Part shown: piece by piece, positions 1-64,000 of the stretch
Layout: each line of letters opens with the position of its first letter
How positions within the stretch are numbered: the stretch's first letter is position 1
From: Halomonas aestuarii
GTDB lineage: Bacteria > Pseudomonadota > Gammaproteobacteria > Pseudomonadales > Halomonadaceae
Reading direction: 5' to 3'
DNA length: 64,000 nt
Assembly (NCBI RefSeq): GCF_001886615.1
Contig: NZ_CP018139.1
Location: 496,001-560,000, forward strand
Made by a program: the position numbers and the translations under genes
The notes under the pieces: generated by a model
Seen by the model: only the letters and a program-made list of their open reading frames with translations
What the model was told of the DNA's origin: nothing
The model's database searches: none

Positions 1-29
1 TCTGAGCCGCCTGCCAGGGCCCTCGAGGC

Positions 30-58
30 TTGACGGGGACGAGGCAGGTCCGTAAACT
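30..58 (+). promoter_or_regulatory. sigma70-type promoter of the first tRNA-Met gene
   Basis: A TTGACG -35 hexamer at 30-35 and a TAAACT -10 hexamer at 53-58 are separated by exactly 17 bases. The -10 lies 15 bases before the tRNA, and a GC-rich stretch follows it, as is common in stringently controlled stable-RNA promoters. The hexamers are seen; the stringent control is inference. Confidence 0.7.
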
Positions 59-73
59 TCGCCCCCGTTGTTC

Positions 74-150
74 GGCTACGTAGCTCAGCTGGTTAGAGCA
101 CATCACTCATAATGATGGGGTCCCCTGTTCGAATCAGGGCGTAGCCACCA
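74..150 (+). tRNA. tRNA-Met (CAU), elongator type
   Basis: A 77-nt cloverleaf with an encoded CCA end. The acceptor stem GGCTACG pairs with CGTAGCC, the anticodon loop CTCATAA carries CAU, and the T loop is TTCGAAT. The acceptor starts with a paired G-C, unlike the unpaired first base of initiator tRNA, so this is elongator tRNA-Met; a CAU tRNA modified to read Ile AUA cannot be fully excluded by eye. An identical copy lies in inverted orientation at 4547-4623. Confidence 0.96.
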
Positions 151-160
151 GATACCCGAA

Positions 161-194
161 AGAAGCCCGCCTGGTTCGCCAGGCGGGCTTCTTC
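161..194. terminator. bidirectional intrinsic terminator between tRNA-Met and apeB
   Basis: A 14-bp perfect stem (161-174 with 179-192) closed by a TTCG loop. The embedded TTCTTC on the plus strand and TTCTTTC on the minus strand give short U-tracts in both directions. It separates the plus-strand tRNA from the convergent apeB gene. Confidence 0.8.
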
Positions 195-243
195 GTGTGC
201 TGGCCCGGGAGGCCGCGCCGCCGGGACGCGGCGCGGCCGTCGC

Positions 244-1542
244 TCAGGGCAGCGCGTCGCGATTGACGAAGGCCGTGAGCACCCGGGTCAGGTACTCCAC
301 ATCCCGGGCGCCGGCCGTCTCGCGGATGGAGTGCATGGCCCACTGGGGGGCGCCCACGTCCAGGGTCGGCACGCCGAGCTCCGTGGCGGTGATCGGGCCG
401 ATGGTGCTCCCGCACCCCATGTCGGCCCGGGTCACGAAGGTCTGCACCGGTACCTCGGTTTCGCGGCAGAGGTCCCGGAACAGGGCCGCGGTCGCGCTGT
501 TGGTGGCATAGCGCTGGCTGGCGTTGACCTTGATCACCGGCCCGCCGTTAAGCACCGGGCCGTGGGCGGCATCGTGCTTGTCCTGGAAGTTGGGATGCAG
601 GGCGTGGGCGTTGTCGCAGGAGATCAGCCGCGAGGCCTGGACCAGGCGGATGAAGCCCTCCTCCCCCGCCTCGCCGAGCTGGGCATTCACCCGCCGCAGC
701 ACGTCGCCGAGGAAGGGCCCCTGGGCGCCGCAGGCGCTGGCACTGCCGACCTCCTCGTGGTCGTTGGCCACCAGCACCGCGCCCTGGCGGCCGTCGCTCT
801 CAAGCAATGCCTCCAGGCCGGTGAAGCAGGAGAGCAGGTTGTCGAGCCGGGCACTGGCGATCAGCTCGCCCTCGATGCCGACCCGCGCCGGCGGCTGCAT
901 GTCGCGGAAGGCGAGCTCGAAGTCGAGGACCTCCACCTCCGTCAATCCATGCTGCTCCTCGAGCCACTGGTTGAGCAGCCGTTCGAGATCGGGGCGCCCG
1001 CCCCCCTGCAGGAACACCGGGGCCATCTGGGTCTGGGCATTGATGGCGCGGCCGTTGTTGGCCTCGCGGTCCAGGTGGATGGCGAGGCTCGGGATGATCG
1101 CCACCGGCCGCTCGACGTCGAGCAGCACTCCCTCGATGCGCCCGTCGGCGTGGCGAACGTGCACTCGCCCGGCCAGCCCCAGGTCGCGGTCGAACCAGGG
1201 GGCCAGCAGCGCCCCGCCATAGACCTCGACGCCCAGCTGCAGCCAGCCCGCCGCGGACTGGGCCGCATGGGGCTTGAGGCGCAGGCCCGGGCTGTCGGTA
1301 TGGGCGCCGATCAGGCGCAGGGCCGAGAGCCGCTCGCGCGGCAGCTGGAGGGCAATGATCGAGGAGTCGTTGCGGGTCACGTAGACGCGCTCGCCGGGCG
1401 ACAGGTGCCAGGTCTCGGTCTCCTCGAGGCGACGGAAGCCGGCGGCCTCCAGCCGTCGGGCCATGCTGGCCGTGGCATGCCAGGGGGTGGGGGATCGACG
1501 CAGGAAGTCGAGCAGACGCTCGAGTCGGGCATCCTCGGACAT
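244..1542 (-). CDS. apeB: M18 family aminopeptidase
   Basis: Predicted cytoplasmic zinc aminopeptidase of family M18 (aspartyl aminopeptidase-like) that removes N-terminal residues from peptides. The 432-residue product has the family length and its motifs in order: HTDSPGLRLKP near the start of the catalytic domain, the DRDLGLAGRV segment, VANDHEEVGS with metal and catalytic acids, and CDNAHALHPNF near the C terminus. I start at the ATG at 1540-1542 because GAGG precedes it at good distance and the protein then begins MSEDARLERLL as relatives do; the reading frame stays open for another 73 codons upstream without family similarity. Divergent from prc, with about 140 bases between the starts. 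Substrate preference cannot be told from sequence. Confidence 0.94.
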   Translation of the reverse strand: MSEDARLERLLDFLRRSPTPWHATASMARRLEAAGFRRLEETETWHLSPGERVYVTRNDSSIIALQLPRERLSALRLIGAHTDSPGLRLKPHAAQSAAGWLQLGVEVYGGALLAPWFDRDLGLAGRVHVRHADGRIEGVLLDVERPVAIIPSLAIHLDREANNGRAINAQTQMAPVFLQGGGRPDLERLLNQWLEEQHGLTEVEVLDFELAFRDMQPPARVGIEGELIASARLDNLLSCFTGLEALLESDGRQGAVLVANDHEEVGSASACGAQGPFLGDVLRRVNAQLGEAGEEGFIRLVQASRLISCDNAHALHPNFQDKHDAAHGPVLNGGPVIKVNASQRYATNSATAALFRDLCRETEVPVQTFVTRADMGCGSTIGPITATELGVPTLDVGAPQWAMHSIRETAGARDVEYLTRVLTAFVNRDALP

Positions 1543-1684
1543 GGAATTCCTCTTTCGCGGGGCGTTTCGGGGTCTTGACGACACGGTCAAGCTGATACAA
1601 TGACCCGTCGGTCCATGCAACTCGACGGCCGGGTCGGGGTCTGGAGTGAGAGTGAGTGTACACGAATCGGGGAGTGCTTCATCG

Positions 1685-3763
1685 ATGAGCCTGTTAGTCA
1701 CCCTTGGGCGTGCCGCGGTCCTGGGCCTGCTGCTGGTCACCACACCGGCGCTGGCCACCATCGAACCGAGCGATGCCCAGCGTCAGGTGGCCGTGGAAGT
1801 GGCCGAGTCACTGCGCTATGGCCACTATGCGGATATCAGCCTCGACGACGACTGGTCGCAACGGGCCTTCGAGCGCCTGCTGGACATCCTGGACGGCCAG
1901 CGCGCCTACCTGCTGGACGGCGACGTGGCCGCCTTCCGCGACCTGGAAACAGGCATGGACGACGCGCTGCTCGACGGCGATCTGTCGCGCCCCTTCGCCC
2001 TCTACCGGCGCTATCACGAGCGCGCCGAGCAGCGCCTCGAGTGGCTGCTGGCACGGCTCGACGAGGGCGTCGACTTCGCCTTCGACAGCGACAAGCGCCT
2101 CGAGCTGGAGCGGGAGGACACCCCCTGGGCCGGCAGCGAGGCGGCCCTGGACGAGCTGTGGATGAAGCGGCTCAAGAACGCCGCCCTCACCCTGACCATC
2201 AGCGACCAGGACGCCGAGCAGGTGGAAACCACCCTGCGCCAGCGCTACGAGGGGCAGCTCTCGCGCCTGAGCCAGACCAACGAGGAAGACGTCTTCGGGC
2301 TCTTCATGGCCGCGGTGACCGGCAGCATCGACCCGCACAGCGAGTACCTCTCGCCGCGACAGGGCGAGTCCTTCGACATCCAGATGCGGCTCTCGCTGGA
2401 GGGCATCGGCGCCCTGCTGCAGGCCGACGGCGAGTACGTCAAGGTCTCGAGCCTGGTGGCCGGCGGTCCGGCCGAGCGTGACGGCGCCCTGCAGCCCGCC
2501 GACCGCATCGTCGGCGTGGGCCAGGAGGACGAGGAGATCGTCAACGTGGTGGGCATGCGCCTCGACGACGTGGTCGACCTGATCCGCGGCCCCAAGGGGT
2601 CGGTGGTGCGCCTCGACGTGGTGCCCGCCCAGGCCGTCGACATGACGCGCTCCACGGTGATCGACATCACCCGGGACACCGTGGACCTCGAGGACCAGGC
2701 CGCCCATGGCGAGGTGGTCGAGATCGAACGGGAGGACGGCACGCACCGTGTCGGCGTGATCGGGGTGCCCACCTTCTACGTGGACTTCGACGCCTGGCAG
2801 GCCGGCGAGGAGGACTACCGCAGCACCACCCGCGACGTGGCCCGCGAGATCGAGCGCCTCCAGGGCGAGGACATCGAGGGCATCGTGCTGGACCTTCGCA
2901 ACAACGGCGGCGGCGCCCTGCAGGAGGCCAACTCGCTGATCGGCCTGTTCATCGACCGCGGCCCCACCGTCCAGGTGCGGGACGCCCGCGGCCGCATCAG
3001 CCTGTATGGCGATACGGAGAGCGGCGCCCTCTACGACGGCCCCCTGGCCGTGCTGGTCAACCGCCTCTCGGCCTCGGCCTCGGAGATCTTCGCCGGCGCC
3101 ATCCAGGACTATGGCCGCGGCCTGGTCGTGGGCAGCGACACCTTCGGCAAGGGCACGGTGCAGACCCTCAACGAGCTCAGCCACGGCGAGATCAAGCTGA
3201 CCCGCGCCAAGTTCTACCGCATCTCCGGCGAGAGCACCCAGCATCGCGGCGTGGAGCCGGACATCAACTTCCCGAGCCTGATCGACCCCGAACTCATCGG
3301 CGAGAGCAGCCTGGACAACGCCCTGCCGTGGGACACCGTCCGCGAGGTGCAGTACCGCACCTATGGTGAGCCCCGCCAGTACCTGGAAACGCTGCGCACC
3401 CGCCACCTCGAGCGGGCTGCGAAGCAACCGAACTTCCACTACCTGGAGCAGCGCTCCGAGCTGGCGAGCCAATTGCGCAAGCAGCACACCAGCGTCAGCC
3501 TCAACCGTGAACAGCGCCAGCGCGAGGTGGAGGCCCAGGAGGCCGAGCAGCTCGCCCTCGAGAACGAGCGGCGCCTCGCCCTGGGCCTGGAACCCCTGGA
3601 GGACTGGACCGATGCCCGCGACGAGGAAGACGCCGACGCCGATGCCGAGGGCGGCGAGCCCGAGGAAGAGCCGATCGACCGCGCCCAGGTCCTGGAAACC
3701 GCCCAGATCCTGCTGGACTACCGCCAGCTCGCGGACGGCTGGCACTACGCGGAACTCAACTGA
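1685..3763 (+). CDS. prc: C-terminal (tail-specific) periplasmic protease Prc
   Basis: Periplasmic serine protease that trims C termini and degrades envelope proteins, including peptidoglycan hydrolases and lipoprotein-linked substrates in relatives. The 692 residues match Prc length (about 680). There is a signal peptide (MSLLVTLGRAAVLGLLLV to TPALA), a PDZ domain around residues 220-310 (LSLEGIGALL, PADRIVGVGQ), and an S41 catalytic core with Ser464 in RLSASASEIF, Asp475 in IQDYGRG and Lys489 in FGKGTVQ. A charged tail rich in Glu and Asp follows. I chose ATG 1685, preceded by GGGGAG; an in-frame GTG at 1646 would put 13 residues ahead of the signal peptide. A candidate promoter TTGACG (1575) and TACAAT (1596) has a short 15-base spacer. 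Confidence 0.95.
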   Translation: MSLLVTLGRAAVLGLLLVTTPALATIEPSDAQRQVAVEVAESLRYGHYADISLDDDWSQRAFERLLDILDGQRAYLLDGDVAAFRDLETGMDDALLDGDLSRPFALYRRYHERAEQRLEWLLARLDEGVDFAFDSDKRLELEREDTPWAGSEAALDELWMKRLKNAALTLTISDQDAEQVETTLRQRYEGQLSRLSQTNEEDVFGLFMAAVTGSIDPHSEYLSPRQGESFDIQMRLSLEGIGALLQADGEYVKVSSLVAGGPAERDGALQPADRIVGVGQEDEEIVNVVGMRLDDVVDLIRGPKGSVVRLDVVPAQAVDMTRSTVIDITRDTVDLEDQAAHGEVVEIEREDGTHRVGVIGVPTFYVDFDAWQAGEEDYRSTTRDVAREIERLQGEDIEGIVLDLRNNGGGALQEANSLIGLFIDRGPTVQVRDARGRISLYGDTESGALYDGPLAVLVNRLSASASEIFAGAIQDYGRGLVVGSDTFGKGTVQTLNELSHGEIKLTRAKFYRISGESTQHRGVEPDINFPSLIDPELIGESSLDNALPWDTVREVQYRTYGEPRQYLETLRTRHLERAAKQPNFHYLEQRSELASQLRKQHTSVSLNREQRQREVEAQEAEQLALENERRLALGLEPLEDWTDARDEEDADADAEGGEPEEEPIDRAQVLETAQILLDYRQLADGWHYAELN

Positions 3764-4077
3764 AGGCGGAGCGCAACTGAGCCGGCACTCTCCCCCGCCC
3801 CATGAACCACCACGCCGGGCCCCTGGGCCCGGCGTTGTTCTTTCTGCCTTCGGGTCCTGGTCAGGCCCCTTCGCCTTCCGGGACGGTCTCTTCTCCCGCC
3901 ACGGCACACGCGACGCAGCGTCGGCTCGCGGGCAGCCAGCGCGGGTCGGTCACACGGCGACATCCCGTCGGCGCAACGGATCCACTCCCCGGTATCACGA
4001 GGGAGGCCGTGGGTGACGGCAGCGCTAACAGCAAGAGCGGTAGCAGCAAGAGAGAGAAGAATTCGGCCAGGCAGGAC
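3764..4077. other. gene-free spacer between prc and the tRNA-Asn array
   Basis: Apart from the prc terminator (3813-3842) I see no gene here. Short open frames in this stretch are continuations of frames that shadow prc and have no start signals or recognisable family. Confidence 0.6.
3813..3842 (+). terminator. intrinsic terminator of prc
   Basis: Inverted repeat CGCCGGGCCC (3813-3822) with GGGCCCGGCG (3825-3834), followed by TTGTTCTTT. It lies 50 bases after the prc stop codon. Confidence 0.85.
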
Positions 4078-4153
<76 letters not shown>

Positions 4154-4202
4154 ATGATGCAGGATGACGCGGGAGGTGATGCGGCAAGCAGCTAGGAGCG
4201 GT

Positions 4203-4278
4203 TGGCTCCCCGAGCAGGACTCGAACCTGCGACCCAATGATTAACAGTCATTTGCTCTACCAACTGAGCTATCGGGGA
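4203..4278 (-). tRNA. tRNA-Asn (GUU)
   Basis: 76 nt with encoded CCA and anticodon GUU. Identical to the copy at 4328-4403. The three tRNA-Asn genes repeat with an exact 125-base period, although the 49-base spacers differ in sequence. Confidence 0.96.
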
Positions 4279-4327
4279 ATGACCGCATGCCGCACTGTGT
4301 TCGTCTCCTCGCCGCGATGGGCGAAGC

Positions 4328-4403
4328 TGGCTCCCCGAGCAGGACTCGAACCTGCGACCCAATGATTAACAGTCATTTGCTCTACCAACTGAGCTATCGG
4401 GGA
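4328..4403 (-). tRNA. tRNA-Asn (GUU), promoter-proximal copy
   Basis: 76 nt with encoded CCA and anticodon GUU. First of three tRNA-Asn genes, 21 bases downstream of a good promoter -10 element (4425-4430). Confidence 0.97.
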
Positions 4404-4424
4404 ATGACCTCGAACACGGGGCGT

Positions 4425-4452
4425 AGTATACGGATCGGGCCCGCAAGGTCAA
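4425..4452 (-). promoter_or_regulatory. promoter of the tRNA-Asn array
   Basis: On the minus strand TTGACC (4447-4452), a 16-base spacer and TATACT (4425-4430), followed by a GC-rich discriminator. Transcription would begin about 15 bases before the first tRNA-Asn. Confidence 0.75.
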
Positions 4453-4500
4453 GACGCGATTGGCATTCTGCTTGCGTTCGGGCCGTCCGGACGCGCCACG

Positions 4501-4534
4501 AAAAACGCCCGCCGGGCCGGGGCCTGACGGGCGT
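4501..4534 (-). terminator. intrinsic terminator after the second tRNA-Met
   Basis: On the minus strand ACGCCCG and CGGGCGT pair around a GC-rich loop and run into TTTTT (complement of 4501-4505). It sits just downstream of tRNA-Met and upstream of the tRNA-Asn promoter, so the two tRNA units look separately transcribed. Confidence 0.75.
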
Positions 4535-4546
4535 CTTCGCGTGTCC

Positions 4547-4623
4547 TGGTGGCTACGCCCTGATTCGAACAGGGGACCCCATCATTATGAGTGATGTGCT
4601 CTAACCAGCTGAGCTACGTAGCC
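4547..4623 (-). tRNA. tRNA-Met (CAU), elongator type, second copy
   Basis: 77 nt with encoded CCA, base-for-base identical to the plus-strand gene at 74-150. It has its own promoter and terminator, so this is a complete duplicate transcription unit. Confidence 0.96.
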
Positions 4624-4633
4624 TTATCAACAG

Positions 4634-4657
4634 GTTGCCCGGCCGGGGCCGGGCAAC
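4634..4657 (-). other. hairpin in the 5' leader of the second tRNA-Met
   Basis: An 11-base perfect inverted repeat (4634-4644 with 4647-4657) lies between the predicted transcription start (about 4659) and the 5' end of the tRNA. It could also be the 3' hairpin of choX, but no U-tract follows it. Confidence 0.5.
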
Positions 4658-4665
4658 GGGGATGA

Positions 4666-4694
4666 ATTATGCACGCGGGCCCCGGTCATGGCAA
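4666..4694 (-). promoter_or_regulatory. promoter of the second tRNA-Met
   Basis: On the minus strand TTGCCA (4689-4694), a 17-base spacer and CATAAT (4666-4671). The spacing is ideal. The promoter reaches to within 15 bases of the choX stop codon. Confidence 0.6.
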
Positions 4695-4707
4695 GCCCGC
4701 GAGGCAC

Positions 4708-5673
4708 TCAGCCCTCGATATCGAGCGCGGCCTTCACCGCCGGCAGGGCGGGCTCGCCCTCGCGGGTGTTCACGCCCTCGAGCCAGGTCTCGAGCACTGC
4801 GGGGTTGGCCTGCAGGTAGGCGCGGGCCGCATCCCGGGGATCAGCGCCCTGGTCCATGATCTCACCCATCAGCTGGTTCTCCATGGTGAGGGTGAACTCG
4901 AGGTTCTCGAGCAGGGTACCGACGTTGCCGCACTCCTCGGCGTAGCCGCCGCGGGTGTTGGTGTAGACGGTGGCGCCGCCCAGGTTCGGGCCGAAGTAGT
5001 CATCGGCGCCGGACAGGTAGGCGATGTCGAAGTTGGTGTTCATGGGATGCGGCTCCCAGCCGAGGAACACCATCCAGCTCTCATCGGGGGTGCGGGCGCT
5101 CAGCTCGGCCAGCATGCCGGCCTCGCTGGAGTCGACCAGCTGCCAGTCGCCGAGGCCGAAGGCATCGTCGTCGATCATGTCCTGGATCAGCTGGTTGCCG
5201 TCGTTGCCGGCCTCGATGCCGTGGACCTTGCTGTCGAATTTCTCGGCGTGGTCGGCGAGGTCGGCCACCGAGGTGACGCCGGCATCGTGGACGTACTGCG
5301 GCACGGCCAGGGTGTACTTGGCCCCCTCCAGGTTGGCCCCCAGACGGTCGACGTCGCCATCCTCGATGTAGGGGTCGCTGATCGAGGCCATGGACGGCAT
5401 CCAGTTGCCCAGGAAGACGTCGAAGTCATTGTTCTTCAGGCCCTGGTAGGCGATCGGCACCGAGACAGTGTCGATACGGGGCTCGTAGCCCATGGCCTCC
5501 AGCACCTCGGAGGTCAGCGCGGTGGTCGCCGTGATATCGGTCCAGCCGACCTCGGCGAAGCGCACGGTCTCGCAGCTCTCCGGCTCGGCGGCCTGCAGCG
5601 GGGAGACGGCGAAACCGAGGGCGGCGGCGCCAACGCCCAGGGCCATGCGACGGTTCAGGGTGGTCATGTTCAT
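4708..5673 (-). CDS. choX: choline-binding periplasmic protein of an ABC transporter (ChoX type)
   Basis: Predicted substrate-binding protein for choline uptake. The 321-residue product has a signal peptide (NRRMALGVGAAALGFAV to LQAAEP) and a ChoX/ProX-type type II binding fold with segments typical of ChoX: GWTDITATTAL, DVFLGNWMPSM, NLEGAKYTLAVP, EAGNDGNQLI, VFLGWEPHPMN and FGPNLGGATVYTN. The aromatic residues in GNWMP and GWEPHP probably belong to the cage that holds the quaternary ammonium group. Start chosen at ATG 5671-5673, preceded by AAGAGG; an in-frame ATG at 5695-5697 is possible. No permease or ATPase gene adjoins it, so it is an orphan binding protein like Pseudomonas BetX. Divergent from betI, sharing a BetI-type operator. 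Confidence 0.88.
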   Translation of the reverse strand: MNMTTLNRRMALGVGAAALGFAVSPLQAAEPESCETVRFAEVGWTDITATTALTSEVLEAMGYEPRIDTVSVPIAYQGLKNNDFDVFLGNWMPSMASISDPYIEDGDVDRLGANLEGAKYTLAVPQYVHDAGVTSVADLADHAEKFDSKVHGIEAGNDGNQLIQDMIDDDAFGLGDWQLVDSSEAGMLAELSARTPDESWMVFLGWEPHPMNTNFDIAYLSGADDYFGPNLGGATVYTNTRGGYAEECGNVGTLLENLEFTLTMENQLMGEIMDQGADPRDAARAYLQANPAVLETWLEGVNTREGEPALPAVKAALDIEG

Positions 5674-5758
5674 GGGAGGGTTCCTCTTGTTGGACATGAA
5701 AGTATAGCCGCGATGGCAATGCCACCGGCCGGCAGGGGAATCCGCCAGAGCTTCATTG

Positions 5759-5772
5759 ATTGAACGTTCAAT
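5759..5772. promoter_or_regulatory. BetI-type operator in the choX-betI divergent region
   Basis: A 14-bp perfect palindrome ATTGAACGTTCAAT, closely resembling the TGAACGTTCA core known for BetI sites. It lies between divergent choX and betI and could control both. The palindrome is seen; the binding is inferred from position and family knowledge. Confidence 0.75.
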
Positions 5773-5867
5773 AAAGAAATGGCAAGCTGTGCACATGGTA
5801 ACCATGCTTCATGCGTTGGTTGCAAGATCGGTTACAAGATCAATTCCCGGGAAAGGAGCCAGCAACG

Positions 5868-6473
5868 GTGCCAAAGGTTGGAATGGAACCCATCCGCCGC
5901 CATCAGCTGATCAAGGCGACCATGGCGGCCATCGACGAGGTCGGCCTGGCCGATGCGACGGTGATGCGCATCGCCCGCCACGCAGGCGTCTCCGCCGGCA
6001 TCATCAGTCATTACTTCGGCGGCAAGGACGGCCTGCTGGACGCCACCATGCGCCAGATCCTGAGCGACCTGGGCGAGGCGGTGGCCGCGCGCCGCGCCGA
6101 GCTCACCACCTCGAGCCCCAGGGCCCATATCGTCGCCATCATCGACGGGAACTTCGACCGCAGCCAGGTCACCGGCCCGGTGGCCAAGACCTGGCTGGCC
6201 TTCTGGGCCAGCAGCATGCACAAGCCGAAGCTCGCGCGCCTGCAGCAGGTCAACGACCGGCGCCTCTACTCCAACATCTGCTACCAGTTCCGCCGGCTGA
6301 TGCCCCGCCACGAGGCGCGCGCCTCGGCCCGGGCACTGGCCGCCCTGATCGATGGCCTGTGGCTGCGCGGTGCCCTGACCCCCGGCGGCCTGGACGGCAA
6401 CGAAGCGCGCCGCCTGGCCCGGGACTACCTGGACCGCCTGCTCGACACCCACGATACCCTTTCCCCCGCCTGA
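5868..6473 (+). CDS. betI: choline-responsive TetR-family repressor BetI
   Basis: TetR-family repressor of the betaine synthesis genes, relieved by choline. The N-terminal helix-turn-helix (ATVMRIARHAGVSAGIISHY, residues about 28-47) and the conserved opening PKVGMEPIRRHQL identify BetI. At 201 residues it has the usual length. I start at GTG 5868, preceded by AAGGAG, because the protein then begins with the family's PKVGMEP; an internal ATG at 5883 is an alternative and the frame is open back to 5811. betB follows 12 bases later, so betI is autoregulated as first gene of the operon, through the palindrome at 5759-5772. Confidence 0.93.
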   Translation: MPKVGMEPIRRHQLIKATMAAIDEVGLADATVMRIARHAGVSAGIISHYFGGKDGLLDATMRQILSDLGEAVAARRAELTTSSPRAHIVAIIDGNFDRSQVTGPVAKTWLAFWASSMHKPKLARLQQVNDRRLYSNICYQFRRLMPRHEARASARALAALIDGLWLRGALTPGGLDGNEARRLARDYLDRLLDTHDTLSPA

Positions 6474-6485
6474 ACGGAGGCCACC

Positions 6486-7970
6486 ATGGCAACCCTAGAC
6501 ACCCAGACCCTCTACATCGACGGCCGTCACACGGCCGCCACCTCGGGCGAGACCTTCTCCGTGGTGAACCCCTTCGACGGCTCGCTGCTCGCCGAGGTCC
6601 CCCAGGCCGCCGAGGCCGACGTGGATGCCGCCGTGGACGCGGCCCGCAAGGGCCAGCGGGCCTGGGCGGCCATGACCGGCATGGAGCGCGGCCGCATCCT
6701 CCAGCGCGCCGTCGCGCTGCTGCGGGAGCGCAACGACGAGATCGCCGAGCTCGAGACCCGCAACACCGGCAAGCCGATCAGCGAGACCGCGGCCGTGGAC
6801 GTGGTCACCGGCGCCGACGTGCTCGAGTACTACGCCGGCCTGGCCTCGGCCCTGGAGGGCAGCCAGATCCCGCTGCGCGAGGACTCCTTCGTCTACACCC
6901 GCCGTGAGCCGCTGGGCGTGATCGGCTCGATCGGCGCCTGGAACTACCCGATCCAGATCGCCTGCTGGAAGAGCGCCCCGGCGCTGGCCGCCGGCAACGC
7001 CGTGGTCTTCAAGCCCAGCGAGGTCACCCCGCTGACCACCATGAAGCTCGCCGAGATCTTCACCGAGGCCGGCCTGCCGGACGGCGTCTTCAACGTGGTC
7101 CAGGGCGACGGTCGCGTTGGCCAGATGCTCACCGCCCACCAGGGGATCGACAAGATCTCCTTCACCGGTGAGGCCCCTACCGGCAAGAAGGTCATGGCCG
7201 CGGCCGGCGGGTCGACGCTCAAGGACGTGACCATGGAGCTCGGCGGCAAGTCGCCGCTGATCGTCTTCGCCGATGCCGACCTGGATCGCGCCGCCGATGC
7301 CGCGATGATGGCCAACTTCTACTCCAGCGGGCAGATCTGCACCAACGGCACCCGGGTGTTCGTGCACGCGAGCGTCAAGGAGGCCTTCGAGGCCAGGATC
7401 CAGGAGCGCGTCTCCCGCATCAGGGCCGGTGACCCGCTGGACCCGAGCGTCAACTTCGGCCCGCTGGTGAGCTTCGAGCACCAGGAGAAGGTGCTGTCCT
7501 ACATCGCGCTGGGCAAGCAGGAAGGGGCCCGCGTGCTGGCCGGGGGCGACGCCTGGGACCAGGGCGACGCAGACGGTGTCAACTGGGCAAATGGCGCCTG
7601 GGCGGCCCCGACCGTCTTCACCGACTGCACCGACGAGATGCGCATCGTGCGCGAAGAGATCTTCGGGCCGGTGATGTCGATCCTCGCCTTCGACGACGAG
7701 GAGGAGGTGATCCGTCGCGCCAACGACACCGAGTACGGCCTGGCCGGCGGGGTCTTCACCGAGAGCCTCAACCGCGCCCACCGCGTGATCCAGCGCCTGG
7801 AAGCGGGTATCTGCTGGATCAACACCTGGGGCGAGTCCCCCGCCGAGATGCCGGTGGGCGGCTACAAGCAGTCCGGGGTCGGTCGCGAGAACGGCATCGA
7901 GACCCTGGCCCACTACACCCAGACCAAGTCGGTCCAGATCGAGATGGGGCCCTTCGAATCGGTGTTCTGA
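6486..7970 (+). CDS. betB: betaine aldehyde dehydrogenase
   Basis: Cytoplasmic NAD(P)-dependent dehydrogenase that oxidises betaine aldehyde to glycine betaine, the second step of choline-derived osmoprotectant synthesis. The 494 residues show the aldehyde dehydrogenase motifs: [19 protein letters not shown], catalytic Glu251 in MELGGKSPL and nucleophile Cys285 in [15 protein letters not shown] precedes the ATG. It lies between betI and betA; an unusually long 267-base gap with a strong hairpin separates it from betA. Confidence 0.96.
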
Positions 7971-8061
7971 TCGCTCATCGACGACCCGCTGCGAGATAAG
8001 CACCGGGGACGAGGCGAAGCGAGGGTATTTGCCATGGATGGCAAGAGTAGCCCCCAGGGAG

Positions 8062-8075
8062 GGGCAACGTTGCCC
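8062..8075. promoter_or_regulatory. palindrome in the betB-betA gap
   Basis: A 14-bp perfect palindrome GGGCAACGTTGCCC. It shares the AACGTT centre with the BetI-type operator at 5759-5772 but not the flanks. It may be an internal operator or a structural element; its function is unknown. Confidence 0.35.
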
Positions 8076-8152
8076 TCGTGACGTCTCGTCGCCGGGCAGC
8101 ACTCGTGTTGGCCGTGGCGAGCCATCAGCGCCAAGCGCCCTTCCACGAACGT

Positions 8153-8188
8153 GATCGGGGCGCGGACTACATCCACCGCGCCCCGATC
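8153..8188 (+). other. strong hairpin between betB and betA
   Basis: A 13-bp perfect stem (8153-8165 with 8176-8188) around the 10-base loop ACTACATCCA, 50 bases before the betA start. No U-tract follows, so it does not look like a simple terminator. It may stabilise or process the operon mRNA. Confidence 0.6.
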
Positions 8189-8237
8189 GGCGAACGTCTC
8201 GCCGTCGTGACCCCTTTGACTCTCTCAGGGAGGCTCC

Positions 8238-9929
8238 ATGTCGCAGTCCCGTGAATTCGACTACATCATCATCGGCGCCGGCTCCGCCGGCAACGTCCTG
8301 GCCACCCGGCTCACCGAGGACCCCGAGACCAGCGTGCTGCTGCTCGAGGCCGGTGGCCCCGACCACCGCTTCGACTTCCGCACCCAGATGCCGGCAGCCC
8401 TGGCCTACCCGCTGCAGGGCAAGCGCTACAACTGGGCGTTCGAGACGGACCCGGAGCCCCACATGGACGGCCGTCGCATGGAGTGCGGCCGCGGCAAGGG
8501 GCTCGGCGGCTCCTCGCTGATCAACGGCATGTGCTACATCCGGGGCAACGCCCTGGACTACGACGGCTGGGCCAAGCGCGCCGGCCTCCAGGACTGGACC
8601 TACGCCGACTGTCTGCCCTACTTCAAGAAGGCCGAGACCCGCGACATCGGCCCCGACGCCTACCACGGCGGAGATGGCCCGGTCAGCGTGACCACCCCGA
8701 AGGACGGCAACAACCCGCTGTACCAGACCTTCATCGAGGCGGGACAGCAGGCGGGCTACCCGGCCACCGAGGACGTCAACGGCTACCAGCAGGAGGGCTT
8801 CGGTCCCATGGACCGCTTCGTCACGCCGAACGGCCGTCGCGCCTCCACCGCCCGCGGCTACCTGGATCAGGCGAAGTCGCGCCCCAACCTGACCATCGAG
8901 ACCCGCGCCACCACCGACGTCATCACCTTCGAGGGCAAGCGCGCCACCGGGGTGCGCTACGAGCGCCGCGGCCAGACGCAAGAGGTCCATGCCCGCCGCG
9001 AGGTGCTGCTGTGCGGGGGCGCGATCGCCTCGCCGCAGATCCTGCAGCGCTCGGGCGTGGGCAACCCCGAGCACCTCGCCGAGCTCGACGTCCCGGTGGT
9101 CCACGACCTGCCCGGGGTGGGCGAGAACCTCCAGGACCACCTGGAGATGTACATCCAGTACGAGTGCACCCAGCCGATCTCGCTCTACCCGGCGCTCAAG
9201 TGGTGGAACCAGCCGAAGATCGGCGCCGAGTGGCTCTTCCTGGGCAAGGGGGTGGGCGCCAGCAACCAGTTCGAGGCGGCGGGCTTCATCCGCTCGAATG
9301 ACGCGGAGGAGTGGCCCAATCTGCAGTACCACTTCCTGCCCATCGCCATCAGCTACAACGGCAAGAGCGCGGTCGAGGCCCACGGCTTCCAGGCCCACGT
9401 GGGCTCCATGCGCTCCGAGAGCCGCGGGCGCATCCGCCTGACCTCCCGGGATCCCAAGGCCGCGCCCAGCATCCTGTTCAACTACATGTCGACGGAGAAG
9501 GACTGGCAGGAGTTTCGCGACGCCATCCGCCTGACCCGCGAGATCATCGCCCAGCCCGCCTTCGACCCCTACCGGGGCCAGGAGGTCGCGCCGGGGGCGA
9601 ACGTGCAGTCCGATGCCGAGCTGGATGCTTTCGTCCGCCAGCATGCCGAGACCGCCTACCACCCCTGCGGCAGTTGCCGCATGGGCGAGGACGAGGGCTC
9701 GGTAGTCGACGGCCAGGGCCGGGTGCACGGCCTGGAGGGCCTGCGGGTGGTCGACGCCTCGCTGTTCCCGGTGATCCCCACCGGCAACCTCAACGCGCCG
9801 ACCATCATGCTCGCCGAGAAGATCGCCGACCGGATCCGTGGCCGCGAGCCCTTGCCGCGCTCGGACGCCCCCTACTACGTGGCGGGCGATGCCCCGGCGC
9901 GGAAGGCCCCCCGTCGCCGCCTGGCCTGA
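8238..9929 (+). CDS. betA: choline dehydrogenase (GMC oxidoreductase)
   Basis: FAD-dependent, membrane-associated dehydrogenase that oxidises choline to betaine aldehyde and can also carry out the next step. The 563-residue protein begins with the FAD-binding motif [17 protein letters not shown], has the GMC signatures around [15 protein letters not shown] and [13 protein letters not shown], and ends with the catalytic His475 in HPCGSCRMG and [22 protein letters not shown] precedes the ATG. Together with betI and betB it completes the choline to glycine betaine pathway, fed by the ChoX protein encoded on the other side of the operator. Confidence 0.95.
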
Positions 9930-9964
9930 CCGCCACCGGCCCTGAGGTCTCATGCCCGACCGGC

Positions 9965-9998
9965 GCCCCGCCCTGCCAACGCAGCGGCGGGGCTTTGT
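9965..9998 (+). terminator. intrinsic terminator of the bet operon
   Basis: GCCCCGCC (9965-9972) pairs with GGCGGGGC (9986-9993) and is followed by TTTGT. Confidence 0.75.
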
Positions 9999-10103
9999 CG
10001 TGATGGACGGGCCAACCGGCGGAAGGCGGCGCGGGACAACACCGACGGTCAACGAGAAGCACACGGGGCTGGCCGGTTGCAGGGGAATGGGCTAGTCTGC
10101 AAG

Positions 10104-10125
10104 AATTCAAACACACGTTCGAATT
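10104..10125. promoter_or_regulatory. palindromic operator upstream of fadE
   Basis: AATTCAAAC and GTTCGAATT form an inverted repeat with one mismatch around a 4-base centre, 18 bases before the fadE ATG. The CAAAC/GTTCG core resembles PsrA-type fatty-acid-responsive operators of pseudomonads. The repeat is seen; the regulator is inferred and is not encoded in the window. Confidence 0.55.
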
Positions 10126-10142
10126 ACAGACGGAGAGGCTCC

Positions 10143-12590
10143 ATGTTGACCCTGTTGCTTATCGTGCTGGCCGTGGCCGGCCTGCTGGTAGTGCTGCGCC
10201 GCGAGGCGGGCGCCCTGCCCGCCCTCGGCGTGCTGGCCGTGCCGGGCCTCGCCGGCCTGCTGCTGGGCTCGCCGGTGCTCGGCGTGCTGTTGCTCCTCGC
10301 CGCCGCAGGGGTGGCCGTGGCGGGCCTGCCCGCCCTGCGGATCCGCTGGCTCTCGCCGCGCCTCTTCGCCCTGTTCAAGCAGGTTGCGCCCAGGGTCTCG
10401 GACACCGAGCGAACGGCGCTCGAGGCCGGCACCGTGGCCTGGGACGGCGAACTCTTCACCGGTCGCCCCGACTGGCAGACGCTGCTCGATGTCCAGGACG
10501 AAGGCCTCTCGGCGAAGGAGCGCGCCTTCGTCGACCACCAGTGCAGCGTGGCCGCCGGCATGTGCAACGCCTGGGAGATCGCCCGGGAGCGCGCCGACCT
10601 GCCCCAGGAGCTCTGGGACTACCTCAAGCAGGAAGGCTTCTTCGGCATGATCATCCCCGAGGAGTACGGCGGGCTGGGCTTCTCGGCCAAGGCCCAGTCC
10701 CTGGTGCTGCAGAAGCTCTCGGTCAGCGAGACGCTGATGGTCACCGTGGGCGTGCCCAACTCCCTGGGCCCGGGCGAACTGCTGCTCAAGTACGGCACCC
10801 GGGAGCAGAAGGACCACTACCTGCCGCGCCTGGCGGACGGCCGGGAGATCCCCTGCTTCGGCCTCACCGGCCCCCGGGCCGGCAGTGACGCCACGGCCAT
10901 CCCCGACACCGGCGTGGTGTGCAAGCGGGTCGTCGATGGCGAGGAGGTGCTGGGCCTGCGCCTCGACTTCGAGAAGCGCTGGATCACCCTGGCGCCCATC
11001 GCCAGCGTGGTGGGCCTGGCCTTTCGCCTCTTCGACCCCGACCACCTGCTCGGCGAGGAGGTCGACCGCGGCATCACCCTGGCGCTGATTCCCCGCGACA
11101 CCGGGGGCATGGAGATCGGCCGCCGCCACCACCCCATCGGCAGCCCCTTCATGAACGGGCCGATCAGGGGGAAGGATGTCTTCGTGCCGCTGTCCACCAT
11201 CATCGGCGGTCAAGAGATGATTGGCCAGGGCTGGCGGATGCTGGTCGAGTGCCTCTCCATCGGTCGCTGCATCACCCTGCCCTCCGGCGCCACCGGCACC
11301 GCCGGCTACGCCCTGGGCTGGAGCGGCGGCTTCGCGCGGATCCGCCGCCAGTTCAACGTGCCGGTGGCGGAGATGGAGGGCGTCCAGGAGCCCCTGGCTC
11401 GCATGGCAGCCCTGGCCTACATCTCCCGGGCCGCGGTCTACCAGACCGCCAACACCATCGACCACGGCGAGAAGCCGGCGGTGCCCTCGGCCATCCTCAA
11501 GAGCCAGCTCACCGAGTTCCAGCGCCAGATCCTCGGCGATGCCATGGACATCCACGGTGGAAAGGGGGTGACCCTGGGGCCGCGCAACTACCTCGGCATC
11601 GGCTACAGCGCCAACCCGGTGGCCATCACCGTCGAGGGCGCCAACATCATGACCCGCAACCTGATGATCTTCGGCCAGGGCGCCATCCGCTGCCATCCCT
11701 ACGTGCTCGAGGAGCTGGCCGCCAAGGACGCCGATGACCTGGCGGCCTTCGACCGGGCCTTCTTCGGCCATGCCGGGCTGATCTTCGGCAACGCGGCCCG
11801 GGCCCTCACCCAGGGCCTGGGGCTCGGCCGACCGGACGTGCCCTTCGACGAGGTCGCCGCCCCCTACGCCCGGGACATCGCCCGCCTCTCGGCCGGCTTC
11901 GGGCTGTGCGCCGATGCCGCCATGGCGAGCCTCGGCTCGACCCTCAAGCAGCGGGAGATGCTCTCCGCCCGGCTCGGCGACGTGCTCTCCAACCTCTACC
12001 TCGCCTCCATGACGCTCAAGCAATGGCACGAGGGAGACAAGGTCGAGGGCGAGGCGGCCCTGCTGCACTACGGCTGCCGGTTCCTGCTGGGCCGCGCCGA
12101 GCAGGCCCTGGACGAGCTCTTCGACAACCTGCCGAGCCGCGCCCTGGGCCGGACGCTGCGGCTCGTCGTCATGCCCACAGGACGTCGCTGGAAGCGGCCC
12201 CAGGACGCGCTGACCCGCGAGATCGCCCAGGCCGTCTCCCGGGACACGGCCCTGCGCCGCCACCTGCTCGAGGCCACCTGGCAGGAGAACGACGGCAGCC
12301 GGGACAACCCGCTCGCTCACTACAACGGCCTGCTGGCGACCCAGGAGCGTGCCGAGGGCCTCTATCGCCAGGTCAACAAGGCCTACGCGAAGGGGAAACT
12401 GCCGGCACAGGCCCTGCATCCGGAACAGCGGGTCGAGGCGGCCCTGGCGGAGGGGCTGATCGGCGAGGAGGACGCCGCATTCATGCGGGAGCGCGAGGCC
12501 GCGGTCCTGGAGCTGCTCACCGTGGACGACTTCGAGTACGATGCCTTCGTCGCCGACAAGGCCAGCGTGCTGCGCCACCAGCCCGCCTGA
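10143..12590 (+). CDS. fadE: acyl-CoA dehydrogenase FadE
   Basis: First enzyme of fatty-acid beta-oxidation: it converts acyl-CoA to trans-2-enoyl-CoA and passes electrons to electron-transfer flavoprotein. The 815 residues match E. coli FadE (814). Two hydrophobic segments lie in the first 75 residues, so it is probably tied to the membrane. The acyl-CoA dehydrogenase core (PEEYGGLGFS, CFGLTGPRAGSDA, DIHGGKGVTLGPRNYL) is followed by the FadE-type C-terminal domain (about residues 500-815). The start ATG 10143 follows CGGAGAGG; the open frame upstream to 10077 runs through the operator and is not coding. Confidence 0.95.
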   Translation: MLTLLLIVLAVAGLLVVLRREAGALPALGVLAVPGLAGLLLGSPVLGVLLLLAAAGVAVAGLPALRIRWLSPRLFALFKQVAPRVSDTERTALEAGTVAWDGELFTGRPDWQTLLDVQDEGLSAKERAFVDHQCSVAAGMCNAWEIARERADLPQELWDYLKQEGFFGMIIPEEYGGLGFSAKAQSLVLQKLSVSETLMVTVGVPNSLGPGELLLKYGTREQKDHYLPRLADGREIPCFGLTGPRAGSDATAIPDTGVVCKRVVDGEEVLGLRLDFEKRWITLAPIASVVGLAFRLFDPDHLLGEEVDRGITLALIPRDTGGMEIGRRHHPIGSPFMNGPIRGKDVFVPLSTIIGGQEMIGQGWRMLVECLSIGRCITLPSGATGTAGYALGWSGGFARIRRQFNVPVAEMEGVQEPLARMAALAYISRAAVYQTANTIDHGEKPAVPSAILKSQLTEFQRQILGDAMDIHGGKGVTLGPRNYLGIGYSANPVAITVEGANIMTRNLMIFGQGAIRCHPYVLEELAAKDADDLAAFDRAFFGHAGLIFGNAARALTQGLGLGRPDVPFDEVAAPYARDIARLSAGFGLCADAAMASLGSTLKQREMLSARLGDVLSNLYLASMTLKQWHEGDKVEGEAALLHYGCRFLLGRAEQALDELFDNLPSRALGRTLRLVVMPTGRRWKRPQDALTREIAQAVSRDTALRRHLLEATWQENDGSRDNPLAHYNGLLATQERAEGLYRQVNKAYAKGKLPAQALHPEQRVEAALAEGLIGEEDAAFMREREAAVLELLTVDDFEYDAFVADKASVLRHQPA

Positions 12591-12622
12591 CCCGGGCGCC
12601 ACGACCCGAGCGCCACGACCGC

Positions 12623-12654
12623 GACGACGCCCCGGCCTGCGCCGGGGCGTCGTC
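12623..12654. terminator. bidirectional terminator hairpin between fadE and the SLC13 permease
   Basis: A 14-bp perfect stem (12623-12636 with 12641-12654) with a CTGC loop. The convergent permease stop codon (TAG, complement of 12654-12656) touches the stem, so the two genes share one compact terminator. No long U-tract is present. Confidence 0.65.
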
Positions 12655-14483
12655 TAGAGGGGCCAGGCCCACAGGATCATCGGCACGGCCACCAGGGTGA
12701 TCACCCCTTCCAGGGGCAGGCCCATGCGCCAGTAGTCACCGAAGCGATAGCCGCCGGGGCCCATCACCAAGGTGTTGGACTGGTGGCCGATGGGAGTGAG
12801 GAAGGCGCAGGAGGCGCTGACCGCCACCGCCATGAGGAAGGGATCCAGGGAGGCCCCGAACCCCTCCGCGAGGCTGGCGGCGATGGGGGCCATCAGCACC
12901 GCCGCGGCGGCGTTGTTGATGATGTCCGAGAGCATCATGGTGACCACGAAGAGCCCCGTGAGGGTCACCACCACCGGCCAATCGTTGCCCAGCACGAGCA
13001 GCGCCTCGGCCACCAGCGCCGCCCCGCCGCTGGTCTCCAGCGCCTGCCCCACCGGGATCATCGCCCCCAGCAGCACGATCACCGGCCCGTCGATGGCCTG
13101 GTAGCTGTCGCGCAGCGGCATCACCCCCGCCATCAGCGACAGCAGGGCGGCGCCCGAGAGGGCCACCGCCGAGGGCAGGAGATCCAGCACCATGGCGAGG
13201 ATCGCTGCGGCGAAGATGGCCAGCGAGATCAGCAGCAGCCGCGGCTGGCCGAGGGTCAGGTTGCGGCTGGCCAGCGGCAGGCAGCCGAGCGTCGCCAGGC
13301 TCTCGGAGAGGCCGCCCTCGTCACCCTGCAGCAGCAGCACGTCCCCGGCGCGAAAGCGGATGTCGCGCAGGCGCTGCTTCAGCCGTTCGCCGTCGCGGGC
13401 CACCGCCACCAGGTGCAGGCCCAGCTGGTTCTGGAGGCGCAGCTGGGTGACGGTGCGGTTGACCATCATGGAGTCGTTGCGCACCACGGCTTCCACCAGC
13501 TGCAGCCCTTCGGTATCGACCTTCTCCTGGCCGGGCGAGGCCTCCCGCCGCTCGGGGTCCGCCTCCGGCGCCTGGTGCTCGCCTTCCTCCTCCTCCGGCT
13601 CGGCGCCCACCGCCAGGCCGGCCTTGTCCTCCAGCAGCTTCATCTCGTCCGGGCCCGCCTCCACCAGCAGGATGTCGCCCTCGCGCAGGGTGCCGTGGAA
13701 GGCGTGTCCGGCGCGGCGCTTCTCGTCGCGCACGACGGCCAGCACCGGGATGGTCTCCTCCAGCTCGTCCTGGAGGTCGCGCAGCGACCAGCCCACGGCC
13801 TTGGCGCCCTCGGGCACGCCGAGTTCCACCAGGTAGTGGGCGGTATCGAACATCTCCTCCGTGGAGGCCTTGCCGGCGCGGCGAGGCACCAGTCGCCACC
13901 CCAGCAGCACGATGAAGGCGAAGCCGGCGAGTGCCACCGCGGCCCCTACCGGGAAGAAGGAGAACATGCCGAAGCTCTCCCCCACCGCATCGCCGCGGTA
14001 GCTGGAGATGATGATGTTGGGGGGCGTGCCGATCAGGGTGGTCAGGCCACCGAGCAGGGAGCCGAAGGCCAGCGGCATCAACAGCAGCGACGGCGAGGTG
14101 TCGTGCTGGCGGGCGACGCGCATGGCCACGGGCAACAGCAGGGCCAGGGCACCGACGTTGTTCATGAAGCCGGAGATCACCACCACGGTGCCGACCAGCG
14201 CCACGAGTTGCAGGAAGAGCCGGTCACCGACCTTGAGCACCTGGTCGGCGATCAGGTCCACCACGCCGGAGCGCTCGAAGCCCCGGCTGAGGACCAGCAC
14301 GGCCGCCACCGTGATCACCGCCGGATGGCCGAAGCCGAGGAAGGCCTCGTCGGCCGGCACCAGCCCCAGCATCACCGACCCCAGCAGGGCGGCGAGGGCC
14401 ACCAGGTCGTAGCGGAAGCGCCCCCAGACGAACGCGGCGAGGGTCAGGCCGAGGACGATGAACACCAGCGTGGTGTCGGTCAT
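12654..14483 (-). CDS. SLC13/DASS family transporter with two RCK-C domains
   Basis: Inner-membrane permease of the divalent anion:sodium symporter (SLC13) superfamily. About five hydrophobic segments precede (residues 1-195) and six follow (about 395-609) a cytoplasmic insert holding two TrkA-C-like (RCK-C) domains, which in this family probably bind a regulatory ligand. The two half-repeats show SLC13-type loops (GFMNNVGALALLLPVAM, GTPPNIIISSYRG; DIINNAAAAVLMAPIA, GHQSNTLVMGPGGY). A charged Glu/Gln-rich linker joins the two RCK-C domains. GGGAGGTGA precedes the ATG. Last gene of the minus-strand cluster begun by the aminotransferase; the substrate is unknown, and dicarboxylates, sulfate or an organosulfonate are possible. 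Confidence 0.85.
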   Translation of the reverse strand: MTDTTLVFIVLGLTLAAFVWGRFRYDLVALAALLGSVMLGLVPADEAFLGFGHPAVITVAAVLVLSRGFERSGVVDLIADQVLKVGDRLFLQLVALVGTVVVISGFMNNVGALALLLPVAMRVARQHDTSPSLLLMPLAFGSLLGGLTTLIGTPPNIIISSYRGDAVGESFGMFSFFPVGAAVALAGFAFIVLLGWRLVPRRAGKASTEEMFDTAHYLVELGVPEGAKAVGWSLRDLQDELEETIPVLAVVRDEKRRAGHAFHGTLREGDILLVEAGPDEMKLLEDKAGLAVGAEPEEEEGEHQAPEADPERREASPGQEKVDTEGLQLVEAVVRNDSMMVNRTVTQLRLQNQLGLHLVAVARDGERLKQRLRDIRFRAGDVLLLQGDEGGLSESLATLGCLPLASRNLTLGQPRLLLISLAIFAAAILAMVLDLLPSAVALSGAALLSLMAGVMPLRDSYQAIDGPVIVLLGAMIPVGQALETSGGAALVAEALLVLGNDWPVVVTLTGLFVVTMMLSDIINNAAAAVLMAPIAASLAEGFGASLDPFLMAVAVSASCAFLTPIGHQSNTLVMGPGGYRFGDYWRMGLPLEGVITLVAVPMILWAWPL

Positions 14484-14609
14484 GCCCGATCACCTCCCTG
14501 TGCATGCGAGATGTCTCAAGCACAACAGCCGACGCCGAGAAAATCCAGCCTTTTCCCGCATGCCCCCGCCGGCGACCCCATGTCCGGCGCCTGGCGGATC
14601 AGTGGGCGC

Positions 14610-15416
14610 TCACTTCCTGGCCATCTTCTCCAGCATGGCGTTGACGGCGTCCAGGTGCTCGGGCTCGTTGTGGCACAAGCCCTGGAAGGTGGCGCAGAGG
14701 TCGAGGAAGTCGGGCAGCTCCATGCGGCTGCCCTTCTTCATCAGCCGCTTGGTCAGCCGGGTGGCCTTCGGCGGCTGGGCCGCCATCTGCCCGGCCATCT
14801 TGAGGGCCCGGGCCATCAGGGCGTCGGGCTCAGTCACCTCCAGCACGATGCCGTACTCGCGGGCCTGCTCGGCGTCGATCACCCGGCCGGAGAGCGTCAG
14901 CTCGAAGGCCCGCTGGTAGCCGATCAGGCGCTGCAGGAACCAGGCGCCGCCGTCGCCGGGGATGATCCCCAGGTTGAGGAAGGTCTCGCCGAAGGTCGCC
15001 CTGCGGGAGGCGATGCGAATGTCCGCCATGTTGGCCAGGTCGAAGCCGGCGCCGATTGCCGGGCCGTTGACGGCGGCGATGATCGGCACCTCCACGCCCT
15101 CCAGGGCAAGCGGGAGGCGCTGGATGCCCCGGCGATAACGGGCGGCCACCTCGGCGACATCGCCGGCGAAGTCGCCGCCGCGGCTGGCCATGTCCTTGAC
15201 GTTGCCCCCGGCACAGAAGGCGCTGCCCTCGCCGGTGATCACCAGCACCGAGACCGCCTCGCAGACATTCACCCAGTCGGCGACGGCGAGGATGTCGTCG
15301 ACCAGGGCCGTTCCGGTCAGGGCGTTGCGGACGTCATGACGGTCCAGGGTCAGGGTGGCCACCCGCCCCTCCAGGGAGAGGCGGGCGTCGGTCAGTGACG
15401 GCAGGGTCACGCTCAT
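14610..15416 (-). CDS. enoyl-CoA hydratase/isomerase family protein
   Basis: Crotonase-fold protein of 268 residues. The oxyanion-hole segments are present (GSAFCAGGNVKDM and NGPAIGAGFDLA). Aligned by eye with rat crotonase, the segment FGETFLNLGIIPGDGG has Phe where the first catalytic glutamate is expected, while the second is kept (AFELTLSG). It may therefore be an isomerase, a hydrolase or a hydratase with altered chemistry. It lies 99 bases after the carboxymuconolactone-decarboxylase-like gene and 126 bases before the SLC13 permease, so membership of one operon is possible but unproven. Confidence 0.85.
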   Translation of the reverse strand: MSVTLPSLTDARLSLEGRVATLTLDRHDVRNALTGTALVDDILAVADWVNVCEAVSVLVITGEGSAFCAGGNVKDMASRGGDFAGDVAEVAARYRRGIQRLPLALEGVEVPIIAAVNGPAIGAGFDLANMADIRIASRRATFGETFLNLGIIPGDGGAWFLQRLIGYQRAFELTLSGRVIDAEQAREYGIVLEVTEPDALMARALKMAGQMAAQPPKATRLTKRLMKKGSRMELPDFLDLCATFQGLCHNEPEHLDAVNAMLEKMARK

Positions 15417-15515
15417 CGGTCGGTCCTTGTGCTTGGGATGGGTAACGCTCCGAAGGATGACGTCAGGATGGCCCTCGATCCAGGCCGGGCGGCGATTTCC
15501 CTGCCTGACCGCGCG

Positions 15516-16076
15516 TCAGGGCTCGGCGAAAGGCAGGGGCTCGGTGCTGCGACGCACCTCGAAGACGTTGAGGGTCATGGCCACCAGGGCGTAGTAGCCG
15601 AAGACCCCCACCAGTTCGACCACGGCCGGCTCGCCGAAGGACGCCACCGCCTCGGCGTAGAGCGCCTCGTCGACGCGACGCGTGGTGTAGAGTGTCTTGC
15701 CCAGGCGATGGACCAGCGCCTCGTCGTCGCGCTCGAAGGCGGGCTCCCGCCCCGCCCGAAGGGCCTCGATCACCGCCTCGCTGACGCCCGCCTCGCGGGC
15801 GATGGGGGCATGGATCTGCCACTCGGCCTGGGACTGCCACCAGGCCGCGGTGAAAAGGATCGCCAGCTCCGTCAGCCGCGTCTCGAGCCGGGTCCCGTAG
15901 CGGCAGAAGGCGCCGAGTCGCTGGGCGTGATCGGCCAGTTCCGGGCTGTGGATCCAGGCCAGGAAGGGGCCGTCCAGGTTGCCGCGGGGGCCACTCAGGA
16001 TGGCGTCCAGCACGCGGCGCTGATCGGGCGCCATGGTGGCCTCGTCCAGGGGGGAGAGGCGGGAATCGATCGACAT
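15516..16076 (-). CDS. carboxymuconolactone decarboxylase-like (AhpD fold) protein
   Basis: A 186-residue all-helical protein with the AhpD/CMD fold as seen in its core (GPFLAWIHSPELADHAQRLG, TRLTELAILFTAAWW, AEWQIHAPIA). The CxxC redox pair of AhpD is absent: the region reads AAWWQSQAEWQIH, so an alkylhydroperoxidase role is unlikely and a decarboxylase, lyase or accessory role is more likely. Start ATG 16074-16076 lies 14 bases after the aminotransferase stop with GGAG between them, which indicates one transcript. Longer in-frame starts exist inside the aminotransferase gene and are rejected. Confidence 0.82.
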   Translation of the reverse strand: MSIDSRLSPLDEATMAPDQRRVLDAILSGPRGNLDGPFLAWIHSPELADHAQRLGAFCRYGTRLETRLTELAILFTAAWWQSQAEWQIHAPIAREAGVSEAVIEALRAGREPAFERDDEALVHRLGKTLYTTRRVDEALYAEAVASFGEPAVVELVGVFGYYALVAMTLNVFEVRRSTEPLPFAEP

Positions 16077-16090
16077 TGGGCTGGGCTCCT

Positions 16091-17419
16091 TCAGGCGGGG
16101 TCGAAGACGGTCTGCAGGGTCGCGTCGAGCTTGTCGACGATCTCGTCCAGGTGGGACTCCTCGAGGATGAAGGGCGGGGCCAGCAGGATATGGTCGCCCC
16201 GGCGCCCGTCGATGGTGCCGCCCATCGGATAGCACATCAGGCCGTTGTCCATGGCCGTGCGCTTGACCGCCGCATGCAGCTTGCGCGACGGGTCGAACGG
16301 CGTCTTGTCGCCGCGGTCGGCCACCAGCTCGATCCCCCGGAAGAGGCCACGCCCGCGGATGTCGCCGACATGGGGGTGCTCGCCGAAACGGGCCTCCAGG
16401 CGCTGCTGGAGTCCCTCGCCCAGGCTGACGACGCGCGACAGCAGGTCACGGCCCTCGACGGCGCGCTGCACCGCCAGGGCAGCGGCGCAGGCGGTGGCGT
16501 GGCCGATGTAGGTGTGGCCGTGCTGGAAGAACCCCGAGCCCTCGGCGATGGCCCGGCGGATGGGCTCGCTGACCAGGGTCGCCCCGATCGGCTGGTAGCC
16601 GGCCCCCAGGCCCTTGGCGATGGTCATCAGGTCCGGGGTCACGCCCTCCTGTTCGGCGGCGAACAGGCTGCCTGTCCGGCCCATGCCGCACATCACCTCG
16701 TCGAGGATCAGCAGGATGCCGTGGCGATCGCAGATCTCGCGCACCCGCTTGAAGTAGCCCGGCACCGAGGGAACCGCTCCCAGGGTCGCGCCCACCACCG
16801 GTTCGGCGACGAAGGCCATCACGCTCTCAGGCCCCAGGCGCTGGATCTCGGCCTCGAGTTCCTCGGCCAGACGCTCGCCGTAGGCCTCCGGGGTCTCGCC
16901 GGGGGCCTGATCCCGATAGGCATAGCAGGGACTGACGTGACTCACCTGGACCAGCAGCGGCTCGAACTGCTGCCGGCGCCAGGCGTTGCCGCCGGTCGCC
17001 AGGGCCCCCAGGGTGTTGCCGTGATAGCTCTGACGACGCGCGATCAGGTGCTTGCGCTGGGGCTCGCCCCGCTCGATGAAGTACTGGCGCGCCAGCTTGA
17101 GGGCCGCCTCCACCGCCTCGGACCCGCCCGAGACGAAATAGACGGAGGAGAGGCCCGCAGGGGCCCGCTCGACCAGGAAGTCCGCCAGGGCCTCCATCGG
17201 CTCGTTGGTGAAGAAGGAGGTGTGGGCATAGGCGAGCCGCCCGACCTGCTCACGCACCGCCTCGATCACCTCGGCATCGCTGTGGCCCAGGCAGGAGACC
17301 GCGGCGCCGCCGCAGGCATCCAGGTAGCGGCGCCCCTCGGCATCGATGAGGTAGGGGCCGTCGCCGCCCACGGCGGTCGGGTACTGTTGATGCAGATGAC
17401 GATGGAAGACGTGGCTCAT
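16091..17419 (-). CDS. class III PLP-dependent aminotransferase
   Basis: Cytoplasmic pyridoxal-phosphate aminotransferase of 442 residues, probably acting on an omega-amino group of an amine, a diamine or a beta-amino acid with pyruvate or 2-oxoglutarate as acceptor. The family motifs are present: VSGGSEAVEAALKLAR, RRQSYHGNTLGALA, the metal-free cofactor Asp in LLILDEVMCGMGRTG and the Schiff-base lysine in TIAKGLGAGYQPIGA. First gene of the minus-strand cluster and divergent from the RpiR regulator, which probably controls it through the AT-rich palindrome at 17445-17461. The exact substrate cannot be assigned. Confidence 0.88.
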   Translation of the reverse strand: MSHVFHRHLHQQYPTAVGGDGPYLIDAEGRRYLDACGGAAVSCLGHSDAEVIEAVREQVGRLAYAHTSFFTNEPMEALADFLVERAPAGLSSVYFVSGGSEAVEAALKLARQYFIERGEPQRKHLIARRQSYHGNTLGALATGGNAWRRQQFEPLLVQVSHVSPCYAYRDQAPGETPEAYGERLAEELEAEIQRLGPESVMAFVAEPVVGATLGAVPSVPGYFKRVREICDRHGILLILDEVMCGMGRTGSLFAAEQEGVTPDLMTIAKGLGAGYQPIGATLVSEPIRRAIAEGSGFFQHGHTYIGHATACAAALAVQRAVEGRDLLSRVVSLGEGLQQRLEARFGEHPHVGDIRGRGLFRGIELVADRGDKTPFDPSRKLHAAVKRTAMDNGLMCYPMGGTIDGRRGDHILLAPPFILEESHLDEIVDKLDATLQTVFDPA

Positions 17420-17444
17420 GCTGACCTCACACGGGGTTTATGCA

Positions 17445-17461
17445 AATGACCTTGTCATTTT
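17445..17461. promoter_or_regulatory. palindromic operator between the aminotransferase and RpiR genes
   Basis: AAATGAC-CTT-GTCATTT is a perfect 7+3+7 inverted repeat in an AT-rich patch, 26 bases upstream of the aminotransferase start. TGCAAAT occurs just before it and again at 17483. It is the best candidate site for the adjacent RpiR regulator. Confidence 0.55.
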
Positions 17462-17583
17462 TATGGAAAGGAAATATTTTTGCAAATAGATTCGACACCC
17501 TTCTGACGCCACGACCGACGAGCGCTACAATGCCCCTCCCCGATCGCCCCTCTTCTCTCACTACAGGATGTGCTGAGCCCCTC

Positions 17584-18489
17584 ATGATGACACCCGAGCC
17601 CTCTCGACCAGACACCCTCGGCGACCTACAGCGCCTGCTCGCCAAGATCGAGGAGGGCGAGAGTCCGGTACGCCTGGGCAAGCGCTCGCGTCAGGTGCTG
17701 ACGGCGATGGTCACCGCTCCCCAGCAGGCCGCGGTCTCGTCGATCAGCGACCTGGCGGACCGCCTGGGCGTCAGTCCCTCGACGCTGTCGCGCCTGGCCA
17801 GGCGCCTGGGCTTCGACGGCTTCACCGGCCTGCAGGCCGTGTTTCGCCGCAACGTCACGGAGGGCAAGAGCTTCTACAGCGATCAGGTCTCCCGCCTGCT
17901 GGACAGCGAGGGGGACGGCGACGCCCTCGCCCGGCTGGCCCGGCTGGGCCGTCAGGAGAGCGCCAATATCGTCGACATGGTGACGGGCATCGACGGCGAG
18001 GCCTTCACGGGGAGCGCCCGGCTGCTGGTGGAGGCGCGTCGGGTGAGGGTGCACGGCATGCGCCAGTTTGCCTCGCTGGCCTCGTTCCTGGCCTATGGCC
18101 TCGGCATGCTGCGCTCGGATGCGGCACCACTCGACGCCGTCCGGCACGGGGTCGCGGATGCGCTGGCCCAGCTCGACGAGGGCGACGTGCTGGTGGTGGC
18201 GAGCTGCTTCCCCTATACCCCCAGCGTGCTGGCCACGGCAGAGGTGGCGGCCCGCCAGGGCATCCGCGTCATCGCCCTGACCGACTCCAGCGGCTCTCCC
18301 CTCGCCAAGGTGGCGGAGTACCACTTCGCGGTGCCCAACCACAGCCCCTTCTTCAGCAACAGCATGTGCGCCTTCATGCTGCTGGCCGAGGGGCTGCTGA
18401 GCGAGGCGGCGAACCTGCTGGGCGATGTCGGCGTAACCGCCCTCAGGCGGCGCGAGCAGTTGATCAGCGAGCTCCACGAGTCGCTGTGA
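17584..18489 (+). CDS. RpiR/MurR family transcriptional regulator
   Basis: DNA-binding regulator of 301 residues with an N-terminal RpiR-type helix-turn-helix (ISDLADRLGVSPSTLSRLAR, about residues 54-73) and a C-terminal SIS domain (about 130-290: VRVHGMRQFASLASF, DEGDVLVVASCF, GIRVIALTDSSGSPLA) that usually binds a phosphorylated or amino sugar-like ligand. A strong -10 element TACAAT at 17527-17532 favours a start downstream of it. I prefer the tandem ATG at 17584, although the ribosome site is weak; ATG 17530 is the alternative. Its divergent position suggests control of the aminotransferase cluster. Confidence 0.85.
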   Translation: MMTPEPSRPDTLGDLQRLLAKIEEGESPVRLGKRSRQVLTAMVTAPQQAAVSSISDLADRLGVSPSTLSRLARRLGFDGFTGLQAVFRRNVTEGKSFYSDQVSRLLDSEGDGDALARLARLGRQESANIVDMVTGIDGEAFTGSARLLVEARRVRVHGMRQFASLASFLAYGLGMLRSDAAPLDAVRHGVADALAQLDEGDVLVVASCFPYTPSVLATAEVAARQGIRVIALTDSSGSPLAKVAEYHFAVPNHSPFFSNSMCAFMLLAEGLLSEAANLLGDVGVTALRRREQLISELHESL

Positions 18490-18513
18490 TCGCCGCCCGC
18501 GCCGGGAGAGGAA

Positions 18514-19491
18514 TCAGGGCAGCAGGATAGTCGATCCGGTGGTCTGACGGCCCTGGAGGGCCTCCTGGGCCTTGCCGGCCTCCGCCAGGGGGTAGCGCTG
18601 GGCGATGTCGACCGTCACCTTGCCACTCTGGAGCATCTCGAAGAGCTCGCCGGCCATCCACTCCAGCCGCTCGCGGGTGTCGGCGTAGCCGTTGAGGCTC
18701 GGACGGGTGACGAACAGCGACCCCTTCTGGTTGAGGATGCCGATGTTGACCCCCTCCACGGCGCCGGAGGCGTTGCCGAAGCTGACCATCAGCGAACGCG
18801 GCTTCAGGCAGTCCAGCGAGGTCTCCCAGGTGTCCTTGCCCACCGAGTCGTAGACCACGTCGCACATGGCGCCATTGGTCAGCTCGCGCACCCGCTCGAC
18901 CACGTCCTCCTTGGTGTAGTCGATGGTCGCCCAGGCGCCGTTCTTCTCGGCCAGCGCCGCCTTCTCCGGGGAGCTGACGGTGCCGATGAGCTTCACGCCC
19001 AGCGCCTTCGCCCACTGGCAGGCGATGGAGCCGACCCCGCCGGCCGCGGCGTGCCAGAGGATGGTCTCGCCGCCCTTGAGCTCGCGAGTCTGGCGCAGCA
19101 GGTACTGGACGGTGAGGCCCTTGAGCATGCTGGCGGCCGCGGTCTCGACGTCGATACCCTCGGGCAGCACCACCACCTTCCCGGCCGGCAGCACGTGCTG
19201 CTCGGCGTAGGCGCCCAGCGGCCCCTGGGCATAGGCGACCCGGTCGCCCGCCTTGAGGTGGGTGACGCCCTCGCCCACCGCCTCGACCACGCCGGCCCCC
19301 TCGGTGCCGAGCCCGGAGGGCAGCGAAGGCGCCGGATAGAGGCCGGTGCGGAAGTAGATGTCGATGAAGTTGAGGCCGACCGCCTGGTTCCGGACGCGTA
19401 CCTCTCCGGGTGCCGGCTCGGCCGGCGTGACGTCGACGAGCTCGAGGACCTCGGGCCCCCCGGTACGGGCGAACTGGATGCGCTTGGCCAT
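18514..19491 (-). CDS. NADPH:quinone oxidoreductase, zinc-independent MDR family
   Basis: Cytoplasmic medium-chain reductase of 325 residues, QorA type, that reduces quinones with NADPH. Sequence marks are the N-terminal GroES-like domain (AVGLNFIDIYFRTGLYP, GTEGAGVVEAVG) and the Rossmann motif AAAGGVGSIACQWAKALG. The zinc-binding cysteines of alcohol dehydrogenases are missing, as expected for QOR. Start ATG 19489-19491 gives the usual MAKRIQF opening; a longer in-frame start at 19539 adds an unlikely leader. It converges with the RpiR gene and stands alone. Confidence 0.9.
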   Translation of the reverse strand: MAKRIQFARTGGPEVLELVDVTPAEPAPGEVRVRNQAVGLNFIDIYFRTGLYPAPSLPSGLGTEGAGVVEAVGEGVTHLKAGDRVAYAQGPLGAYAEQHVLPAGKVVVLPEGIDVETAAASMLKGLTVQYLLRQTRELKGGETILWHAAAGGVGSIACQWAKALGVKLIGTVSSPEKAALAEKNGAWATIDYTKEDVVERVRELTNGAMCDVVYDSVGKDTWETSLDCLKPRSLMVSFGNASGAVEGVNIGILNQKGSLFVTRPSLNGYADTRERLEWMAGELFEMLQSGKVTVDIAQRYPLAEAGKAQEALQGRQTTGSTILLP

Positions 19492-19575
19492 GGCTGTGGT
19501 GTTCCTTGTGCGTCTTTGCGAAATGGGCCCACCAGTCAAGCGCCGCGCGCCCCCCGGGTCAAGTCGTCCCCCGCC

Positions 19576-20148
19576 TCAGAGGGTGGCGGGGAAGGACTCC
19601 AGCCCGCGGATGAAGCGCGCCTTGTAGTCGTCGAAGAGCGCGCGGTCGCGCTTGAACGACTGGATCACCGAGGCCTCGTCGAAGCTCAGCGCGCGGGGCA
19701 GGTCCTCCAGGGAGGTGGCCGGGTGCTTGGGGCCGAGCCCGATCCGCACGCCGGCCTTGCCGTCCAGCCAGCGGGTGATGCCCGCCTCGCGGAAGCGCGC
19801 CTCCTGCTCGGGCCCCACGGCATCGATGCGCAGGGGCGCCTTGAGGGCCAGCTCGGCGACCAGGCGCTCGGCCGGGCGGGCCACGCTGTCGCTGTCGAGG
19901 TCGGCCAGCAGCATCACGGTCATGCTGCTGCCGACCTCGTCGAGCACCAGCAGGGCCAGCGCCACGGGACGTGACTGGTCATCCACCAGCGCCAGCACCC
20001 GGGCCGCCTCCTGCTTGACCAGCACCCCGAGGGTGCCGGCGAAGGTCGCCAGGGGCGTCAGGCCGGCGTCCTGGCCGAAGGCCTCGGCGCACAGCCGGGC
20101 CAGGCAGGCATCGCGCTGCTCGGGATTCTTGATGTGCACGACTCTCAT
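19576..20148 (-). CDS. conserved hypothetical protein, possible GNAT-like fold
   Basis: A 190-residue soluble protein that I do not recognise with confidence. Its opening MRVVHIKNPEQRDACLARLC and the alternation of predicted strands and helices around VALALLVLDEVGSSMTVMLLA suggest an acyltransferase-like fold, but no clear acetyl-CoA loop is visible. It has no signal peptide or membrane segment. Start at ATG 20146-20148. Divergent from the glycerophosphodiesterase and 84 bases upstream of the quinone reductase start, so it may share that transcript. Confidence 0.7.
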   Translation of the reverse strand: MRVVHIKNPEQRDACLARLCAEAFGQDAGLTPLATFAGTLGVLVKQEAARVLALVDDQSRPVALALLVLDEVGSSMTVMLLADLDSDSVARPAERLVAELALKAPLRIDAVGPEQEARFREAGITRWLDGKAGVRIGLGPKHPATSLEDLPRALSFDEASVIQSFKRDRALFDDYKARFIRGLESFPATL

Positions 20149-20347
20149 CTCGGTGTCCTCGCATCGTCGTAGGGGCGGCGCCAGCGCCGGGATCGAAATC
20201 GCGCAGCCTACCACATCCTGACCCGATCACCGCGCCCCGGGCGACCCGTCTCCCCGGATCGGCGTTTCCCGCCGGGGGCCGATGGCGATAGGCTGTACAC
20301 TCCCCTGCCGCCAGTGGACGGCGCCTCGCTGACCCGGATGTATCTGC

Positions 20348-21106
20348 ATGCCCCATCCCGACATCGCCCTGCCCCGCCTGATCGCCCATCGCGGCCTCTC
20401 CGCCCATGCCCCGGAGAACACCCTCAGCGCCGTGCGCGCCGCCCATGCCGCGGGCATCTCCTGGGTCGAGCTGGACGTGCAGCTGCTCGGCGACGGGACC
20501 CCCGTGATCTGGCACGACGCCTCCGTCCGGCGCTGCTCCGACCGCCGCGGCCGGCTGGCCGACCTGGACCTGGCCGCGGCACGCCGGCTGGATGCCGGCG
20601 GCTGGTTCGGCGACGCCTTCCGGGGCGAGCGCATGGCCACCCTCGAGGAGATGCTGGCCCTGCTCGAGGCGCTGGACATGGGGGTCAACCTGGAGCTCAA
20701 GGTGAACCGGGGCCGCGATGCCCGGGCGCTGGTGGACGCCGCCCTGCCCCCCGTGAGGGAGGCCCTGCCGCCGTCGCGCCGGGTACTTTCCTCCTTCAAC
20801 CCCACGGCCCTGGCCCAGGCCCGCACGCTGGCCGGTCCCGAGTCGCTGTCGCTGGGCGTGCTCTTCGAGGGGATCGGCCGTGACTGGCGGCGGCAGTGCG
20901 AGGCGGTGGAGGCCTACAGCGTCCACGCCGACTGGAAGCGCCTGAAGGCGCCTCGCGCCCGGGAGGTGACCGAGGCCGGCTATCGGCTGCTCTGCTACAC
21001 GCCCAACGATCCCGACGCCTTCGCCCCGCGCTGGGCGTGGGGCGTCGATGCCGTGATCAGCGACGACCCGCCCCGCTTCGCGCACTGGCCCCGCTTCGCG
21101 CACTGA
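20348..21106 (+). CDS. glycerophosphodiester phosphodiesterase family protein
   Basis: Predicted cytoplasmic enzyme (252 residues, no signal peptide) that hydrolyses glycerophosphodiesters to an alcohol and glycerol 3-phosphate, most like UgpQ. The active-site motifs are HRGLSAHAPENTL near the N terminus, WVELDVQLLGDGTPVIWHD and NLELKVN. The C terminus ends with a repeated PRFAHW-PRFAH caused by an 18-bp tandem duplication. Its last 50 bases overlap the 3' end of the convergent MFS gene. Confidence 0.88.
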   Translation: MPHPDIALPRLIAHRGLSAHAPENTLSAVRAAHAAGISWVELDVQLLGDGTPVIWHDASVRRCSDRRGRLADLDLAAARRLDAGGWFGDAFRGERMATLEEMLALLEALDMGVNLELKVNRGRDARALVDAALPPVREALPPSRRVLSSFNPTALAQARTLAGPESLSLGVLFEGIGRDWRRQCEAVEAYSVHADWKRLKAPRAREVTEAGYRLLCYTPNDPDAFAPRWAWGVDAVISDDPPRFAHWPRFAH

Positions 21107-22325
21107 CAGGAGAGGCGGCCATCGCGCGCGGGTAGCCACGCGGGTCGAAGCGCAGGGTGATCAGCAGCATCGCCGCGACGCCCAGCGCCAGCAGCATCCA
21201 GGCGGCGAGGAAGTCGCCGGTGGCCTCGCGCAGGGCGCCGCTGATCCAGGGCGAGAGCGCATTGATCATGAAGCCGACGCCCTGCATGAAGGCAGCCAGG
21301 CGTCCCGCCGCACGGGGATCCGACAGGTGGTCCAGCGCCAGGATCAGGCCCAGCGAGAAGCAGGCCCCCAGGCCGAAGCCGGCGAAGGCCACCCACAGCG
21401 CCGCCCCCGAACCGGGCCAGAGGATCCACCCCAGGTAGCCGATGAGCTGCGCCATCAGGCTGGTGGCCAGCAGCCGGCGACGGTCCGGGCGCGCCTGGCG
21501 CTGGGCGAGTGCCGGCATCGCCAGGGCGGCGATCACCTGGAAGACCGTCATCCAGGCCAGCAGCAGGCCGCTGGACGGGGCGCTCCAGCCGAGTTCCCGG
21601 TAATAGACCGGCAGCCAGGTGACCACGCTGGAATAGCCGGCGTTGATCACCCCGAAATAGAGCGCCAGCAGCCAGGCACGGGGCAGCCGCCAGGGACGAG
21701 GACCGGCCAGGGCCACCCAGGCGGGCTCCGGCGCGCCGCGGCGCCGGGACACCCACCACCAGGCCACCAGGGTTATCAGGGCCGGCACCCACCAGATGCC
21801 CACCCCCAGCCGCCACCCGCCCGCCTGGGCGAGCCAGGGGCTCGCCCAGGCCGCCAGGCCGCCGCCGGACATCAGCGCCGCGGAATAGACGCCCATGGCG
21901 AGCGGCATGCGCCGGCCGAAGCGGTGCTTGACCAGGCCGGGCACCAGCGCCTGGATCAGGGCGATCCCGACGCCGCCCAGCAGGGCGGTCGCCAGCAGGG
22001 TGGCCCCGCTGCCGCTGGCCTGCCGCAGCGCGCAGGCCGCGCCGATGGCCGCCAGGGCCAGGGCGATGCCTCGCTGCTGGCCGAGCCAGGCCTGCAGCCG
22101 GCCGCTCGCCAGGGCCACGCCCCCCATGCACAGGAAGGGCAAGGTGGTCAGCCAGGCCAGCACCGCGTAGCCGAGCCCGGTGGCCAGGCGAATCTCCTCC
22201 ATCAGCGGGCTGGCGGCGGCCAGCAGCGGACGCAGGTTCAGGCCCAGCGCCACCAGCAGCGCCAGCCCTGCGAGGAACCCGCCGGTCGTGGAACCGGGCG
22301 GCGGGTAGTCGTTCTCTGCCGTCAT
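21057..22325 (-). CDS. MFS transporter, CynX/NimT family
   Basis: Inner-membrane transporter of 422 residues with about twelve hydrophobic segments. Family marks are LNLRPLLAAASPLMEEIR in the first helix, the GLGYAVLAWLTTLPFLCMG region and MLRLAAFMQGVGF-like text near residue 345 (AAGRLAAFMQGVGFM). CynX relatives move cyanate or aromatic and nitro compounds; the substrate here is unknown. The C-terminal SARSGASARSGAGRR is the antisense reading of the 18-bp tandem duplication shared with the convergent phosphodiesterase gene. Upstream lies an AT-rich inverted repeat at 22364-22387. Confidence 0.85.
   Translation of the reverse strand: MTAENDYPPPGSTTGGFLAGLALLVALGLNLRPLLAAASPLMEEIRLATGLGYAVLAWLTTLPFLCMGGVALASGRLQAWLGQQRGIALALAAIGAACALRQASGSGATLLATALLGGVGIALIQALVPGLVKHRFGRRMPLAMGVYSAALMSGGGLAAWASPWLAQAGGWRLGVGIWWVPALITLVAWWWVSRRRGAPEPAWVALAGPRPWRLPRAWLLALYFGVINAGYSSVVTWLPVYYRELGWSAPSSGLLLAWMTVFQVIAALAMPALAQRQARPDRRRLLATSLMAQLIGYLGWILWPGSGAALWVAFAGFGLGACFSLGLILALDHLSDPRAAGRLAAFMQGVGFMINALSPWISGALREATGDFLAAWMLLALGVAAMLLITLRFDPRGYPRAMAASPVSARSGASARSGAGRR
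21070..21106. repeat. 18-bp tandem duplication inside two overlapping genes
   Basis: Two adjacent copies of an 18-base unit beginning CCCCGCTTCGCGCACTG differ only at the last base. In the plus frame they encode PRFAHW then PRFAH-stop; in the minus frame they encode the repeated SARSGA of the transporter. Being a multiple of three it keeps both frames. Confidence 0.9.
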
Positions 22326-22363
22326 CAGGATCTTGCCTCACCCTAGCGTGGAAGCATTATGGT

Positions 22364-22387
22364 ATACATAAATATATAAATATGTAT
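22364..22387. promoter_or_regulatory. AT-rich inverted repeat upstream of the MFS gene
   Basis: ATACATA (22364-22370) and TATGTAT (22381-22387) form perfect arms around a 10-base A/T centre, 39 bases before the transporter start. The 45-base A/T-rich patch stands out in this GC-rich sequence. It is a likely operator and promoter region; no regulator gene adjoins it. Confidence 0.5.
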
Positions 22388-22478
22388 GCAATAAGTTCGC
22401 TTGCGCAGGACCCTCGGCAGGGTCTCTCCGTGCGCGACAGGGCGCCGGAGATCAAGGGAAGCTGGCCGTCGAGAGCAG

Positions 22479-23246
22479 TCAGCGCCGCGGCACGAACACC
22501 GGGGCCCCGTCCACCATGGCGGTGGTGAGGGGTTGGCCATAGAGCCGCTCCAGCGCCGAGGGCACCAGCATGACGTCTGCCGGCCCCCAGCAGGCCTGGC
22601 CGTCGGGATAGAGCAGCAGCAGGTGATCGCACCAGCGGGCCGCCAGGTTGAGGTCGTGCAGGCACATGATCACGCCGCGGCCCTGGGCGGCCTGCTCGGC
22701 GAGCAGCGACATGATCGCCACCTGGTGGTGCAGGTCAAGGTGGTTGGTGGGCTCGTCGGCCAGCCAGATCTGCGGCGACTGGGTCAGCACCGTGGCCAGG
22801 CTGACGCGCTGGCGCTCCCCGCCGGAGAGGGTCGACAGCTCCCGGTCGGCCAGGTGCGTGAGCTCCAGCCTGGCCAGGGCCGCCTCGGCCAGGGCCAACT
22901 CCTCCGGCCCCTCCTGCTGCCAGGGCGAGAGGAACGGGTGGCGACCGATCAGCGCGGTCTCGCGCACCGTGGCCGGGAAGTCGTCATGGTGCGCCTGGAA
23001 GACCACGCCCAGCCGCCGTGCCAGGGCGCGGCGCCCGAGTCGCGACAGGGGCTCACCCGCGAGTCGCACCTCTCCCCCGCGCGGCGCCCGCAGGCCGGCA
23101 AGCGTGTGCAGCAGGGTCGTCTTGCCGGCGCCGTTGGGGCCGAGCACTCCCCAGCACTGGCCCGGCGCCACCCGCAGGTCCAGCGGCTGCCCCCCCGCAC
23201 GCCCGGGAACGTCGATGACCAGCCCGTGTGTCTCCAGGACATCCAT
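22479..23246 (-). CDS. btuD: cobalamin ABC transporter ATPase BtuD
   Basis: Cytoplasmic ATP-binding subunit (255 residues) that powers vitamin B12 import. Walker A is GPNGAGKTT, the signature is LSGGERQRV, and Walker B is IWLADEP followed by the H-loop LHDLNLAARWCD. The start ATG shares one base with the btuC stop (TGATG), so translation is coupled. Fourth gene of the riboswitch-controlled btuBFCD operon. A siderophore role is the alternative, but the riboswitch argues for corrinoids. Confidence 0.92.
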   Translation of the reverse strand: MDVLETHGLVIDVPGRAGGQPLDLRVAPGQCWGVLGPNGAGKTTLLHTLAGLRAPRGGEVRLAGEPLSRLGRRALARRLGVVFQAHHDDFPATVRETALIGRHPFLSPWQQEGPEELALAEAALARLELTHLADRELSTLSGGERQRVSLATVLTQSPQIWLADEPTNHLDLHHQVAIMSLLAEQAAQGRGVIMCLHDLNLAARWCDHLLLLYPDGQACWGPADVMLVPSALERLYGQPLTTAMVDGAPVFVPRR

Positions 23247-24238
23247 CAGCGGCTCCGGTAGAGCAGGTAGAGGAAGCTCGGCACCCCGAGCAGCGCGGTG
23301 ATCACGCCCACCGGCAGCTGCTGCGGGGCGATCAGGGTCCGCGCCAGGGTATCGGCCAGCGTCAGCAGGGTGCCGCCGGCCAGCAGGCTCGCCGGCAGGA
23401 TCAGTCGCTGGTCGTTGCCGAGCCGCAGGCGCAGCATGTGCGGCACCATCAGCCCCACGAAGCCGATGCTGCCGGCGGTGGTCACCGCCATGGCCGTCAG
23501 CAGGCTGGCCAGCAGATAGAGGGTCCACTCCAGCGGGCGCACCGCCACGCCCAGGGCCATGGCCTGCAGCCCGCCCCGGGCCAGCACGTTGAAGGTGCGC
23601 CCGAGCGGCAGCACGACGACCAGGCTGAAGGCGGCCATCGACAGCACCGGCCAGGGACTGCCCGCCCAGGCCATGTCCCCCATCAGCCAGTAGAGCATGC
23701 CGGGCAGCCGCTCCACGGGGCTGAGTGCCAGCAGGAAGGTGATCAGCGCCCCCCAACCGGCGGCCATCACCACCCCCGTGAGCAGCAGGCGGGTCGGCGT
23801 CCAGCTGCCGGTGCCGTGGGCCAGGCCGAAGACGATCAGCGTCGAGGCGAGCGCCCCGCCGAAGGCCGCGCCGGCCACCAGGGTCGCGCCGAGGCCGGCC
23901 AGCATCGCCGCGAGCGCGGCCACCGCGGCGCCGCCGGAGAGCCCCAGCACGTAGGGGTCGGCCAGGGGATTGCGCAGCAGCACCTGCATCAGCGCCCCGG
24001 CCAGGGCCAGCAGGGCCCCGGTGCCGAAGGCGGCCAGCGCCCGGGGCAGGCGCAGCTCCAGCACCAGGGTGCGATGCAGGGCCTCGCCCTCCCCCGCCAG
24101 CACCTTCAGCAACGACTCGAGCGGTATGTCCACGCTGCCCAGCGCCAGGGAGAGCCCCAGGGCCAGCAGCCCGGCCAGCGACAGCAGTGCCAGGGGCGCG
24201 AGACGCGGCCGATGGCCGACGGGCCTAGCGACGCTCAC
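23246..24238 (-). CDS. btuC: cobalamin ABC transporter permease BtuC (FecCD family)
   Basis: Inner-membrane permease of 330 residues with about ten hydrophobic helices, family FecCD. Conserved stretches are LRLPRALAAFGTGALLALAGA, split here as LRLPRALAAF and GALLALAGALMQ, then NPLADPYVLGLSGGAA, and GFVGLMVPHMLR, which contacts the ATPase. The start overlaps the btuF stop by 14 bases and its stop overlaps the btuD start, typical of a tightly coupled operon. Confidence 0.92.
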   Translation of the reverse strand: MSVARPVGHRPRLAPLALLSLAGLLALGLSLALGSVDIPLESLLKVLAGEGEALHRTLVLELRLPRALAAFGTGALLALAGALMQVLLRNPLADPYVLGLSGGAAVAALAAMLAGLGATLVAGAAFGGALASTLIVFGLAHGTGSWTPTRLLLTGVVMAAGWGALITFLLALSPVERLPGMLYWLMGDMAWAGSPWPVLSMAAFSLVVVLPLGRTFNVLARGGLQAMALGVAVRPLEWTLYLLASLLTAMAVTTAGSIGFVGLMVPHMLRLRLGNDQRLILPASLLAGGTLLTLADTLARTLIAPQQLPVGVITALLGVPSFLYLLYRSR

Positions 24239-25121
24239 GCACTACCTCCAGGTCCTCGCAGATCGCCCGGGTGCCGGCCAGCAGCCGCGGCGTGGCCCGC
24301 TGCACCAGGCTGGGGTCGACGACGAAGAGGTTGTCGCGTCGCACCGCGGTCATCTGGGCATGGTCGCGCCATGCCTCGAGCCAGGTGGCATCGCCCGGGC
24401 CCGCCCCCCCGGTGAGGATCGCCTCCGGGTCGCGGGCCAGGACCGCCTCGAGGCCGATACGCGGCACCCGGGAGGGCGCCTCGGCGAAGACGTTCTCGCC
24501 CCCGCAGAGGGCGAGCGCCTGGCTGATCCAGTGGTCGCCGTTGACGGTCATCAGCGGCTGCTCCCACACCTGGTAGAACACGCGCACCGGCGAGGCGGCG
24601 CGATACTCGGCGCGCAGCGCCCGGGTGCCCTCGCGGAAGGTCGCCGCCGCGGCGGCGGCCGAGGCCTCGCTTCCGGCCAGTCGGCCCAGGCGCTCGAGGC
24701 TCTCGGCCACGCCCTCGACGTCCCGGGTCTCGGATAGGAAGAGCGGCACGCCCAGCAGACGCAGGCGATCCAGCTGCTCCCGGGGATTGCCGCTGATCCA
24801 GGCCACCACCAGATCCGGCTCGAGGGCCAGCAGCGCCTCGAGGTCGAGACGGTCATGGCGGCCCACCCGCGGAAGCTCAGCCGCCTCCGGCGGGTAGTCG
24901 CTGAAGTCGACGGTGCCGACCAGCCGCACCCCTGCCCCGGCGGCGAAGAGCAGCTCGGTGAGGCTCGGCGACAGGGTCACGATGCGGTTCGCGGGCGCCG
25001 CCAGGCAGACCTCCCGGTCGGCGTCGTCGATGGCGCAGACCTCATCGGCAGGCGCCTGCCCGGCCAGGCCGCACAGCAGCGCGAGCCAGAACCCAGGCCA
25101 GCCGAACAGACGGCGGGGCAC
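24225..25121 (-). CDS. btuF: periplasmic cobalamin-binding protein BtuF
   Basis: Periplasmic binding protein (298 residues) that delivers B12 to BtuCD. From the GTG start at 25119-25121 it has a signal peptide (PRRLFGWPGFWLALLCGLA to APADE) and the class III binding-protein signatures RIVTLSPSLTELLFAAGAG, VGTVDFSDYP and LEPDLVVAW. The open frame upstream runs into btuB, so the long 330-residue version is rejected. The start lies 10 bases after the btuB stop; the ribosome site is weak, which suggests coupling to btuB translation. Confidence 0.88.
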   Translation of the reverse strand: MPRRLFGWPGFWLALLCGLAGQAPADEVCAIDDADREVCLAAPANRIVTLSPSLTELLFAAGAGVRLVGTVDFSDYPPEAAELPRVGRHDRLDLEALLALEPDLVVAWISGNPREQLDRLRLLGVPLFLSETRDVEGVAESLERLGRLAGSEASAAAAAATFREGTRALRAEYRAASPVRVFYQVWEQPLMTVNGDHWISQALALCGGENVFAEAPSRVPRIGLEAVLARDPEAILTGGAGPGDATWLEAWRDHAQMTAVRRDNLFVVDPSLVQRATPRLLAGTRAICEDLEVVRERR

Positions 25122-25131
25122 TGACGACGCC

Positions 25132-26973
25132 CTACTGGCCAAAGTGGACGCTGACAAAGGCCGCTCGGCCGGCGCTGATGTAGTCGCGGGCGGTCTCATA
25201 CTCCTTGTCGAATGCATTCTCCACGGTCAAGCGGGTCGACCACATCGGTGCAAAGTCCCAACCAGCGCGCAGGTTGACGATCCCATAGCCGGGCAGTCGC
25301 TGCTGGTTGGCGCTGTCGTTGTAGCGATGATTCTGAGCGATCCAGGAAGCCCCCAACGACCAGTCACCCATTTCGCGGTCGGCATCCAGACGCAAGCTTT
25401 GACTGGCCCGACGCTGCAAACGCTTGCCAGAATCTCGGTTCTCGGGATCCGTGTAGGTCAGCGCTGCACGCAGCGTCCACTGTTCAATGTCAGCTCCAGT
25501 GGCGATTTCCATACCGCGGATACGGGCACGGCTGACATTTATTGGCGTGTCGACAAAGCCATCACCCGTCGTATCCACGTTGGTGATCAGGTCATCGATA
25601 TCATTCTGAAATAGCGCCAGATCCCAATAACCTTGACCCACCTGACCACGCAATCCGAGTTCGATGTTCTTTGAGCGTTCTGCAGCGAGATCTGGATTAT
25701 TGAAGCCTGGATAGTAGAGCTCGTCGAAGCTCGGTGCTCGAAAAGCGGTACCATAGCTTGCACGCAGGGTGTGGCGATCATCCAAAGCGTAGCCAAGCGA
25801 TAGGCCACCGGTGACTTCATCACCATAAACTTGGTTGTGGTCAAAACGCAGGCTGGCCTGCACGGTGAACGGCGAAAAATCCAACAACCCCTGGGTAAAC
25901 ACGGCCTTGTTATAGCGGCTTTCAACGTCGTAGCTACCGAAGCCCGTATCGCTGCCTTCGATGCTATCGTCGACATACTCGGCGCCCATAATTAATTGGT
26001 GAAAACCTAGCGTCAGAGTGTTTTCCCAGAGGGCTGTACGAGTTCTGGTATCGAAAACCGATCCTCCGAAGCTGTCGTGATTGTCGCTCTCATCGCGAGA
26101 CTCACTGAGCGTCAAGCGGCTGGACCAATCATCGGTAATGGGGAGCTCGCCATAAAGGCCGGCTACCTGCTGTGCATAATCAGTGTCCGCCGGTGTACCG
26201 AAGCGGTCGTACTCAGTGTTGCCTCGGGCCCGTAGTCCCAACATGCCGAGTTCTGCGCCGTTGTTGAAAACATGGGAAAGACGAACCAGGCCGGTCGTAT
26301 TGTCGTAGCCCTTGTCCCCCTCACCATCGACGATCTCATAACCATCAGTGTCCAGGCGACTGGCCGAGAAAACATAGCGGGTTCCGCCCTCGGACCCGGA
26401 GAGCGAGGCGCTGGCGCGTTTGGTGTTGAAGGAGCCACCGCCAAAGGAAAACTGTGGCATGGGCTCGCCTTCCCCTTCCGGGGTGAACAGCTGGACCACG
26501 CCCCCCACCGCGTCGGCACCATAGAGGCTGCCGCGTGGCCCGCGCACGATCTCGACACGCTCGAACATCCTCGGTTCCAAGTATTGCCAGGCAGCACCGC
26601 CGGTAGAAGCCGATCGCAAGCGTATGCCATCAATCATCAACAGACTCTGGTTGTTCTTGGTGCCACGAATGTAGACGCTGCTGGCCTTGCCGAAGCCACC
26701 ATTGGAGGAAGTATCCACCCCGGGCTGGCCGCGCAGCACCTCGGTGATGCTGGCGGGATCCTGGCGACGCAGGGTCGCCTCGTCGATCACGGTGACGGAC
26801 GAGAGACTCTGGTCGGCGGTGCGCGGCGCCAGGGCGGCAGTCACGACCATCGGATTGAGCGCGACGGTGACGGCCTCCAGGTCGGCGGCGTTCGACTGGG
26901 CGTGGACGGCCAGCGGCAGGGCGGCGAGGCCAAAGGCGGCCAGGCCCCGGGCAGCGTGGTTGGTGTTGGTCAT
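25132..26973 (-). CDS. btuB: TonB-dependent outer-membrane cobalamin receptor BtuB
   Basis: Outer-membrane receptor of 613 residues that takes up cobalamin using TonB energy. A signal peptide (AAFGLAALPLAVHAQ) is followed by the plug domain (SVTVIDEATLRRQDP, SSVYIRGTKNNQSLLMIDGI, VEIVRGPRGSLYGADAVGGVV) and a 22-strand-type barrel that ends with the aromatic-terminated strand AAFVSVHFGQ. The start ATG 26971-26973 follows AAGGGA. The barrel-coding part (about 25300-26450) is richer in A and T and in unusual codons than either end, as if exchanged by recombination. First gene of the operon, 140 bases behind a cobalamin riboswitch. Confidence 0.93.
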   Translation of the reverse strand: MTNTNHAARGLAAFGLAALPLAVHAQSNAADLEAVTVALNPMVVTAALAPRTADQSLSSVTVIDEATLRRQDPASITEVLRGQPGVDTSSNGGFGKASSVYIRGTKNNQSLLMIDGIRLRSASTGGAAWQYLEPRMFERVEIVRGPRGSLYGADAVGGVVQLFTPEGEGEPMPQFSFGGGSFNTKRASASLSGSEGGTRYVFSASRLDTDGYEIVDGEGDKGYDNTTGLVRLSHVFNNGAELGMLGLRARGNTEYDRFGTPADTDYAQQVAGLYGELPITDDWSSRLTLSESRDESDNHDSFGGSVFDTRTRTALWENTLTLGFHQLIMGAEYVDDSIEGSDTGFGSYDVESRYNKAVFTQGLLDFSPFTVQASLRFDHNQVYGDEVTGGLSLGYALDDRHTLRASYGTAFRAPSFDELYYPGFNNPDLAAERSKNIELGLRGQVGQGYWDLALFQNDIDDLITNVDTTGDGFVDTPINVSRARIRGMEIATGADIEQWTLRAALTYTDPENRDSGKRLQRRASQSLRLDADREMGDWSLGASWIAQNHRYNDSANQQRLPGYGIVNLRAGWDFAPMWSTRLTVENAFDKEYETARDYISAGRAAFVSVHFGQ

Positions 26974-27116
26974 GGTATGTCCCTTGCTCACGGTGCTCAC
27001 CCGCACGGCGTGATGGCGTATGGAGTACCGGGGCGGCAAGGGGGTCGAGGAAGCGGGAGGAACAAAACGGCGGCACCAGCCCTGCCTCGAGGTCGCCCAC
27101 CGCACCTCGGCATGAG

Positions 27117-27310
27117 CTCTCGGGCCGGTCTCCGGGCTGACGAGTGGGTGGCGGGCATGAGGCAGGCCCGACGTACCGAACGACCGCCTTCCCGTGCGCT
27201 GGCACAGTGGCGTGATGGCCGTTCTCTCCTCGATCACCGTTGCGGGGGCAGCGTCGGAATGCATTCACCGACTTCCCGTTTCACTGGCGGACGCATCCAC
27301 CAGCACCTGA
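27117..27310 (-). promoter_or_regulatory. cobalamin riboswitch upstream of btuBFCD
   Basis: On the minus strand the conserved elements occur in order: AACGGGAA and GGTGAA (27264-27280), CTGCCCCCGCAACGGTGA (27234-27251), GCCACTGTG (27203-27211), GGGAAGGCGG (27184-27193, B12 box) and GTCAGCCCGGAGACCGGCC (27123-27141). This is the classical cobalamin aptamer. About 140 bases separate it from the btuB start; a TTTTGTT run at 27063-27069 may belong to a terminator platform. Binding would lower uptake gene expression when B12 is plentiful. Confidence 0.93.
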
Positions 27311-27398
27311 GAGTGCGGCTAAGCTAGCAACCCCCCGATGAGGCGTCAACGCGCACCGCCGGCGGAGGGAGGATGCGCAGGCGACCCGCGAGGGGAGG

Positions 27399-27441
27399 CT
27401 GACAGCGCCGACGCCGGCCCATATACTGTCTATATATACAG
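27399..27441 (+). promoter_or_regulatory. SOS promoter with LexA box upstream of the radical SAM gene
   Basis: CTGACA (27399-27404), a 17-base spacer and TATACT (27422-27427) form a promoter. A perfect LexA site CTGT-N8-ACAG at 27426-27441, with an A/T-only centre apart from one C, overlaps the -10 and ends 15 bases before the start codon. LexA would block both polymerase and the ribosome-site region. Confidence 0.88.
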
Positions 27442-27456
27442 CAAAGGTATCCCCCG

Positions 27457-28545
27457 ATGGTCCCTACGCCGAACCGCGACGGGGTGGCCCGCAAGGGACG
27501 CGGCGCCACTTTCGATCCGCACAACCGCTTCGCCTCGACCACCTCCGAGCCGGTCGACGACGGCTGGTGGCAGGAGGAGGTCCCGGCCCCGCGCGCGACC
27601 GTGGTGGCCGAGGAGCATTCACGCAGCGCCCTGGCCTGGAACACATCTCCCGACCTGCCCTTCGACCGCTCGATCAATCCCTATCGTGGCTGCGAGCATG
27701 GCTGCATCTACTGCTATGCCAGGCCCAGCCACGCCTACTGGGACCTCTCCCCGGGACTGGACTTCGAGACCCGGCTGATCGCCCGCACCGGACTGGCGGA
27801 ACGCCTGCGGGACGAACTCTGCCGGCCCGGCTACCGGTGCCGGCCCATCAACCTCTCCGGCAACACCGATGCCTACCAGCCCCTGGAGGCCCGCTACGCC
27901 ACCACCCGCGCCATCCTGGCGCTGCTGCTCGAGTGCCGCCATCCGGTGACCCTGGTGACCAAGGGCAGCCTGATCCTGCGCGACCTCGACCTGCTGCGGG
28001 ACCTGGCCAGGCGGCGCCTGGTACGGGTGATGGTCAGCCTCACCAGCCTCGATACCGAGCTGAAGCGCACCCTGGAGCCACGGGCCGCCTCCCCGGCCGC
28101 GAGGCTGAAGGTGATCCGCACCCTGGCCGACAACGACATCCCGGTGGGCACCCTGGTCTCGCCAGTGATTCCGGGGTTGACCGACCACGAGCTCGAGCGC
28201 CTGCTCGAGGCCGCCTCGAAAGCCGGCGCCACTACCGCCGGCTGGATGCTGCTGCGCCTGCCGCGCGAGGTCGCTCCGCTGTTCGAGGCGTGGCTCGCCA
28301 CCCACTATCCCGACCGGGCCGGCAAGGTGATGAGCCTCATTCGCCAGTGCCGGGGCGGGGCGGACTACGACCCGCGCTTCGGCAAGCGCATGCGCGGCGA
28401 GGGCGTGTTCGCGGAGCTGCTGGCGCAGCGTTTCCGGCAGGCCTGCCGCCGTTTCGGCCTCAATGACCCGACGGCCGCGGCCAGCCGGCCGCTGGACACC
28501 TCCGCCTTCCGACCGCCCCATGACCAGGGGGACCTCTTCTATTAG
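27457..28545 (+). CDS. PA0069/Rv2578c-family radical SAM protein, SOS-regulated
   Basis: A 362-residue radical S-adenosylmethionine protein. The cluster motif is CEHGCIYC (CxxxCxxC) at about residues 76-83, followed by the SAM-binding stretch INLSGNTDAYQPLE and VTLVTKGSLILRDLDLL. This matches the PA0069 family, whose overall layout resembles spore photoproduct lyase, and the C terminus ends DLFY. AAAGG precedes the ATG. The LexA box in its promoter places it in the SOS regulon, so a DNA-damage role such as lesion repair is plausible, but no substrate is known for the family. Confidence 0.88.
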   Translation: MVPTPNRDGVARKGRGATFDPHNRFASTTSEPVDDGWWQEEVPAPRATVVAEEHSRSALAWNTSPDLPFDRSINPYRGCEHGCIYCYARPSHAYWDLSPGLDFETRLIARTGLAERLRDELCRPGYRCRPINLSGNTDAYQPLEARYATTRAILALLLECRHPVTLVTKGSLILRDLDLLRDLARRRLVRVMVSLTSLDTELKRTLEPRAASPAARLKVIRTLADNDIPVGTLVSPVIPGLTDHELERLLEAASKAGATTAGWMLLRLPREVAPLFEAWLATHYPDRAGKVMSLIRQCRGGADYDPRFGKRMRGEGVFAELLAQRFRQACRRFGLNDPTAAASRPLDTSAFRPPHDQGDLFY

Positions 28546-28599
28546 AGAAACGAGTTTGCACCCGGCGAATCACTGCTATGCTGGAATATCGTAAGACCT

Positions 28600-28617
28600 G
28601 GAGTGATGGATCACTCC
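28600..28617. promoter_or_regulatory. inverted repeat upstream of the sulfite dehydrogenase genes
   Basis: GGAGTGAT-GG-ATCACTCC is a perfect 8+2+8 inverted repeat, 84 bases before the start codon. It could bind a dimeric regulator or fold as a small hairpin in the mRNA leader. Confidence 0.45.
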
Positions 28618-28701
28618 GACAAGACAACCACAATAATGGCCCGGCGCATGCGCACAGGACGACCCGACTCACGCACGCCAGAGCCCGCCAGGAGTGAAGC
28701 C

Positions 28702-30033
28702 ATGACCAAGGTACCACCCGATGCCAAGACCCGCGGCATCCATGAGCTCTATGCCGAGGACCCCGAGGCCGCGGATCGAGAGCTCTGGGACCGGGAAGTC
28801 GATCCCGTCACCCGCCGGGGCTTCCTCAAGCGCTCGAGCCTGCTCGCCATGGCCGCCGCCGTGGGTGGCTCCATCCCTTTCGCCGACCGCATGCCCGGCG
28901 GCCTGATCCCGGCCGCCCTGGCCCAGAGCGACGAGCCGTTCACCCTGAAGGGCAAGGAGGGCCTCACCGTCCTCAATGACCGGCCGATCAACGCCGAGAC
29001 GCCGCCCCACCTGCTCGACGACGACATCACGCCCGGCAAATACATGTTCGTGCGCAACAACGGCATCCCGCCGGCGGTGGAGAACATCGACGTGGACGCC
29101 TGGCAGCTGGAGATTGGCGGGGAGTCCTGCCAGAACCCTCAGAGCTTCTCCATCGCCGAGCTCAAGGCGAAGTTCGAGCACCACACCTACCAGCTCCAGG
29201 TGGAGTGCGGTGGCAACGGCCGCAGCGAGTACGTGCCCTCGGCCAGCGGCAACCAGTGGACCACCGGCGCGGTGGCCTGCCCGACCTTCACCGGGGTACG
29301 CCTGCGCGATGTCCTGGAGGCCTGCGGCATCAAGGACGACGCCGTCTATACCGGCTACTACGGCGCCGATGCCCATGCCAGCGGCGATCCCAACAAGGAC
29401 CCCATCTCCCGGGGCGTGCCCATGGAGAAGGCCCTGGAGGACGAGTCGCTGATCGCCTGGGCGATGAACGGCGAGGACATCCCCTACCTCAATGGCCACC
29501 CGCTGCGCGTGGTCTGTGGCGGCTGGCCGGGCTCGGTCTGCGGCAAGTGGCTGCAGCGCATCGTGATCCGCAACCAGAAGCATGACGGCACCAAGATGGG
29601 GGCGCCCTCCTACAGCGTGCCCAAGCACCCGGTCGCGCCGGGCAGCAACGTGCCCATGGAGGACTTCGTCACCATCGAGTCAATGCCGGTGAAGTCCCTG
29701 GTGACCTTTCCGAAGTCGGGAATCGACCATGCCCTCGGCGAGGCCATGACGGTGCGCGGCCACGCCTGGGCCGGCGACCTGGCCGTCAAGGAGGTACACG
29801 TCTCCATCGACTTCGGGGCGACCTGGCAGAAGGCCGAGCTCAAGGCCCCGCCCAACCGGCTGGCCTGGCAGCGCTGGACCACCACGGTGGAGTTTCCCGA
29901 GCCCGGCTACTTCGAGGTCTGGGCCAAGGCCACCGACGAGAACGGGCGCTCCCAGCCCATGGTGGTGCCGGGCTGGAACCCCAAGGGCTATCTCAACAAC
30001 GCCTGCCATCGCATCGCGGTCCAGGTGGCCTAG
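28702..30033 (+). CDS. periplasmic sulfite dehydrogenase, molybdenum subunit (SorA/SorT/SoxC type)
   Basis: Molybdopterin enzyme of the sulfite oxidase family, exported folded by the Tat pathway and oxidising sulfite to sulfate. The 443 residues carry the twin-arginine motif TRRGFLKR (Arg38-Arg39) after an unusually long charged N-region, the molybdenum ligand Cys169 in QVECGGNGRSEY, the cofactor domain to about residue 320 and a C-terminal dimerisation domain. CAGGAG precedes ATG 28702. A cytochrome c gene follows after 9 bases, as in SorA-SorB. SoxC is the alternative, but no other sox genes are present here. Confidence 0.88.
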   Translation: MTKVPPDAKTRGIHELYAEDPEAADRELWDREVDPVTRRGFLKRSSLLAMAAAVGGSIPFADRMPGGLIPAALAQSDEPFTLKGKEGLTVLNDRPINAETPPHLLDDDITPGKYMFVRNNGIPPAVENIDVDAWQLEIGGESCQNPQSFSIAELKAKFEHHTYQLQVECGGNGRSEYVPSASGNQWTTGAVACPTFTGVRLRDVLEACGIKDDAVYTGYYGADAHASGDPNKDPISRGVPMEKALEDESLIAWAMNGEDIPYLNGHPLRVVCGGWPGSVCGKWLQRIVIRNQKHDGTKMGAPSYSVPKHPVAPGSNVPMEDFVTIESMPVKSLVTFPKSGIDHALGEAMTVRGHAWAGDLAVKEVHVSIDFGATWQKAELKAPPNRLAWQRWTTTVEFPEPGYFEVWAKATDENGRSQPMVVPGWNPKGYLNNACHRIAVQVA

Positions 30034-30042
30034 GAGGTAGCC

Positions 30043-30423
30043 ATGAAACGCTTGCATGTGCTTGCCGTGCCCGCCCTGGGGCTCGCCCTGGCCTGCCTGC
30101 CGCTGGCGGCCGGGGCCCAGGAAAAGGACACGAATACCGGCCTGGTCATGGCGGAAGGGTGGGAAACGGTGCGCAACAACTGCACCGCCTGCCATTCCGC
30201 CAAGCTGGTCACCCAGAACAGCGGCTCCCGCAACCACTGGCAGTACCTGATCCGGTGGATGCAGGAGACTCAGGGGCTCTGGCAGTTCCAGGCCGAGACC
30301 GAGGAGACCATCCTCGACTATCTCGCCGAGAACTATGGGCCCAAGGAGGACGCACGGCGTCCACCTATCCCTAGAGCGCTCATGCCGGACAACCCCTACT
30401 CGACGGTGGCCGACTCGGACTGA
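30043..30423 (+). CDS. small periplasmic cytochrome c, electron acceptor of the sulfite dehydrogenase
   Basis: A 126-residue protein with a signal peptide (MKRLHVLAVPALGLALACL to AAGAQ), one heme-binding motif CTACH and a downstream methionine (WMQETQ or LMPDN) as possible sixth ligand. The length and position match SorB-type subunits that take electrons from sulfite oxidation and pass them to the respiratory chain. TAGGAGG just before the ATG and the 9-base gap indicate one transcript with the molybdenum subunit. Confidence 0.87.
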   Translation: MKRLHVLAVPALGLALACLPLAAGAQEKDTNTGLVMAEGWETVRNNCTACHSAKLVTQNSGSRNHWQYLIRWMQETQGLWQFQAETEETILDYLAENYGPKEDARRPPIPRALMPDNPYSTVADSD

Positions 30424-30441
30424 CCCGGAACGTGCCCATCC

Positions 30442-30475
30442 ACGACAGGCCCCTCGCGAGGGGCCTGTCGTCGTT
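30442..30475. terminator. bidirectional terminator after the sulfite dehydrogenase operon
   Basis: A 13-bp perfect stem (30442-30454 with 30459-30471) with a CGCG loop, between two convergent genes. The T-run is short (TCGTTC). Confidence 0.7.
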
Positions 30476-30491
30476 CAGGGGCTGACAGGGC

Positions 30492-31490
30492 TCAGGGAAT
30501 CAGCACCGCCGCGCCGGAGAGCCGCCCTTGGCGCAGGTCCTCCAGCGCCTGGTTGGCCTGCTCCAGCGGATAGGCCCGGGTCTCGGTGCGGATCGGCACC
30601 TCGGGAGCGAGCGCGAGGAACTCCTCGCCGTCGCGACGCGTGAGGTTGGCTACCGAGCTCAGGCGGCGCTCTTCCCAGAGCAGCCGGTAGGGAAAGGCGG
30701 GGATGTCGGACATGTGGATGCCCCCGGACACCACCGCCCCGCCGGGGCGCACCGCGGCCAGTGCCGTGGGGATGAGCGCGCCCACCGGGGCGAAGAGCAG
30801 CGCGGCATCCAGGCGCTCGGGCGGGGCCTCGTCGCTGCCACCGGCCCAGACGGCGCCGAGGCGTCGGGCGAAGGCCTGGGCCCGGGTGTCCCCGGGTCGG
30901 GTGAAGGCATAGACGGCCTGCCCCCGGGCGACGGCGAGCTGGGCCAGGATGTGCGCCGCGGCACCGAAGCCGTAGAGGCCGATCCGACGGTTCGCCTCGC
31001 CGCCGGCCAGCCGCCAGGTGCGATAGCCGATCAGGCCGGCGCAGAGCAGCGGGGCGGCGGCCTGGGCATCCTCGACGGGCAGGGGAAAGCAGTAGCGGGC
31101 ATCGGCCACGCAGTATTCCGCATAGCCTCCGTCGCGGGTGTAGCCGGTGAACTCGGCCCGCTCGCAGAGGTTCTCGCGGCCGGCCAGGCAGGGCTCGCAC
31201 GCGCCGCAGGTCCAGCCCAGCCAAGGCACCCCGACCCGCGTGCCCGGGGCCGGTGCCTCGACGCCCTCCCCCAGCGCGGTCACCTCGCCGACGATCTCGT
31301 GGCCGAGGATCAGCGGCAGGCGGGGCTCGGTGAGCTCGCCATCGAGCACGTGAAGGTCGGTCCGGCACACCCCGCAGGCCAGCACACTCACCTCGACCTC
31401 GCCGGGACCGGGGACGGGACGGGAGACCCACTCCAGGGCGAGTGGGCCTCCCGGGGCATGCAGGCGCATGGCACGCATGGACTCGCTCAT
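30492..31490 (-). CDS. zinc-dependent alcohol dehydrogenase
   Basis: Cytoplasmic NAD(P)-dependent medium-chain alcohol dehydrogenase of 332 residues. Catalytic zinc ligands are in CGVCRTDLHV and LGHEIVGEV, the four structural-zinc cysteines are in CGACEPCLAGRENLC, and the Rossmann loop reads GLYGFGAAAH. Start ATG 31488-31490 gives MSESMRAMRL; CGCC-rich upstream text contains GGAGGGGAGAGCC as ribosome site. It is transcribed alone toward the sulfite dehydrogenase terminator. The substrate is unknown. Confidence 0.9.
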   Translation of the reverse strand: MSESMRAMRLHAPGGPLALEWVSRPVPGPGEVEVSVLACGVCRTDLHVLDGELTEPRLPLILGHEIVGEVTALGEGVEAPAPGTRVGVPWLGWTCGACEPCLAGRENLCERAEFTGYTRDGGYAEYCVADARYCFPLPVEDAQAAAPLLCAGLIGYRTWRLAGGEANRRIGLYGFGAAAHILAQLAVARGQAVYAFTRPGDTRAQAFARRLGAVWAGGSDEAPPERLDAALLFAPVGALIPTALAAVRPGGAVVSGGIHMSDIPAFPYRLLWEERRLSSVANLTRRDGEEFLALAPEVPIRTETRAYPLEQANQALEDLRQGRLSGAAVLIP

Positions 31491-31547
31491 CGGCTCTCCT
31501 CCCCTCCGGCTGCTCACTCCCCTACTGCCCGCAGGATAGCCCAGGCG

Positions 31548-32405
31548 TCAGGCCGAGACCCTGACCTCGTACCCGGTGAACTTGCGAAGGTTGATCACGC
31601 CGCTGTCGAGGATCAGGTACTGCCCCTTGATGCCCAGCAGGGTGCCGGTGACCAGGGGGTTCTTGTCGAGGTTGTGGGAGACCACCTTGGCGGGAAATTC
31701 CAGCACCGGGTAGTCGAAGCTCAACGGGGACTCGTCGAGGACGCGGATGGCATCGGCCCCGAAGCGCTCGCGCAGGTTGGCGAGGCCGCTCCCCAGGCGT
31801 CCCAGCAGGCGATCGCGTTCGGCGGCCAGGTCAAGAAGCTCGGTGCTTCCCTTGAGCATGGCCCGCCAGTTGGTGCGATCCGAGACCTCCTCCTTGAAGA
31901 GCACCTCGACGAAGCCCGACTGCTGGCGGGTATCGACCTCGAGGATCGGCAGGGCCTGCACCGCGCCCTGGTCGAGCCAGCGCGTCGGCATCTGGCTGGC
32001 CCGGGTGATGCCGACCTTGAGCCCCGAGGCGTTGGCCAGGTAGACCACATGGGGCTGGAAGCAGTGGCGCTCGGCCCAGTCGGGCTCGCGACAGGTGCCC
32101 TCGAAGAAGTGGCAGAGTTCCGGCTTCATGATGCAGGTGTCGCACTGGGCGAGCCTCTTGAAGCACGGGTAGCAATACCCCTGGGCGAAGCTCTTCCTGG
32201 TGGCCCGGCCGCAGTGGGTGCAGGCGATGGCCCCGGTCCACTCCAGCTGCAGCGGCTTGCCGAGGCAGGCGTTGAGCTCGAGCCGGTGCTCGCCGGCCCG
32301 CAGCACATAGCGGGCCGGCGCACCGGGCTCGACGGCCATCTTGGTCAGGCAGCCCTGCAGCGTCTGGCCGCTGCCGATCAGTTGCGGCTCAGTCACTGCC
32401 GGCAT
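31548..32405 (-). CDS. DUF2797 family protein
   Basis: A 285-residue cytoplasmic protein of unknown function. The middle part has a cysteine cluster (CTHCGRATRKS, GYCYPCFKR, CDTCIMKPELCH, EGTC) that could bind zinc or an iron-sulfur centre. It is followed by HVVYLANASGLKVGIT and TRWLDQGA, which resemble the core of a GIY-YIG nuclease domain. The C-terminal third recalls beta-barrel nucleic-acid-binding folds. The start overlaps the yeaC stop by 17 bases, so the two are translationally coupled. The family and motifs are seen; a nucleic-acid role is inference. Confidence 0.85.
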   Translation of the reverse strand: MPAVTEPQLIGSGQTLQGCLTKMAVEPGAPARYVLRAGEHRLELNACLGKPLQLEWTGAIACTHCGRATRKSFAQGYCYPCFKRLAQCDTCIMKPELCHFFEGTCREPDWAERHCFQPHVVYLANASGLKVGITRASQMPTRWLDQGAVQALPILEVDTRQQSGFVEVLFKEEVSDRTNWRAMLKGSTELLDLAAERDRLLGRLGSGLANLRERFGADAIRVLDESPLSFDYPVLEFPAKVVSHNLDKNPLVTGTLLGIKGQYLILDSGVINLRKFTGYEVRVSA

Positions 32406-32673
32406 CCCGGGCGAGACCCGCCAGCTCCGGGGGCACGTCGGCCCCGCTGCTGGCGCTGCCGCAGGTGCGACGCTGCAGATAGCCGACCCGCTGCTCCTCG
32501 GGCACCTGGTTCTCCAGCTCGTAGCGCATCACCGCCTCCAGGCAGAGTTCGGTCTGCTCGGCCGTCAGCATCCGGCCATCCGGCCACTTGCGCAGCGACA
32601 CCGCCCGCTTGAGGCTCTCGTAGATGGACGGGGTCATCTGCTGGATCATGCGATCGAAGGACATCTCGCTCAT
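32389..32673 (-). CDS. yeaC: DUF1315 family protein YeaC
   Basis: Small 94-residue cytoplasmic protein of the YeaC family, function unknown. The conserved block FDRMIQQMTPSIYESLKRAV followed by LRKWPDGRMLT and QTELCLEAVMRYE is clear. Start at the first of two close ATGs (32671-32673). It lies 11 bases after the rhomboid gene and overlaps the DUF2797 gene, forming a three-gene unit. Confidence 0.85.
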   Translation of the reverse strand: MSEMSFDRMIQQMTPSIYESLKRAVSLRKWPDGRMLTAEQTELCLEAVMRYELENQVPEEQRVGYLQRRTCGSASSGADVPPELAGLARDAGSD

Positions 32674-32684
32674 CTCGTGTTCTC

Positions 32685-33536
32685 TCAGGATTGACGGCGG
32701 GCACGGCCGGAATGATACCAGCCCAGTACCAGGCCCACGACCAGCCCGCCGAGGTGCGCCTCGTTGGCCACGTTGCCGAACCCCACCATGGCGGCCATGT
32801 CGGTCATGGCGAAGACCAGCCAGCCGAGCATGAAGACCACCAGCATCTGGGGCACGAAGAAGCCGCTGCGTGGCGCACGCCGGGACATCAGCCAGACATA
32901 GGCCAGCAGCGCGAAGTCGACGCCGGACATGCCGCCGAACAGCACCGTCCCGGCGGCGTACTGGGCCAGGTTGGCGCCGATGCCGGCGATGAGCAGCAGG
33001 GTCAGCATCCTCAGGCTGCCCTGCAGGGCCTCCACCTGGCGGCCGAAGTACCATAGCCAGAGCAGGTTGAAGATCAGGTGCATCCAGCCGAAGTGCAGGA
33101 AGGCCGGCGACAGCAGTCGCCACACCTGGCCCGAGGCGAGGGTCTCGCCGAGGTTGCCGAAGGCCAGGGCGCCCTGGGCAACGATCACCGGCACGATGGT
33201 CAGGGCCGCGACCACCCGGTCACCCAGCACGCCCATGATGGCAAAGACCACCAGGCACAGCGCCAGGGCGATGGAGGTCACCGGCACCTGAAGGAAGGGG
33301 GCGAGTAGCTGACCGGACGGGGCGCGTCCTGCCTGTGGCGCGTCGGCCATCAGGGACTCCCCCCGCCGCCAGCGTTCGATCAGGCGCAGCATCGCGTCGT
33401 GCTGCGCGGGGTCGACCAGCCACAGCACCTGCCCCTCGCTCTCCTCGGTGATCCGGTGCCCGATGCGGTGGGCCCAGAGGGCCTGTCGCAACGGGCGGGT
33501 ATCGACGTCGTGGGGCAGCAGGATTACCCGATACAT
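32685..33536 (-). CDS. rhomboid family intramembrane serine protease (GlpG-like)
   Basis: Inner-membrane protease of 283 residues. A cytoplasmic N-terminal domain (residues 1-80) precedes six hydrophobic segments. The catalytic pair is Ser204 in GGMSGVDF and His261 in NEAHLGG; the HxxxN oxyanion motif is His153 and Asn157 in WMHLIFNLLW. These match GlpG's layout. Start ATG 33534-33536; longer in-frame starts add unlikely residues. First gene of rhomboid-yeaC-DUF2797. Substrates are unknown. Confidence 0.92.
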   Translation of the reverse strand: MYRVILLPHDVDTRPLRQALWAHRIGHRITEESEGQVLWLVDPAQHDAMLRLIERWRRGESLMADAPQAGRAPSGQLLAPFLQVPVTSIALALCLVVFAIMGVLGDRVVAALTIVPVIVAQGALAFGNLGETLASGQVWRLLSPAFLHFGWMHLIFNLLWLWYFGRQVEALQGSLRMLTLLLIAGIGANLAQYAAGTVLFGGMSGVDFALLAYVWLMSRRAPRSGFFVPQMLVVFMLGWLVFAMTDMAAMVGFGNVANEAHLGGLVVGLVLGWYHSGRARRQS

Positions 33537-33604
33537 GTTCTCTCCAACGAGGGTGTCTCCGGCGGTTGACGCAGCCGCCATGACGGCACCTGCCGGTCGC
33601 GCAA

Positions 33605-33635
33605 AGAAAAAGTCCGGCGGAGGGGGCCGCCGGAC
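33605..33635 (-). terminator. intrinsic terminator of the nadK-metallophosphatase operon
   Basis: GTCCGGCGG (33612-33620) pairs with CCGCCGGAC (33627-33635); on the minus strand the stem runs into TTTTTCTTT. It lies 95 bases beyond the metallophosphatase stop codon. Confidence 0.88.
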
Positions 33636-33729
33636 AAGAGCAAGGGATCATTCAAGGGAACACCTACTCTGATACCGTCGGTCAATGAGAGTTCATCGCG
33701 TTCGTCCGCTTTTATCGTAAAGAATTGTA

Positions 33730-34752
33730 TCAATCGAAATCGATCTCCCAGGGCTGGGGTCGGGCCTCTTCCTCGCGGGGCACGCGGATCCACATGAAGT
33801 GATCGGCATCGAGCTGCTGCTCGCCGCTCCAGCGGTAGGCCACCAGACGGCCGAACTTGACGGCGCTGTAGTCCAGGCAGGCGATGTTGGCGGCGGGCAG
33901 GGCCGGAATCCCCTCGCACCAGTAGTGGCCGATGAAGAGCGGGGGCTGGTCGGGCCCATAGTAGCTGAGTCGCGACCGCTCCTCGTCGGAGAGAGCGCGG
34001 CGCTCCAGGTCGCCGGGCAGGTTGTCGGGCTGGAACACCACGTCGCCCCAGGTCCTGGGGTGTCGCGTCCAGAAGTGGGCACGGAAGCTCCGCCGGGTGA
34101 AACCGTCTCCCGACTGGATCTCCACCCCCTCGGGGAGCAGCACATGGGTTCCCCGCGTCAGGCGGTCGAGGATCCGGAACTCCCGGGTCCCGGGCCTCAC
34201 CGAGGCGGCCAGGAAGTCCTCGTCGATGCGCCCGTCGGGATGGTCTCGACGCAGTTCATCGACCAGCGCCGGATCCCAGCAGGCGTGCACCACCCTCAGG
34301 CCGTCGAGTTCGAGACACAGGGGAATGTCCAGGAACCAGGCCAGCGTCTCCTCCCACTCCTGGGGATGGTCGCGATACTGCTCGAGGGTCTCCCGGATGA
34401 TGCGGTTGTGCCGGGGCGTGTGCTCACGCAGCCACTCGCGGTTCATGCCGGCAGGGGCGCGGTGGCAGTAGGCCAGCGCATTGTACTCATGGTTGCCCAT
34501 GACGATGTGCGCCTCCCCTGCCTCCACCATGCGCCGGGCGATGGTGACGGCCAGGCGGATACGCGGTCCCCGGTCGATCAGGTCGCCGAGGAAGATCACC
34601 TTGCGGCGTGGATGCCGATAGACCCCGCCGCGCTGATGGTACCCGAGGCGTTCGAGCAGCGACCCCAGGGTGGCACCACAGCCGTGCACGTCACCGATGA
34701 GGTCGTAGCCTTCGAGGGTGCCTTGGGGGGTGACTCGGCGAGTGCCTTGCAT
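33730..34752 (-). CDS. calcineurin-like metallophosphoesterase
   Basis: A 340-residue cytoplasmic protein with the metal-binding motifs of the phosphoprotein phosphatase/diadenosine tetraphosphatase group: GDVHGCGATL at about residue 20, FLGDLIDRGPR, MGNHEYNAL, VVHACWD and IGHYWCEG. The start codon lies only 7 bases after the nadK stop, so the two are co-translated. The substrate may be a dinucleotide or phosphorylated cofactor, given nadK, but this is inference. The strong terminator at 33605-33635 closes the unit. Confidence 0.87.
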   Translation of the reverse strand: MQGTRRVTPQGTLEGYDLIGDVHGCGATLGSLLERLGYHQRGGVYRHPRRKVIFLGDLIDRGPRIRLAVTIARRMVEAGEAHIVMGNHEYNALAYCHRAPAGMNREWLREHTPRHNRIIRETLEQYRDHPQEWEETLAWFLDIPLCLELDGLRVVHACWDPALVDELRRDHPDGRIDEDFLAASVRPGTREFRILDRLTRGTHVLLPEGVEIQSGDGFTRRSFRAHFWTRHPRTWGDVVFQPDNLPGDLERRALSDEERSRLSYYGPDQPPLFIGHYWCEGIPALPAANIACLDYSAVKFGRLVAYRWSGEQQLDADHFMWIRVPREEEARPQPWEIDFD

Positions 34753-34759
34753 GCTTACC

Positions 34760-35641
34760 TCAGTCGCCCAGGCGATTGCTCCAGCCCAGCTTGCTGCGCA
34801 GGACCTCGAAGAAGTTGTGACCCAGCGGATGGACCAGCTGGACCCTGCGGGGCTTGCGACGGATCACCAGGACGTCGTCGGGCTTGGCCACCGCGCGCGT
34901 CTGGCCATCGCAGCTGATGTGCGGGTAGGTCTGATTGGTCTCGCCGATATGGATGCGGATCTCGCTGGCGGCATCGATGACGATGGGTCGGCTCGACAGG
35001 GTATGCGGGAACATCGGCACCAGGGTGATGACATCGAGCTTGGGATGCATGATCGGTCCACCGCCGGAGAGCGCGTAGGCGGTGGACCCGGTGGGGGTGG
35101 CCACGATCAGGCCGTCGCTGCGCTGGCTATAGACGAACTGGTCGTCGATGAACAGCTCGAACTCGATCATGCGCACCGCCTTGCCCGGGTGCAGCACCAC
35201 CTCGTTGAGGGCATCGCCATTGCCGACCTGGACGCCGTCCCGGTAGAGCTCGGCATCCAGCAGGAAGCGCTCCTCGAGTTCAAAGCGTCCCGCCAGGACC
35301 TCGCCGACGCGGGCCTCGAGCTCGTCGGGCGAGATGTCGGTGAGAAAGCCGAGTCGCCCGCGATTGACCCCCAGCACCAGGGTGCCGCTGTGACAGAGGG
35401 ACCGGGCGGCCCCCAGCAGGCTGCCGTCGCCGCCGACCACGATCACCAGGTCACAGAGTTCCCCCAGGAGCCGGCGACCGGCCTCGGGATGGCCATGGTC
35501 GAGCAGCACCGTGGCGGTCCTGTCCTCGATGATGACGTGGTAGCCCCCGTCATCGAGGAAGCGGATCAATCGCTTGAGGGTATCGACCACCTTGGCGCTA
35601 CCCAGGCGACCGATCAGACCGATGTTCTTGAAGGTTGGCAT
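34760..35641 (-). CDS. nadK: NAD kinase
   Basis: Cytoplasmic enzyme that phosphorylates NAD to NADP, and so controls the NADPH supply. The 293 residues show the catalytic GGDGSLL motif, NRGRLGFLTD, the NE/D region NGDALNEVVLH and PTGSTAYALSGGGPI. Length equals E. coli NadK (292). Start ATG 35639-35641; the in-frame ATG further upstream adds residues that relatives lack. Operon with the metallophosphatase downstream. Confidence 0.95.
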   Translation of the reverse strand: MPTFKNIGLIGRLGSAKVVDTLKRLIRFLDDGGYHVIIEDRTATVLLDHGHPEAGRRLLGELCDLVIVVGGDGSLLGAARSLCHSGTLVLGVNRGRLGFLTDISPDELEARVGEVLAGRFELEERFLLDAELYRDGVQVGNGDALNEVVLHPGKAVRMIEFELFIDDQFVYSQRSDGLIVATPTGSTAYALSGGGPIMHPKLDVITLVPMFPHTLSSRPIVIDAASEIRIHIGETNQTYPHISCDGQTRAVAKPDDVLVIRRKPRRVQLVHPLGHNFFEVLRSKLGWSNRLGD

Positions 35642-35704
35642 GCAAGGGCCTCTCGCTTCGCGGCCGCTCATTATGGCGACTGGCCACGAGGCGAGCAAAC
35701 GCGC

Positions 35705-36574
35705 TCAGGCGGCGCTGAGTCGGCGACGCTTCAGCCACCACTCGTTGAGGCCCAGGGAGCCGACGATGATGGCCCCGCCCACGCCCAGCCGAAGCAGGTC
35801 GGCGTCACGGTTCCAGATCACCAGGTTGACCAGCAGGCCCGCCGGGATCAGGAGATTGTTCATGATGGCCAGGGCACCGGCGTCGACACGAGTGGCACCG
35901 AGGTTCCACAGGAAGTAGCCCAGCCCCGAGGCCGCCAGGCCCAGCCACAGCAGGACGCCCCACTGCACGCCGGAGGTGGGCAGGCCCGCGGCATTGCCCA
36001 GCAGCGCGAAGGCCGGCACGGCCACTGCCAGGGCGCCGAGGTAGAACCACGCGAACACGCTGTGGCGCGGCAGCGACTCGGGCAGAGTCGCCGACAGCCG
36101 GCGGTAGCCCACCTGGCCCAGGGCGAAGCACAGGTTGGCCCCCTGGACGACCAGGAAGCCTGTCCAGAACCCGCTGTCGAGGCCCTGGTAGCGGATCACG
36201 GCCGCGCCCAGCACCGCCAGCGACGCGGTCACCAGATAGAAGGGGGTGAAGCGACCGAACAGGGCATCGTCGAGCAGCGCGATGTAGAGCGGGGTGAAGA
36301 TGGTGAACAGCAGCACCTCCGGCACTGACAGCAGCAGGAAGGACTGGTAGAAGAAGATGTACATCACGCCCAGCTGCACCGCCCCCAGCCCCATCAGGGC
36401 CAACCGCTGAGGGCCGCGCAGCAGCGAGGGGCGCAGGAAGGGCAGGAAGACCAGCGTCGCCAGGCCGATGCGCATGAGCACGGAGAAGTAGCTGTCCACC
36501 TGGCCGGCCAGGTAGACGCCGATCAGCGAGAACGAGAATGCCCAGAGGACGGTGACGCCGACGAGAAGGCCCAA
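35705..36574 (-). CDS. EamA/DMT family transporter, TTG start
   Basis: Inner-membrane protein of about 289 residues with ten hydrophobic helices in two EamA repeats (FSFSLIGVYLAGQVDSYF in the first, LWLGLAASGLGYFLWNLGA in the second). Family members export or import small metabolites; the substrate is unknown. The frame is open upstream to 36652, but the promoter TATAAT at 36608-36613 would start transcription near 36601, and no in-frame ATG follows it. A TTG at 36572-36574 has GGAG six to ten bases ahead, and gives the family-typical opening GLLVGVTVLWAFSF. An ATG at 36594-36596 is out of frame. Confidence 0.82.
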   Translation of the reverse strand: MGLLVGVTVLWAFSFSLIGVYLAGQVDSYFSVLMRIGLATLVFLPFLRPSLLRGPQRLALMGLGAVQLGVMYIFFYQSFLLLSVPEVLLFTIFTPLYIALLDDALFGRFTPFYLVTASLAVLGAAVIRYQGLDSGFWTGFLVVQGANLCFALGQVGYRRLSATLPESLPRHSVFAWFYLGALAVAVPAFALLGNAAGLPTSGVQWGVLLWLGLAASGLGYFLWNLGATRVDAGALAIMNNLLIPAGLLVNLVIWNRDADLLRLGVGGAIIVGSLGLNEWWLKRRRLSAA

Positions 36575-36607
36575 GGTAAACTCCTGGCGGGAACATGGTT
36601 GACGGCA

Positions 36608-36635
36608 ATTATACCCACCCTGGCCGCATAACCAA
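36608..36635 (-). promoter_or_regulatory. promoter of the EamA transporter gene
   Basis: On the minus strand TTGGTT (36630-36635), a 16-base spacer and a consensus TATAAT (36608-36613). It supports a start codon downstream of about 36600. Confidence 0.65.
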
Positions 36636-36658
36636 GGCCTCGTTCTCGGCATGGCGCC

Positions 36659-37198
36659 TCAGGGCGAGGGGTGCCGCAACCACCAGAACGCATGCACGAC
36701 CCCGGGCAACCAGCCGAGCAGGGTCAGCGCCAGGTTGACCAGCACGCGGGGGGTGCCCCCCTGAGAGAGCCCGACGGCCAGAGGCGGCAGCAGCACGGCC
36801 AGGGCGTGCAGGGCGACCCTGGGCTCGGGGAGGGAGACCAGGTCCCGGGGCTCGCCCGCGTCCTGGCCCTGGTCCGGCTGAGGGGGCTCGATCACCCGCT
36901 CGACCCTGACCTGCTCGCCGGCCGCCGGGGTGAAGTGCTGGACGGCCTCCCTGGCCTCGTGTTCCAGCGCCTTGCGATGCGCCTCGTGGTTGATCTTCTG
37001 CTCCAGCGACTCGACACCCTCGGCCAGGGTCTCGTGATAGCGCTCCCACTCCTCCCAGTCGAAGGGAGTCCCCGCGCGAGGCCGGTGATCACCGGCCTCC
37101 CTGGCGCGCGACCAGGCCTTCTCCTCCAGGGTGTTGGGGCGTTCCTGGTCACGCTCACCATCCAGCCCTTTTCGGGCGATGTATTCCCGGGCATCCAT
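36659..37198 (-). CDS. YqaE/Pmp3-like membrane protein with long charged N-terminal extension
   Basis: A 179-residue protein. The last 50 residues match the Pmp3/YqaE family, small proteins linked to membrane potential and salt stress: LAVLLPPLAVGLSQGG, then VNLALTLLGWLPGVVHAFWWL. Typical family members are only about 50-60 residues; here about 125 hydrophilic residues precede, including a likely coiled coil (WERYHETLAEGVESLEQKIN). Start ATG 37196-37198. The fusion is seen directly; the role of the extension is unknown. Confidence 0.8.
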   Translation of the reverse strand: MDAREYIARKGLDGERDQERPNTLEEKAWSRAREAGDHRPRAGTPFDWEEWERYHETLAEGVESLEQKINHEAHRKALEHEAREAVQHFTPAAGEQVRVERVIEPPQPDQGQDAGEPRDLVSLPEPRVALHALAVLLPPLAVGLSQGGTPRVLVNLALTLLGWLPGVVHAFWWLRHPSP

Positions 37199-37458
37199 GA
37201 GGCCACTCCCTCGTTGGTTCCACGCCGGCAGCGCCGGTGCGTGGGCATGAGTGTGCCATATTGGAACCGGCAAGCGGTCCCGGGTTCCTGACCGACGACG
37301 CAAGGCGGCAGCCCGCGGGAGATAGCGTTGGCAGCTCCCTTACCTGAGACGGTCACGAGTCGGCTATGCTGGAGGCGAGACGCGCCTGCGTCACGGGCCG
37401 GCCCCGCGGACGCGGGAGGCGGCCCAGGCCATCACCGCCCGGCACAAGGAGACCTGCC

Positions 37459-37866
37459 ATGCCCAACAAGGCCCCCACCATCGTGCGCGAGATCATGTCC
37501 CGCGACTGCTACCGGGTCACCGGCAAGACCTCGGTATCCACCCTGGCCGAGGGCCTCGCGCTGCATCGCCTGCCCGGCGTGCCCGTGGTCGACGATCGGG
37601 ACCACCTGATCGGCTTCATCTCGGAGCAGGACGTGATGGGCAAGGTGCTGGAGAGTTCCTATCTCGGCGATGAGCCGCCGCTGGTCAGCGAAATGATGCG
37701 CAACGAGGTGCTGTCGGTGTCGCCCACCAAGAGCATCACCGACCTGGCCCAGGAGATGCTTGGTGCCAAGCCCAAGGTCTATCCGGTGGTGGAACAGGGC
37801 CGGCTGGTGGGGATCGTCACCCGCCGTGACGTGCTCAGTGCCCTGCTGCGCATGCGCCATTCCTGA
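37459..37866 (+). CDS. tandem CBS-domain protein
   Basis: A 135-residue soluble protein made of two CBS motifs (about residues 8-65 and 75-133), which usually bind adenosine nucleotides and sense energy state. Conserved pieces are VREIMSRDCYRVTG, LPGVPVVDDRDHLIGFISEQDV and VYPVVEQGRLVGIVTRRDVL. AAGGAGA precedes ATG 37459. It has its own terminator and no partner domain, so it probably acts on another protein. Confidence 0.88.
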   Translation: MPNKAPTIVREIMSRDCYRVTGKTSVSTLAEGLALHRLPGVPVVDDRDHLIGFISEQDVMGKVLESSYLGDEPPLVSEMMRNEVLSVSPTKSITDLAQEMLGAKPKVYPVVEQGRLVGIVTRRDVLSALLRMRHS

Positions 37867-37883
37867 TTTCCGCGACAGCCCCC

Positions 37884-37910
37884 CGACACCCGGCCCAGTG
37901 CCGGGTGTCG
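37884..37910 (+). terminator. terminator hairpin of the CBS gene
   Basis: CGACACCCGGC (37884-37894) pairs with GCCGGGTGTCG (37900-37910). The downstream TCGTAT is a weak U-tract. Confidence 0.65.
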
Positions 37911-37950
37911 TCGTATCCGGCCCAGCCGCGGAACCCGGAAGCGTACGCGC

Positions 37951-37983
37951 AAAGAAAAGCCGCCCCATGAGGCATGGGGCGGC
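37951..37983 (-). terminator. strong minus-strand terminator with no known gene before it
   Basis: GCCGCCCCATG (37959-37969) pairs with CATGGGGCGGC (37973-37983); on the minus strand the stem runs into TTTTCTTTGCGC. This tail is almost the same as that of the terminator at 33605-33635. No minus-strand protein gene lies upstream before tRNA-Gly, which is on the other strand. A small RNA gene between about 37984 and 38230 is possible. Confidence 0.7.
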
Positions 37984-38197
37984 AAGATCGAATGTGCAAG
38001 CCAGCAACAGTGTTAGCGACTGCTATCGCGGTGCTGCCTACGCACAATCAGACAGCGGTGTAGAGAAAAGTTCGCCGGTCGGGAAAAAATTATCGGGCCC
38101 GCCCTCTCGGCCAGCGGCGACGGCGAGGGATAACGGCCGGCAAGGCAACGGAAAACAGGGACTTAGCGCGGCAGCAACAAAAAAGGGCGCGGGCCGC
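37984..38197. other. gene-free spacer, possible minus-strand small RNA
   Basis: No convincing protein gene is visible on either strand. The only minus-strand -10-like element I see is GATAAT (complement of 38087-38092 region), without a good -35. The reason to suspect an RNA gene is the orphan terminator at 37951-37983. Confidence 0.3.
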
Positions 38198-38227
38198 TTG
38201 CAATGCCTAACCACTTGGTTTTACTAT
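38198..38227 (+). promoter_or_regulatory. promoter of tRNA-Gly
   Basis: TTGCAA (38198-38203) and TACTAT (38222-38227) with an 18-base spacer; the tRNA begins 12 bases later. Confidence 0.55.
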
Positions 38228-38238
38228 CGAAATCCCTC

Positions 38239-38312
38239 GCGGGTGTAGCTCAATGGTAGAGCAGAAGCTTCCCAAGCTTAAGACGAGGGTTCGATTCCCT
38301 TCACCCGCTCCA
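38239..38312 (+). tRNA. tRNA-Gly (CCC)
   Basis: 74 nt with encoded CCA. The acceptor stem GCGGGTG pairs with CACCCGC and the anticodon loop TTCCCAA carries CCC. Single gene with its own promoter. Confidence 0.96.
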
Positions 38313-38452
38313 AGCTTTCCCTGCCACCCTCCATGCCACCCCGGCATGACCGGTATCCCCATCCGTCGCCCCCAGAGGGCCGACCTCCGCCCATGCATGA
38401 ACGCTCGACCCCGGCACAGGGAAAGAGAAGCGGTGGAACTCAGGACGATCGC

Positions 38453-38608
38453 GTCACCGATGGGCTACTTTACCGCGTCGCCGACGAGCTGACGGGACAC
38501 GTTCGACAGGAGGATGTGGTGGCCCGTTTCGGGGGCGATGAACTCTGCATCCTGCTGACCGAGATCACCGACAAGCGCGCTGTCCACGCCATCATCGAGA
38601 CGATCCAC
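38453..38608 (+). pseudogene. GGDEF (diguanylate cyclase) domain remnant
   Basis: One frame encodes LLYRVADELTGHVRQEDVVA followed by RFGGDELCILL, a clear GGDEF-domain core with the signature as GGDEL. The frame loses similarity after about residue 92 of the open frame and before the LLYR block, leaving only about 50 codons of a domain of about 160. No start codon with a ribosome site fits. I read it as a truncated leftover of a cyclic-di-GMP enzyme gene beside tRNA-Gly, a common spot for integration and loss. Confidence 0.65.
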
Positions 38609-38807
38609 ACTGACCGGGGTGCGACCGCAGGCGCTCGAGACGGGCCCGCCAGGCCGGGTTGCCGATGCCCGTCCCGATGCGGCATGCTGACCGGTTGGCG
38701 TCACGCGCAACATCCGGCGCAGTCGTTGCCCAGGTGCGGCATCCCGATAGGTCAACCTGCTTACCGAGCCTGCCCAGGGACGGGCCGAACACACGGAGTC
38801 GTGAACC

Positions 38808-39173
38808 ATGTCGATGTTCCTGCTGGTCCTTGTCGTCTGCCTGGTCATCTTCGGAGGCATGGTGGCCCTGCTGATGCTCTCCGGCACCCCGCGCTTTCGC
38901 ACCGAGCCCGAGCACCTGCTGGAACTCTTCGACAAGGCGCTGGAAAGCCATGTCAACGAGACCGAGTGGAATACTGTCATCGGCTACCCGATCCGCCATG
39001 ACGACTACCTGGAAGGGATTCGGCGCCGGGCCCAGCGGCTGATGGACGAGCATGGGCGCCATGGCCGTGTGACCCGGGGAAAGCCGCTGCTCGATAGCGA
39101 GGGCCAGGAGGAGTTGGCGGCGCTGCGTGACCACCTGGCGGCCCACACCGCGCTGCAACGCGGCAAGGAGTGA
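38808..39173 (+). CDS. hypothetical protein with one N-terminal membrane segment
   Basis: A 121-residue protein I do not recognise. Residues 3-25 (FLLVLVVCLVIFGGMVALLM) form a membrane helix or uncleaved signal; the rest is charged and helical. CGGAG lies 10-14 bases before ATG 38808, and an in-frame ATG follows six bases later. Codon use matches neighbouring genes, so I accept it as coding. It precedes the AraC gene by 80 bases. Confidence 0.7.
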   Translation: MSMFLLVLVVCLVIFGGMVALLMLSGTPRFRTEPEHLLELFDKALESHVNETEWNTVIGYPIRHDDYLEGIRRRAQRLMDEHGRHGRVTRGKPLLDSEGQEELAALRDHLAAHTALQRGKE

Positions 39174-39253
39174 CGCACAGCGTTGAAGCGCCGCCCCTCA
39201 CGCTGTGGTGTCATGGAAGTCATGCACCTGACATGTCCAGCCGGAGGCCACTC

Positions 39254-40066
39254 ATGACCAGTGCCATCCGCCAGATCCCGCTTGACACCACGATCCACCA
39301 CCACGCTCACGACTTCCACCAGATCGTGATCGGCCTGAGGGGCGAGGCGCAGTTCGAGATCGAGGGATTGGGAGGGTCCATCTCGGCCTTCTCGGGCTGC
39401 ATCGTGCCGGCCAACCACCTGCACTCCTTTGCCGGCACCCGAGACAACCACCAGCTGGTGCTGGACATGCCCCGCACGGCCTTCGCCATGACGGGCCACC
39501 AGGGCGACCTGGTTCGCCTGTTCGATGCGCCACGCTTCTTTGCGCTCGACAGCGCCCTGCGCCACTACCTGGAGTTCCTGCGCCAGGAACTGCGCCTGCT
39601 GGCCCGCGACGGACACGTGCCCCCCCTCCATCAGGAGCGACTGGCCGGCACCCTGCTGGGCGCCCTGCATGCCCGCCTGGCCAGCGAGCCGGCGACCTCC
39701 GGGCGCCGCCTTGACCTGGCGGCCCTGGACCGCTTCATCGACCGTCACCTGGGCGACCCGCTTCGCGTCGCCGACCTCGCCGCCGAGGCGTGCCTGAGCG
39801 AGGCGCACTTCCGCGAACGCTTCCGCCAGCGCACGGGGCTCTCACCCTGGCAGTACGTGACGCGCCGCCGACTGGAGAGCGCCCGCCACTGGATACAGCA
39901 GAGCCGGCTGCCGCTGTCCGAGATCGCCGAGCTGACCGGCTTCACCAGCCTGAGCGCCCTGTCTCGGGCGCATCGCCAGGCCTTCGGCCAGCCCCCCAGC
40001 CAGCTGCGTCGGGACCGACGCGGTCGGCTCTCCCAACGGCCCGCTCTCGCAGACGACAACGCTTAG
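39254..40066 (+). CDS. AraC family transcriptional regulator, likely regulator of putA/putP
   Basis: A 270-residue regulator with an N-terminal cupin sensor (HHHAHDFHQIVIGLRGEAQF, CIVPANHLHSFAG) and two C-terminal helix-turn-helix motifs (LRVADLAAEACLSEAHFRER and LPLSEIAELTGFTSLSALSR). CGGAGG precedes ATG 39254; the longer open frame from 39170 lies inside the spacer. It sits 185 bases upstream of putA in the same direction. In Pseudomonas the AraC-type PruR activates proline catabolism, and the PutA here lacks its own DNA-binding domain, so a PruR-like role is plausible inference. Confidence 0.86.
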   Translation: MTSAIRQIPLDTTIHHHAHDFHQIVIGLRGEAQFEIEGLGGSISAFSGCIVPANHLHSFAGTRDNHQLVLDMPRTAFAMTGHQGDLVRLFDAPRFFALDSALRHYLEFLRQELRLLARDGHVPPLHQERLAGTLLGALHARLASEPATSGRRLDLAALDRFIDRHLGDPLRVADLAAEACLSEAHFRERFRQRTGLSPWQYVTRRRLESARHWIQQSRLPLSEIAELTGFTSLSALSRAHRQAFGQPPSQLRRDRRGRLSQRPALADDNA

Positions 40067-40251
40067 ACCAAAGTCGCAATTTCAACCGCGATACGGTCCA
40101 AATCCGTGAAATCGTTAAATTCTACCGGGAAATCGACAAGCAGGACGTCACGCGCGCTCCTACCCTCATCGGATGTCCCACGCCCGGCTGCGACAGGTCG
40201 CCGCGGGCCGGGCACCGCCCGCTGACGACGGCTCACAACCTGGGGAGTTAG

Positions 40252-43200
40252 ATGTTAAACGCCAACACCATGCTGGCCGGCGAGACCTGGCAGCAGGAAC
40301 TCGACACCCTCTTCGCACGCATCAGTGATCACTATGTGGTCGACGAAGATGCCTTTGTTCGCGAACTGGTCGACCTCCTGTCGGCCGATGAGGCGGATGT
40401 CCAGCGCACCGCCCACCAGGCGGCGGAGCTGGTGCGAGAGGTCCGCGAGATGGACACCGCCGTGGACTCCATCGACGAGCTGCTCCAGCAGTTCAGCCTG
40501 GATACCCACGAGGGCCTGATGCTGATGTGCCTCGCCGAGGCGATGCTGCGCATCCCCGACAAGGCCACCGCCGACGCCCTGATCGAGGACAAGCTGGGAC
40601 CGTCGGACTGGAAGTCGTACCTCGGCCAGAGCGAGTCCTGGTTCGTCAACGCGTCCACCTGGGGCCTGCTGATGACCGGTCGCGTCATCAACATGGACAA
40701 GCCCAGGGAGGGCAAGCCCGCCCACTTCATCAACAAGCTGGTCAATCGCCTGGGTGAGCCGGTGATCCGGCGCGCCATGTATGAAGCGATGAAGATCATG
40801 GGCAAGCAGTTCGTGCTCGGCCGCGACATCAAGGAGGCGCTCAAGCGCTCCAGGCCGCTGTTCGACAAGGGCTACACCTACTCCTACGACATGCTCGGCG
40901 AAGCTGCCCGCACCCGGGCCGATGCCTCGCGGTATTTCGACGCCTATGCCGATGCCATCAGGCGCGTGGGCACGACCAGCAAGGCCCTGCCGGCGAAGAC
41001 GCCGCCGCCCTCGATCTCCATCAAGCTCTCGGCGCTCCACCCGCGCTACGAGTTCGGTCGGCGCGACCAGGTGCTGGAGGAACTGGTCGGCACGGTCCGC
41101 GAACTGGCCACCCTCGCCCGCGAGCACCACGTGGCGATCACCATCGATGCCGAGGAGGTCGATCGCCTGGAGCTGTCGCTGGAGGTCTTCCGGGCCGTCT
41201 ACGAGAGCCGGACCTGCCAGGGCTGGGGCCACTTCGGCCTGGTCGTGCAAGCCTACTCCACGCGCGCCATGCCGGTGTTGCACTACCTCAACCGCCTGGC
41301 CGACCTGCAGGGCGACGAGATCCCCATGCGCCTGGTCAAGGGCGCCTACTGGGACACCGAGATCAAGGAATCCCAGCAGATCGGCGCCGACGGCTATCCC
41401 GTCTATACCCGCAAGGCCAGCACCGACGTCGCCTACCTGGTGTGCGCCCGCTTCCTGCTGTCGGAGAACACCCGTGGGCGGATCTTCCCGCAGTTCGCGA
41501 CCCACAACGCGCATACCATCAGCACCATCCTGGACCTTGCCAATGCGGCCGACCGTCCCTTCGAGTTCCAGCGCCTGCACGGCATGGGCGAGGCCCTCTA
41601 CGACGTGGCGCTCAAGCGAGCTCCGAAGGGCACCTACTGCCGCATCTATGCGCCGGTGGGTGCCCACAAGGACCTGCTGCCCTACCTGGTGCGCCGCCTG
41701 CTCGAGAACGGGGCCAATTCCTCCTTCGTGCACCAGCTGGTGGATCCGCGCGTGCCGGTGGAGTCGCTGTGCGTCCACCCGGTGGAGACGCTGAAACCCT
41801 TCGCGACCTACGCCAACAGCAGGATTCCGTTGCCCAGGGACATCTACGGCCCGACGCGCCGGAACTCCAGGGGCGTCAACCTGAACATCAGCAGCCAGTA
41901 CCGGCCGCTCATCGATGAGATGGCGACCTTCATGGACAGGGAGTACCACACCCGGCCGCTGCTGGCCTTCGATGTCGCTGAAGACGCGAGTGAATGCCAC
42001 GACGTGCTCTGCCCCTTCGACCGCCAGGCCAGGGTAGGCAGCGTGCAGTGGACCACCAAGGATCAGGCCGCCAAGGCCGTGGACGCCGCCTGGGCCGCCT
42101 TCCCTCGCTGGGACGCCACGCCGGTGGCCGAGCGCGCCGCCATCATCAGCCGCCTGGCCGACCTGATGGAGGAAAACCTCGCCGAGCTGATGACGTTGTG
42201 CTCGCGGGAGGGCGGCAAGCTGTTGACCGACGGCGTCGACGAGATCCGCGAGGCGGTGGACTTCTGCCGCTATTACGCCGTACGGGCCGAGGAGTGCTTC
42301 GCCAGTCCCACCCGTCTGCCGGGGCCCACCGGTGAGTCCAACGACCTGATGATGGGCGGCAAGGGGGTATTCGCGGCGATCAGCCCATGGAACTTCCCGA
42401 TCGCGATCTTCTGCGGTCAGGTGGTGGCCGCCGCCGTCTCGGGCAACACGGTGCTGGCCAAGCCCGCCGAGCAGACCTCGCTGGCCGCCCACCGCATCAT
42501 CGAGCTGCTGCAGGAAGCCGGCATGCCGCGTGACGTGGTGCAGCTGCTCCCCGGCGACGGTCCCACCGTGGGCAGCGTGCTGACCGGCGACCCGCGCATC
42601 ACCGGCGTGGTCTTCACCGGCGGCACCGATACCGCCCAGATCATCAATCGTGCCCTGGCGGCCCGCGAAGGCGCCCCCCTGCCGACGCTGATCGCCGAGA
42701 CCGGTGGCATGAACGCCATGATCGTCGACTCCACCGCCCTGCCCGAACAGGTCGTGGCCGACGTCATCCAGTCGGCCTTCCAGAGTGCCGGCCAGCGCTG
42801 CTCCGCTCTGCGCGTTCTCTACGTACAGGAGGAGGTGGCCGACCGGGTCATCGAGATCCTCAAGGGCGCCATGGACGAGCTGCACGTGGGCGACCCGCGC
42901 CACCTGGGCACCGACGTGGGCCCGGTGATCGACGAGGAGGCCCGCCAGGGACTCACCGCGCACATCGACAGGCTGAAGGCCGAGGGGCGCCTGCTGGCCG
43001 AGACGCGACTCGATCCCGCCCACACCGCCAACGGCACCTTCGTCGCGCCGGTCGCGTTCGAGATCGATGGCGTCGAGGCCCTGGAGCGCGAACAGTTCGG
43101 CCCCGTGCTGCACATCGTGCGCTACAAAGCCAGCGAGATCGACAAGGTGGTCGACGCCATCAATGGCCGGGGCTATGGCCTGACCTTCGGCGTGCACAGC

Positions 43201-43449
43201 CGGAATCAGTCCTTCGCCAACGAGATCGCGAGGAAGGTCCGTGCCGGGAACGTATACATCAACCGCAACATCATCGGTGCAGTGGTGGGCGTACAGCCCT
43301 TTGGCGGCCAGGGGCTCTCGGGTACCGGGCCCAAGGCCGGCGGTCCGCACTACCTGCTGCGCTTCGCCACCGAGAAGACCGTGACGGAGAACACCGCCGC
43401 CCTGGGGGGCAATGCATCGCTGTTGACCCTGGGGGCCGAAGAGGGGTGA
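40252..43449 (+). CDS. putA: bifunctional proline dehydrogenase/delta-1-pyrroline-5-carboxylate dehydrogenase
   Basis: Oxidises proline to glutamate in two steps, with FAD then NAD. The 1065 residues place it among minimal PutA proteins: there is no N-terminal ribbon-helix-helix, so it cannot act as its own repressor. The proline dehydrogenase barrel (about residues 150-500) shows SIKLSALHPRYEF, RLVKGAYWDTEIK and THNAHTI. The aldehyde dehydrogenase half (about 590-1040) shows SPWNFPIAIFCGQ, Glu816 in AETGGMNA and nucleophile Cys850 in GQRCSALR. Start ATG 40252 follows GGGGAG. putP follows after 205 bases, without a terminator between them. Part of its 3' end is duplicated at 45205-45400. Confidence 0.96.
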   Translation: MLNANTMLAGETWQQELDTLFARISDHYVVDEDAFVRELVDLLSADEADVQRTAHQAAELVREVREMDTAVDSIDELLQQFSLDTHEGLMLMCLAEAMLRIPDKATADALIEDKLGPSDWKSYLGQSESWFVNASTWGLLMTGRVINMDKPREGKPAHFINKLVNRLGEPVIRRAMYEAMKIMGKQFVLGRDIKEALKRSRPLFDKGYTYSYDMLGEAARTRADASRYFDAYADAIRRVGTTSKALPAKTPPPSISIKLSALHPRYEFGRRDQVLEELVGTVRELATLAREHHVAITIDAEEVDRLELSLEVFRAVYESRTCQGWGHFGLVVQAYSTRAMPVLHYLNRLADLQGDEIPMRLVKGAYWDTEIKESQQIGADGYPVYTRKASTDVAYLVCARFLLSENTRGRIFPQFATHNAHTISTILDLANAADRPFEFQRLHGMGEALYDVALKRAPKGTYCRIYAPVGAHKDLLPYLVRRLLENGANSSFVHQLVDPRVPVESLCVHPVETLKPFATYANSRIPLPRDIYGPTRRNSRGVNLNISSQYRPLIDEMATFMDREYHTRPLLAFDVAEDASECHDVLCPFDRQARVGSVQWTTKDQAAKAVDAAWAAFPRWDATPVAERAAIISRLADLMEENLAELMTLCSREGGKLLTDGVDEIREAVDFCRYYAVRAEECFASPTRLPGPTGESNDLMMGGKGVFAAISPWNFPIAIFCGQVVAAAVSGNTVLAKPAEQTSLAAHRIIELLQEAGMPRDVVQLLPGDGPTVGSVLTGDPRITGVVFTGGTDTAQIINRALAAREGAPLPTLIAETGGMNAMIVDSTALPEQVVADVIQSAFQSAGQRCSALRVLYVQEEVADRVIEILKGAMDELHVGDPRHLGTDVGPVIDEEARQGLTAHIDRLKAEGRLLAETRLDPAHTANGTFVAPVAFEIDGVEALEREQFGPVLHIVRYKASEIDKVVDAINGRGYGLTFGVHSRNQSFANEIARKVRAGNVYINRNIIGAVVGVQPFGGQGLSGTGPKAGGPHYLLRFATEKTVTENTAALGGNASLLTLGAEEG

Positions 43450-43654
43450 AGGGCGCCTGCTGTTGAAGCACTGCGGAACGACAATCGGAAACAGGAGGGA
43501 CGTATCGAGATGGAAAGGCGGGCGTCAAGGGGGGACCCTTTGACGCGAACAGAAGACGACGTACAACAACAAGGTGTGTCACTACCGGATTCAACAAGGA
43601 AAATCACTGACCGGTCGGTGCCATTTCCGTCCTGACGAACTGGAGAGTTTTTAC
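43450..43654 (+). promoter_or_regulatory. leader of the first putP, duplicated before the second putP
   Basis: This 205-base spacer is similar over most of its length to the leader of the second putP (45401-45617). It includes a hairpin at 43522-43546 (GCGTCAA with TTGACGC) and the shared block CACTACCGGATTCAACAAGG near the gene. No gene is visible in it. Shared structure suggests a conserved regulatory leader or simply recent duplication. Confidence 0.6.
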
Positions 43655-45145
43655 ATGGCTATTGGTGTCTGGATAAGTCTTTTTGGGTACTTTGCGCTGA
43701 TGATCGCCATCGGCATCTATGCGATGCGACGGTCGACGTCATCCTCCGAAGACTACGTGCTCGGTGGCCGCAACCTCAGTCCCAAGGTGGCGGCCCTGTC
43801 GGCCGGCGCCTCGGACATGAGCGGCTGGTTGCTGCTCGGCTTGCCCGGGGCGCTGTTTGTCTCCGGCCTGGGGTCGGCCTGGATCGGCATCGGCCTGCTG
43901 GTGGGGGCGTTCTTCAACTGGACGCTGGTCGCGCCGCGACTGCGTGAGCAGACCGTACACTACAACAACGCTATTACCATTCCGTCCTTCCTGGCCAACC
44001 GGTTCCCGACCCAGGCGCTCTCCCTGCGCACGGTGTCCGCGATCGTCATCGTGATCTTCTTCGCGGTCTATACCGCCTCGGGGCTGGTGGCTGGCGGCAA
44101 GCTGTTTGAAAGTGCCTTTGCCGGCATCTTCAATTTCGGTGGCCTGAGTGACTACGCCGTCGGCATCGTCATCACCCTGGGCGTGGTGCTGGCCTATACG
44201 GTGGTGGGCGGCTTCCTGGCCGTGAGCATGACGGACTTCGTGCAGGGCTGCATCATGATGCTGGCGCTGGTCATCATGCCGGCGGTAGTGCTGTTCGGTG
44301 AAGGGGGCGGCGGCTTCTCCCAGGCGTCACAGACCCTGAACGAAGTCGACCCGAACCTGCTGACATGGACTCAGGGGCTGACCTTCATCGGCTGGCTGTC
44401 GGCCGTCACCTGGGGCCTCGGCTATTTCGGTCAGCCGCACATCATCGTGCGCTTCATGGCCATTCGTACCCTGAAGGACGTCCCTGTCGCCCGCACCATC
44501 GGCATGTCCTGGATGGCCATTTCCCTGATCGGCGCCATCTCACTGGGCATCTTCGGGCGTGCCTATGCCGTGCGCAACGGCATGAACGTCGAGGACCCGG
44601 AGACCATCTTCATCATCCTGGCGGACCTGCTGTTCCACCCGCTGATCACCGGCTTCCTCTTTGCCGCCCTGCTGGCTGCCGTCATGAGCACCATCTCCAG
44701 TCAGCTCCTGGTATCCGCCTCTTCCCTGACGGAAGATTTCTACCGCCTGTTCCTGCGTAAGGAGGCGAGCGAGAAGGAAAGTGTCACCGTCGGCCGGGCC
44801 TGCGTGGTCCTCGTCGGTGCGGTGGCAGCGGTCATTGCCGCGGATCCGAACTCCCAGGTTCTGGCGCTGGTCAGTAACGCCTGGGCGGGCTTCGGTGCGG
44901 CCTTTGGCCCTCTGATCATTCTGTCGCTGATGTGGCCGCGCACCAACGGCGCCGGTGCCATCGCGGGCATGGTGGTCGGTGCCACTACCGTCATGATCTG
45001 GATCTCTCTGGGCTGGAACGCATCGTTCATGGGTGGCCCGGGCGTCTACGAGATCATTCCCGGCTTCATTGCCGCCTGGATCGCCATCATGGTGGGCAGT
45101 CTCGCCACCGCCGATGCCGGCGAGTATCAGCACATCCATCGCTGA
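43655..45145 (+). CDS. putP: sodium/proline symporter PutP, first copy
   Basis: Inner-membrane Na+/proline symporter of the SSS family (496 residues, about thirteen helices). Typical PutP text includes SEDYVLGGRNLSPKVAALSA, GASDMSGWLLLGLPGA, and GYFGQPHIIVRFMAIR. It imports proline as nutrient and osmoprotectant. Start ATG 43655 follows TGGAGAG. It is probably expressed with putA. The second copy at 45618 is highly similar along its whole length, including a shared C terminus around YEIIPGFIAA. Confidence 0.95.
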   Translation: MAIGVWISLFGYFALMIAIGIYAMRRSTSSSEDYVLGGRNLSPKVAALSAGASDMSGWLLLGLPGALFVSGLGSAWIGIGLLVGAFFNWTLVAPRLREQTVHYNNAITIPSFLANRFPTQALSLRTVSAIVIVIFFAVYTASGLVAGGKLFESAFAGIFNFGGLSDYAVGIVITLGVVLAYTVVGGFLAVSMTDFVQGCIMMLALVIMPAVVLFGEGGGGFSQASQTLNEVDPNLLTWTQGLTFIGWLSAVTWGLGYFGQPHIIVRFMAIRTLKDVPVARTIGMSWMAISLIGAISLGIFGRAYAVRNGMNVEDPETIFIILADLLFHPLITGFLFAALLAAVMSTISSQLLVSASSLTEDFYRLFLRKEASEKESVTVGRACVVLVGAVAAVIAADPNSQVLALVSNAWAGFGAAFGPLIILSLMWPRTNGAGAIAGMVVGATTVMIWISLGWNASFMGGPGVYEIIPGFIAAWIAIMVGSLATADAGEYQHIHR

Positions 45146-45175
45146 ACGATCACGTGCCACGCGATCGCCTTCGTC

Positions 45176-45201
45176 AAGGGGCTCCTGCGGGAGCCCCTTT
45201 T
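45176..45201 (+). terminator. intrinsic terminator of the first putP
   Basis: AAGGGGCTCC (45176-45185) pairs with GGAGCCCCTT (45190-45199) around TGCG and ends in TTTT. Its sequence resembles the terminator after the second putP, so it was part of the duplicated unit. Confidence 0.9.
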
Positions 45202-45204
45202 CAT

Positions 45205-45400
45205 GCCATGAGGATCGACAAGGGGTCGACGCCCTCAACGAGCGAGGCTATGGTCCGAACGTCTGCGCACAAGGCGGGAACCCGCCCTTCCCCAACAAGA
45301 TGGCGGGGCCGCTTTGCCACCGGGCAGAGCCTGATGGAGCACACCACCCCCCCGGGTGGCAACACATCATGCGTTGACAGCGGGTACCGAAGCGGTTTGG
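45205..45400 (+). pseudogene. decayed copy of the 3' end of putA
   Basis: GATCGACAAGG at 45214 matches putA at 43138, and similarity continues with many substitutions through GGCTATGG (43173 versus 45247) and the last codons (ACCGAGAAGACC versus ACCGGGCAGAGC). The copy has lost one base just after the start of similarity (a frameshift), about 125 bases corresponding to putA 43234-43360, and the stop codon (TGA became TGG at 45398). It cannot encode anything and marks the left edge of a tandem duplication. Confidence 0.82.
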
Positions 45401-45617
45401 TGGGCGCCTTGCTATTGAAGCACGGCGGAACAACACTGAAACGGCAGAAGGAAGGTGTCGAGATGGAAAGGCTGGCGTCGAAGGGGCTGTCGCCCCTGGA
45501 CGTTCACAGCAGAGAGCGTACAAGAACAAGGCGTGCCACTACCGGATTCAACAAGGAAAAGCACTCGGCGGTTGGAGCGGTTTCCGCCCTGACGAACTGG
45601 AGAACTGGAGAACTTTC
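45401..45617 (+). promoter_or_regulatory. leader of the second putP, duplicate of the first
   Basis: Aligned with 43450-43654 it keeps GGGCGCCT, TTGAAGCAC, GAGATGGAAAGG, CACTACCGGATTCAACAAGG and CCTGACGAACTGGAG. The hairpin is kept with changed stem sequence: CGTC and AGGGGC pair with GCCCCT and GACG (45476-45502). CTGGAGAA is repeated directly before the start codon. There is no gene in this stretch. Confidence 0.6.
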
Positions 45618-47108
45618 ATGGCTATTGGTGTCTGGATAAGTCTTTTTGCATACTTTGCGCTCATGATAGCCATCGGCTTTTATGCGATGCGCAAATCCAC
45701 GTCCACGTCCGAGGATTACATGCTGGGTGGCCGACAACTCAGTCCACAGGTGGCGGCCCTGTCGGCCGGGGCCTCGGACATGAGCGGCTGGTTGCTGCTG
45801 GGGTTGCCCGGGGCGATGTTCGTCTCCGGCCTGGGATCTGCCTGGATCGGCATCGGCCTGCTGGTGGGGGCGTTCTTCAACTGGACGCTGGTCGCCCCCC
45901 GCCTTCGCGAGCAGACGCTTCACTATAATGATGCGATCACCATCCCGGAATTCCTGGGAAACCGCTTCCCGACCCAGGCCATCCCGCTGAGGACGGTATC
46001 CGCGATTGTCATCGTGGTCTTCTTCGCGGTTTACACGGCGTCGGGCCTGGTGGCAGGCGGCAAGCTGTTCGAGAGCGCCTTCGCCGGCATCTTCAACTTC
46101 GGCGGCCTGAGCGACTACTCTGCGGGCGTCATCATCACCCTGGGCGTGGTGCTTGCGTACACGGTGGTGGGCGGCTTCCTGGCCGTGAGCATGACGGACT
46201 TCGTGCAGGGCTGCATCATGATGCTGGCCCTGATCGTCATGCCGGCGGTGGTGCTCTTCGGCGAGGGGGGCGGCGGTTTCTCCCAGGCATCACAAACCCT
46301 GCGTGAGGTCGATCCCACGCTACTCTCGTGGACGGAGGGACTGACCATCGTCGGCTGGCTGTCGGCGGTGACCTGGGGGCTGGGGTATTTCGGACAGCCG
46401 CACATCATCGTGCGCTTCATGGCCATCCGGTCACAGAAGGATGTTCCCATTGCCCGTAACATCGGCATGAGCTGGATGCTCATCTCCCTGATCGGCGCGG
46501 TCTCCCTGGGTATCTTCGGACGCGCCTATGCCGTGCGCAACGGCATGAACGTTGAAGATCCAGAGACCATCTTCATCATCCTGGCGGACCTGCTGTTCCA
46601 TCCGCTGGTCACCGGCTTCCTCTTTGCGGCCCTGCTCGCCGCAATCATGAGTACCATTTCCAGTCAGCTCCTGGTGTCATCCTCTTCCCTGACGGAGGAC
46701 TTCTATCGCCTCTTCCTGCGCAAGGAAGCGAAAGAGAAAGAGATCGTCGCCGTTGGCCGGCTTTGTGTCGTGGCGGTGGGGCTGGTGGCCATCGTCATCG
46801 CGTCCGACCCGAACTCCAAGGTGCTGGGGCTGGTCAGTAACGCCTGGGCAGGCTTTGGTGCGGCGTTCGGCCCGCTCATCATCCTGTCGCTGATGTGGCC
46901 GCGCACCAACGGCGCCGGCGCCCTGGCGGGGATGGTGGTGGGTGCCGTCACCGTCATGCTCTGGATTTCACTGGGCTGGAACGCATCCTTCATGGGGGGA
47001 CCCGGCGTGTACGAGATCATTCCCGGCTTCATCGCGGCCTTCATTGCCATCCTGGTGGTGAGCAGCGTGACGGCCGATGCCGGTGAATACCAGCAGATCA
47101 CTCGCTGA
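45618..47108 (+). CDS. putP: sodium/proline symporter PutP, second copy
   Basis: 496 residues, same length as the first copy and identical over long stretches (for example the segments around GASDMSGWLLLGLPGA and TDFVQGCIMMLAL), with scattered conservative differences such as FAYFALMIAIGFYAMRKSTS for FGYFALMIAIGIYAMRRSTS. Both copies are intact and keep the sodium-site region, so this is a functional paralogue, possibly with a different expression pattern or affinity. GGAGAAC precedes ATG 45618. It has its own leader and terminator. Confidence 0.94.
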   Translation: MAIGVWISLFAYFALMIAIGFYAMRKSTSTSEDYMLGGRQLSPQVAALSAGASDMSGWLLLGLPGAMFVSGLGSAWIGIGLLVGAFFNWTLVAPRLREQTLHYNDAITIPEFLGNRFPTQAIPLRTVSAIVIVVFFAVYTASGLVAGGKLFESAFAGIFNFGGLSDYSAGVIITLGVVLAYTVVGGFLAVSMTDFVQGCIMMLALIVMPAVVLFGEGGGGFSQASQTLREVDPTLLSWTEGLTIVGWLSAVTWGLGYFGQPHIIVRFMAIRSQKDVPIARNIGMSWMLISLIGAVSLGIFGRAYAVRNGMNVEDPETIFIILADLLFHPLVTGFLFAALLAAIMSTISSQLLVSSSSLTEDFYRLFLRKEAKEKEIVAVGRLCVVAVGLVAIVIASDPNSKVLGLVSNAWAGFGAAFGPLIILSLMWPRTNGAGALAGMVVGAVTVMLWISLGWNASFMGGPGVYEIIPGFIAAFIAILVVSSVTADAGEYQQITR

Positions 47109-47147
47109 CGCGTGAGAAAAGACGCGTGCGAGGCACGCAATGTCGTG

Positions 47148-47173
47148 AAAGGGCTCCTGCGGGGGCCCTTTTT
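47148..47173 (+). terminator. intrinsic terminator of the second putP
   Basis: AAAGGGCTCC pairs with GGGGGCCCTTT (one G-U pair) and ends in TTTTT, similar in sequence to the terminator at 45176-45201. Confidence 0.88.
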
Positions 47174-47289
47174 GATTTGTGTCGTCTGATGGCCCACCGA
47201 ATCCCCATGGCCGCCACCGTTATCCGCGTCGTGCCTGGACGAGATCACCACCGTACTCGACAGGCCTGACCCCGCCGGCGCCCGAACCC

Positions 47290-47329
47290 CGATACGCAAA
47301 CGCCGCCCTCGGGCGGCGTTTGCGTATCG
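47290..47329. terminator. long bidirectional terminator hairpin
   Basis: An uninterrupted inverted repeat (47290-47308 with 47311-47329) gives an 18-bp stem with a CTCG loop. AAACGCCGCCC and GGGCGGCGTTT give A/T flanks in both directions. It lies 22 bases beyond the minus-strand membrane-protein gene. Confidence 0.7.
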
Positions 47330-47351
47330 TGGCCCTCCTGACAGGCCGGGC

Positions 47352-47660
47352 TTATCCCCAGAGGCCGCGGCCCGCGATCACCCCCGCGAATCCCCACAGG
47401 GCCAGGCGGCTCCAGAGCGCACCGGCCTGGCGCCAGAGCCAGCCCTCGCCGACCTCGAGGGTCAGGGGACGCACGAAGGCCGCTCCCAGCGCCCAGGCGC
47501 CGAGCGCGATCAGCGGCGCTCGCCACACCAGCGGCATGTCCTGTAGCAGTTCGGGGCGTAACAGGAGCCAGACCGCTACCCCCGCCGCCAGCCACAGCAT
47601 CGGCAGCGGGCTACCCAGCAGGCCAGGGCGAGGCCCGACGAAGAGACAACGGCCTGTCAT
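47352..47660 (-). CDS. small hypothetical membrane protein
   Basis: A 102-residue protein with three hydrophobic stretches (LPMLWLAAGVAVWLLL, APLIALGAWALGAAFV and LWGFAGVIAGRGLWG). I do not recognise the family. Start chosen at ATG 47658-47660 because CGGAG lies six bases upstream; the ATG at 47679-47681 has its GGA too close. It is alone on the minus strand between terminators. Confidence 0.65.
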   Translation of the reverse strand: MTGRCLFVGPRPGLLGSPLPMLWLAAGVAVWLLLRPELLQDMPLVWRAPLIALGAWALGAAFVRPLTLEVGEGWLWRQAGALWSRLALWGFAGVIAGRGLWG

Positions 47661-47830
47661 GGGCGACTCCGATGGCTTCATCTTCCTACAGTGAAGCCCA
47701 AACCCGGCCCGCTGGCGAGGCCTCGGTGGGGAAAAGGAAAAAGTTGTACAAGACCTTTAGTTCGACGCTATTATTGAGCAAAGGCGGTAGCCATATGCCC
47801 CCATTAGGCTATCGCTGCCATTGGAAAATG

Positions 47831-47845
47831 ATACAAGACGTGTAT
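47831..47845. promoter_or_regulatory. small inverted repeat upstream of the OmpW paralogue
   Basis: ATACA-AGACG-TGTAT is a perfect 5+5+5 repeat in an AT-richer spacer, about 90 bases before the start codon. It is a weak candidate operator. Confidence 0.3.
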
Positions 47846-47933
47846 AGATCACCTCGCTAGATTGAAAGCTCAGGACACCCCATGTCCGTGGCTGACGGGC
47901 GACCGCACTGCAGATGACACAAGGAGCATGTCC

Positions 47934-48449
47934 ATGGCACCCAAGACGCTGAACACCACGGCCTCTCTCGTGACGGCCGGCATCCTCGCCGCCCAGGTGG
48001 CCATGGCCTATCAGGGCGACGACCTCCATGGGCGCGAGGCAGTCGCCAAGGGCGAGGTCGCGAACGACCGTGACGCCCTCGAGATAGTCGGGGACCTCGA
48101 GGTTTCTGACGAGCGCGGTGCCGCCGGCAGCATGGACCGCATGTCGGTCGAGCCGTTGGTCAACGATTATCCGCCGGGAGTCGCTGCCTCCCGAATTCAG
48201 CCGTATGCGGGCGCCGGCCACCGCTACACCCGCCTCTCCGAGGAGGCACTGGACGGACTGGGCATCGACGAACCCTATGGCCTGACCGGATGGCTCGACG
48301 CGGATCTGGGCGTCACGTACCACTCGCGGGGCGAGGCCGCCCCCCGGCATGCCGACGTCATTGGCGGCTCCAGCATCGGCGGCATGAAACGCGGCCAGAT
48401 GGCGATCGACCCGACGACCATCGGCGGCGCAGTCACCTTCCGTTTCTGA
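47934..48449 (+). CDS. shrunken OmpW-like outer-membrane protein
   Basis: A 171-residue secreted protein (signal-like NTTASLVTAGILAAQVAMA) that resembles the ompW product encoded just downstream but is shorter. RIQPYAGAGHRYTRLSEEAL matches RVQPYAGVGVNYTTFSDEEI of OmpW, and both end IDPxxxxxGxxFRF with a terminal phenylalanine. The first half has lost the regular barrel-strand pattern (GREAVAKGEVANDRDALEIV against TRVGVAKVEPKSDNGKL). AAGGAG lies seven bases before ATG 47934, and the gene has its own terminator, so it still looks expressed. It may be a decaying paralogue or a protein with a new role. Confidence 0.65.
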   Translation: MAPKTLNTTASLVTAGILAAQVAMAYQGDDLHGREAVAKGEVANDRDALEIVGDLEVSDERGAAGSMDRMSVEPLVNDYPPGVAASRIQPYAGAGHRYTRLSEEALDGLGIDEPYGLTGWLDADLGVTYHSRGEAAPRHADVIGGSSIGGMKRGQMAIDPTTIGGAVTFRF

Positions 48450-48472
48450 TCCCCCTGTCAACTGACATAACG

Positions 48473-48502
48473 CGCCGGGCCATTAGCCCGGCGTCCTGTT
48501 TT
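48473..48502 (+). terminator. intrinsic terminator of the OmpW-like gene
   Basis: CGCCGGGC (48473-48480) pairs with GCCCGGCG (48486-48493), followed by TCCTGTTTTT. Confidence 0.85.
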
Positions 48503-48628
48503 TGCGCCTTCAATCCCGTGCCGCCCAATTCTTGCGCTGGATCAATGCTGCAATGGCGAGGTATCGATAAACTTCGCTCGATGTCTGACGCGGCCAGTGG
48601 CCGCCCTATCGAAGCCAGGAGTCGACCC

Positions 48629-49261
48629 ATGCGCAAGAACGCCCTTCCCACCCTGCTGGCCGCCGGCCTTGCCGCCGCCGCCTTCACCTCCAGCACCCAG
48701 GCCTTCGCCTACGGCGCCGGGGACTTCTTCACCCGCGTGGGCGTGGCCAAGGTCGAGCCCAAGAGTGACAACGGCAAACTCACTGACGACGATCTGAAAA
48801 TCGACGTCGAGGACGATAGCGCCTTCGCCTTTACCCTGGGCTATCGCTTCACCGACAAGATCGGCATGGAGCTGCTGGCCGCCGAGCCCTTCGACCACGG
48901 TTTCAGCATCGCCGACGGGGCTGTTACCGGCTCCACCGATCACCTGCCGCCGACCCTGACCCTGCAGTACTACCCGCTGGGCGGCACCGACGCCCGCGTG
49001 CAGCCCTATGCCGGCGTGGGCGTCAACTACACCACGTTCTCCGACGAAGAAATCAGCCTTAATCAGAGCCTCGAGCTGGATGACTCCTGGGGCGCCGCCG
49101 GCCAGCTCGGCGTCGACCTGCTGATCGACGACAACTGGGCGCTCAACGCCGCCGCCTGGTACCTGGACATCGATACCGACGCGAGCCTGGACGGAACTGA
49201 TATCGGCACGGTCGAGATCGACCCGGTGGTGGTGATGGCGGGCCTCAGCTTCCGCTTCTGA
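48629..49261 (+). CDS. ompW: outer-membrane protein OmpW
   Basis: Eight-stranded outer-membrane barrel of 210 residues thought to pass small hydrophobic compounds; in relatives its level responds to salt and iron. A signal peptide (NALPTLLAAGLAAAAF to TQAFA) is followed by barrel strands with turns (FFTRVGVAKVEP, FAFTLGYRFTDKIGMELLAA, PTLTLQYYPLGG, VQPYAGVGVNYTTF) and the C-terminal strand VVMAGLSFRF. CAGGAG precedes ATG 48629. The open frame upstream to 48290 is not coding. The OmpW paralogue upstream is separated by a terminator. Confidence 0.9.
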   Translation: MRKNALPTLLAAGLAAAAFTSSTQAFAYGAGDFFTRVGVAKVEPKSDNGKLTDDDLKIDVEDDSAFAFTLGYRFTDKIGMELLAAEPFDHGFSIADGAVTGSTDHLPPTLTLQYYPLGGTDARVQPYAGVGVNYTTFSDEEISLNQSLELDDSWGAAGQLGVDLLIDDNWALNAAAWYLDIDTDASLDGTDIGTVEIDPVVVMAGLSFRF

Positions 49262-49280
49262 TCGCCCTCCCCACCCGAGA

Positions 49281-49312
49281 CGACAGGGCCCGCCAGATGG
49301 CGGGCCCTGTCG
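49281..49312. terminator. terminator hairpin between ompW and the convergent gene
   Basis: A 14-bp perfect stem (49281-49294 with 49299-49312) with an AGAT loop; it serves two convergent genes. No clear U-tract. Confidence 0.7.
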
Positions 49313-49343
49313 CGTCTGGCGCCTGAGTTCGGCGTGAACGGGG

Positions 49344-49844
49344 TCAGCGCGGCGTGTGCCGCGAGAGGCCGAGCGCCGCCAGGGTCGGCTCGTCGAGCCC
49401 GGTCACCGCGTCCACCTCGGCCAGGCGAGCATGGTAATCGGGCGTCAGGAAGGGTTCCCCGGCCAGCAGGTGCTCCAGGTACTCCCGGGCCGGGCGCAGC
49501 GCACCGGCCGTCATGCCCGGCGCGGCGATATAGACCCAGGCCTCGATCGCCCCCTCGCACGTCGCGACCGGCAGGCGATGACGGTCGTACTCCTCGGGAT
49601 AGCCCTCGAAGGGATCCATGTCGCGGATCTGGCCGGGATGCTCGAGCTCGAACAGCGCCCCCTCCACCCGATCGCCGGCCGACGCCGCCACGTTGGCATG
49701 GGCGATGCCCGCCACGCGCGAGGCCTTGTCGAAGCAAAGGACATGGTCGTGCAGCACGCCGGCCAGAGCCCGGCGGGTACGGCCGATCCGCGCGGCCACC
49801 CGGGTGGGGTTCATGTTGCTGCCATAGGCGAAGTAGTAGGGCAT
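49344..49844 (-). CDS. gamma-glutamylcyclotransferase-like protein
   Basis: A 166-residue soluble protein of the GGCT/AIG2 superfamily, which acts on gamma-glutamyl amino acids or glutathione derivatives to release 5-oxoproline. The substrate-binding motif YYFAYGSNM opens the protein, and the expected acid is in DPFEGYPEEYDRH. It starts 9 bases after the yqcC stop, so the two form one unit. Exact substrate unknown. Confidence 0.87.
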   Translation of the reverse strand: MPYYFAYGSNMNPTRVAARIGRTRRALAGVLHDHVLCFDKASRVAGIAHANVAASAGDRVEGALFELEHPGQIRDMDPFEGYPEEYDRHRLPVATCEGAIEAWVYIAAPGMTAGALRPAREYLEHLLAGEPFLTPDYHARLAEVDAVTGLDEPTLAALGLSRHTPR

Positions 49845-49853
49845 GGGGCGGTC

Positions 49854-50186
49854 TCAATTCTCGGTGACCAGGCGGTCGATCTCCTCGACCACGCGACACA
49901 ACAGCAGCCGGTCGCTGGCGCGTGCGCCCTCCTGCGTCAGCCAGGCCTCCACCGCCGGCGCCACGTCGCACGTCGCCGGCATCGGCGCGCGCGCCTCGAC
50001 CAGCGCCTCCAGGCGCACGATGAAGACGAAGCGCAGCCACTGGGGCAGGCTCATGGTGTCGATGCAGAATGGCTGGACGCTGTCGAAGGCGCCCGGCTCG
50101 GGGCGCTCCATGCGCCACAGGCTGGCGGCCTTCATGGTGGCCTCGAGCTCGCGCAGGGCGGTGCCGAGTTCGTCGTGAACGGTCAT
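49854..50186 (-). CDS. yqcC: YqcC family protein (DUF446)
   Basis: A 110-residue helical protein of the YqcC family, function unknown; some relatives are linked to tRNA pseudouridine synthase genes. Family text includes PFCIDTMSLPQWLRFVFIVR and a helix-rich end DRLLLCRVVEEIDRL. Start ATG 50184-50186 follows AGAGAGGTTGTCC. The long upstream open frame has no similarity and is rejected. The gamma-glutamylcyclotransferase-like gene follows. Confidence 0.83.
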   Translation of the reverse strand: MTVHDELGTALRELEATMKAASLWRMERPEPGAFDSVQPFCIDTMSLPQWLRFVFIVRLEALVEARAPMPATCDVAPAVEAWLTQEGARASDRLLLCRVVEEIDRLVTEN

Positions 50187-50489
50187 GGACAACCTCTCTG
50201 ATGCATTTGGCGCCATTATCCCCGTTCGCCCCCGCCGCTGGCCACCCCGAGGGGTTTCCATCCCGTGAGCCGCCATGATCGCCCGCCTTGTGCACAGTGC
50301 ACAGTGCACAGATATCCTGAACGCCCCTGTGGATAAACGTTGGAAAGGTGTCGCCTGCCCGCGTCCCATGCGCCCCGGCGTCGACTGGTCAGTAAATGAC
50401 CAGCGCCTGTACGTCGATGCGACGTCCTCGGGCGGCTGACAGCACCCCGACACCGCGGTAGAGTGCACGGTTCGTGACCCGGAGACAGC
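50187..50489. other. divergent spacer with heptamer repeats and a DnaA-box-like 9-mer
   Basis: The spacer between yqcC and the DUF3549 gene holds no gene that I can support. It contains three tandem GTGCACA heptamers (50290-50310) and TGTGGATAA (50328-50336), a perfect match to the DnaA-box consensus on the other strand. Confidence 0.6.
50290..50310 (+). repeat. three tandem copies of a 7-bp repeat
   Basis: GTGCACA occurs three times in a row without mismatch. Since GTGCAC is palindromic, the block also contains overlapping inverted repeats. Confidence 0.85.
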
Positions 50490-51515
50490 ATGCAACCGAT
50501 CAACAGCCTTCATGATTTCTTCCAGCGCAGCGGTGCCGTGGTGAGGCTCTATCACCTGGGACGGCGGGTCGAGCCCTGCGCGCTGGAGACCCTGGCCGCC
50601 TTCGAGGCCGGCGACCTGGCCTGGCCGGCCCCCTGGCAGGGAACGGCACGCCTGGCCATGGTCTTCCGCCTGGGCGACATGCAGGATCCGCTCATCTGGT
50701 TCCTGGCCCTGCCGCTGGACGAGCAGGGTCACCTGGACCCGGCCCCCCGGGACGCCTTCGTGCAGCGCCTGCTGGAGACCCTGGGCCGCAGCGTGCAGGG
50801 CCTGGGCCGTGCCGAGGGCGACCAGATCGACAACCTGATGAAGGACAACCCGCTGGCCTTCAGCCCCTCACTGCCCTTCCAGGCCGTGCTGCATGCCCGC
50901 GCCAGCCGGGACGCCGGTCTGCCGGCCAGCGAGCACCTGGAGCCGGCCGAGGCCTATCTGACCGGCCAGCAGGCGATCGACTGGCGCGCCCTGGGGCTGC
51001 AGGGACTGGCCGATCTGGTCGTGCGCATGGACGCGGCCACGAGCCGGGCGCTGGCCGCCCGTCTCGACGCCCTGCCCGGCGAGGTCCTCGTCTCCCTGTG
51101 CTACTGTCTGGAGCATGTCGACATCGACGCCGAGCTGGCACGGGCACTGCGCCGGCGCGGTGAGGCCGCGGGCGCCGAAGGCGACATCGAGACCTTCTGC
51201 GCCTGCGTGCGGGCGATGGGCGGGGCCTCGACCGATGAAGCGGGCGCCTGGTTCGACGTGCTGCTCGACGACCCAGACGCCTGCGGCCCCGACCTGCTGG
51301 CGGCCATGGCCGGGCGTGGCTGGCACCACCTGGAGGACGCCGAGCGCCTGCCCCGCTTCCTCACGCGCCTGGCCGAGACCCCCGGGGCCGACTTCACGGC
51401 CGTGGCCCGCGACCTGGCGCTGATTCCGCGGCTGCGTCTGCCGGTGCTGATGACGCTGCGCGAGGCCGAGGCGGACTCCGCCATTGGCCGGCGCCTGGCA
51501 GGCCTGTCACGCTGA
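50490..51515 (+). CDS. DUF3549 family protein
   Basis: A 341-residue soluble protein of the DUF3549 family, without known function. It opens with INSLHDFFQRSGAVVRLYHLGRRV and is rich in helices and Leu/Ala, suggesting a helical-repeat fold in its second half. No membrane segment or catalytic motif is visible. CCGGAG precedes the ATG. It stands 21 bases before the retropepsin-like protease gene and so probably belongs to the rimK operon. Confidence 0.8.
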   Translation: MQPINSLHDFFQRSGAVVRLYHLGRRVEPCALETLAAFEAGDLAWPAPWQGTARLAMVFRLGDMQDPLIWFLALPLDEQGHLDPAPRDAFVQRLLETLGRSVQGLGRAEGDQIDNLMKDNPLAFSPSLPFQAVLHARASRDAGLPASEHLEPAEAYLTGQQAIDWRALGLQGLADLVVRMDAATSRALAARLDALPGEVLVSLCYCLEHVDIDAELARALRRRGEAAGAEGDIETFCACVRAMGGASTDEAGAWFDVLLDDPDACGPDLLAAMAGRGWHHLEDAERLPRFLTRLAETPGADFTAVARDLALIPRLRLPVLMTLREAEADSAIGRRLAGLSR

Positions 51516-51536
51516 GCGCAGAGACCTGGGAGCGAG

Positions 51537-51977
51537 ATGATGAAAGAACTGCCCTATACGCCCAAGGCGGTGATCGGTCGCCGCGAGATGGTCACCCTGC
51601 CGGAGCTTCACCTGACCCTCTGCGCCAAGGCCGATACCGGCGCCCGGACCTCGGCGCTGCACGCCGAGGACATCGAGTCCTATGAAGAGGATGGCCACCT
51701 CTGGGTCAGCTTCACCACCCGCAGCGGCGGCCCCGGCACGCCCGCCCACGTCCACCGCATGCACCTGCACGACCGGCGTCGGGTGACCAGCTCCAACGGC
51801 CAGGCCGAGTGGCGCTACGTGATCCGCACGACGATGCAACTGGGCACCCTGGAATTCCCGGTGGAACTCAGCCTGACTGACCGCCGCGACATGCGCCACC
51901 CGATGCTGCTGGGACGGCGGGCGCTGCGCCGCCTGCTGGTGGCGCCCGGCGTCGCCTTCCTCCACGGCGAACCCTGA
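51537..51977 (+). CDS. retropepsin-like (COG4067) protease associated with RimK
   Basis: A 146-residue protein annotated in relatives as ATP-dependent zinc protease or RimK-associated. The motif KADTGARTSALHA is the aspartic-protease DTGA signature of a retropepsin-type fold, and HPMLLGRRALRRLLVAPG is the second conserved block. Two adjacent ATGs (51537 and 51540) can start it. Gene order DUF3549-protease-rimK is tight. A role in removing or processing glutamylated tails would fit, but this is inference. Confidence 0.83.
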   Translation: MMKELPYTPKAVIGRREMVTLPELHLTLCAKADTGARTSALHAEDIESYEEDGHLWVSFTTRSGGPGTPAHVHRMHLHDRRRVTSSNGQAEWRYVIRTTMQLGTLEFPVELSLTDRRDMRHPMLLGRRALRRLLVAPGVAFLHGEP

Positions 51978-52015
51978 CCCTCATTCCCCGACCACCGACC
52001 CAGGAGCCCCCCTGA

Positions 52016-52924
52016 ATGCATATCGCGCTGCTGTCCCGAAACCGTAACCTCTACTCCACGCGTCGCCTGATCGAGGCGGCCGAGCAGCGGGGTCACAGCG
52101 CACGCGTGGTCGACACCCTGCGCTGCTACATGAGCATCGCCTCGCACCACCCCTCGATCCACTACAAGGGGCAGGAGCTCGAGCCCTTCGACGCGGTGAT
52201 CCCGCGCATCGGCTCCTCGATCACCTTCTATGGCTGCGCGGTGCTGCGCCAGTTCGAGATGATGGGCACCTACGTGCTCAACGACAACGTGTCCATCACC
52301 CGCTCCCGGGACAAGCTGCGCTCGCTGCAGCTGCTGTCACGCAAGGGACTGGGACTGCCGATCACCGGCTTCGCCCACTCCCCGGACGACATCCCCGACC
52401 TGATTACCATGGTCAGGGGCGCGCCCCTGGTCATCAAGCTGCTGGAGGGCACCCAGGGGATCGGCGTGGTGCTGGCCGAGACCAACCAGGCGGCCGAGAG
52501 CGTGATCCAGGCCTTCATGGGCATGAAGGCCAACATCATGGTGCAGGAGTACATCAAGGAGGCGAGGGGCGCGGATATCCGCTGCTTCGTGATCGGCGAC
52601 AAGGTGGTCGCCTCGATGAAGCGACAGGCCGCCGAGGGCGAGTTCCGCTCCAACCTGCACCGTGGCGGCAGCGCCACCACGATCCGCATCACCCCGGAGG
52701 AGCGCTCCACGGCCATCCGTGCCGCCAAGGCCATGGGGCTGAGGGTGGCCGGCGTCGACCTGCTGCGCTCCAACCATGGGCCGGTGATCATGGAGGTCAA
52801 CTCCTCGCCGGGACTGCAGGGCATCGAGACGGCCACCGGCAAGGACATCGCGGGCCTGATCATCGAGCACCTGGAGCGCAACGCCGCCCCGCGTCACAAG
52901 GTCCCGCCCCGCCCCAAGGGATGA
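52016..52924 (+). CDS. rimK: ribosomal protein S6--L-glutamate ligase RimK
   Basis: ATP-grasp ligase (302 residues) that adds glutamate residues to the C terminus of ribosomal protein S6, and in some bacteria tunes the proteome through this. Motifs: the N-terminal [16 protein letters not shown], the ATP-binding [37 protein letters not shown] and the metal site [15 protein letters not shown]. Length matches E. coli RimK (300). It follows the protease gene by 38 bases. Confidence 0.93.
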
Positions 52925-53015
52925 CCATTCCCCCAAAGGCTAACGGGGAACCCCCGATTTATTGAGCCCCGGGGGTGGCAAATGCAGGGCGACAGCCCCA
53001 CAATCTGCGTCACCG

Positions 53016-53025
53016 AAGGAGGTGA
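53016..53025 (+). promoter_or_regulatory. full-length Shine-Dalgarno sequence
   Basis: AAGGAGGTGA, a ten-base complement to the 16S rRNA 3' end, lies six bases before ATG 53032. It points to strong translation of the downstream gene and settles its start. Confidence 0.85.
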
Positions 53026-53031
53026 CCGCTC

Positions 53032-53478
53032 ATGTTTCTCGACAATCGCCAGGTGGCGATGGACAGCGCCCTCGAGGCGATGGCCGACAGCATCGACTAC
53101 TTTCAGGACAACATCGAGCGCCTGCACCCGACGCTGCGCGACAGCCTGAAGCCCCACTACGAGGCACGGGCCAGGTGCATGCAGGAGCTGCAGGAGCTGT
53201 CGCGCAAGCACCTCAACCTGCTGCCCCGCGACGCCGATGTCGAGCGCGACGACTACATGTGGCTGTGGAGCCGCCTGAAGAGCTTCGTCGGCAACGAGAG
53301 CCTGGTGGTGATCGGTGAACTGCTGGAACAGGAACGGGTGCTGATGCAGGCTCTCTCCACGCTCTTCACCCATCCCCTGCCCGAGTCTCTCGAGACGGTC
53401 ATCGAGGAGTGCTGGAAGGGCTGCCGGTCGTTGATTCGCGAGCTGTATCGTCTCCAGAAGGAGCGCCAGAAGCGCTGA
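53032..53478 (+). CDS. hypothetical helical-bundle protein, ferritin-like (DUF2383/PA2169-type possible)
   Basis: A 148-residue, entirely helical, charged protein without signal or membrane segment. Helices such as ALEAMADSIDYFQDNIERLH and SLVVIGELLEQERVLMQAL and the text PLPESLETVIEECWKG recall the four-helix PA2169/DUF2383 group, but the match is loose. The full-length ribosome site suggests it is made in quantity. Its last 80 bases overlap the end of the convergent SanA-like gene. Confidence 0.68.
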   Translation: MFLDNRQVAMDSALEAMADSIDYFQDNIERLHPTLRDSLKPHYEARARCMQELQELSRKHLNLLPRDADVERDDYMWLWSRLKSFVGNESLVVIGELLEQERVLMQALSTLFTHPLPESLETVIEECWKGCRSLIRELYRLQKERQKR

Positions 53479-54181
53479 ACATACCCGGCGGCAACAGCAG
53501 GCGATCGCGCTCCCGCGGCATGATGTCCAGCGGCTCGAGCGGCCCCAGGAAGTGCGGCTCGCGCCCCCACACGTAGAGATCCCCCAGGGTCGCCACCCGG
53601 GCCACCCACTCCCGCAGCCTCAGCCGCCAGAGCCCGGACACCACGCGCTCAGGTGCCGCACAGCCGCGCACCTCGAGGCCCATCGCCTCGCCGATGAACA
53701 GCGCTCGCGGCAGGTGCCAGTCCTGGGTGATCAGCAGCGCCCGTTCCACGCCGAACACGTCCTTCGCCCGCGCCAGGGTGTCGAAGGTGCTGAAGCCGGC
53801 ATAGTCCAGGGTCATGTCCTCGTCGCGCACGTCGCGGCCGCGCAGGTCACGCCACATGGTGACGGGCTCGTTGTAGTAGCGGGTGCTGTTGTCACCGGAG
53901 ATCAGCAGGTGATTCACCCGACCGAGATGGATCAGCCGGGAGGCGGCATCCATTCGCCCCTCGAAGTGCGGGTTGCGGCCCCCGCTGCGTGTCCAGTGGG
54001 AGGTGCCGAAGACGATGCCCACGGGTTCGCTGACGCACTTCTGCGGATCGTCCTCGATGCGACCGAGGGTCCTCCCCAGTACATAGAAGTTGGCCAGCAT
54101 GAACATCACGCCCGCCAGGAGCGCGAGCGCTCCCAGCGTCATGAGTATGGCCTTGAAGACCTTCCAGAGTGGCAGGCGCAT
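53399..54181 (-). CDS. SanA/YdcF-like DUF218 membrane protein
   Basis: A 260-residue protein with one N-terminal membrane helix (AILMTLGALALLAGVMFMLA) and a periplasmic DUF218 domain (VGIVFGTSHWTRSGGRNPHF, HLLISGDNSTRYYNEP, ALLITQDWHLPRALFIGEAM). SanA of enterobacteria affects envelope permeability to vancomycin. It starts 19 bases after sufT, so it may be cotranscribed with the suf operon. The Ser/Thr-rich C-terminal tail is encoded opposite the end of the convergent gene. Confidence 0.85.
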   Translation of the reverse strand: MRLPLWKVFKAILMTLGALALLAGVMFMLANFYVLGRTLGRIEDDPQKCVSEPVGIVFGTSHWTRSGGRNPHFEGRMDAASRLIHLGRVNHLLISGDNSTRYYNEPVTMWRDLRGRDVRDEDMTLDYAGFSTFDTLARAKDVFGVERALLITQDWHLPRALFIGEAMGLEVRGCAAPERVVSGLWRLRLREWVARVATLGDLYVWGREPHFLGPLEPLDIMPRERDRLLLPPGMFSASGAPSGDDTARESTTGSPSSTPR

Positions 54182-54200
54182 GGATCTCCCCGGGGAACGG

Positions 54201-54773
54201 CTAGAACATCCCCAGTTCCAGCTTCGCCTCGTCGCTCATCATCTCACGACTCCAGGGGGGATCGAACACGATCTCGGTATGGACCTTGCTGATCTGCGGG
54301 GCGCCCAGGATCTTGTTGCGGGCGTCGGCGGCAATCACGTCGCCCATGCCGCAGCCCGGTGCGGTCAGGGTCATGCGAATGGTGACGATGCGCTCGCCGG
54401 TGATCAGCCGCTCGATGCGACAGCCATAGACCAGGCCCAGGTCGACGATGTTGACGGGAATCTCGGGGTCGAAGCAGGTGCGTAGCTGGTCCCACACGAA
54501 CTGTTCGATCTCCTCCTCCGAGGCCTCCTCGGGCAGCGTCGGGCGAGGCAGCGCCTCGAGGCCCAGGGCATCCAGGTTGGCGCCCTCGACCAGGTAGAGG
54601 CGCCCCTCGTAGCCCACGCTGACGGTGCTTCCCTTGGCCTGCATCACGCTGACGATGCTGTCCTCCGGCAGGGTCACGGTCTTGCCGAACGGAATGGAGA
54701 TCGCCTCCACGTCACGCTGCAGGGGCAGCTCCTGTCCCTTGTGGAGGGTGGCAATCTGCTCGATATCGCTCAT
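54201..54773 (-). CDS. sufT: Fe-S cluster assembly protein SufT (MIP18/DUF59 domain)
   Basis: A 190-residue cytoplasmic factor for maturation of iron-sulfur proteins. An N-terminal unique part (residues 1-95) precedes a DUF59 domain with DPEIPVNIVDLGLVYG and LTAPGCGMGDVI, whose cysteine is the conserved DUF59 residue, and VFDPPWSREMMS. The start lies 18 bases after sufS. SufT often ends SUF operons in place of extra carriers. Confidence 0.93.
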   Translation of the reverse strand: MSDIEQIATLHKGQELPLQRDVEAISIPFGKTVTLPEDSIVSVMQAKGSTVSVGYEGRLYLVEGANLDALGLEALPRPTLPEEASEEEIEQFVWDQLRTCFDPEIPVNIVDLGLVYGCRIERLITGERIVTIRMTLTAPGCGMGDVIAADARNKILGAPQISKVHTEIVFDPPWSREMMSDEAKLELGMF

Positions 54774-54791
54774 GTCGCTCCTTGATAGGCC

Positions 54792-56033
54792 TCAGCGCAG
54801 CATGCCGACGACGCGCTCGAGCCCCTCGACGAAGACGTCGATCTCCTCGGGCGTGTTGTAGGCGGCGAAGGATGCCCGGCAGGTGGCGTCCACCCCGAAC
54901 TGCGCCAGCAGCGGCTGGGCACAGTGGTGACCGGTGCGGATCGCCACGCCGAGCTGGTCGATCAGCAGCCCGATGTCCTGGGAGTGCGCCCCGTCGACCA
55001 CGAAGGAGAGCACGCCGGCCTTCTCCGGGGCGGTCCCCAGCAGGCGCAGCCCCTCGATACGCTGCACGCCCTCGGTGGCGTGCTCGAGCAGTCGGGCCTC
55101 CCAGGCACCGATCAGCGGAAGGCCGATGTCGTCTACCCACTGCAGGGCACGCCCCAGGGCAATCACCTCCGCAATGGCGGGAGTGCCGGCCTCGAACTTG
55201 TGGGGGATGTCGGCAAAGGTGGTCGGCGTCTCGAAGGAAACCGTCCGGATCATCTCGCCGCCGCCCTGCCAGGGGGGCATCGCCTCGAGCAGCTCGGCGC
55301 GGCCATGGAGCACGCCGACGCCGGTGGGGCCATAGACCTTGTGGCCGGAGAACGCATAGAAGTCGGCATCGATGTCCTGCACATCGATGGCCTGGTGGGG
55401 CGCGGCCTGGGCACCATCGACCAGGATCAGTGCCCCGTGCTCATGGGCCACGCGGGCCATCTCGCGCACCGGGTTGACGGTGCCGAAGGCGTTGGAGACA
55501 TGGTTCACCGCGACCAGCCGGGTGCGCTCGGTGAAGAGGTCGCGATAGGCCGACAGGTCCAGCACCCCGCGCTCGTCCACCGGAATCACCTTGATCGTGA
55601 ACCCCAGCTCGCCGGCCAGCAGCTGCCAGGGCACGATGTTCGAGTGATGCTCGAGACGCGAGATCAGCACCTCGTCGCCGGCCGTCAGGTTGGCCCGACC
55701 CCAGCTGTTGGCCACCAGGTTGATCGCCTCCGTGGTGCCACGGGTGAAAACGATCTCGCGATGGTCCACGGCATTCAGGAAGGCGCGCACCGTTTCGCGG
55801 GCCCCCTCGAAGGCCGCGGTGGCCTCGTCGGCCAGGGTGTGCAGGCCACGATGGATGTTGGCGTTGTAACGGCTGTAATAGTCGTCGAACACCTCGATCA
55901 CCTGGCGCGGCGTCTGGCTGGTGGCGGCATTGTCCAGGTAGACGAGGGGCTTGCCGTGGACCTCCCGGTCGAGGATCGGGAAGTCACGTCGCAGCTTCGA
56001 CACATCCAGCGTCAGATCGCTGAAATCGGCCAT
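54792..56033 (-). CDS. sufS: cysteine desulfurase SufS
   Basis: PLP enzyme (413 residues) that takes sulfur from cysteine and holds it as persulfide for cluster building. Motifs: VYLDNAATSQTPRQV, the Schiff-base Lys232 in FSGHKVYGPTGVG and the acceptor Cys371 in RTGHHCAQPL. Start ATG 56031-56033 lies two bases after the sufD stop; the longer frame runs into sufD and is rejected. Type II desulfurases normally need SufE or SufU for full activity, and neither gene is in this operon. Confidence 0.95.
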   Translation of the reverse strand: MADFSDLTLDVSKLRRDFPILDREVHGKPLVYLDNAATSQTPRQVIEVFDDYYSRYNANIHRGLHTLADEATAAFEGARETVRAFLNAVDHREIVFTRGTTEAINLVANSWGRANLTAGDEVLISRLEHHSNIVPWQLLAGELGFTIKVIPVDERGVLDLSAYRDLFTERTRLVAVNHVSNAFGTVNPVREMARVAHEHGALILVDGAQAAPHQAIDVQDIDADFYAFSGHKVYGPTGVGVLHGRAELLEAMPPWQGGGEMIRTVSFETPTTFADIPHKFEAGTPAIAEVIALGRALQWVDDIGLPLIGAWEARLLEHATEGVQRIEGLRLLGTAPEKAGVLSFVVDGAHSQDIGLLIDQLGVAIRTGHHCAQPLLAQFGVDATCRASFAAYNTPEEIDVFVEGLERVVGMLR

Positions 56034-56035
56034 GC

Positions 56036-57381
56036 TTACTCCTCGTTCAGGGCCGCGGCGGCTTCCACCAGGCCGGCCAGGTGGAAACGATCGGGCAGCT
56101 TGCCGGCGACCGCCAGCTCCACACGTTCGGCCACGACATCGAGATCCACCTGCTCCATCACCTCGCCGGCGAAGGCCAGGGTCAGCAGGCCGCGGGCCGT
56201 CTGCTCGTCGATGCCGCGGGCCCGCAGGGCGAACACCGCTTCCTCGTCGAGCTGGCCGGTGGTGCTGCCGTGGGAGCACTTGACATCGTCGGCGTAGATC
56301 TCGAGCTCGGGCTTGGTGTCGATCTCGGCGCGGTCGGAGAGCAGCAGGTTGGCGTTGTTCTGGAAGCCCTCGATCTGCTGGCTGTCCCGCTTGACCACGA
56401 CCTTGCCGTTGAACACGCCATGGGCCCGGTCGTCGAGGATGCCCTTGTAGTTCTCGTTGGAGAAGGTGCGCGGCGCGTTGTGGTTGACCAGGGTGTGGTT
56501 ATCCACGTGCTGGCGTCCCTGGCCATAGAAGAGGCCGTTGAAGTTGGCCTCGGCTCCCTGGCCATTGAGTTCGGCCACCAGGTCGTTGCGCACCAGGCCA
56601 CCGCCCAGGTTGAGGTTGAAGGAGGTGTAGCGGCTGTCGCGGGCCTGCTCCACGTGGATGCTGGCCACGTGCAGGTCCTTCAGCGGCGCCTCCTGCAGCT
56701 TGTAGTGGGTGAGGATCGCCCCGCGCTCCAGGATGATCTCCTCCACCAGGTTGGTGAAGTTGGCGGCGCCCTCCTCGCCCACGTGATGCTCGATCACCGT
56801 GGCCTCGCTGCGGCCGGCCATCTGGATCAGGATGCGCGGATGGCTCATCACTGCCTGGTCGCCCTCCCGGGAGAGGAACTGCAGGACGATGGGCTTCTCC
56901 ACATGGGTGCCCGGGGCGAGGCGCAGCACGGCGCCCTCCTCCATGAAGGCGGTGTTGAGCGCGGCGAAGGCCGAGAACTCCACCCCGGTCAGACGACCCA
57001 GGGGGCCACCCACCGCCTCGTGGTTCTCCTCGAGGGCCGCCGAGAGCGGCACCAGCTGCACGCCATCGGGCAGCTCGTCGAGGCGCGACAGGGCCGGGGC
57101 GAAGACGCCGTCGACGAAGGTCAGCCGATGGGCCTCGATGGGCAGCGTCAGCGCCGCCGCGCTGGCGGGAGAGAACTCGGCATCGCCGGCCAGGGCGAAG
57201 TCGCCCCGGGCGATGGCGCGCACGTCGGTGTACTTCCAGGCCTCGACACGACGATGGGGAAAGCCCATGGCCTCGAAGCGCGCGGCCCCTGCCTGGCGCC
57301 GGGCGGCGATCCAGGTGGGTTCCGGCCCTCGCTCGGCATTGCGCTCGGCCAGGCGGTCGAGAAAGGTCTTCACGTCGTCAC

Positions 57382-57385
<4 letters not shown>
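56036..57385 (-). CDS. sufD: Fe-S scaffold complex subunit SufD
   Basis: Subunit (449 residues) of the SufBC2D scaffold that assembles and passes on clusters. It has the beta-helical SufBD core (ERGAILTHYKLQEAPLKDLH, NLNLGGGLVRNDLVAELNGQ, VDNHTLVNHNAPRTFSNENY) and the C-terminal KCSHGSTTGQLDEEAVFALR-like segment (here VKCSHGSTTGQLDEE). Its start overlaps the sufC stop by four bases (ATGA), and sufS follows after two bases. Confidence 0.94.
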
Positions 57386-58134
<749 letters not shown>

Positions 58135-58208
58135 GTTGACTACCTTCTGATCTGTCAGCCGCCGCAGCGGCTCGCATAGATAAAATTCGTTTCTCACTCA
58201 CCCGGAAC

Positions 58209-58229
58209 GCGGCATGCGCGTCATGCCGC
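58209..58229 (-). other. hairpin between sufB and sufC
   Basis: GCGGCATG (58209-58216) pairs with CATGCCGC (58222-58229) directly after the sufB stop codon. No U-tract follows; it could protect the upstream mRNA segment or slow readthrough. Confidence 0.45.
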
Positions 58230-59672
<1,443 letters not shown>

Positions 59673-59742
59673 GATGTCTCCCCTCCCGGGCGGTTGGGTC
59701 AGCGAGCACTGGCTCGCCTCGGGTAGTGAAATGCTCGAATGG

Positions 59743-60204
59743 TCAGGCCTCGGCGGCCAGACTCACGCTCTGAATGGGCAGCTGCACCGGCAGCTTGATC
59801 GGATCGGTAGCGGCCAGGTGCGCCAGGGTCACGCTGTCGAGCAGGGCGCGGATGGCCAGGGACACGCGCTGCCAGTTGTCCGCCACCCCGCAGGTGGCGG
59901 CCAGGTCGCAGTCGCCGCCGGCCTGGCTGCACTCGGTCATCGCCACCGGCCCCTCGATGGCCGTGATGATATCGGTGGCGGTGATCCGGGAGGCGGGACG
60001 CGCCAGCGAGTAGCCCCCCTGGGCGCCCCGCCGGGACTCCAGTAGTCCGGCCCGAACCAGCATCTTCAGCGTCTTGCTGACCGTGGGGTGCGGCAGCTGG
60101 ACCGCCTCGGCGAGTTCCGCCGCGGCATGGGGCTGCTCGGGGTGCCGGGCGATCTGCGCCATCACCACCGCCGCGTAATCGGTCAGTCTGGAAAGCTTCA
60201 GCAA
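59743..60204 (-). CDS. Rrf2 family iron-sulfur regulator of the suf operon
   Basis: IscR-like regulator (153 residues) that senses cluster supply. The winged helix covers residues 1-80 ([34 protein letters not shown]). Three cysteines, 92, 99 and 105 ([15 protein letters not shown]), match the cluster ligands of IscR (92, 98, 104). I start at TTG 60202-60204: it has GGGGAG seven bases ahead and gives the family opening [10 protein letters not shown]. The ATG at 60223-60225 would add seven residues and has a poorly spaced ribosome site. It heads the suf operon. Confidence 0.88.
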
Positions 60205-60242
60205 GGCCTGACTCCCCGGGGCCATGCCCCTCGTGTTCGATT

Positions 60243-60264
60243 GGGGACCAGTTTAGTCCTGTAT
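60243..60264 (-). promoter_or_regulatory. IscR type-1-like site upstream of the suf operon
   Basis: On the minus strand ATACAGGACTAAACTGGTCC contains GGAC and GTCC arms and fits the ATA-N3-GACT-AAA part of the type 1 IscR consensus. It lies about 40 bases before the regulator start and probably mediates feedback by the cluster-bearing regulator. Confidence 0.6.
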
Positions 60265-60433
60265 GAAAATGATGTGAAGCCCCGCCGCCCGGGAAGCCTC
60301 CGGGACGGCAGGATCACGACACGTTTGATGACTTTCGCATACAAACGCCAATCATTCTCACTTCTGGCGCAACCACCTTTCCTCCGGGTCACCGCCTCGG
60401 TAGCATGGCCGTAACCCACGGGAGGCAGAACCG

Positions 60434-60577
60434 ATGACGACATCCTTCATGCTGCTGATCGGTGCCGCGCTGACGGTGCTGGCCGTCCTGCACTGGCTGG
60501 TGTTTCGCCTGGTCAGGCGGGCGATCGCCCGCTCGTCCGCGGCCGACCGGAGCCTCGACGATTCGCGCCGGGACTGA
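60434..60577 (+). CDS. 47-residue single-span membrane protein
   Basis: A short gene starting at ATG 60434 with GGGAGG nine bases ahead. The product has one hydrophobic helix (FMLLIGAALTVLAVLHWLVF, residues 5-24), then a basic and serine-rich cytoplasmic-like tail ending in DSRRD. Codon bias is like that of neighbouring genes. No family is recognised; it lies divergent from the suf operon. Confidence 0.65.
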   Translation: MTTSFMLLIGAALTVLAVLHWLVFRLVRRAIARSSAADRSLDDSRRD

Positions 60578-60675
60578 GCGCTGCCGAGGGCAACGTGCAG
60601 GCGAGGCACACCCGGCCCGTTCTTGCAGGCCCGGCGCGGCCTCGCGATATCCTTTGAGCCATCACAGGAGAGCCG

Positions 60676-61593
60676 ATGAGGCGTGAGGGTCCGATCACGG
60701 TCTTCGGCGGCACCGGCTTTCTCGGTGATGCCATCGTCCGGGAGCTGGTGGAGGCTGGCCATGTGGTGCGTATCGCCGCCCGCCACCCGGCGCTGCCCGC
60801 CTGGGTCGAGGAAGGGGACGTCATCGAGCTGGCCACCGCCGATATCCGCGACGAGACCAGCGTGGCCGCCGCGCTGGCGGGCGCCAGCGCCGTGGTCAAT
60901 GCCGTCAGCCTCTACGTGGAGACGCGCGAGACCAGCTTCGAGGCGATCCACGTCACGGGGGCCGGGCGGCTGGCCCGCCTGGCCCGGGCGGCCGGGATAG
61001 AGCGGCTGGTGCAGGTCTCGGGCATCGGGGCGACCCCCGATTCGCCCTCTGCCTACGTGCGGGCCCGCGCACGCGGCGAGGAGGCAGTGCTGGACGCCCT
61101 GCCCAAGGCGATCATCGTGCGCCCCAGCGTGATGTTCGGGCCCCACGATGCCTTCCTGTCGGGCCTGGAAGGCCTCACCCGACTGCCGATGATCCCGCTG
61201 TTCGGCCGCGGCACGAACCGGCTGCAGCCGGTGCACGTGGGGGACGTGGCCCGTGCCATCGCGCTGCTCACGGGCCACCCCGCCACCGAGCGGCGCTTCT
61301 TCGAGTTCGGCGGGCCCGAGGTGCTGAGCTACCGCGAAATCCTCGAGGCGCTGCTGGCCCACCTTCAGCGCGAGCGGCCCCTGGTGCCGCTGCCCTTCCC
61401 CGCCTGGCGGCTCGCCGCCGCCCTGGTAGGCTGGCTGCCCGGGCCGCCGTTGACCCGCGACCAGGTGATCCTGATGCAGGCCGACAACGTCGCTGACGAG
61501 GATGTCGGCGGCTTCCGTGACCTGAAGATCCTGCCCCACTCGCTGCGCGAGAGCCTGCCGAGCTGCCTGCCGTCAGCGCCTGCCAAAGCCTGA
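60676..61593 (+). CDS. NAD(P)-binding protein, complex I NDUFA9-like
   Basis: Extended short-chain dehydrogenase-like protein of 305 residues. The Rossmann motif is TVFGGTGFLGDAIVREL, and later segments RLVQVSGIGATPDSPSAYVR and IVRPSVMFGPHDAFL match NDUFA9/YMR090-like proteins; the tyrosine and lysine of classical catalysis are only partly kept (SAYVRARARGE has Arg in place of Lys). A role in quinone or membrane-associated redox chemistry is possible. AGGAGAGCCG precedes the ATG. It is convergent with yjdM, two bases apart. Confidence 0.85.
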   Translation: MRREGPITVFGGTGFLGDAIVRELVEAGHVVRIAARHPALPAWVEEGDVIELATADIRDETSVAAALAGASAVVNAVSLYVETRETSFEAIHVTGAGRLARLARAAGIERLVQVSGIGATPDSPSAYVRARARGEEAVLDALPKAIIVRPSVMFGPHDAFLSGLEGLTRLPMIPLFGRGTNRLQPVHVGDVARAIALLTGHPATERRFFEFGGPEVLSYREILEALLAHLQRERPLVPLPFPAWRLAAALVGWLPGPPLTRDQVILMQADNVADEDVGGFRDLKILPHSLRESLPSCLPSAPAKA

Positions 61594-61595
61594 GG

Positions 61596-61934
61596 TCAGG
61601 CCTTCTTGACGAACTCGGACTTGAGCTTCATCGGCCCGATGCCGTCGATCTTGCAGTCGATGTCATGGTCACCCTCGACCAGGCGGATGTTCTTGACCTT
61701 GGTGCCGACCTTCACCACCGACGAAGAACCCTTGACCTTGAGGTCCTTGACCACGGTCACGGTATCGCCGTCGATCAGCGGATTGCCGTTGGCATCGCGG
61801 ACCACCGCCTCGCTCTCGTCCGGTCCGGCGGCGTCCTTCGACCATTCATGGCCGCATTCCGGGCAGACATGCTGGATGCCGTCGTCGTAGGTGAATTCGG
61901 AACCGCACTCGGGGCAGGGGGGCAGATCGCTCAT
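61596..61934 (-). CDS. yjdM: zinc-ribbon protein YjdM (PhnA family)
   Basis: A 112-residue protein with an N-terminal zinc ribbon (CPECGSEF and CPECGHEW) and the PhnA/YjdM C-terminal domain ([36 protein letters not shown]). Despite the old name phnA it is not a phosphonatase; its function is unknown. Start ATG 61932-61934. Transcribed alone, divergent from panE. Confidence 0.92.
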
Positions 61935-62071
61935 CGATGATGTCCTGGTCAATGGAAGGAAGGCGGGAAGCCTACACTCCGCGCCCGCGATGCTCCAGTC
62001 GGTCATCGCCCCGTCGCGCGCGCCCCGGTATGCTCCCGGGGTGGAGTTCCGGAAGGCAGAGGAGATATCGG

Positions 62072-63013
62072 ATGAAGATCGCGATCATGGGAAGCGGGGG
62101 CGTGGGCGGCTACTTCGGCGCCCGCCTGGCACAGGCCGGCGAGGACGTCACCTTCATCGCCCGCGGCGAGCACCTGGCGGCGATCCGTCGCGACGGCCTC
62201 GCCGTGTCGAGCGTCGAGGGCGACGTGACCATCGCCCCGGCCAGCGCCAGCGATGACCCGGCCGAAGTGGGCGTGGTGGAGGCGGTGATCGTGGCGGTGA
62301 AGGCCTGGCAGGTCCGCGAGGCCGCCGAGGCCATCCGTCCGATGGTCGGCCCCGCCACCCTGGTGCTGCCGCTGGAGAACGGCGTGGAGGCCGCCGACAC
62401 CCTGGCCGAGGTCCTCGGCGAGACCAGCGTGCTCGACGGCCTGTGCGGCATCCTGGCCTGGCGCGAGGGGCCGGGCCGGATTCGCCATGCCGGCGTCTCC
62501 CCCTTCGTGCGCCTGGGGCCCCGTCGCCCCGACCAGGCCGAAGGCGCCCGGCGGCTGCAGGCCACCCTGGATCGGGCCCCGGGCATGCATGCCGAGATCC
62601 CCGACGACATCCAGGCCGCGGTCTGGAGCAAGTTCCAGTTCATCTGCGCCATGAGCGGCATCGGGGCCATCACCCGGGCCCCCATCGGGGTGACCCGTAC
62701 CCTTCCCGAGACCCGCTCGCTGACCGAGCAGCTGCTCGACGAGATCACGGCGGTGGCCCGTGCCCGGGGGGTGGCCCTGCCGGAGGACGCCGTGGAGCGT
62801 GCCATGGGATTCATCGACGCGCTGCCGGCCGAGAGCACGGCCTCCATGCAGCGCGACATCATGGCGGGTCGGCCCTCCGAGCTGGAATCCCAGAACGGCG
62901 CAGTGGTGCGCCTGGGCCGGGAGGCCGGCGTCGACACCCCGGTCAACGCCATGATCCATGCCGCCCTGCTGCCCCAGGAGAGGGCGGCACGAGGCGGCGG
63001 GGAAAGCGGGTAG
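62072..63013 (+). CDS. panE: 2-dehydropantoate 2-reductase
   Basis: NADPH-dependent ketopantoate reductase (313 residues) for pantothenate and coenzyme A synthesis. It has the N-terminal Rossmann motif [18 protein letters not shown], the catalytic lysine region [19 protein letters not shown], and the conserved [19 protein letters not shown], which holds the acid that contacts substrate. Start ATG 62072 follows GAGGAG. Some relatives of this family act on other ketoacids, so panE is likely but not certain. Confidence 0.87.
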
Positions 63014-63080
63014 GTCGACGTGTCCTCTCCCGGGCCTGCTGTTACCCTGTCGGGCCATGCCGTGACACTCAGGAGGCCCG

Positions 63081-63719
63081 ATGACCCGGCCGCGCATCAC
63101 CCTCGATGTCTTCAGCGACTACGTCTGCCCGTTCTGCTACCTGGAAGCGCCCGAGCTCGAGGCCCTGGCCGAGCGCTTCACCGGCGAGGTGGCGATCCGC
63201 TGGCGGGCCTTCGAGCTGCGCCCCGAGCCCGAGCCGACCCTCGATCCCGACGGCGACTACCTGCACGACATCTGGGAGCGTGCCGTCTATCCCATGGCGG
63301 CGGAGCGCGGCATGACCCTGAGGCTGCCGCGACGCCAGCCCCGCTCGCGGCTGGCCCACGAGGCCAGCGCCTGGGCCGGCGAGCAGGAAGGCGTCCGTCC
63401 CGGTGCCGGCGACGCCATGCGCACGGCGCTGTTCCGAGGCTTCTTCGAGGAGAGCCTGGACCTGGCCGATCCCGAGGCACTCGTCCAGGTGGCCGACGGC
63501 CTCGGCCTGGACGGCGCAGGACTGCGCCGGGCCCTGGCCGAGGGTGACTACACCGACCGGGTGCTGGCCGACCAGCGACTCGCCGGCGAGCTCGGCATCG
63601 GCGGCGTGCCGGGGCTGCGCTTCTCGCTGGACGGCGAGCACGCCGGAGTGCTCGAGGGCGCCCAGCCGCGCCGCCAGCTGTTCCTGGCCATGGAACGGCT
63701 TCTGGACCTGATGCGCTGA
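63081..63719 (+). CDS. DsbA family oxidoreductase, FrnE-like
   Basis: A 212-residue cytoplasmic thioredoxin-fold protein with the redox motif CPFC (Cys16, Cys19) in DVFSDYVCPFCYLEA and the cis-proline region GIGGVPGLRFSLDG near residue 175. These match the FrnE/2-hydroxychromene-isomerase-like group of DsbA proteins, linked to disulfide chemistry in stress. CAGGAGG precedes the ATG. No partner gene is obvious. Confidence 0.88.
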   Translation: MTRPRITLDVFSDYVCPFCYLEAPELEALAERFTGEVAIRWRAFELRPEPEPTLDPDGDYLHDIWERAVYPMAAERGMTLRLPRRQPRSRLAHEASAWAGEQEGVRPGAGDAMRTALFRGFFEESLDLADPEALVQVADGLGLDGAGLRRALAEGDYTDRVLADQRLAGELGIGGVPGLRFSLDGEHAGVLEGAQPRRQLFLAMERLLDLMR

Positions 63720-63824
63720 GGGAATGGGCCATGCTTCCCCCCGAAGGCCGGCCCCCTGATATGCTGTAGCCGGTGGCATGATTCATCTCGCCGTTAACGG
63801 CGCGCACAACCAGGAGCCTTCACC

Positions 63825-64000
63825 GTGGCCGAACCGAACAGCGTGATCGCCTTCTATGACGAGCGGATGCTGGCCCATGAGCCCAACATCGAGGTGCCCT
63901 TCCTGCCGGGGCGCATGGACAAGCGAGTCCGCTCATTGCTGTCGGGCCTGGGCGTGCCCTGGAAGTATCCCGAACACCCCGCCCGGCTCACCGCCATCCG
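63825..64000 (+). CDS. histone deacetylase/acetylpolyamine amidohydrolase family protein (5' part only)
   Basis: The window ends inside this gene: 58 codons are visible. From GTG 63825 (CAGGAG ahead) the protein reads VAEPNSVIAFYDERMLAHEP and continues with PFLPGRMDKRVRSLL and YPEHPARLTAI, the opening of the class II histone-deacetylase-like bacterial family that deacetylates polyamines or related amines. The catalytic histidines lie beyond the window edge, so function is inferred from the N-terminal text only. Confidence 0.75.
   Translation, partial: MAEPNSVIAFYDERMLAHEPNIEVPFLPGRMDKRVRSLLSGLGVPWKYPEHPARLTAI

Follow-up and report, generated by a model that had tools for sequence, protein, structure and literature searches.

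The window analysed here, a 64,000-nucleotide stretch of the Halomonas aestuarii genome, corresponds to bases 496,001-560,000 of a single 3,543,891-base (3.54-Mb) contig and carries a proline locus in which putA is followed by leader 1, putP1, a terminator-like hairpin, a second, decayed putA 3' end, leader 2, putP2 and a second terminator-like hairpin (Table 1). The window putA scores under the cut-off of the trifunctional profile NF008772. Both transporter proteins exceed the curated TIGR02121 cut-off and, judging from this protein family, would both import proline with sodium; among solved structures, distant relatives were found and no close one. The AraC-family regulator gene next to putA may, from its position, have a role in proline control. 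The hairpin after putP1 is not listed by the terminator scan (only four T follow it). The 2 putP genes share 84.2% nucleotide and 88.7% amino acid identity, and the repeat spacing is constant, at approximately 1.96 kb; with copies that are 84% identical, an assembly repeat is an unlikely source of the tandem.

Table 1. Features of the proline locus, in window coordinates.
Feature	Position	Strand	Evidence
AraC-family regulator gene, upstream neighbour of putA	39170..40066	+	PF12833 1.6e-21; position shared by most same-genus loci
putA, bifunctional proline dehydrogenase / glutamate semialdehyde dehydrogenase, 1065 aa	40252..43449	+	NF008869 1598 bits, cut-off 747
3' end of putA, repeated downstream	43137..43449	+	alignment
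leader 1 (type B), 205 bases	43450..43654	+	78% identity with leader 2
putP1, sodium/proline symporter, 496 aa	43655..45145	+	TIGR02121 615.7 bits, cut-off 515.5
terminator-like hairpin after putP1	45176..45201	+	by eye; aligns with hairpin after putP2
decayed copy of putA 3' end, 196 bases	45210..45405	+	alignments, trees
leader 2 (type B)	45406..45617	+	leader comparison
putP2, sodium/proline symporter, 496 aa	45618..47108	+	TIGR02121 634.7 bits, cut-off 515.5
terminator-like hairpin after putP2	47147..47172	+	terminator scan

The original prediction explained this arrangement by the head-to-tail duplication of a unit of about 2 kb, comprising the putA 3' end, leader, putP and terminator, followed by decay of the redundant putA end. 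Its description of the repeat was accurate: both 496-residue open reading frames are present, the sequence GATCGACAAGG starts at 43137 and again at 45213 (one base off the predicted 43138 and 45214), the putA stop codon (TGA, 43447-43449) corresponds to TGG (45398-45400) in the copy, and the copy has the 1-base and approximately 125-base deletions, to which global alignment adds further small indels, in agreement with decay. The fragment is alignable to putA and was compared with 87 putA tails, including that of the window itself and with several species represented twice; its alignment score is 101.9 with the window's own tail and at most 59.2 with any other. Given these scores and the expected order and strand of the fragment before leader 2 and putP2, chance resemblance does not appear to be a serious option. 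In phylogenetic analysis, the fragment groups with the window putA tail (SH-aLRT/bootstrap 98.5/100, 190 columns), also when the last 45 columns are omitted (93.9/99, 145 columns), on a long branch of 0.50-0.64 changes per site in the 2 tail trees. Similarly, leader 1 pairs with leader 2 in a tree of 12 type-B leaders (99/100), the other ten being at most 73% identical to leader 1 and at most 67% to leader 2. Thus, the repeated flanks are mutually closest in both comparisons, and the putA end and leader repeats derive from a single source; for these parts, the predicted duplication stands. The stretches following putP1 and putP2 were also considered as evidence of descent and are too short to tell.

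The transporter genes appear to have a different history from that predicted. Four putP trees were built, from 96, 40, 58 and 66 genes; the 96-row tree contained a very long second row from L091, the 40-row tree had lost many same-genus rows to de-duplication and was rebuilt as the 58-row tree, and the long row L160 was left out of the 66-row tree. All four place putP1 and putP2 apart, with different closest relatives. In the 58- and 66-row trees, putP2 falls within an 8-row Halomonas clade (100/99), with putP1 outside. The latter groups with L114 and L083 in the 96-row tree and, in the 66-row tree, with L147, L158, L159 and the L143-L155 group in an 11-row set supported at 97/91; in the 58-row tree this set reaches 91/81 and is unstarred, and no starred set there holds putP1. 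Distances agree with the trees. The 2 genes differ from each other at 236 nucleotides, whereas putP2 differs from the 7 other members of its clade at 156-200, and in a codon bootstrap putP2 was nearer to the clade member than to putP1 in 2000/2000 replicates for six of these and in 1977/2000 for L121. Synonymous divergence (dS) is 0.61 between putP1 and putP2 and 0.40-0.47 between putP2 and five clade species (L115, L117, L118, L119 and L120; L116 and L121 were left out of this calculation), with dN of 0.071 and 0.030-0.037, respectively. Of 43 sites that distinguish the clade consensus from the remaining sequences, putP1 shows the outside state at 20 and the clade state at 12, compared with 5 and 30, respectively, for putP2. 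Accordingly, these trees and distances do not make the putP genes each other's closest relatives. Approximately unbiased (AU) tests of their sisterhood gave p values of 0.033 (40 rows), 0.203 (58 rows) and 0.219 (66 rows), so that sisterhood appears disfavoured and not firmly rejected.

These data bear directly on the predicted scheme, in which the whole unit, putP included, would have been duplicated in this lineage and putP1 would since have diverged faster. The flank trees are what it calls for, the AU p values of 0.20 and 0.22 leave room for it, and 22 of the 56 residues differing between the transporters are changes private to putP1, at positions where putP2, the clade and the rest all agree. 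However, a duplication within the lineage should leave dS below the species divergence, and the observed 0.61 lies above it; moreover, at 15 of the 56 residues putP1 has the outside state and putP2 the clade state, for which faster change alone is insufficient. We therefore regard this scheme as quite unlikely.

The origin of putP1 was approached through its nearest matches. The best listed protein match, with the 8000 candidates sharing most words scored, is 91% identical, Marinobacter L091 shares 91.7% identity with putP1 and 87.3% with putP2, and the best locus match reaches 85.5% nucleotide identity; no donor was identified among the 8000 scored protein candidates or the loci, which match at 85.5% or less. 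Nor is the composition of putP1 odd (GC3 0.841 vs 0.827 for putP2); it is ordinary and uninformative. The first 31 nucleotides of putP1 and putP2 are identical, and other loci match at up to 30 of the 31. The placement of putP1 conflicts with that of its neighbours, since it lies outside the clade and yet the window putA has low dS (0.32-0.37) to L115, L117, L118 and L122; neighbour history was judged here from putA dS. The last approximately 35 bases of the window putA are unlike those of the same four loci and resemble those of loci with type-B leaders.

Thirteen window markers were mapped on 52 fetched same-genus loci. By our own count, putA lies directly before putP in 36 of the 52. Seven loci (L143, L146, L149, L150, L152, L154 and L155) have the order AraC - putP - putA, with a putA of 51% identity; L147 and L148 carry both systems, L156 and L157 have putP together with the 51% putA and lack the upstream markers, and L164 starts too close to a contig end for its upstream layout. 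No putA is found at this place in L119, L135, L144 and L151. A type-B leader with putA-end remains was detected above shuffled sequences in L119, L135 and L151 but not in L144, and AraC remains are visible by eye upstream of putP in the same three. Thus, L119, L135 and L151 have lost AraC and putA here, with end remnants left before the type-B leader. Because putP also follows a type-B leader where a genome lacks putA at this locus, it is plausible that putP2 can work without an adjacent putA. Another putA (51-52%) is located elsewhere in the genomes of L119, L135, L144 and L151, as well as in that of the window, where this second, 52% identical gene lies outside the window (G000:C1:1660508-1663543).

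A further putA-tail scar was found in Onishia taeanensis USBA-857 (L106), where it separates putP from a paralogue of 51% identity, putP'; the scar is 80% identical over the aligned letters. The same search of strain As1101 revealed no putA-tail scar. The Onishia locus lends some appeal to a scheme in which a foreign segment of putA tail, leader and putP1 entered upstream of the resident gene through one-sided homology, the fragment being the resident's old putA end and tail 1 and leader 1 being foreign: it has the same layout with a second symporter that is unrelated enough, and in the window the putA end and both leaders are of type B, unlike in the closest species. Under this scheme, however, resident and foreign sequences should group apart, whereas the fragment and window tail, like the 2 leaders, are mutually closest, which makes it highly improbable.

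putP' itself (L106, 7306-8784) scores 678.2 bits, above the TIGR02121 cut-off. It is present in 39 of 90 same-genus genomes (E <= 1e-150), in 35 at 78-89% identity and in four at only approximately 60%, with no match in the genome of the window at this threshold; three genomes (G012, G013 and G059) carry both putP and a 78-89% putP'. With a threshold of more than 8 score units over the best of 40 shuffles, the spacer before putP matches the start of putP' (first 150 coding bases) in 25 of the 52 same-genus loci (e.g., L138, L136, L126 and L137), over its first approximately 40 codons. The match is absent from the other 27, including the type-B loci L119, L127, L135 and L151, and from both window leaders. 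In 12 hand-picked spacers, the part containing the small ORF exceeded all 30 shuffles in every case (narrowly in L125), and the part preceding it matched the region between putA and putP' better than shuffled sequences did in 11 of 12 (in L136 by one unit only), L123 being the exception. We read these remnants as probable traces of the in situ replacement of putP' by putP. Given that the start of the displaced putP' persists in the spacer of 25 of 52 loci, the locus appears to be a swap site for symporter genes.

The second putP copy is peculiar to the window among its relatives. At E <= 1e-150, putP is matched in 53 of 90 same-genus genomes, with two copies in that of the window and one in each of the 52 others. 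Across the family, 181 of 275 genomes are matched at E <= 1e-220, and seven (G000, G194, G228, G229, G234, G239 and G263) have at least 2 copies, which, among the matches listed, are 5.4-5.5 kb apart in G228, G229, G234 and G239; the G194 assembly is in pieces and the G263 positions are not among the matches listed. No second genome with two putP genes this close is known among the 275 (the G263 spacing is not given). In the fetched arrays of G239, G234 and G228 and on one G194 contig, the two putP genes flank a putA of 49-51% identity. Loci L167, L168, L169 and L170, from family genomes of another genus, are arrays of putP, second putA (49-51%) and putP. The distribution within the genus weighs on a further explanation, namely a duplication older than the split of the close species, with one copy lost in the relatives and putP1 surviving only here. 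An old event would account for a dS of 0.61, exceeding the divergence of putP2 from the five clade species, and for the long fragment branch. Nonetheless, we consider it unlikely: none of the 52 other putP-bearing same-genus genomes shows a second copy at E <= 1e-150, the close relatives L115, L116, L117, L120 and L122 have a different putA end and the other kind of spacer, with putP' remains (L118 being just under the threshold), and the fragment pairs with the window tail, and leader 1 with leader 2, to the exclusion of relatives.

We consider it moderately probable that the locus is a tandem of the putA tail and leader that holds two divergent putP alleles, one native and one probably acquired. 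Under this reading, the approximately 2-kb repeat would represent the putA 3' end and leader in tandem, and the transporters would be divergent alleles not made by that duplication, putP2 being the vertically inherited gene and putP1 coming from another lineage of the same PutP family. Recombination would most likely have set the two alleles head to tail, either by unequal exchange of the resident putA-leader-putP2 allele with one from the same or a closely related species in which putP1 followed the same leader, or by duplication and subsequent replacement of the upstream putP through homologous recombination. The putA end between the transporters would then have become redundant and decayed, while both transporters stayed intact. 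We infer both the acquisition of putP1 and the order of events. In favour of such stacking of alleles, beyond the trees, distances and site states, are the Marinobacter L091 identities and the Onishia locus, which provides an analogue. Counted against it are the AU tests, the absence of putP1 from any starred set of the 58-row tree, the lack of a known donor, the ordinary GC3 and the identical first 31 nucleotides of the two genes, which other loci nearly match; the long branch of the fragment would also fit an old duplication.

The original prediction further suggested selection for two proline symporters, which is partly supported. Both putP genes look intact while the fragment gathered several indels; thus, unless putP1 was a late arrival, selection has probably maintained both from the time the fragment became redundant. 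The dN/dS ratio of 0.116 between the two genes is no proof of selection for the pair because it would mostly reflect evolution in separate lineages. Since a terminator-like hairpin precedes it, putP2 is probably transcribed from its own leader, as far as the anatomy indicates; a promoter scan found none.

Two possible roles of the leader were considered and neither was retained. A small ORF in the spacers of many relatives, which might suggest a leader peptide, corresponds to the start of putP' and has no such match in the window leaders. A structured RNA was not established, the covariation evidence being weak. By eye, hairpins before putP look compensatory in 100 upstream sequences. RNAalifold, run on 87 of these after 13 unalignable ones were dropped by hand, kept a three-pair stem with a paired-cell fraction of 0.962 (shuffle maximum 0.943), 7 double changes (maximum 3) and 5 further pair types (maximum 6), relatedness being uncontrolled in these shuffles. 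Most neighbouring pairs were near the expectation for independent columns, and the stem was above its own shuffled mean in 73 of 87 sequences, with a small excess (15.2 vs 12.5). The leaders have no Rfam match at the gathering threshold, and sub-threshold matches lie only outside them. In many loci, the hairpin letters fall where putP' codons would be. A spacer that looks conserved can be what is left of a displaced gene. The hairpin-like stretches at 43536-43654 and 45493-45617, kept in many relatives, look weakened in both window leaders.

The window shares the order AraC - putA - leader - putP and the syntenic place with single-PutP (TIGR02121) putA-putP loci but differs from them in having two putP genes and a putA-end scar. 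The two-module arrays of Halomonadaceae (G239, G234, G228 and G194) likewise have two putP genes of this family in one locus; unlike in the window, a complete second putA (49-51% amino acid identity) separates the copies, which are 5.4-5.5 kb apart. The locus of O. taeanensis USBA-857 (L106, also L171) shares the succession of putA, putP, putA-tail scar and second symporter, the latter, however, being the approximately 50% paralogue putP' and not a member of the same family branch. In situ gene displacement and mosaic operons are characterised by a gene in a conserved neighbourhood with a history unlike that of its neighbours. The window resembles them in this respect, except that the native gene has not been replaced and the newcomer lies next to it. 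Among the literature searched, this tandem and the putP' scars are described in no title or abstract opening.

Whether proline symporters are repeatedly exchanged at the position behind putA in Halomonadaceae, leaving legible scars, is, in our estimation, an evenly balanced question; the window would then hold two stacked alleles of one family, each behind its own copy of the leader, and amount to a fixed 'heterozygote' for proline uptake. The scars in question are the putP' starts in spacers (25/52), the putA tails between symporters (the window and Onishia) and the fused AraC and putA ends where putA has been lost. The tandem can be understood as a result of repeated symporter exchange at a single place, and is an evolutionary detail of moderate interest rather than a new system. 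Its look of a plain duplication seems misleading, as similar neighbours and a scar are present and yet flanks and genes differ in history. Symporter replacement behind one catabolic gene is replicated many times at this locus, so that one can ask whether the symporter that stays is determined by salt, by proline supply or by the leader.

Two minor features lie downstream of putP2. A strong 22-base inverted repeat (47287-47332; 95% complementary, 2 bases between the arms) is perhaps a two-way terminator. Further on, a short ORF (47862-48449) before the OmpW gene (48290-49261) has a weak OmpW resemblance and may be a shortened OmpW copy, since several relatives carry two OmpW-like genes here.
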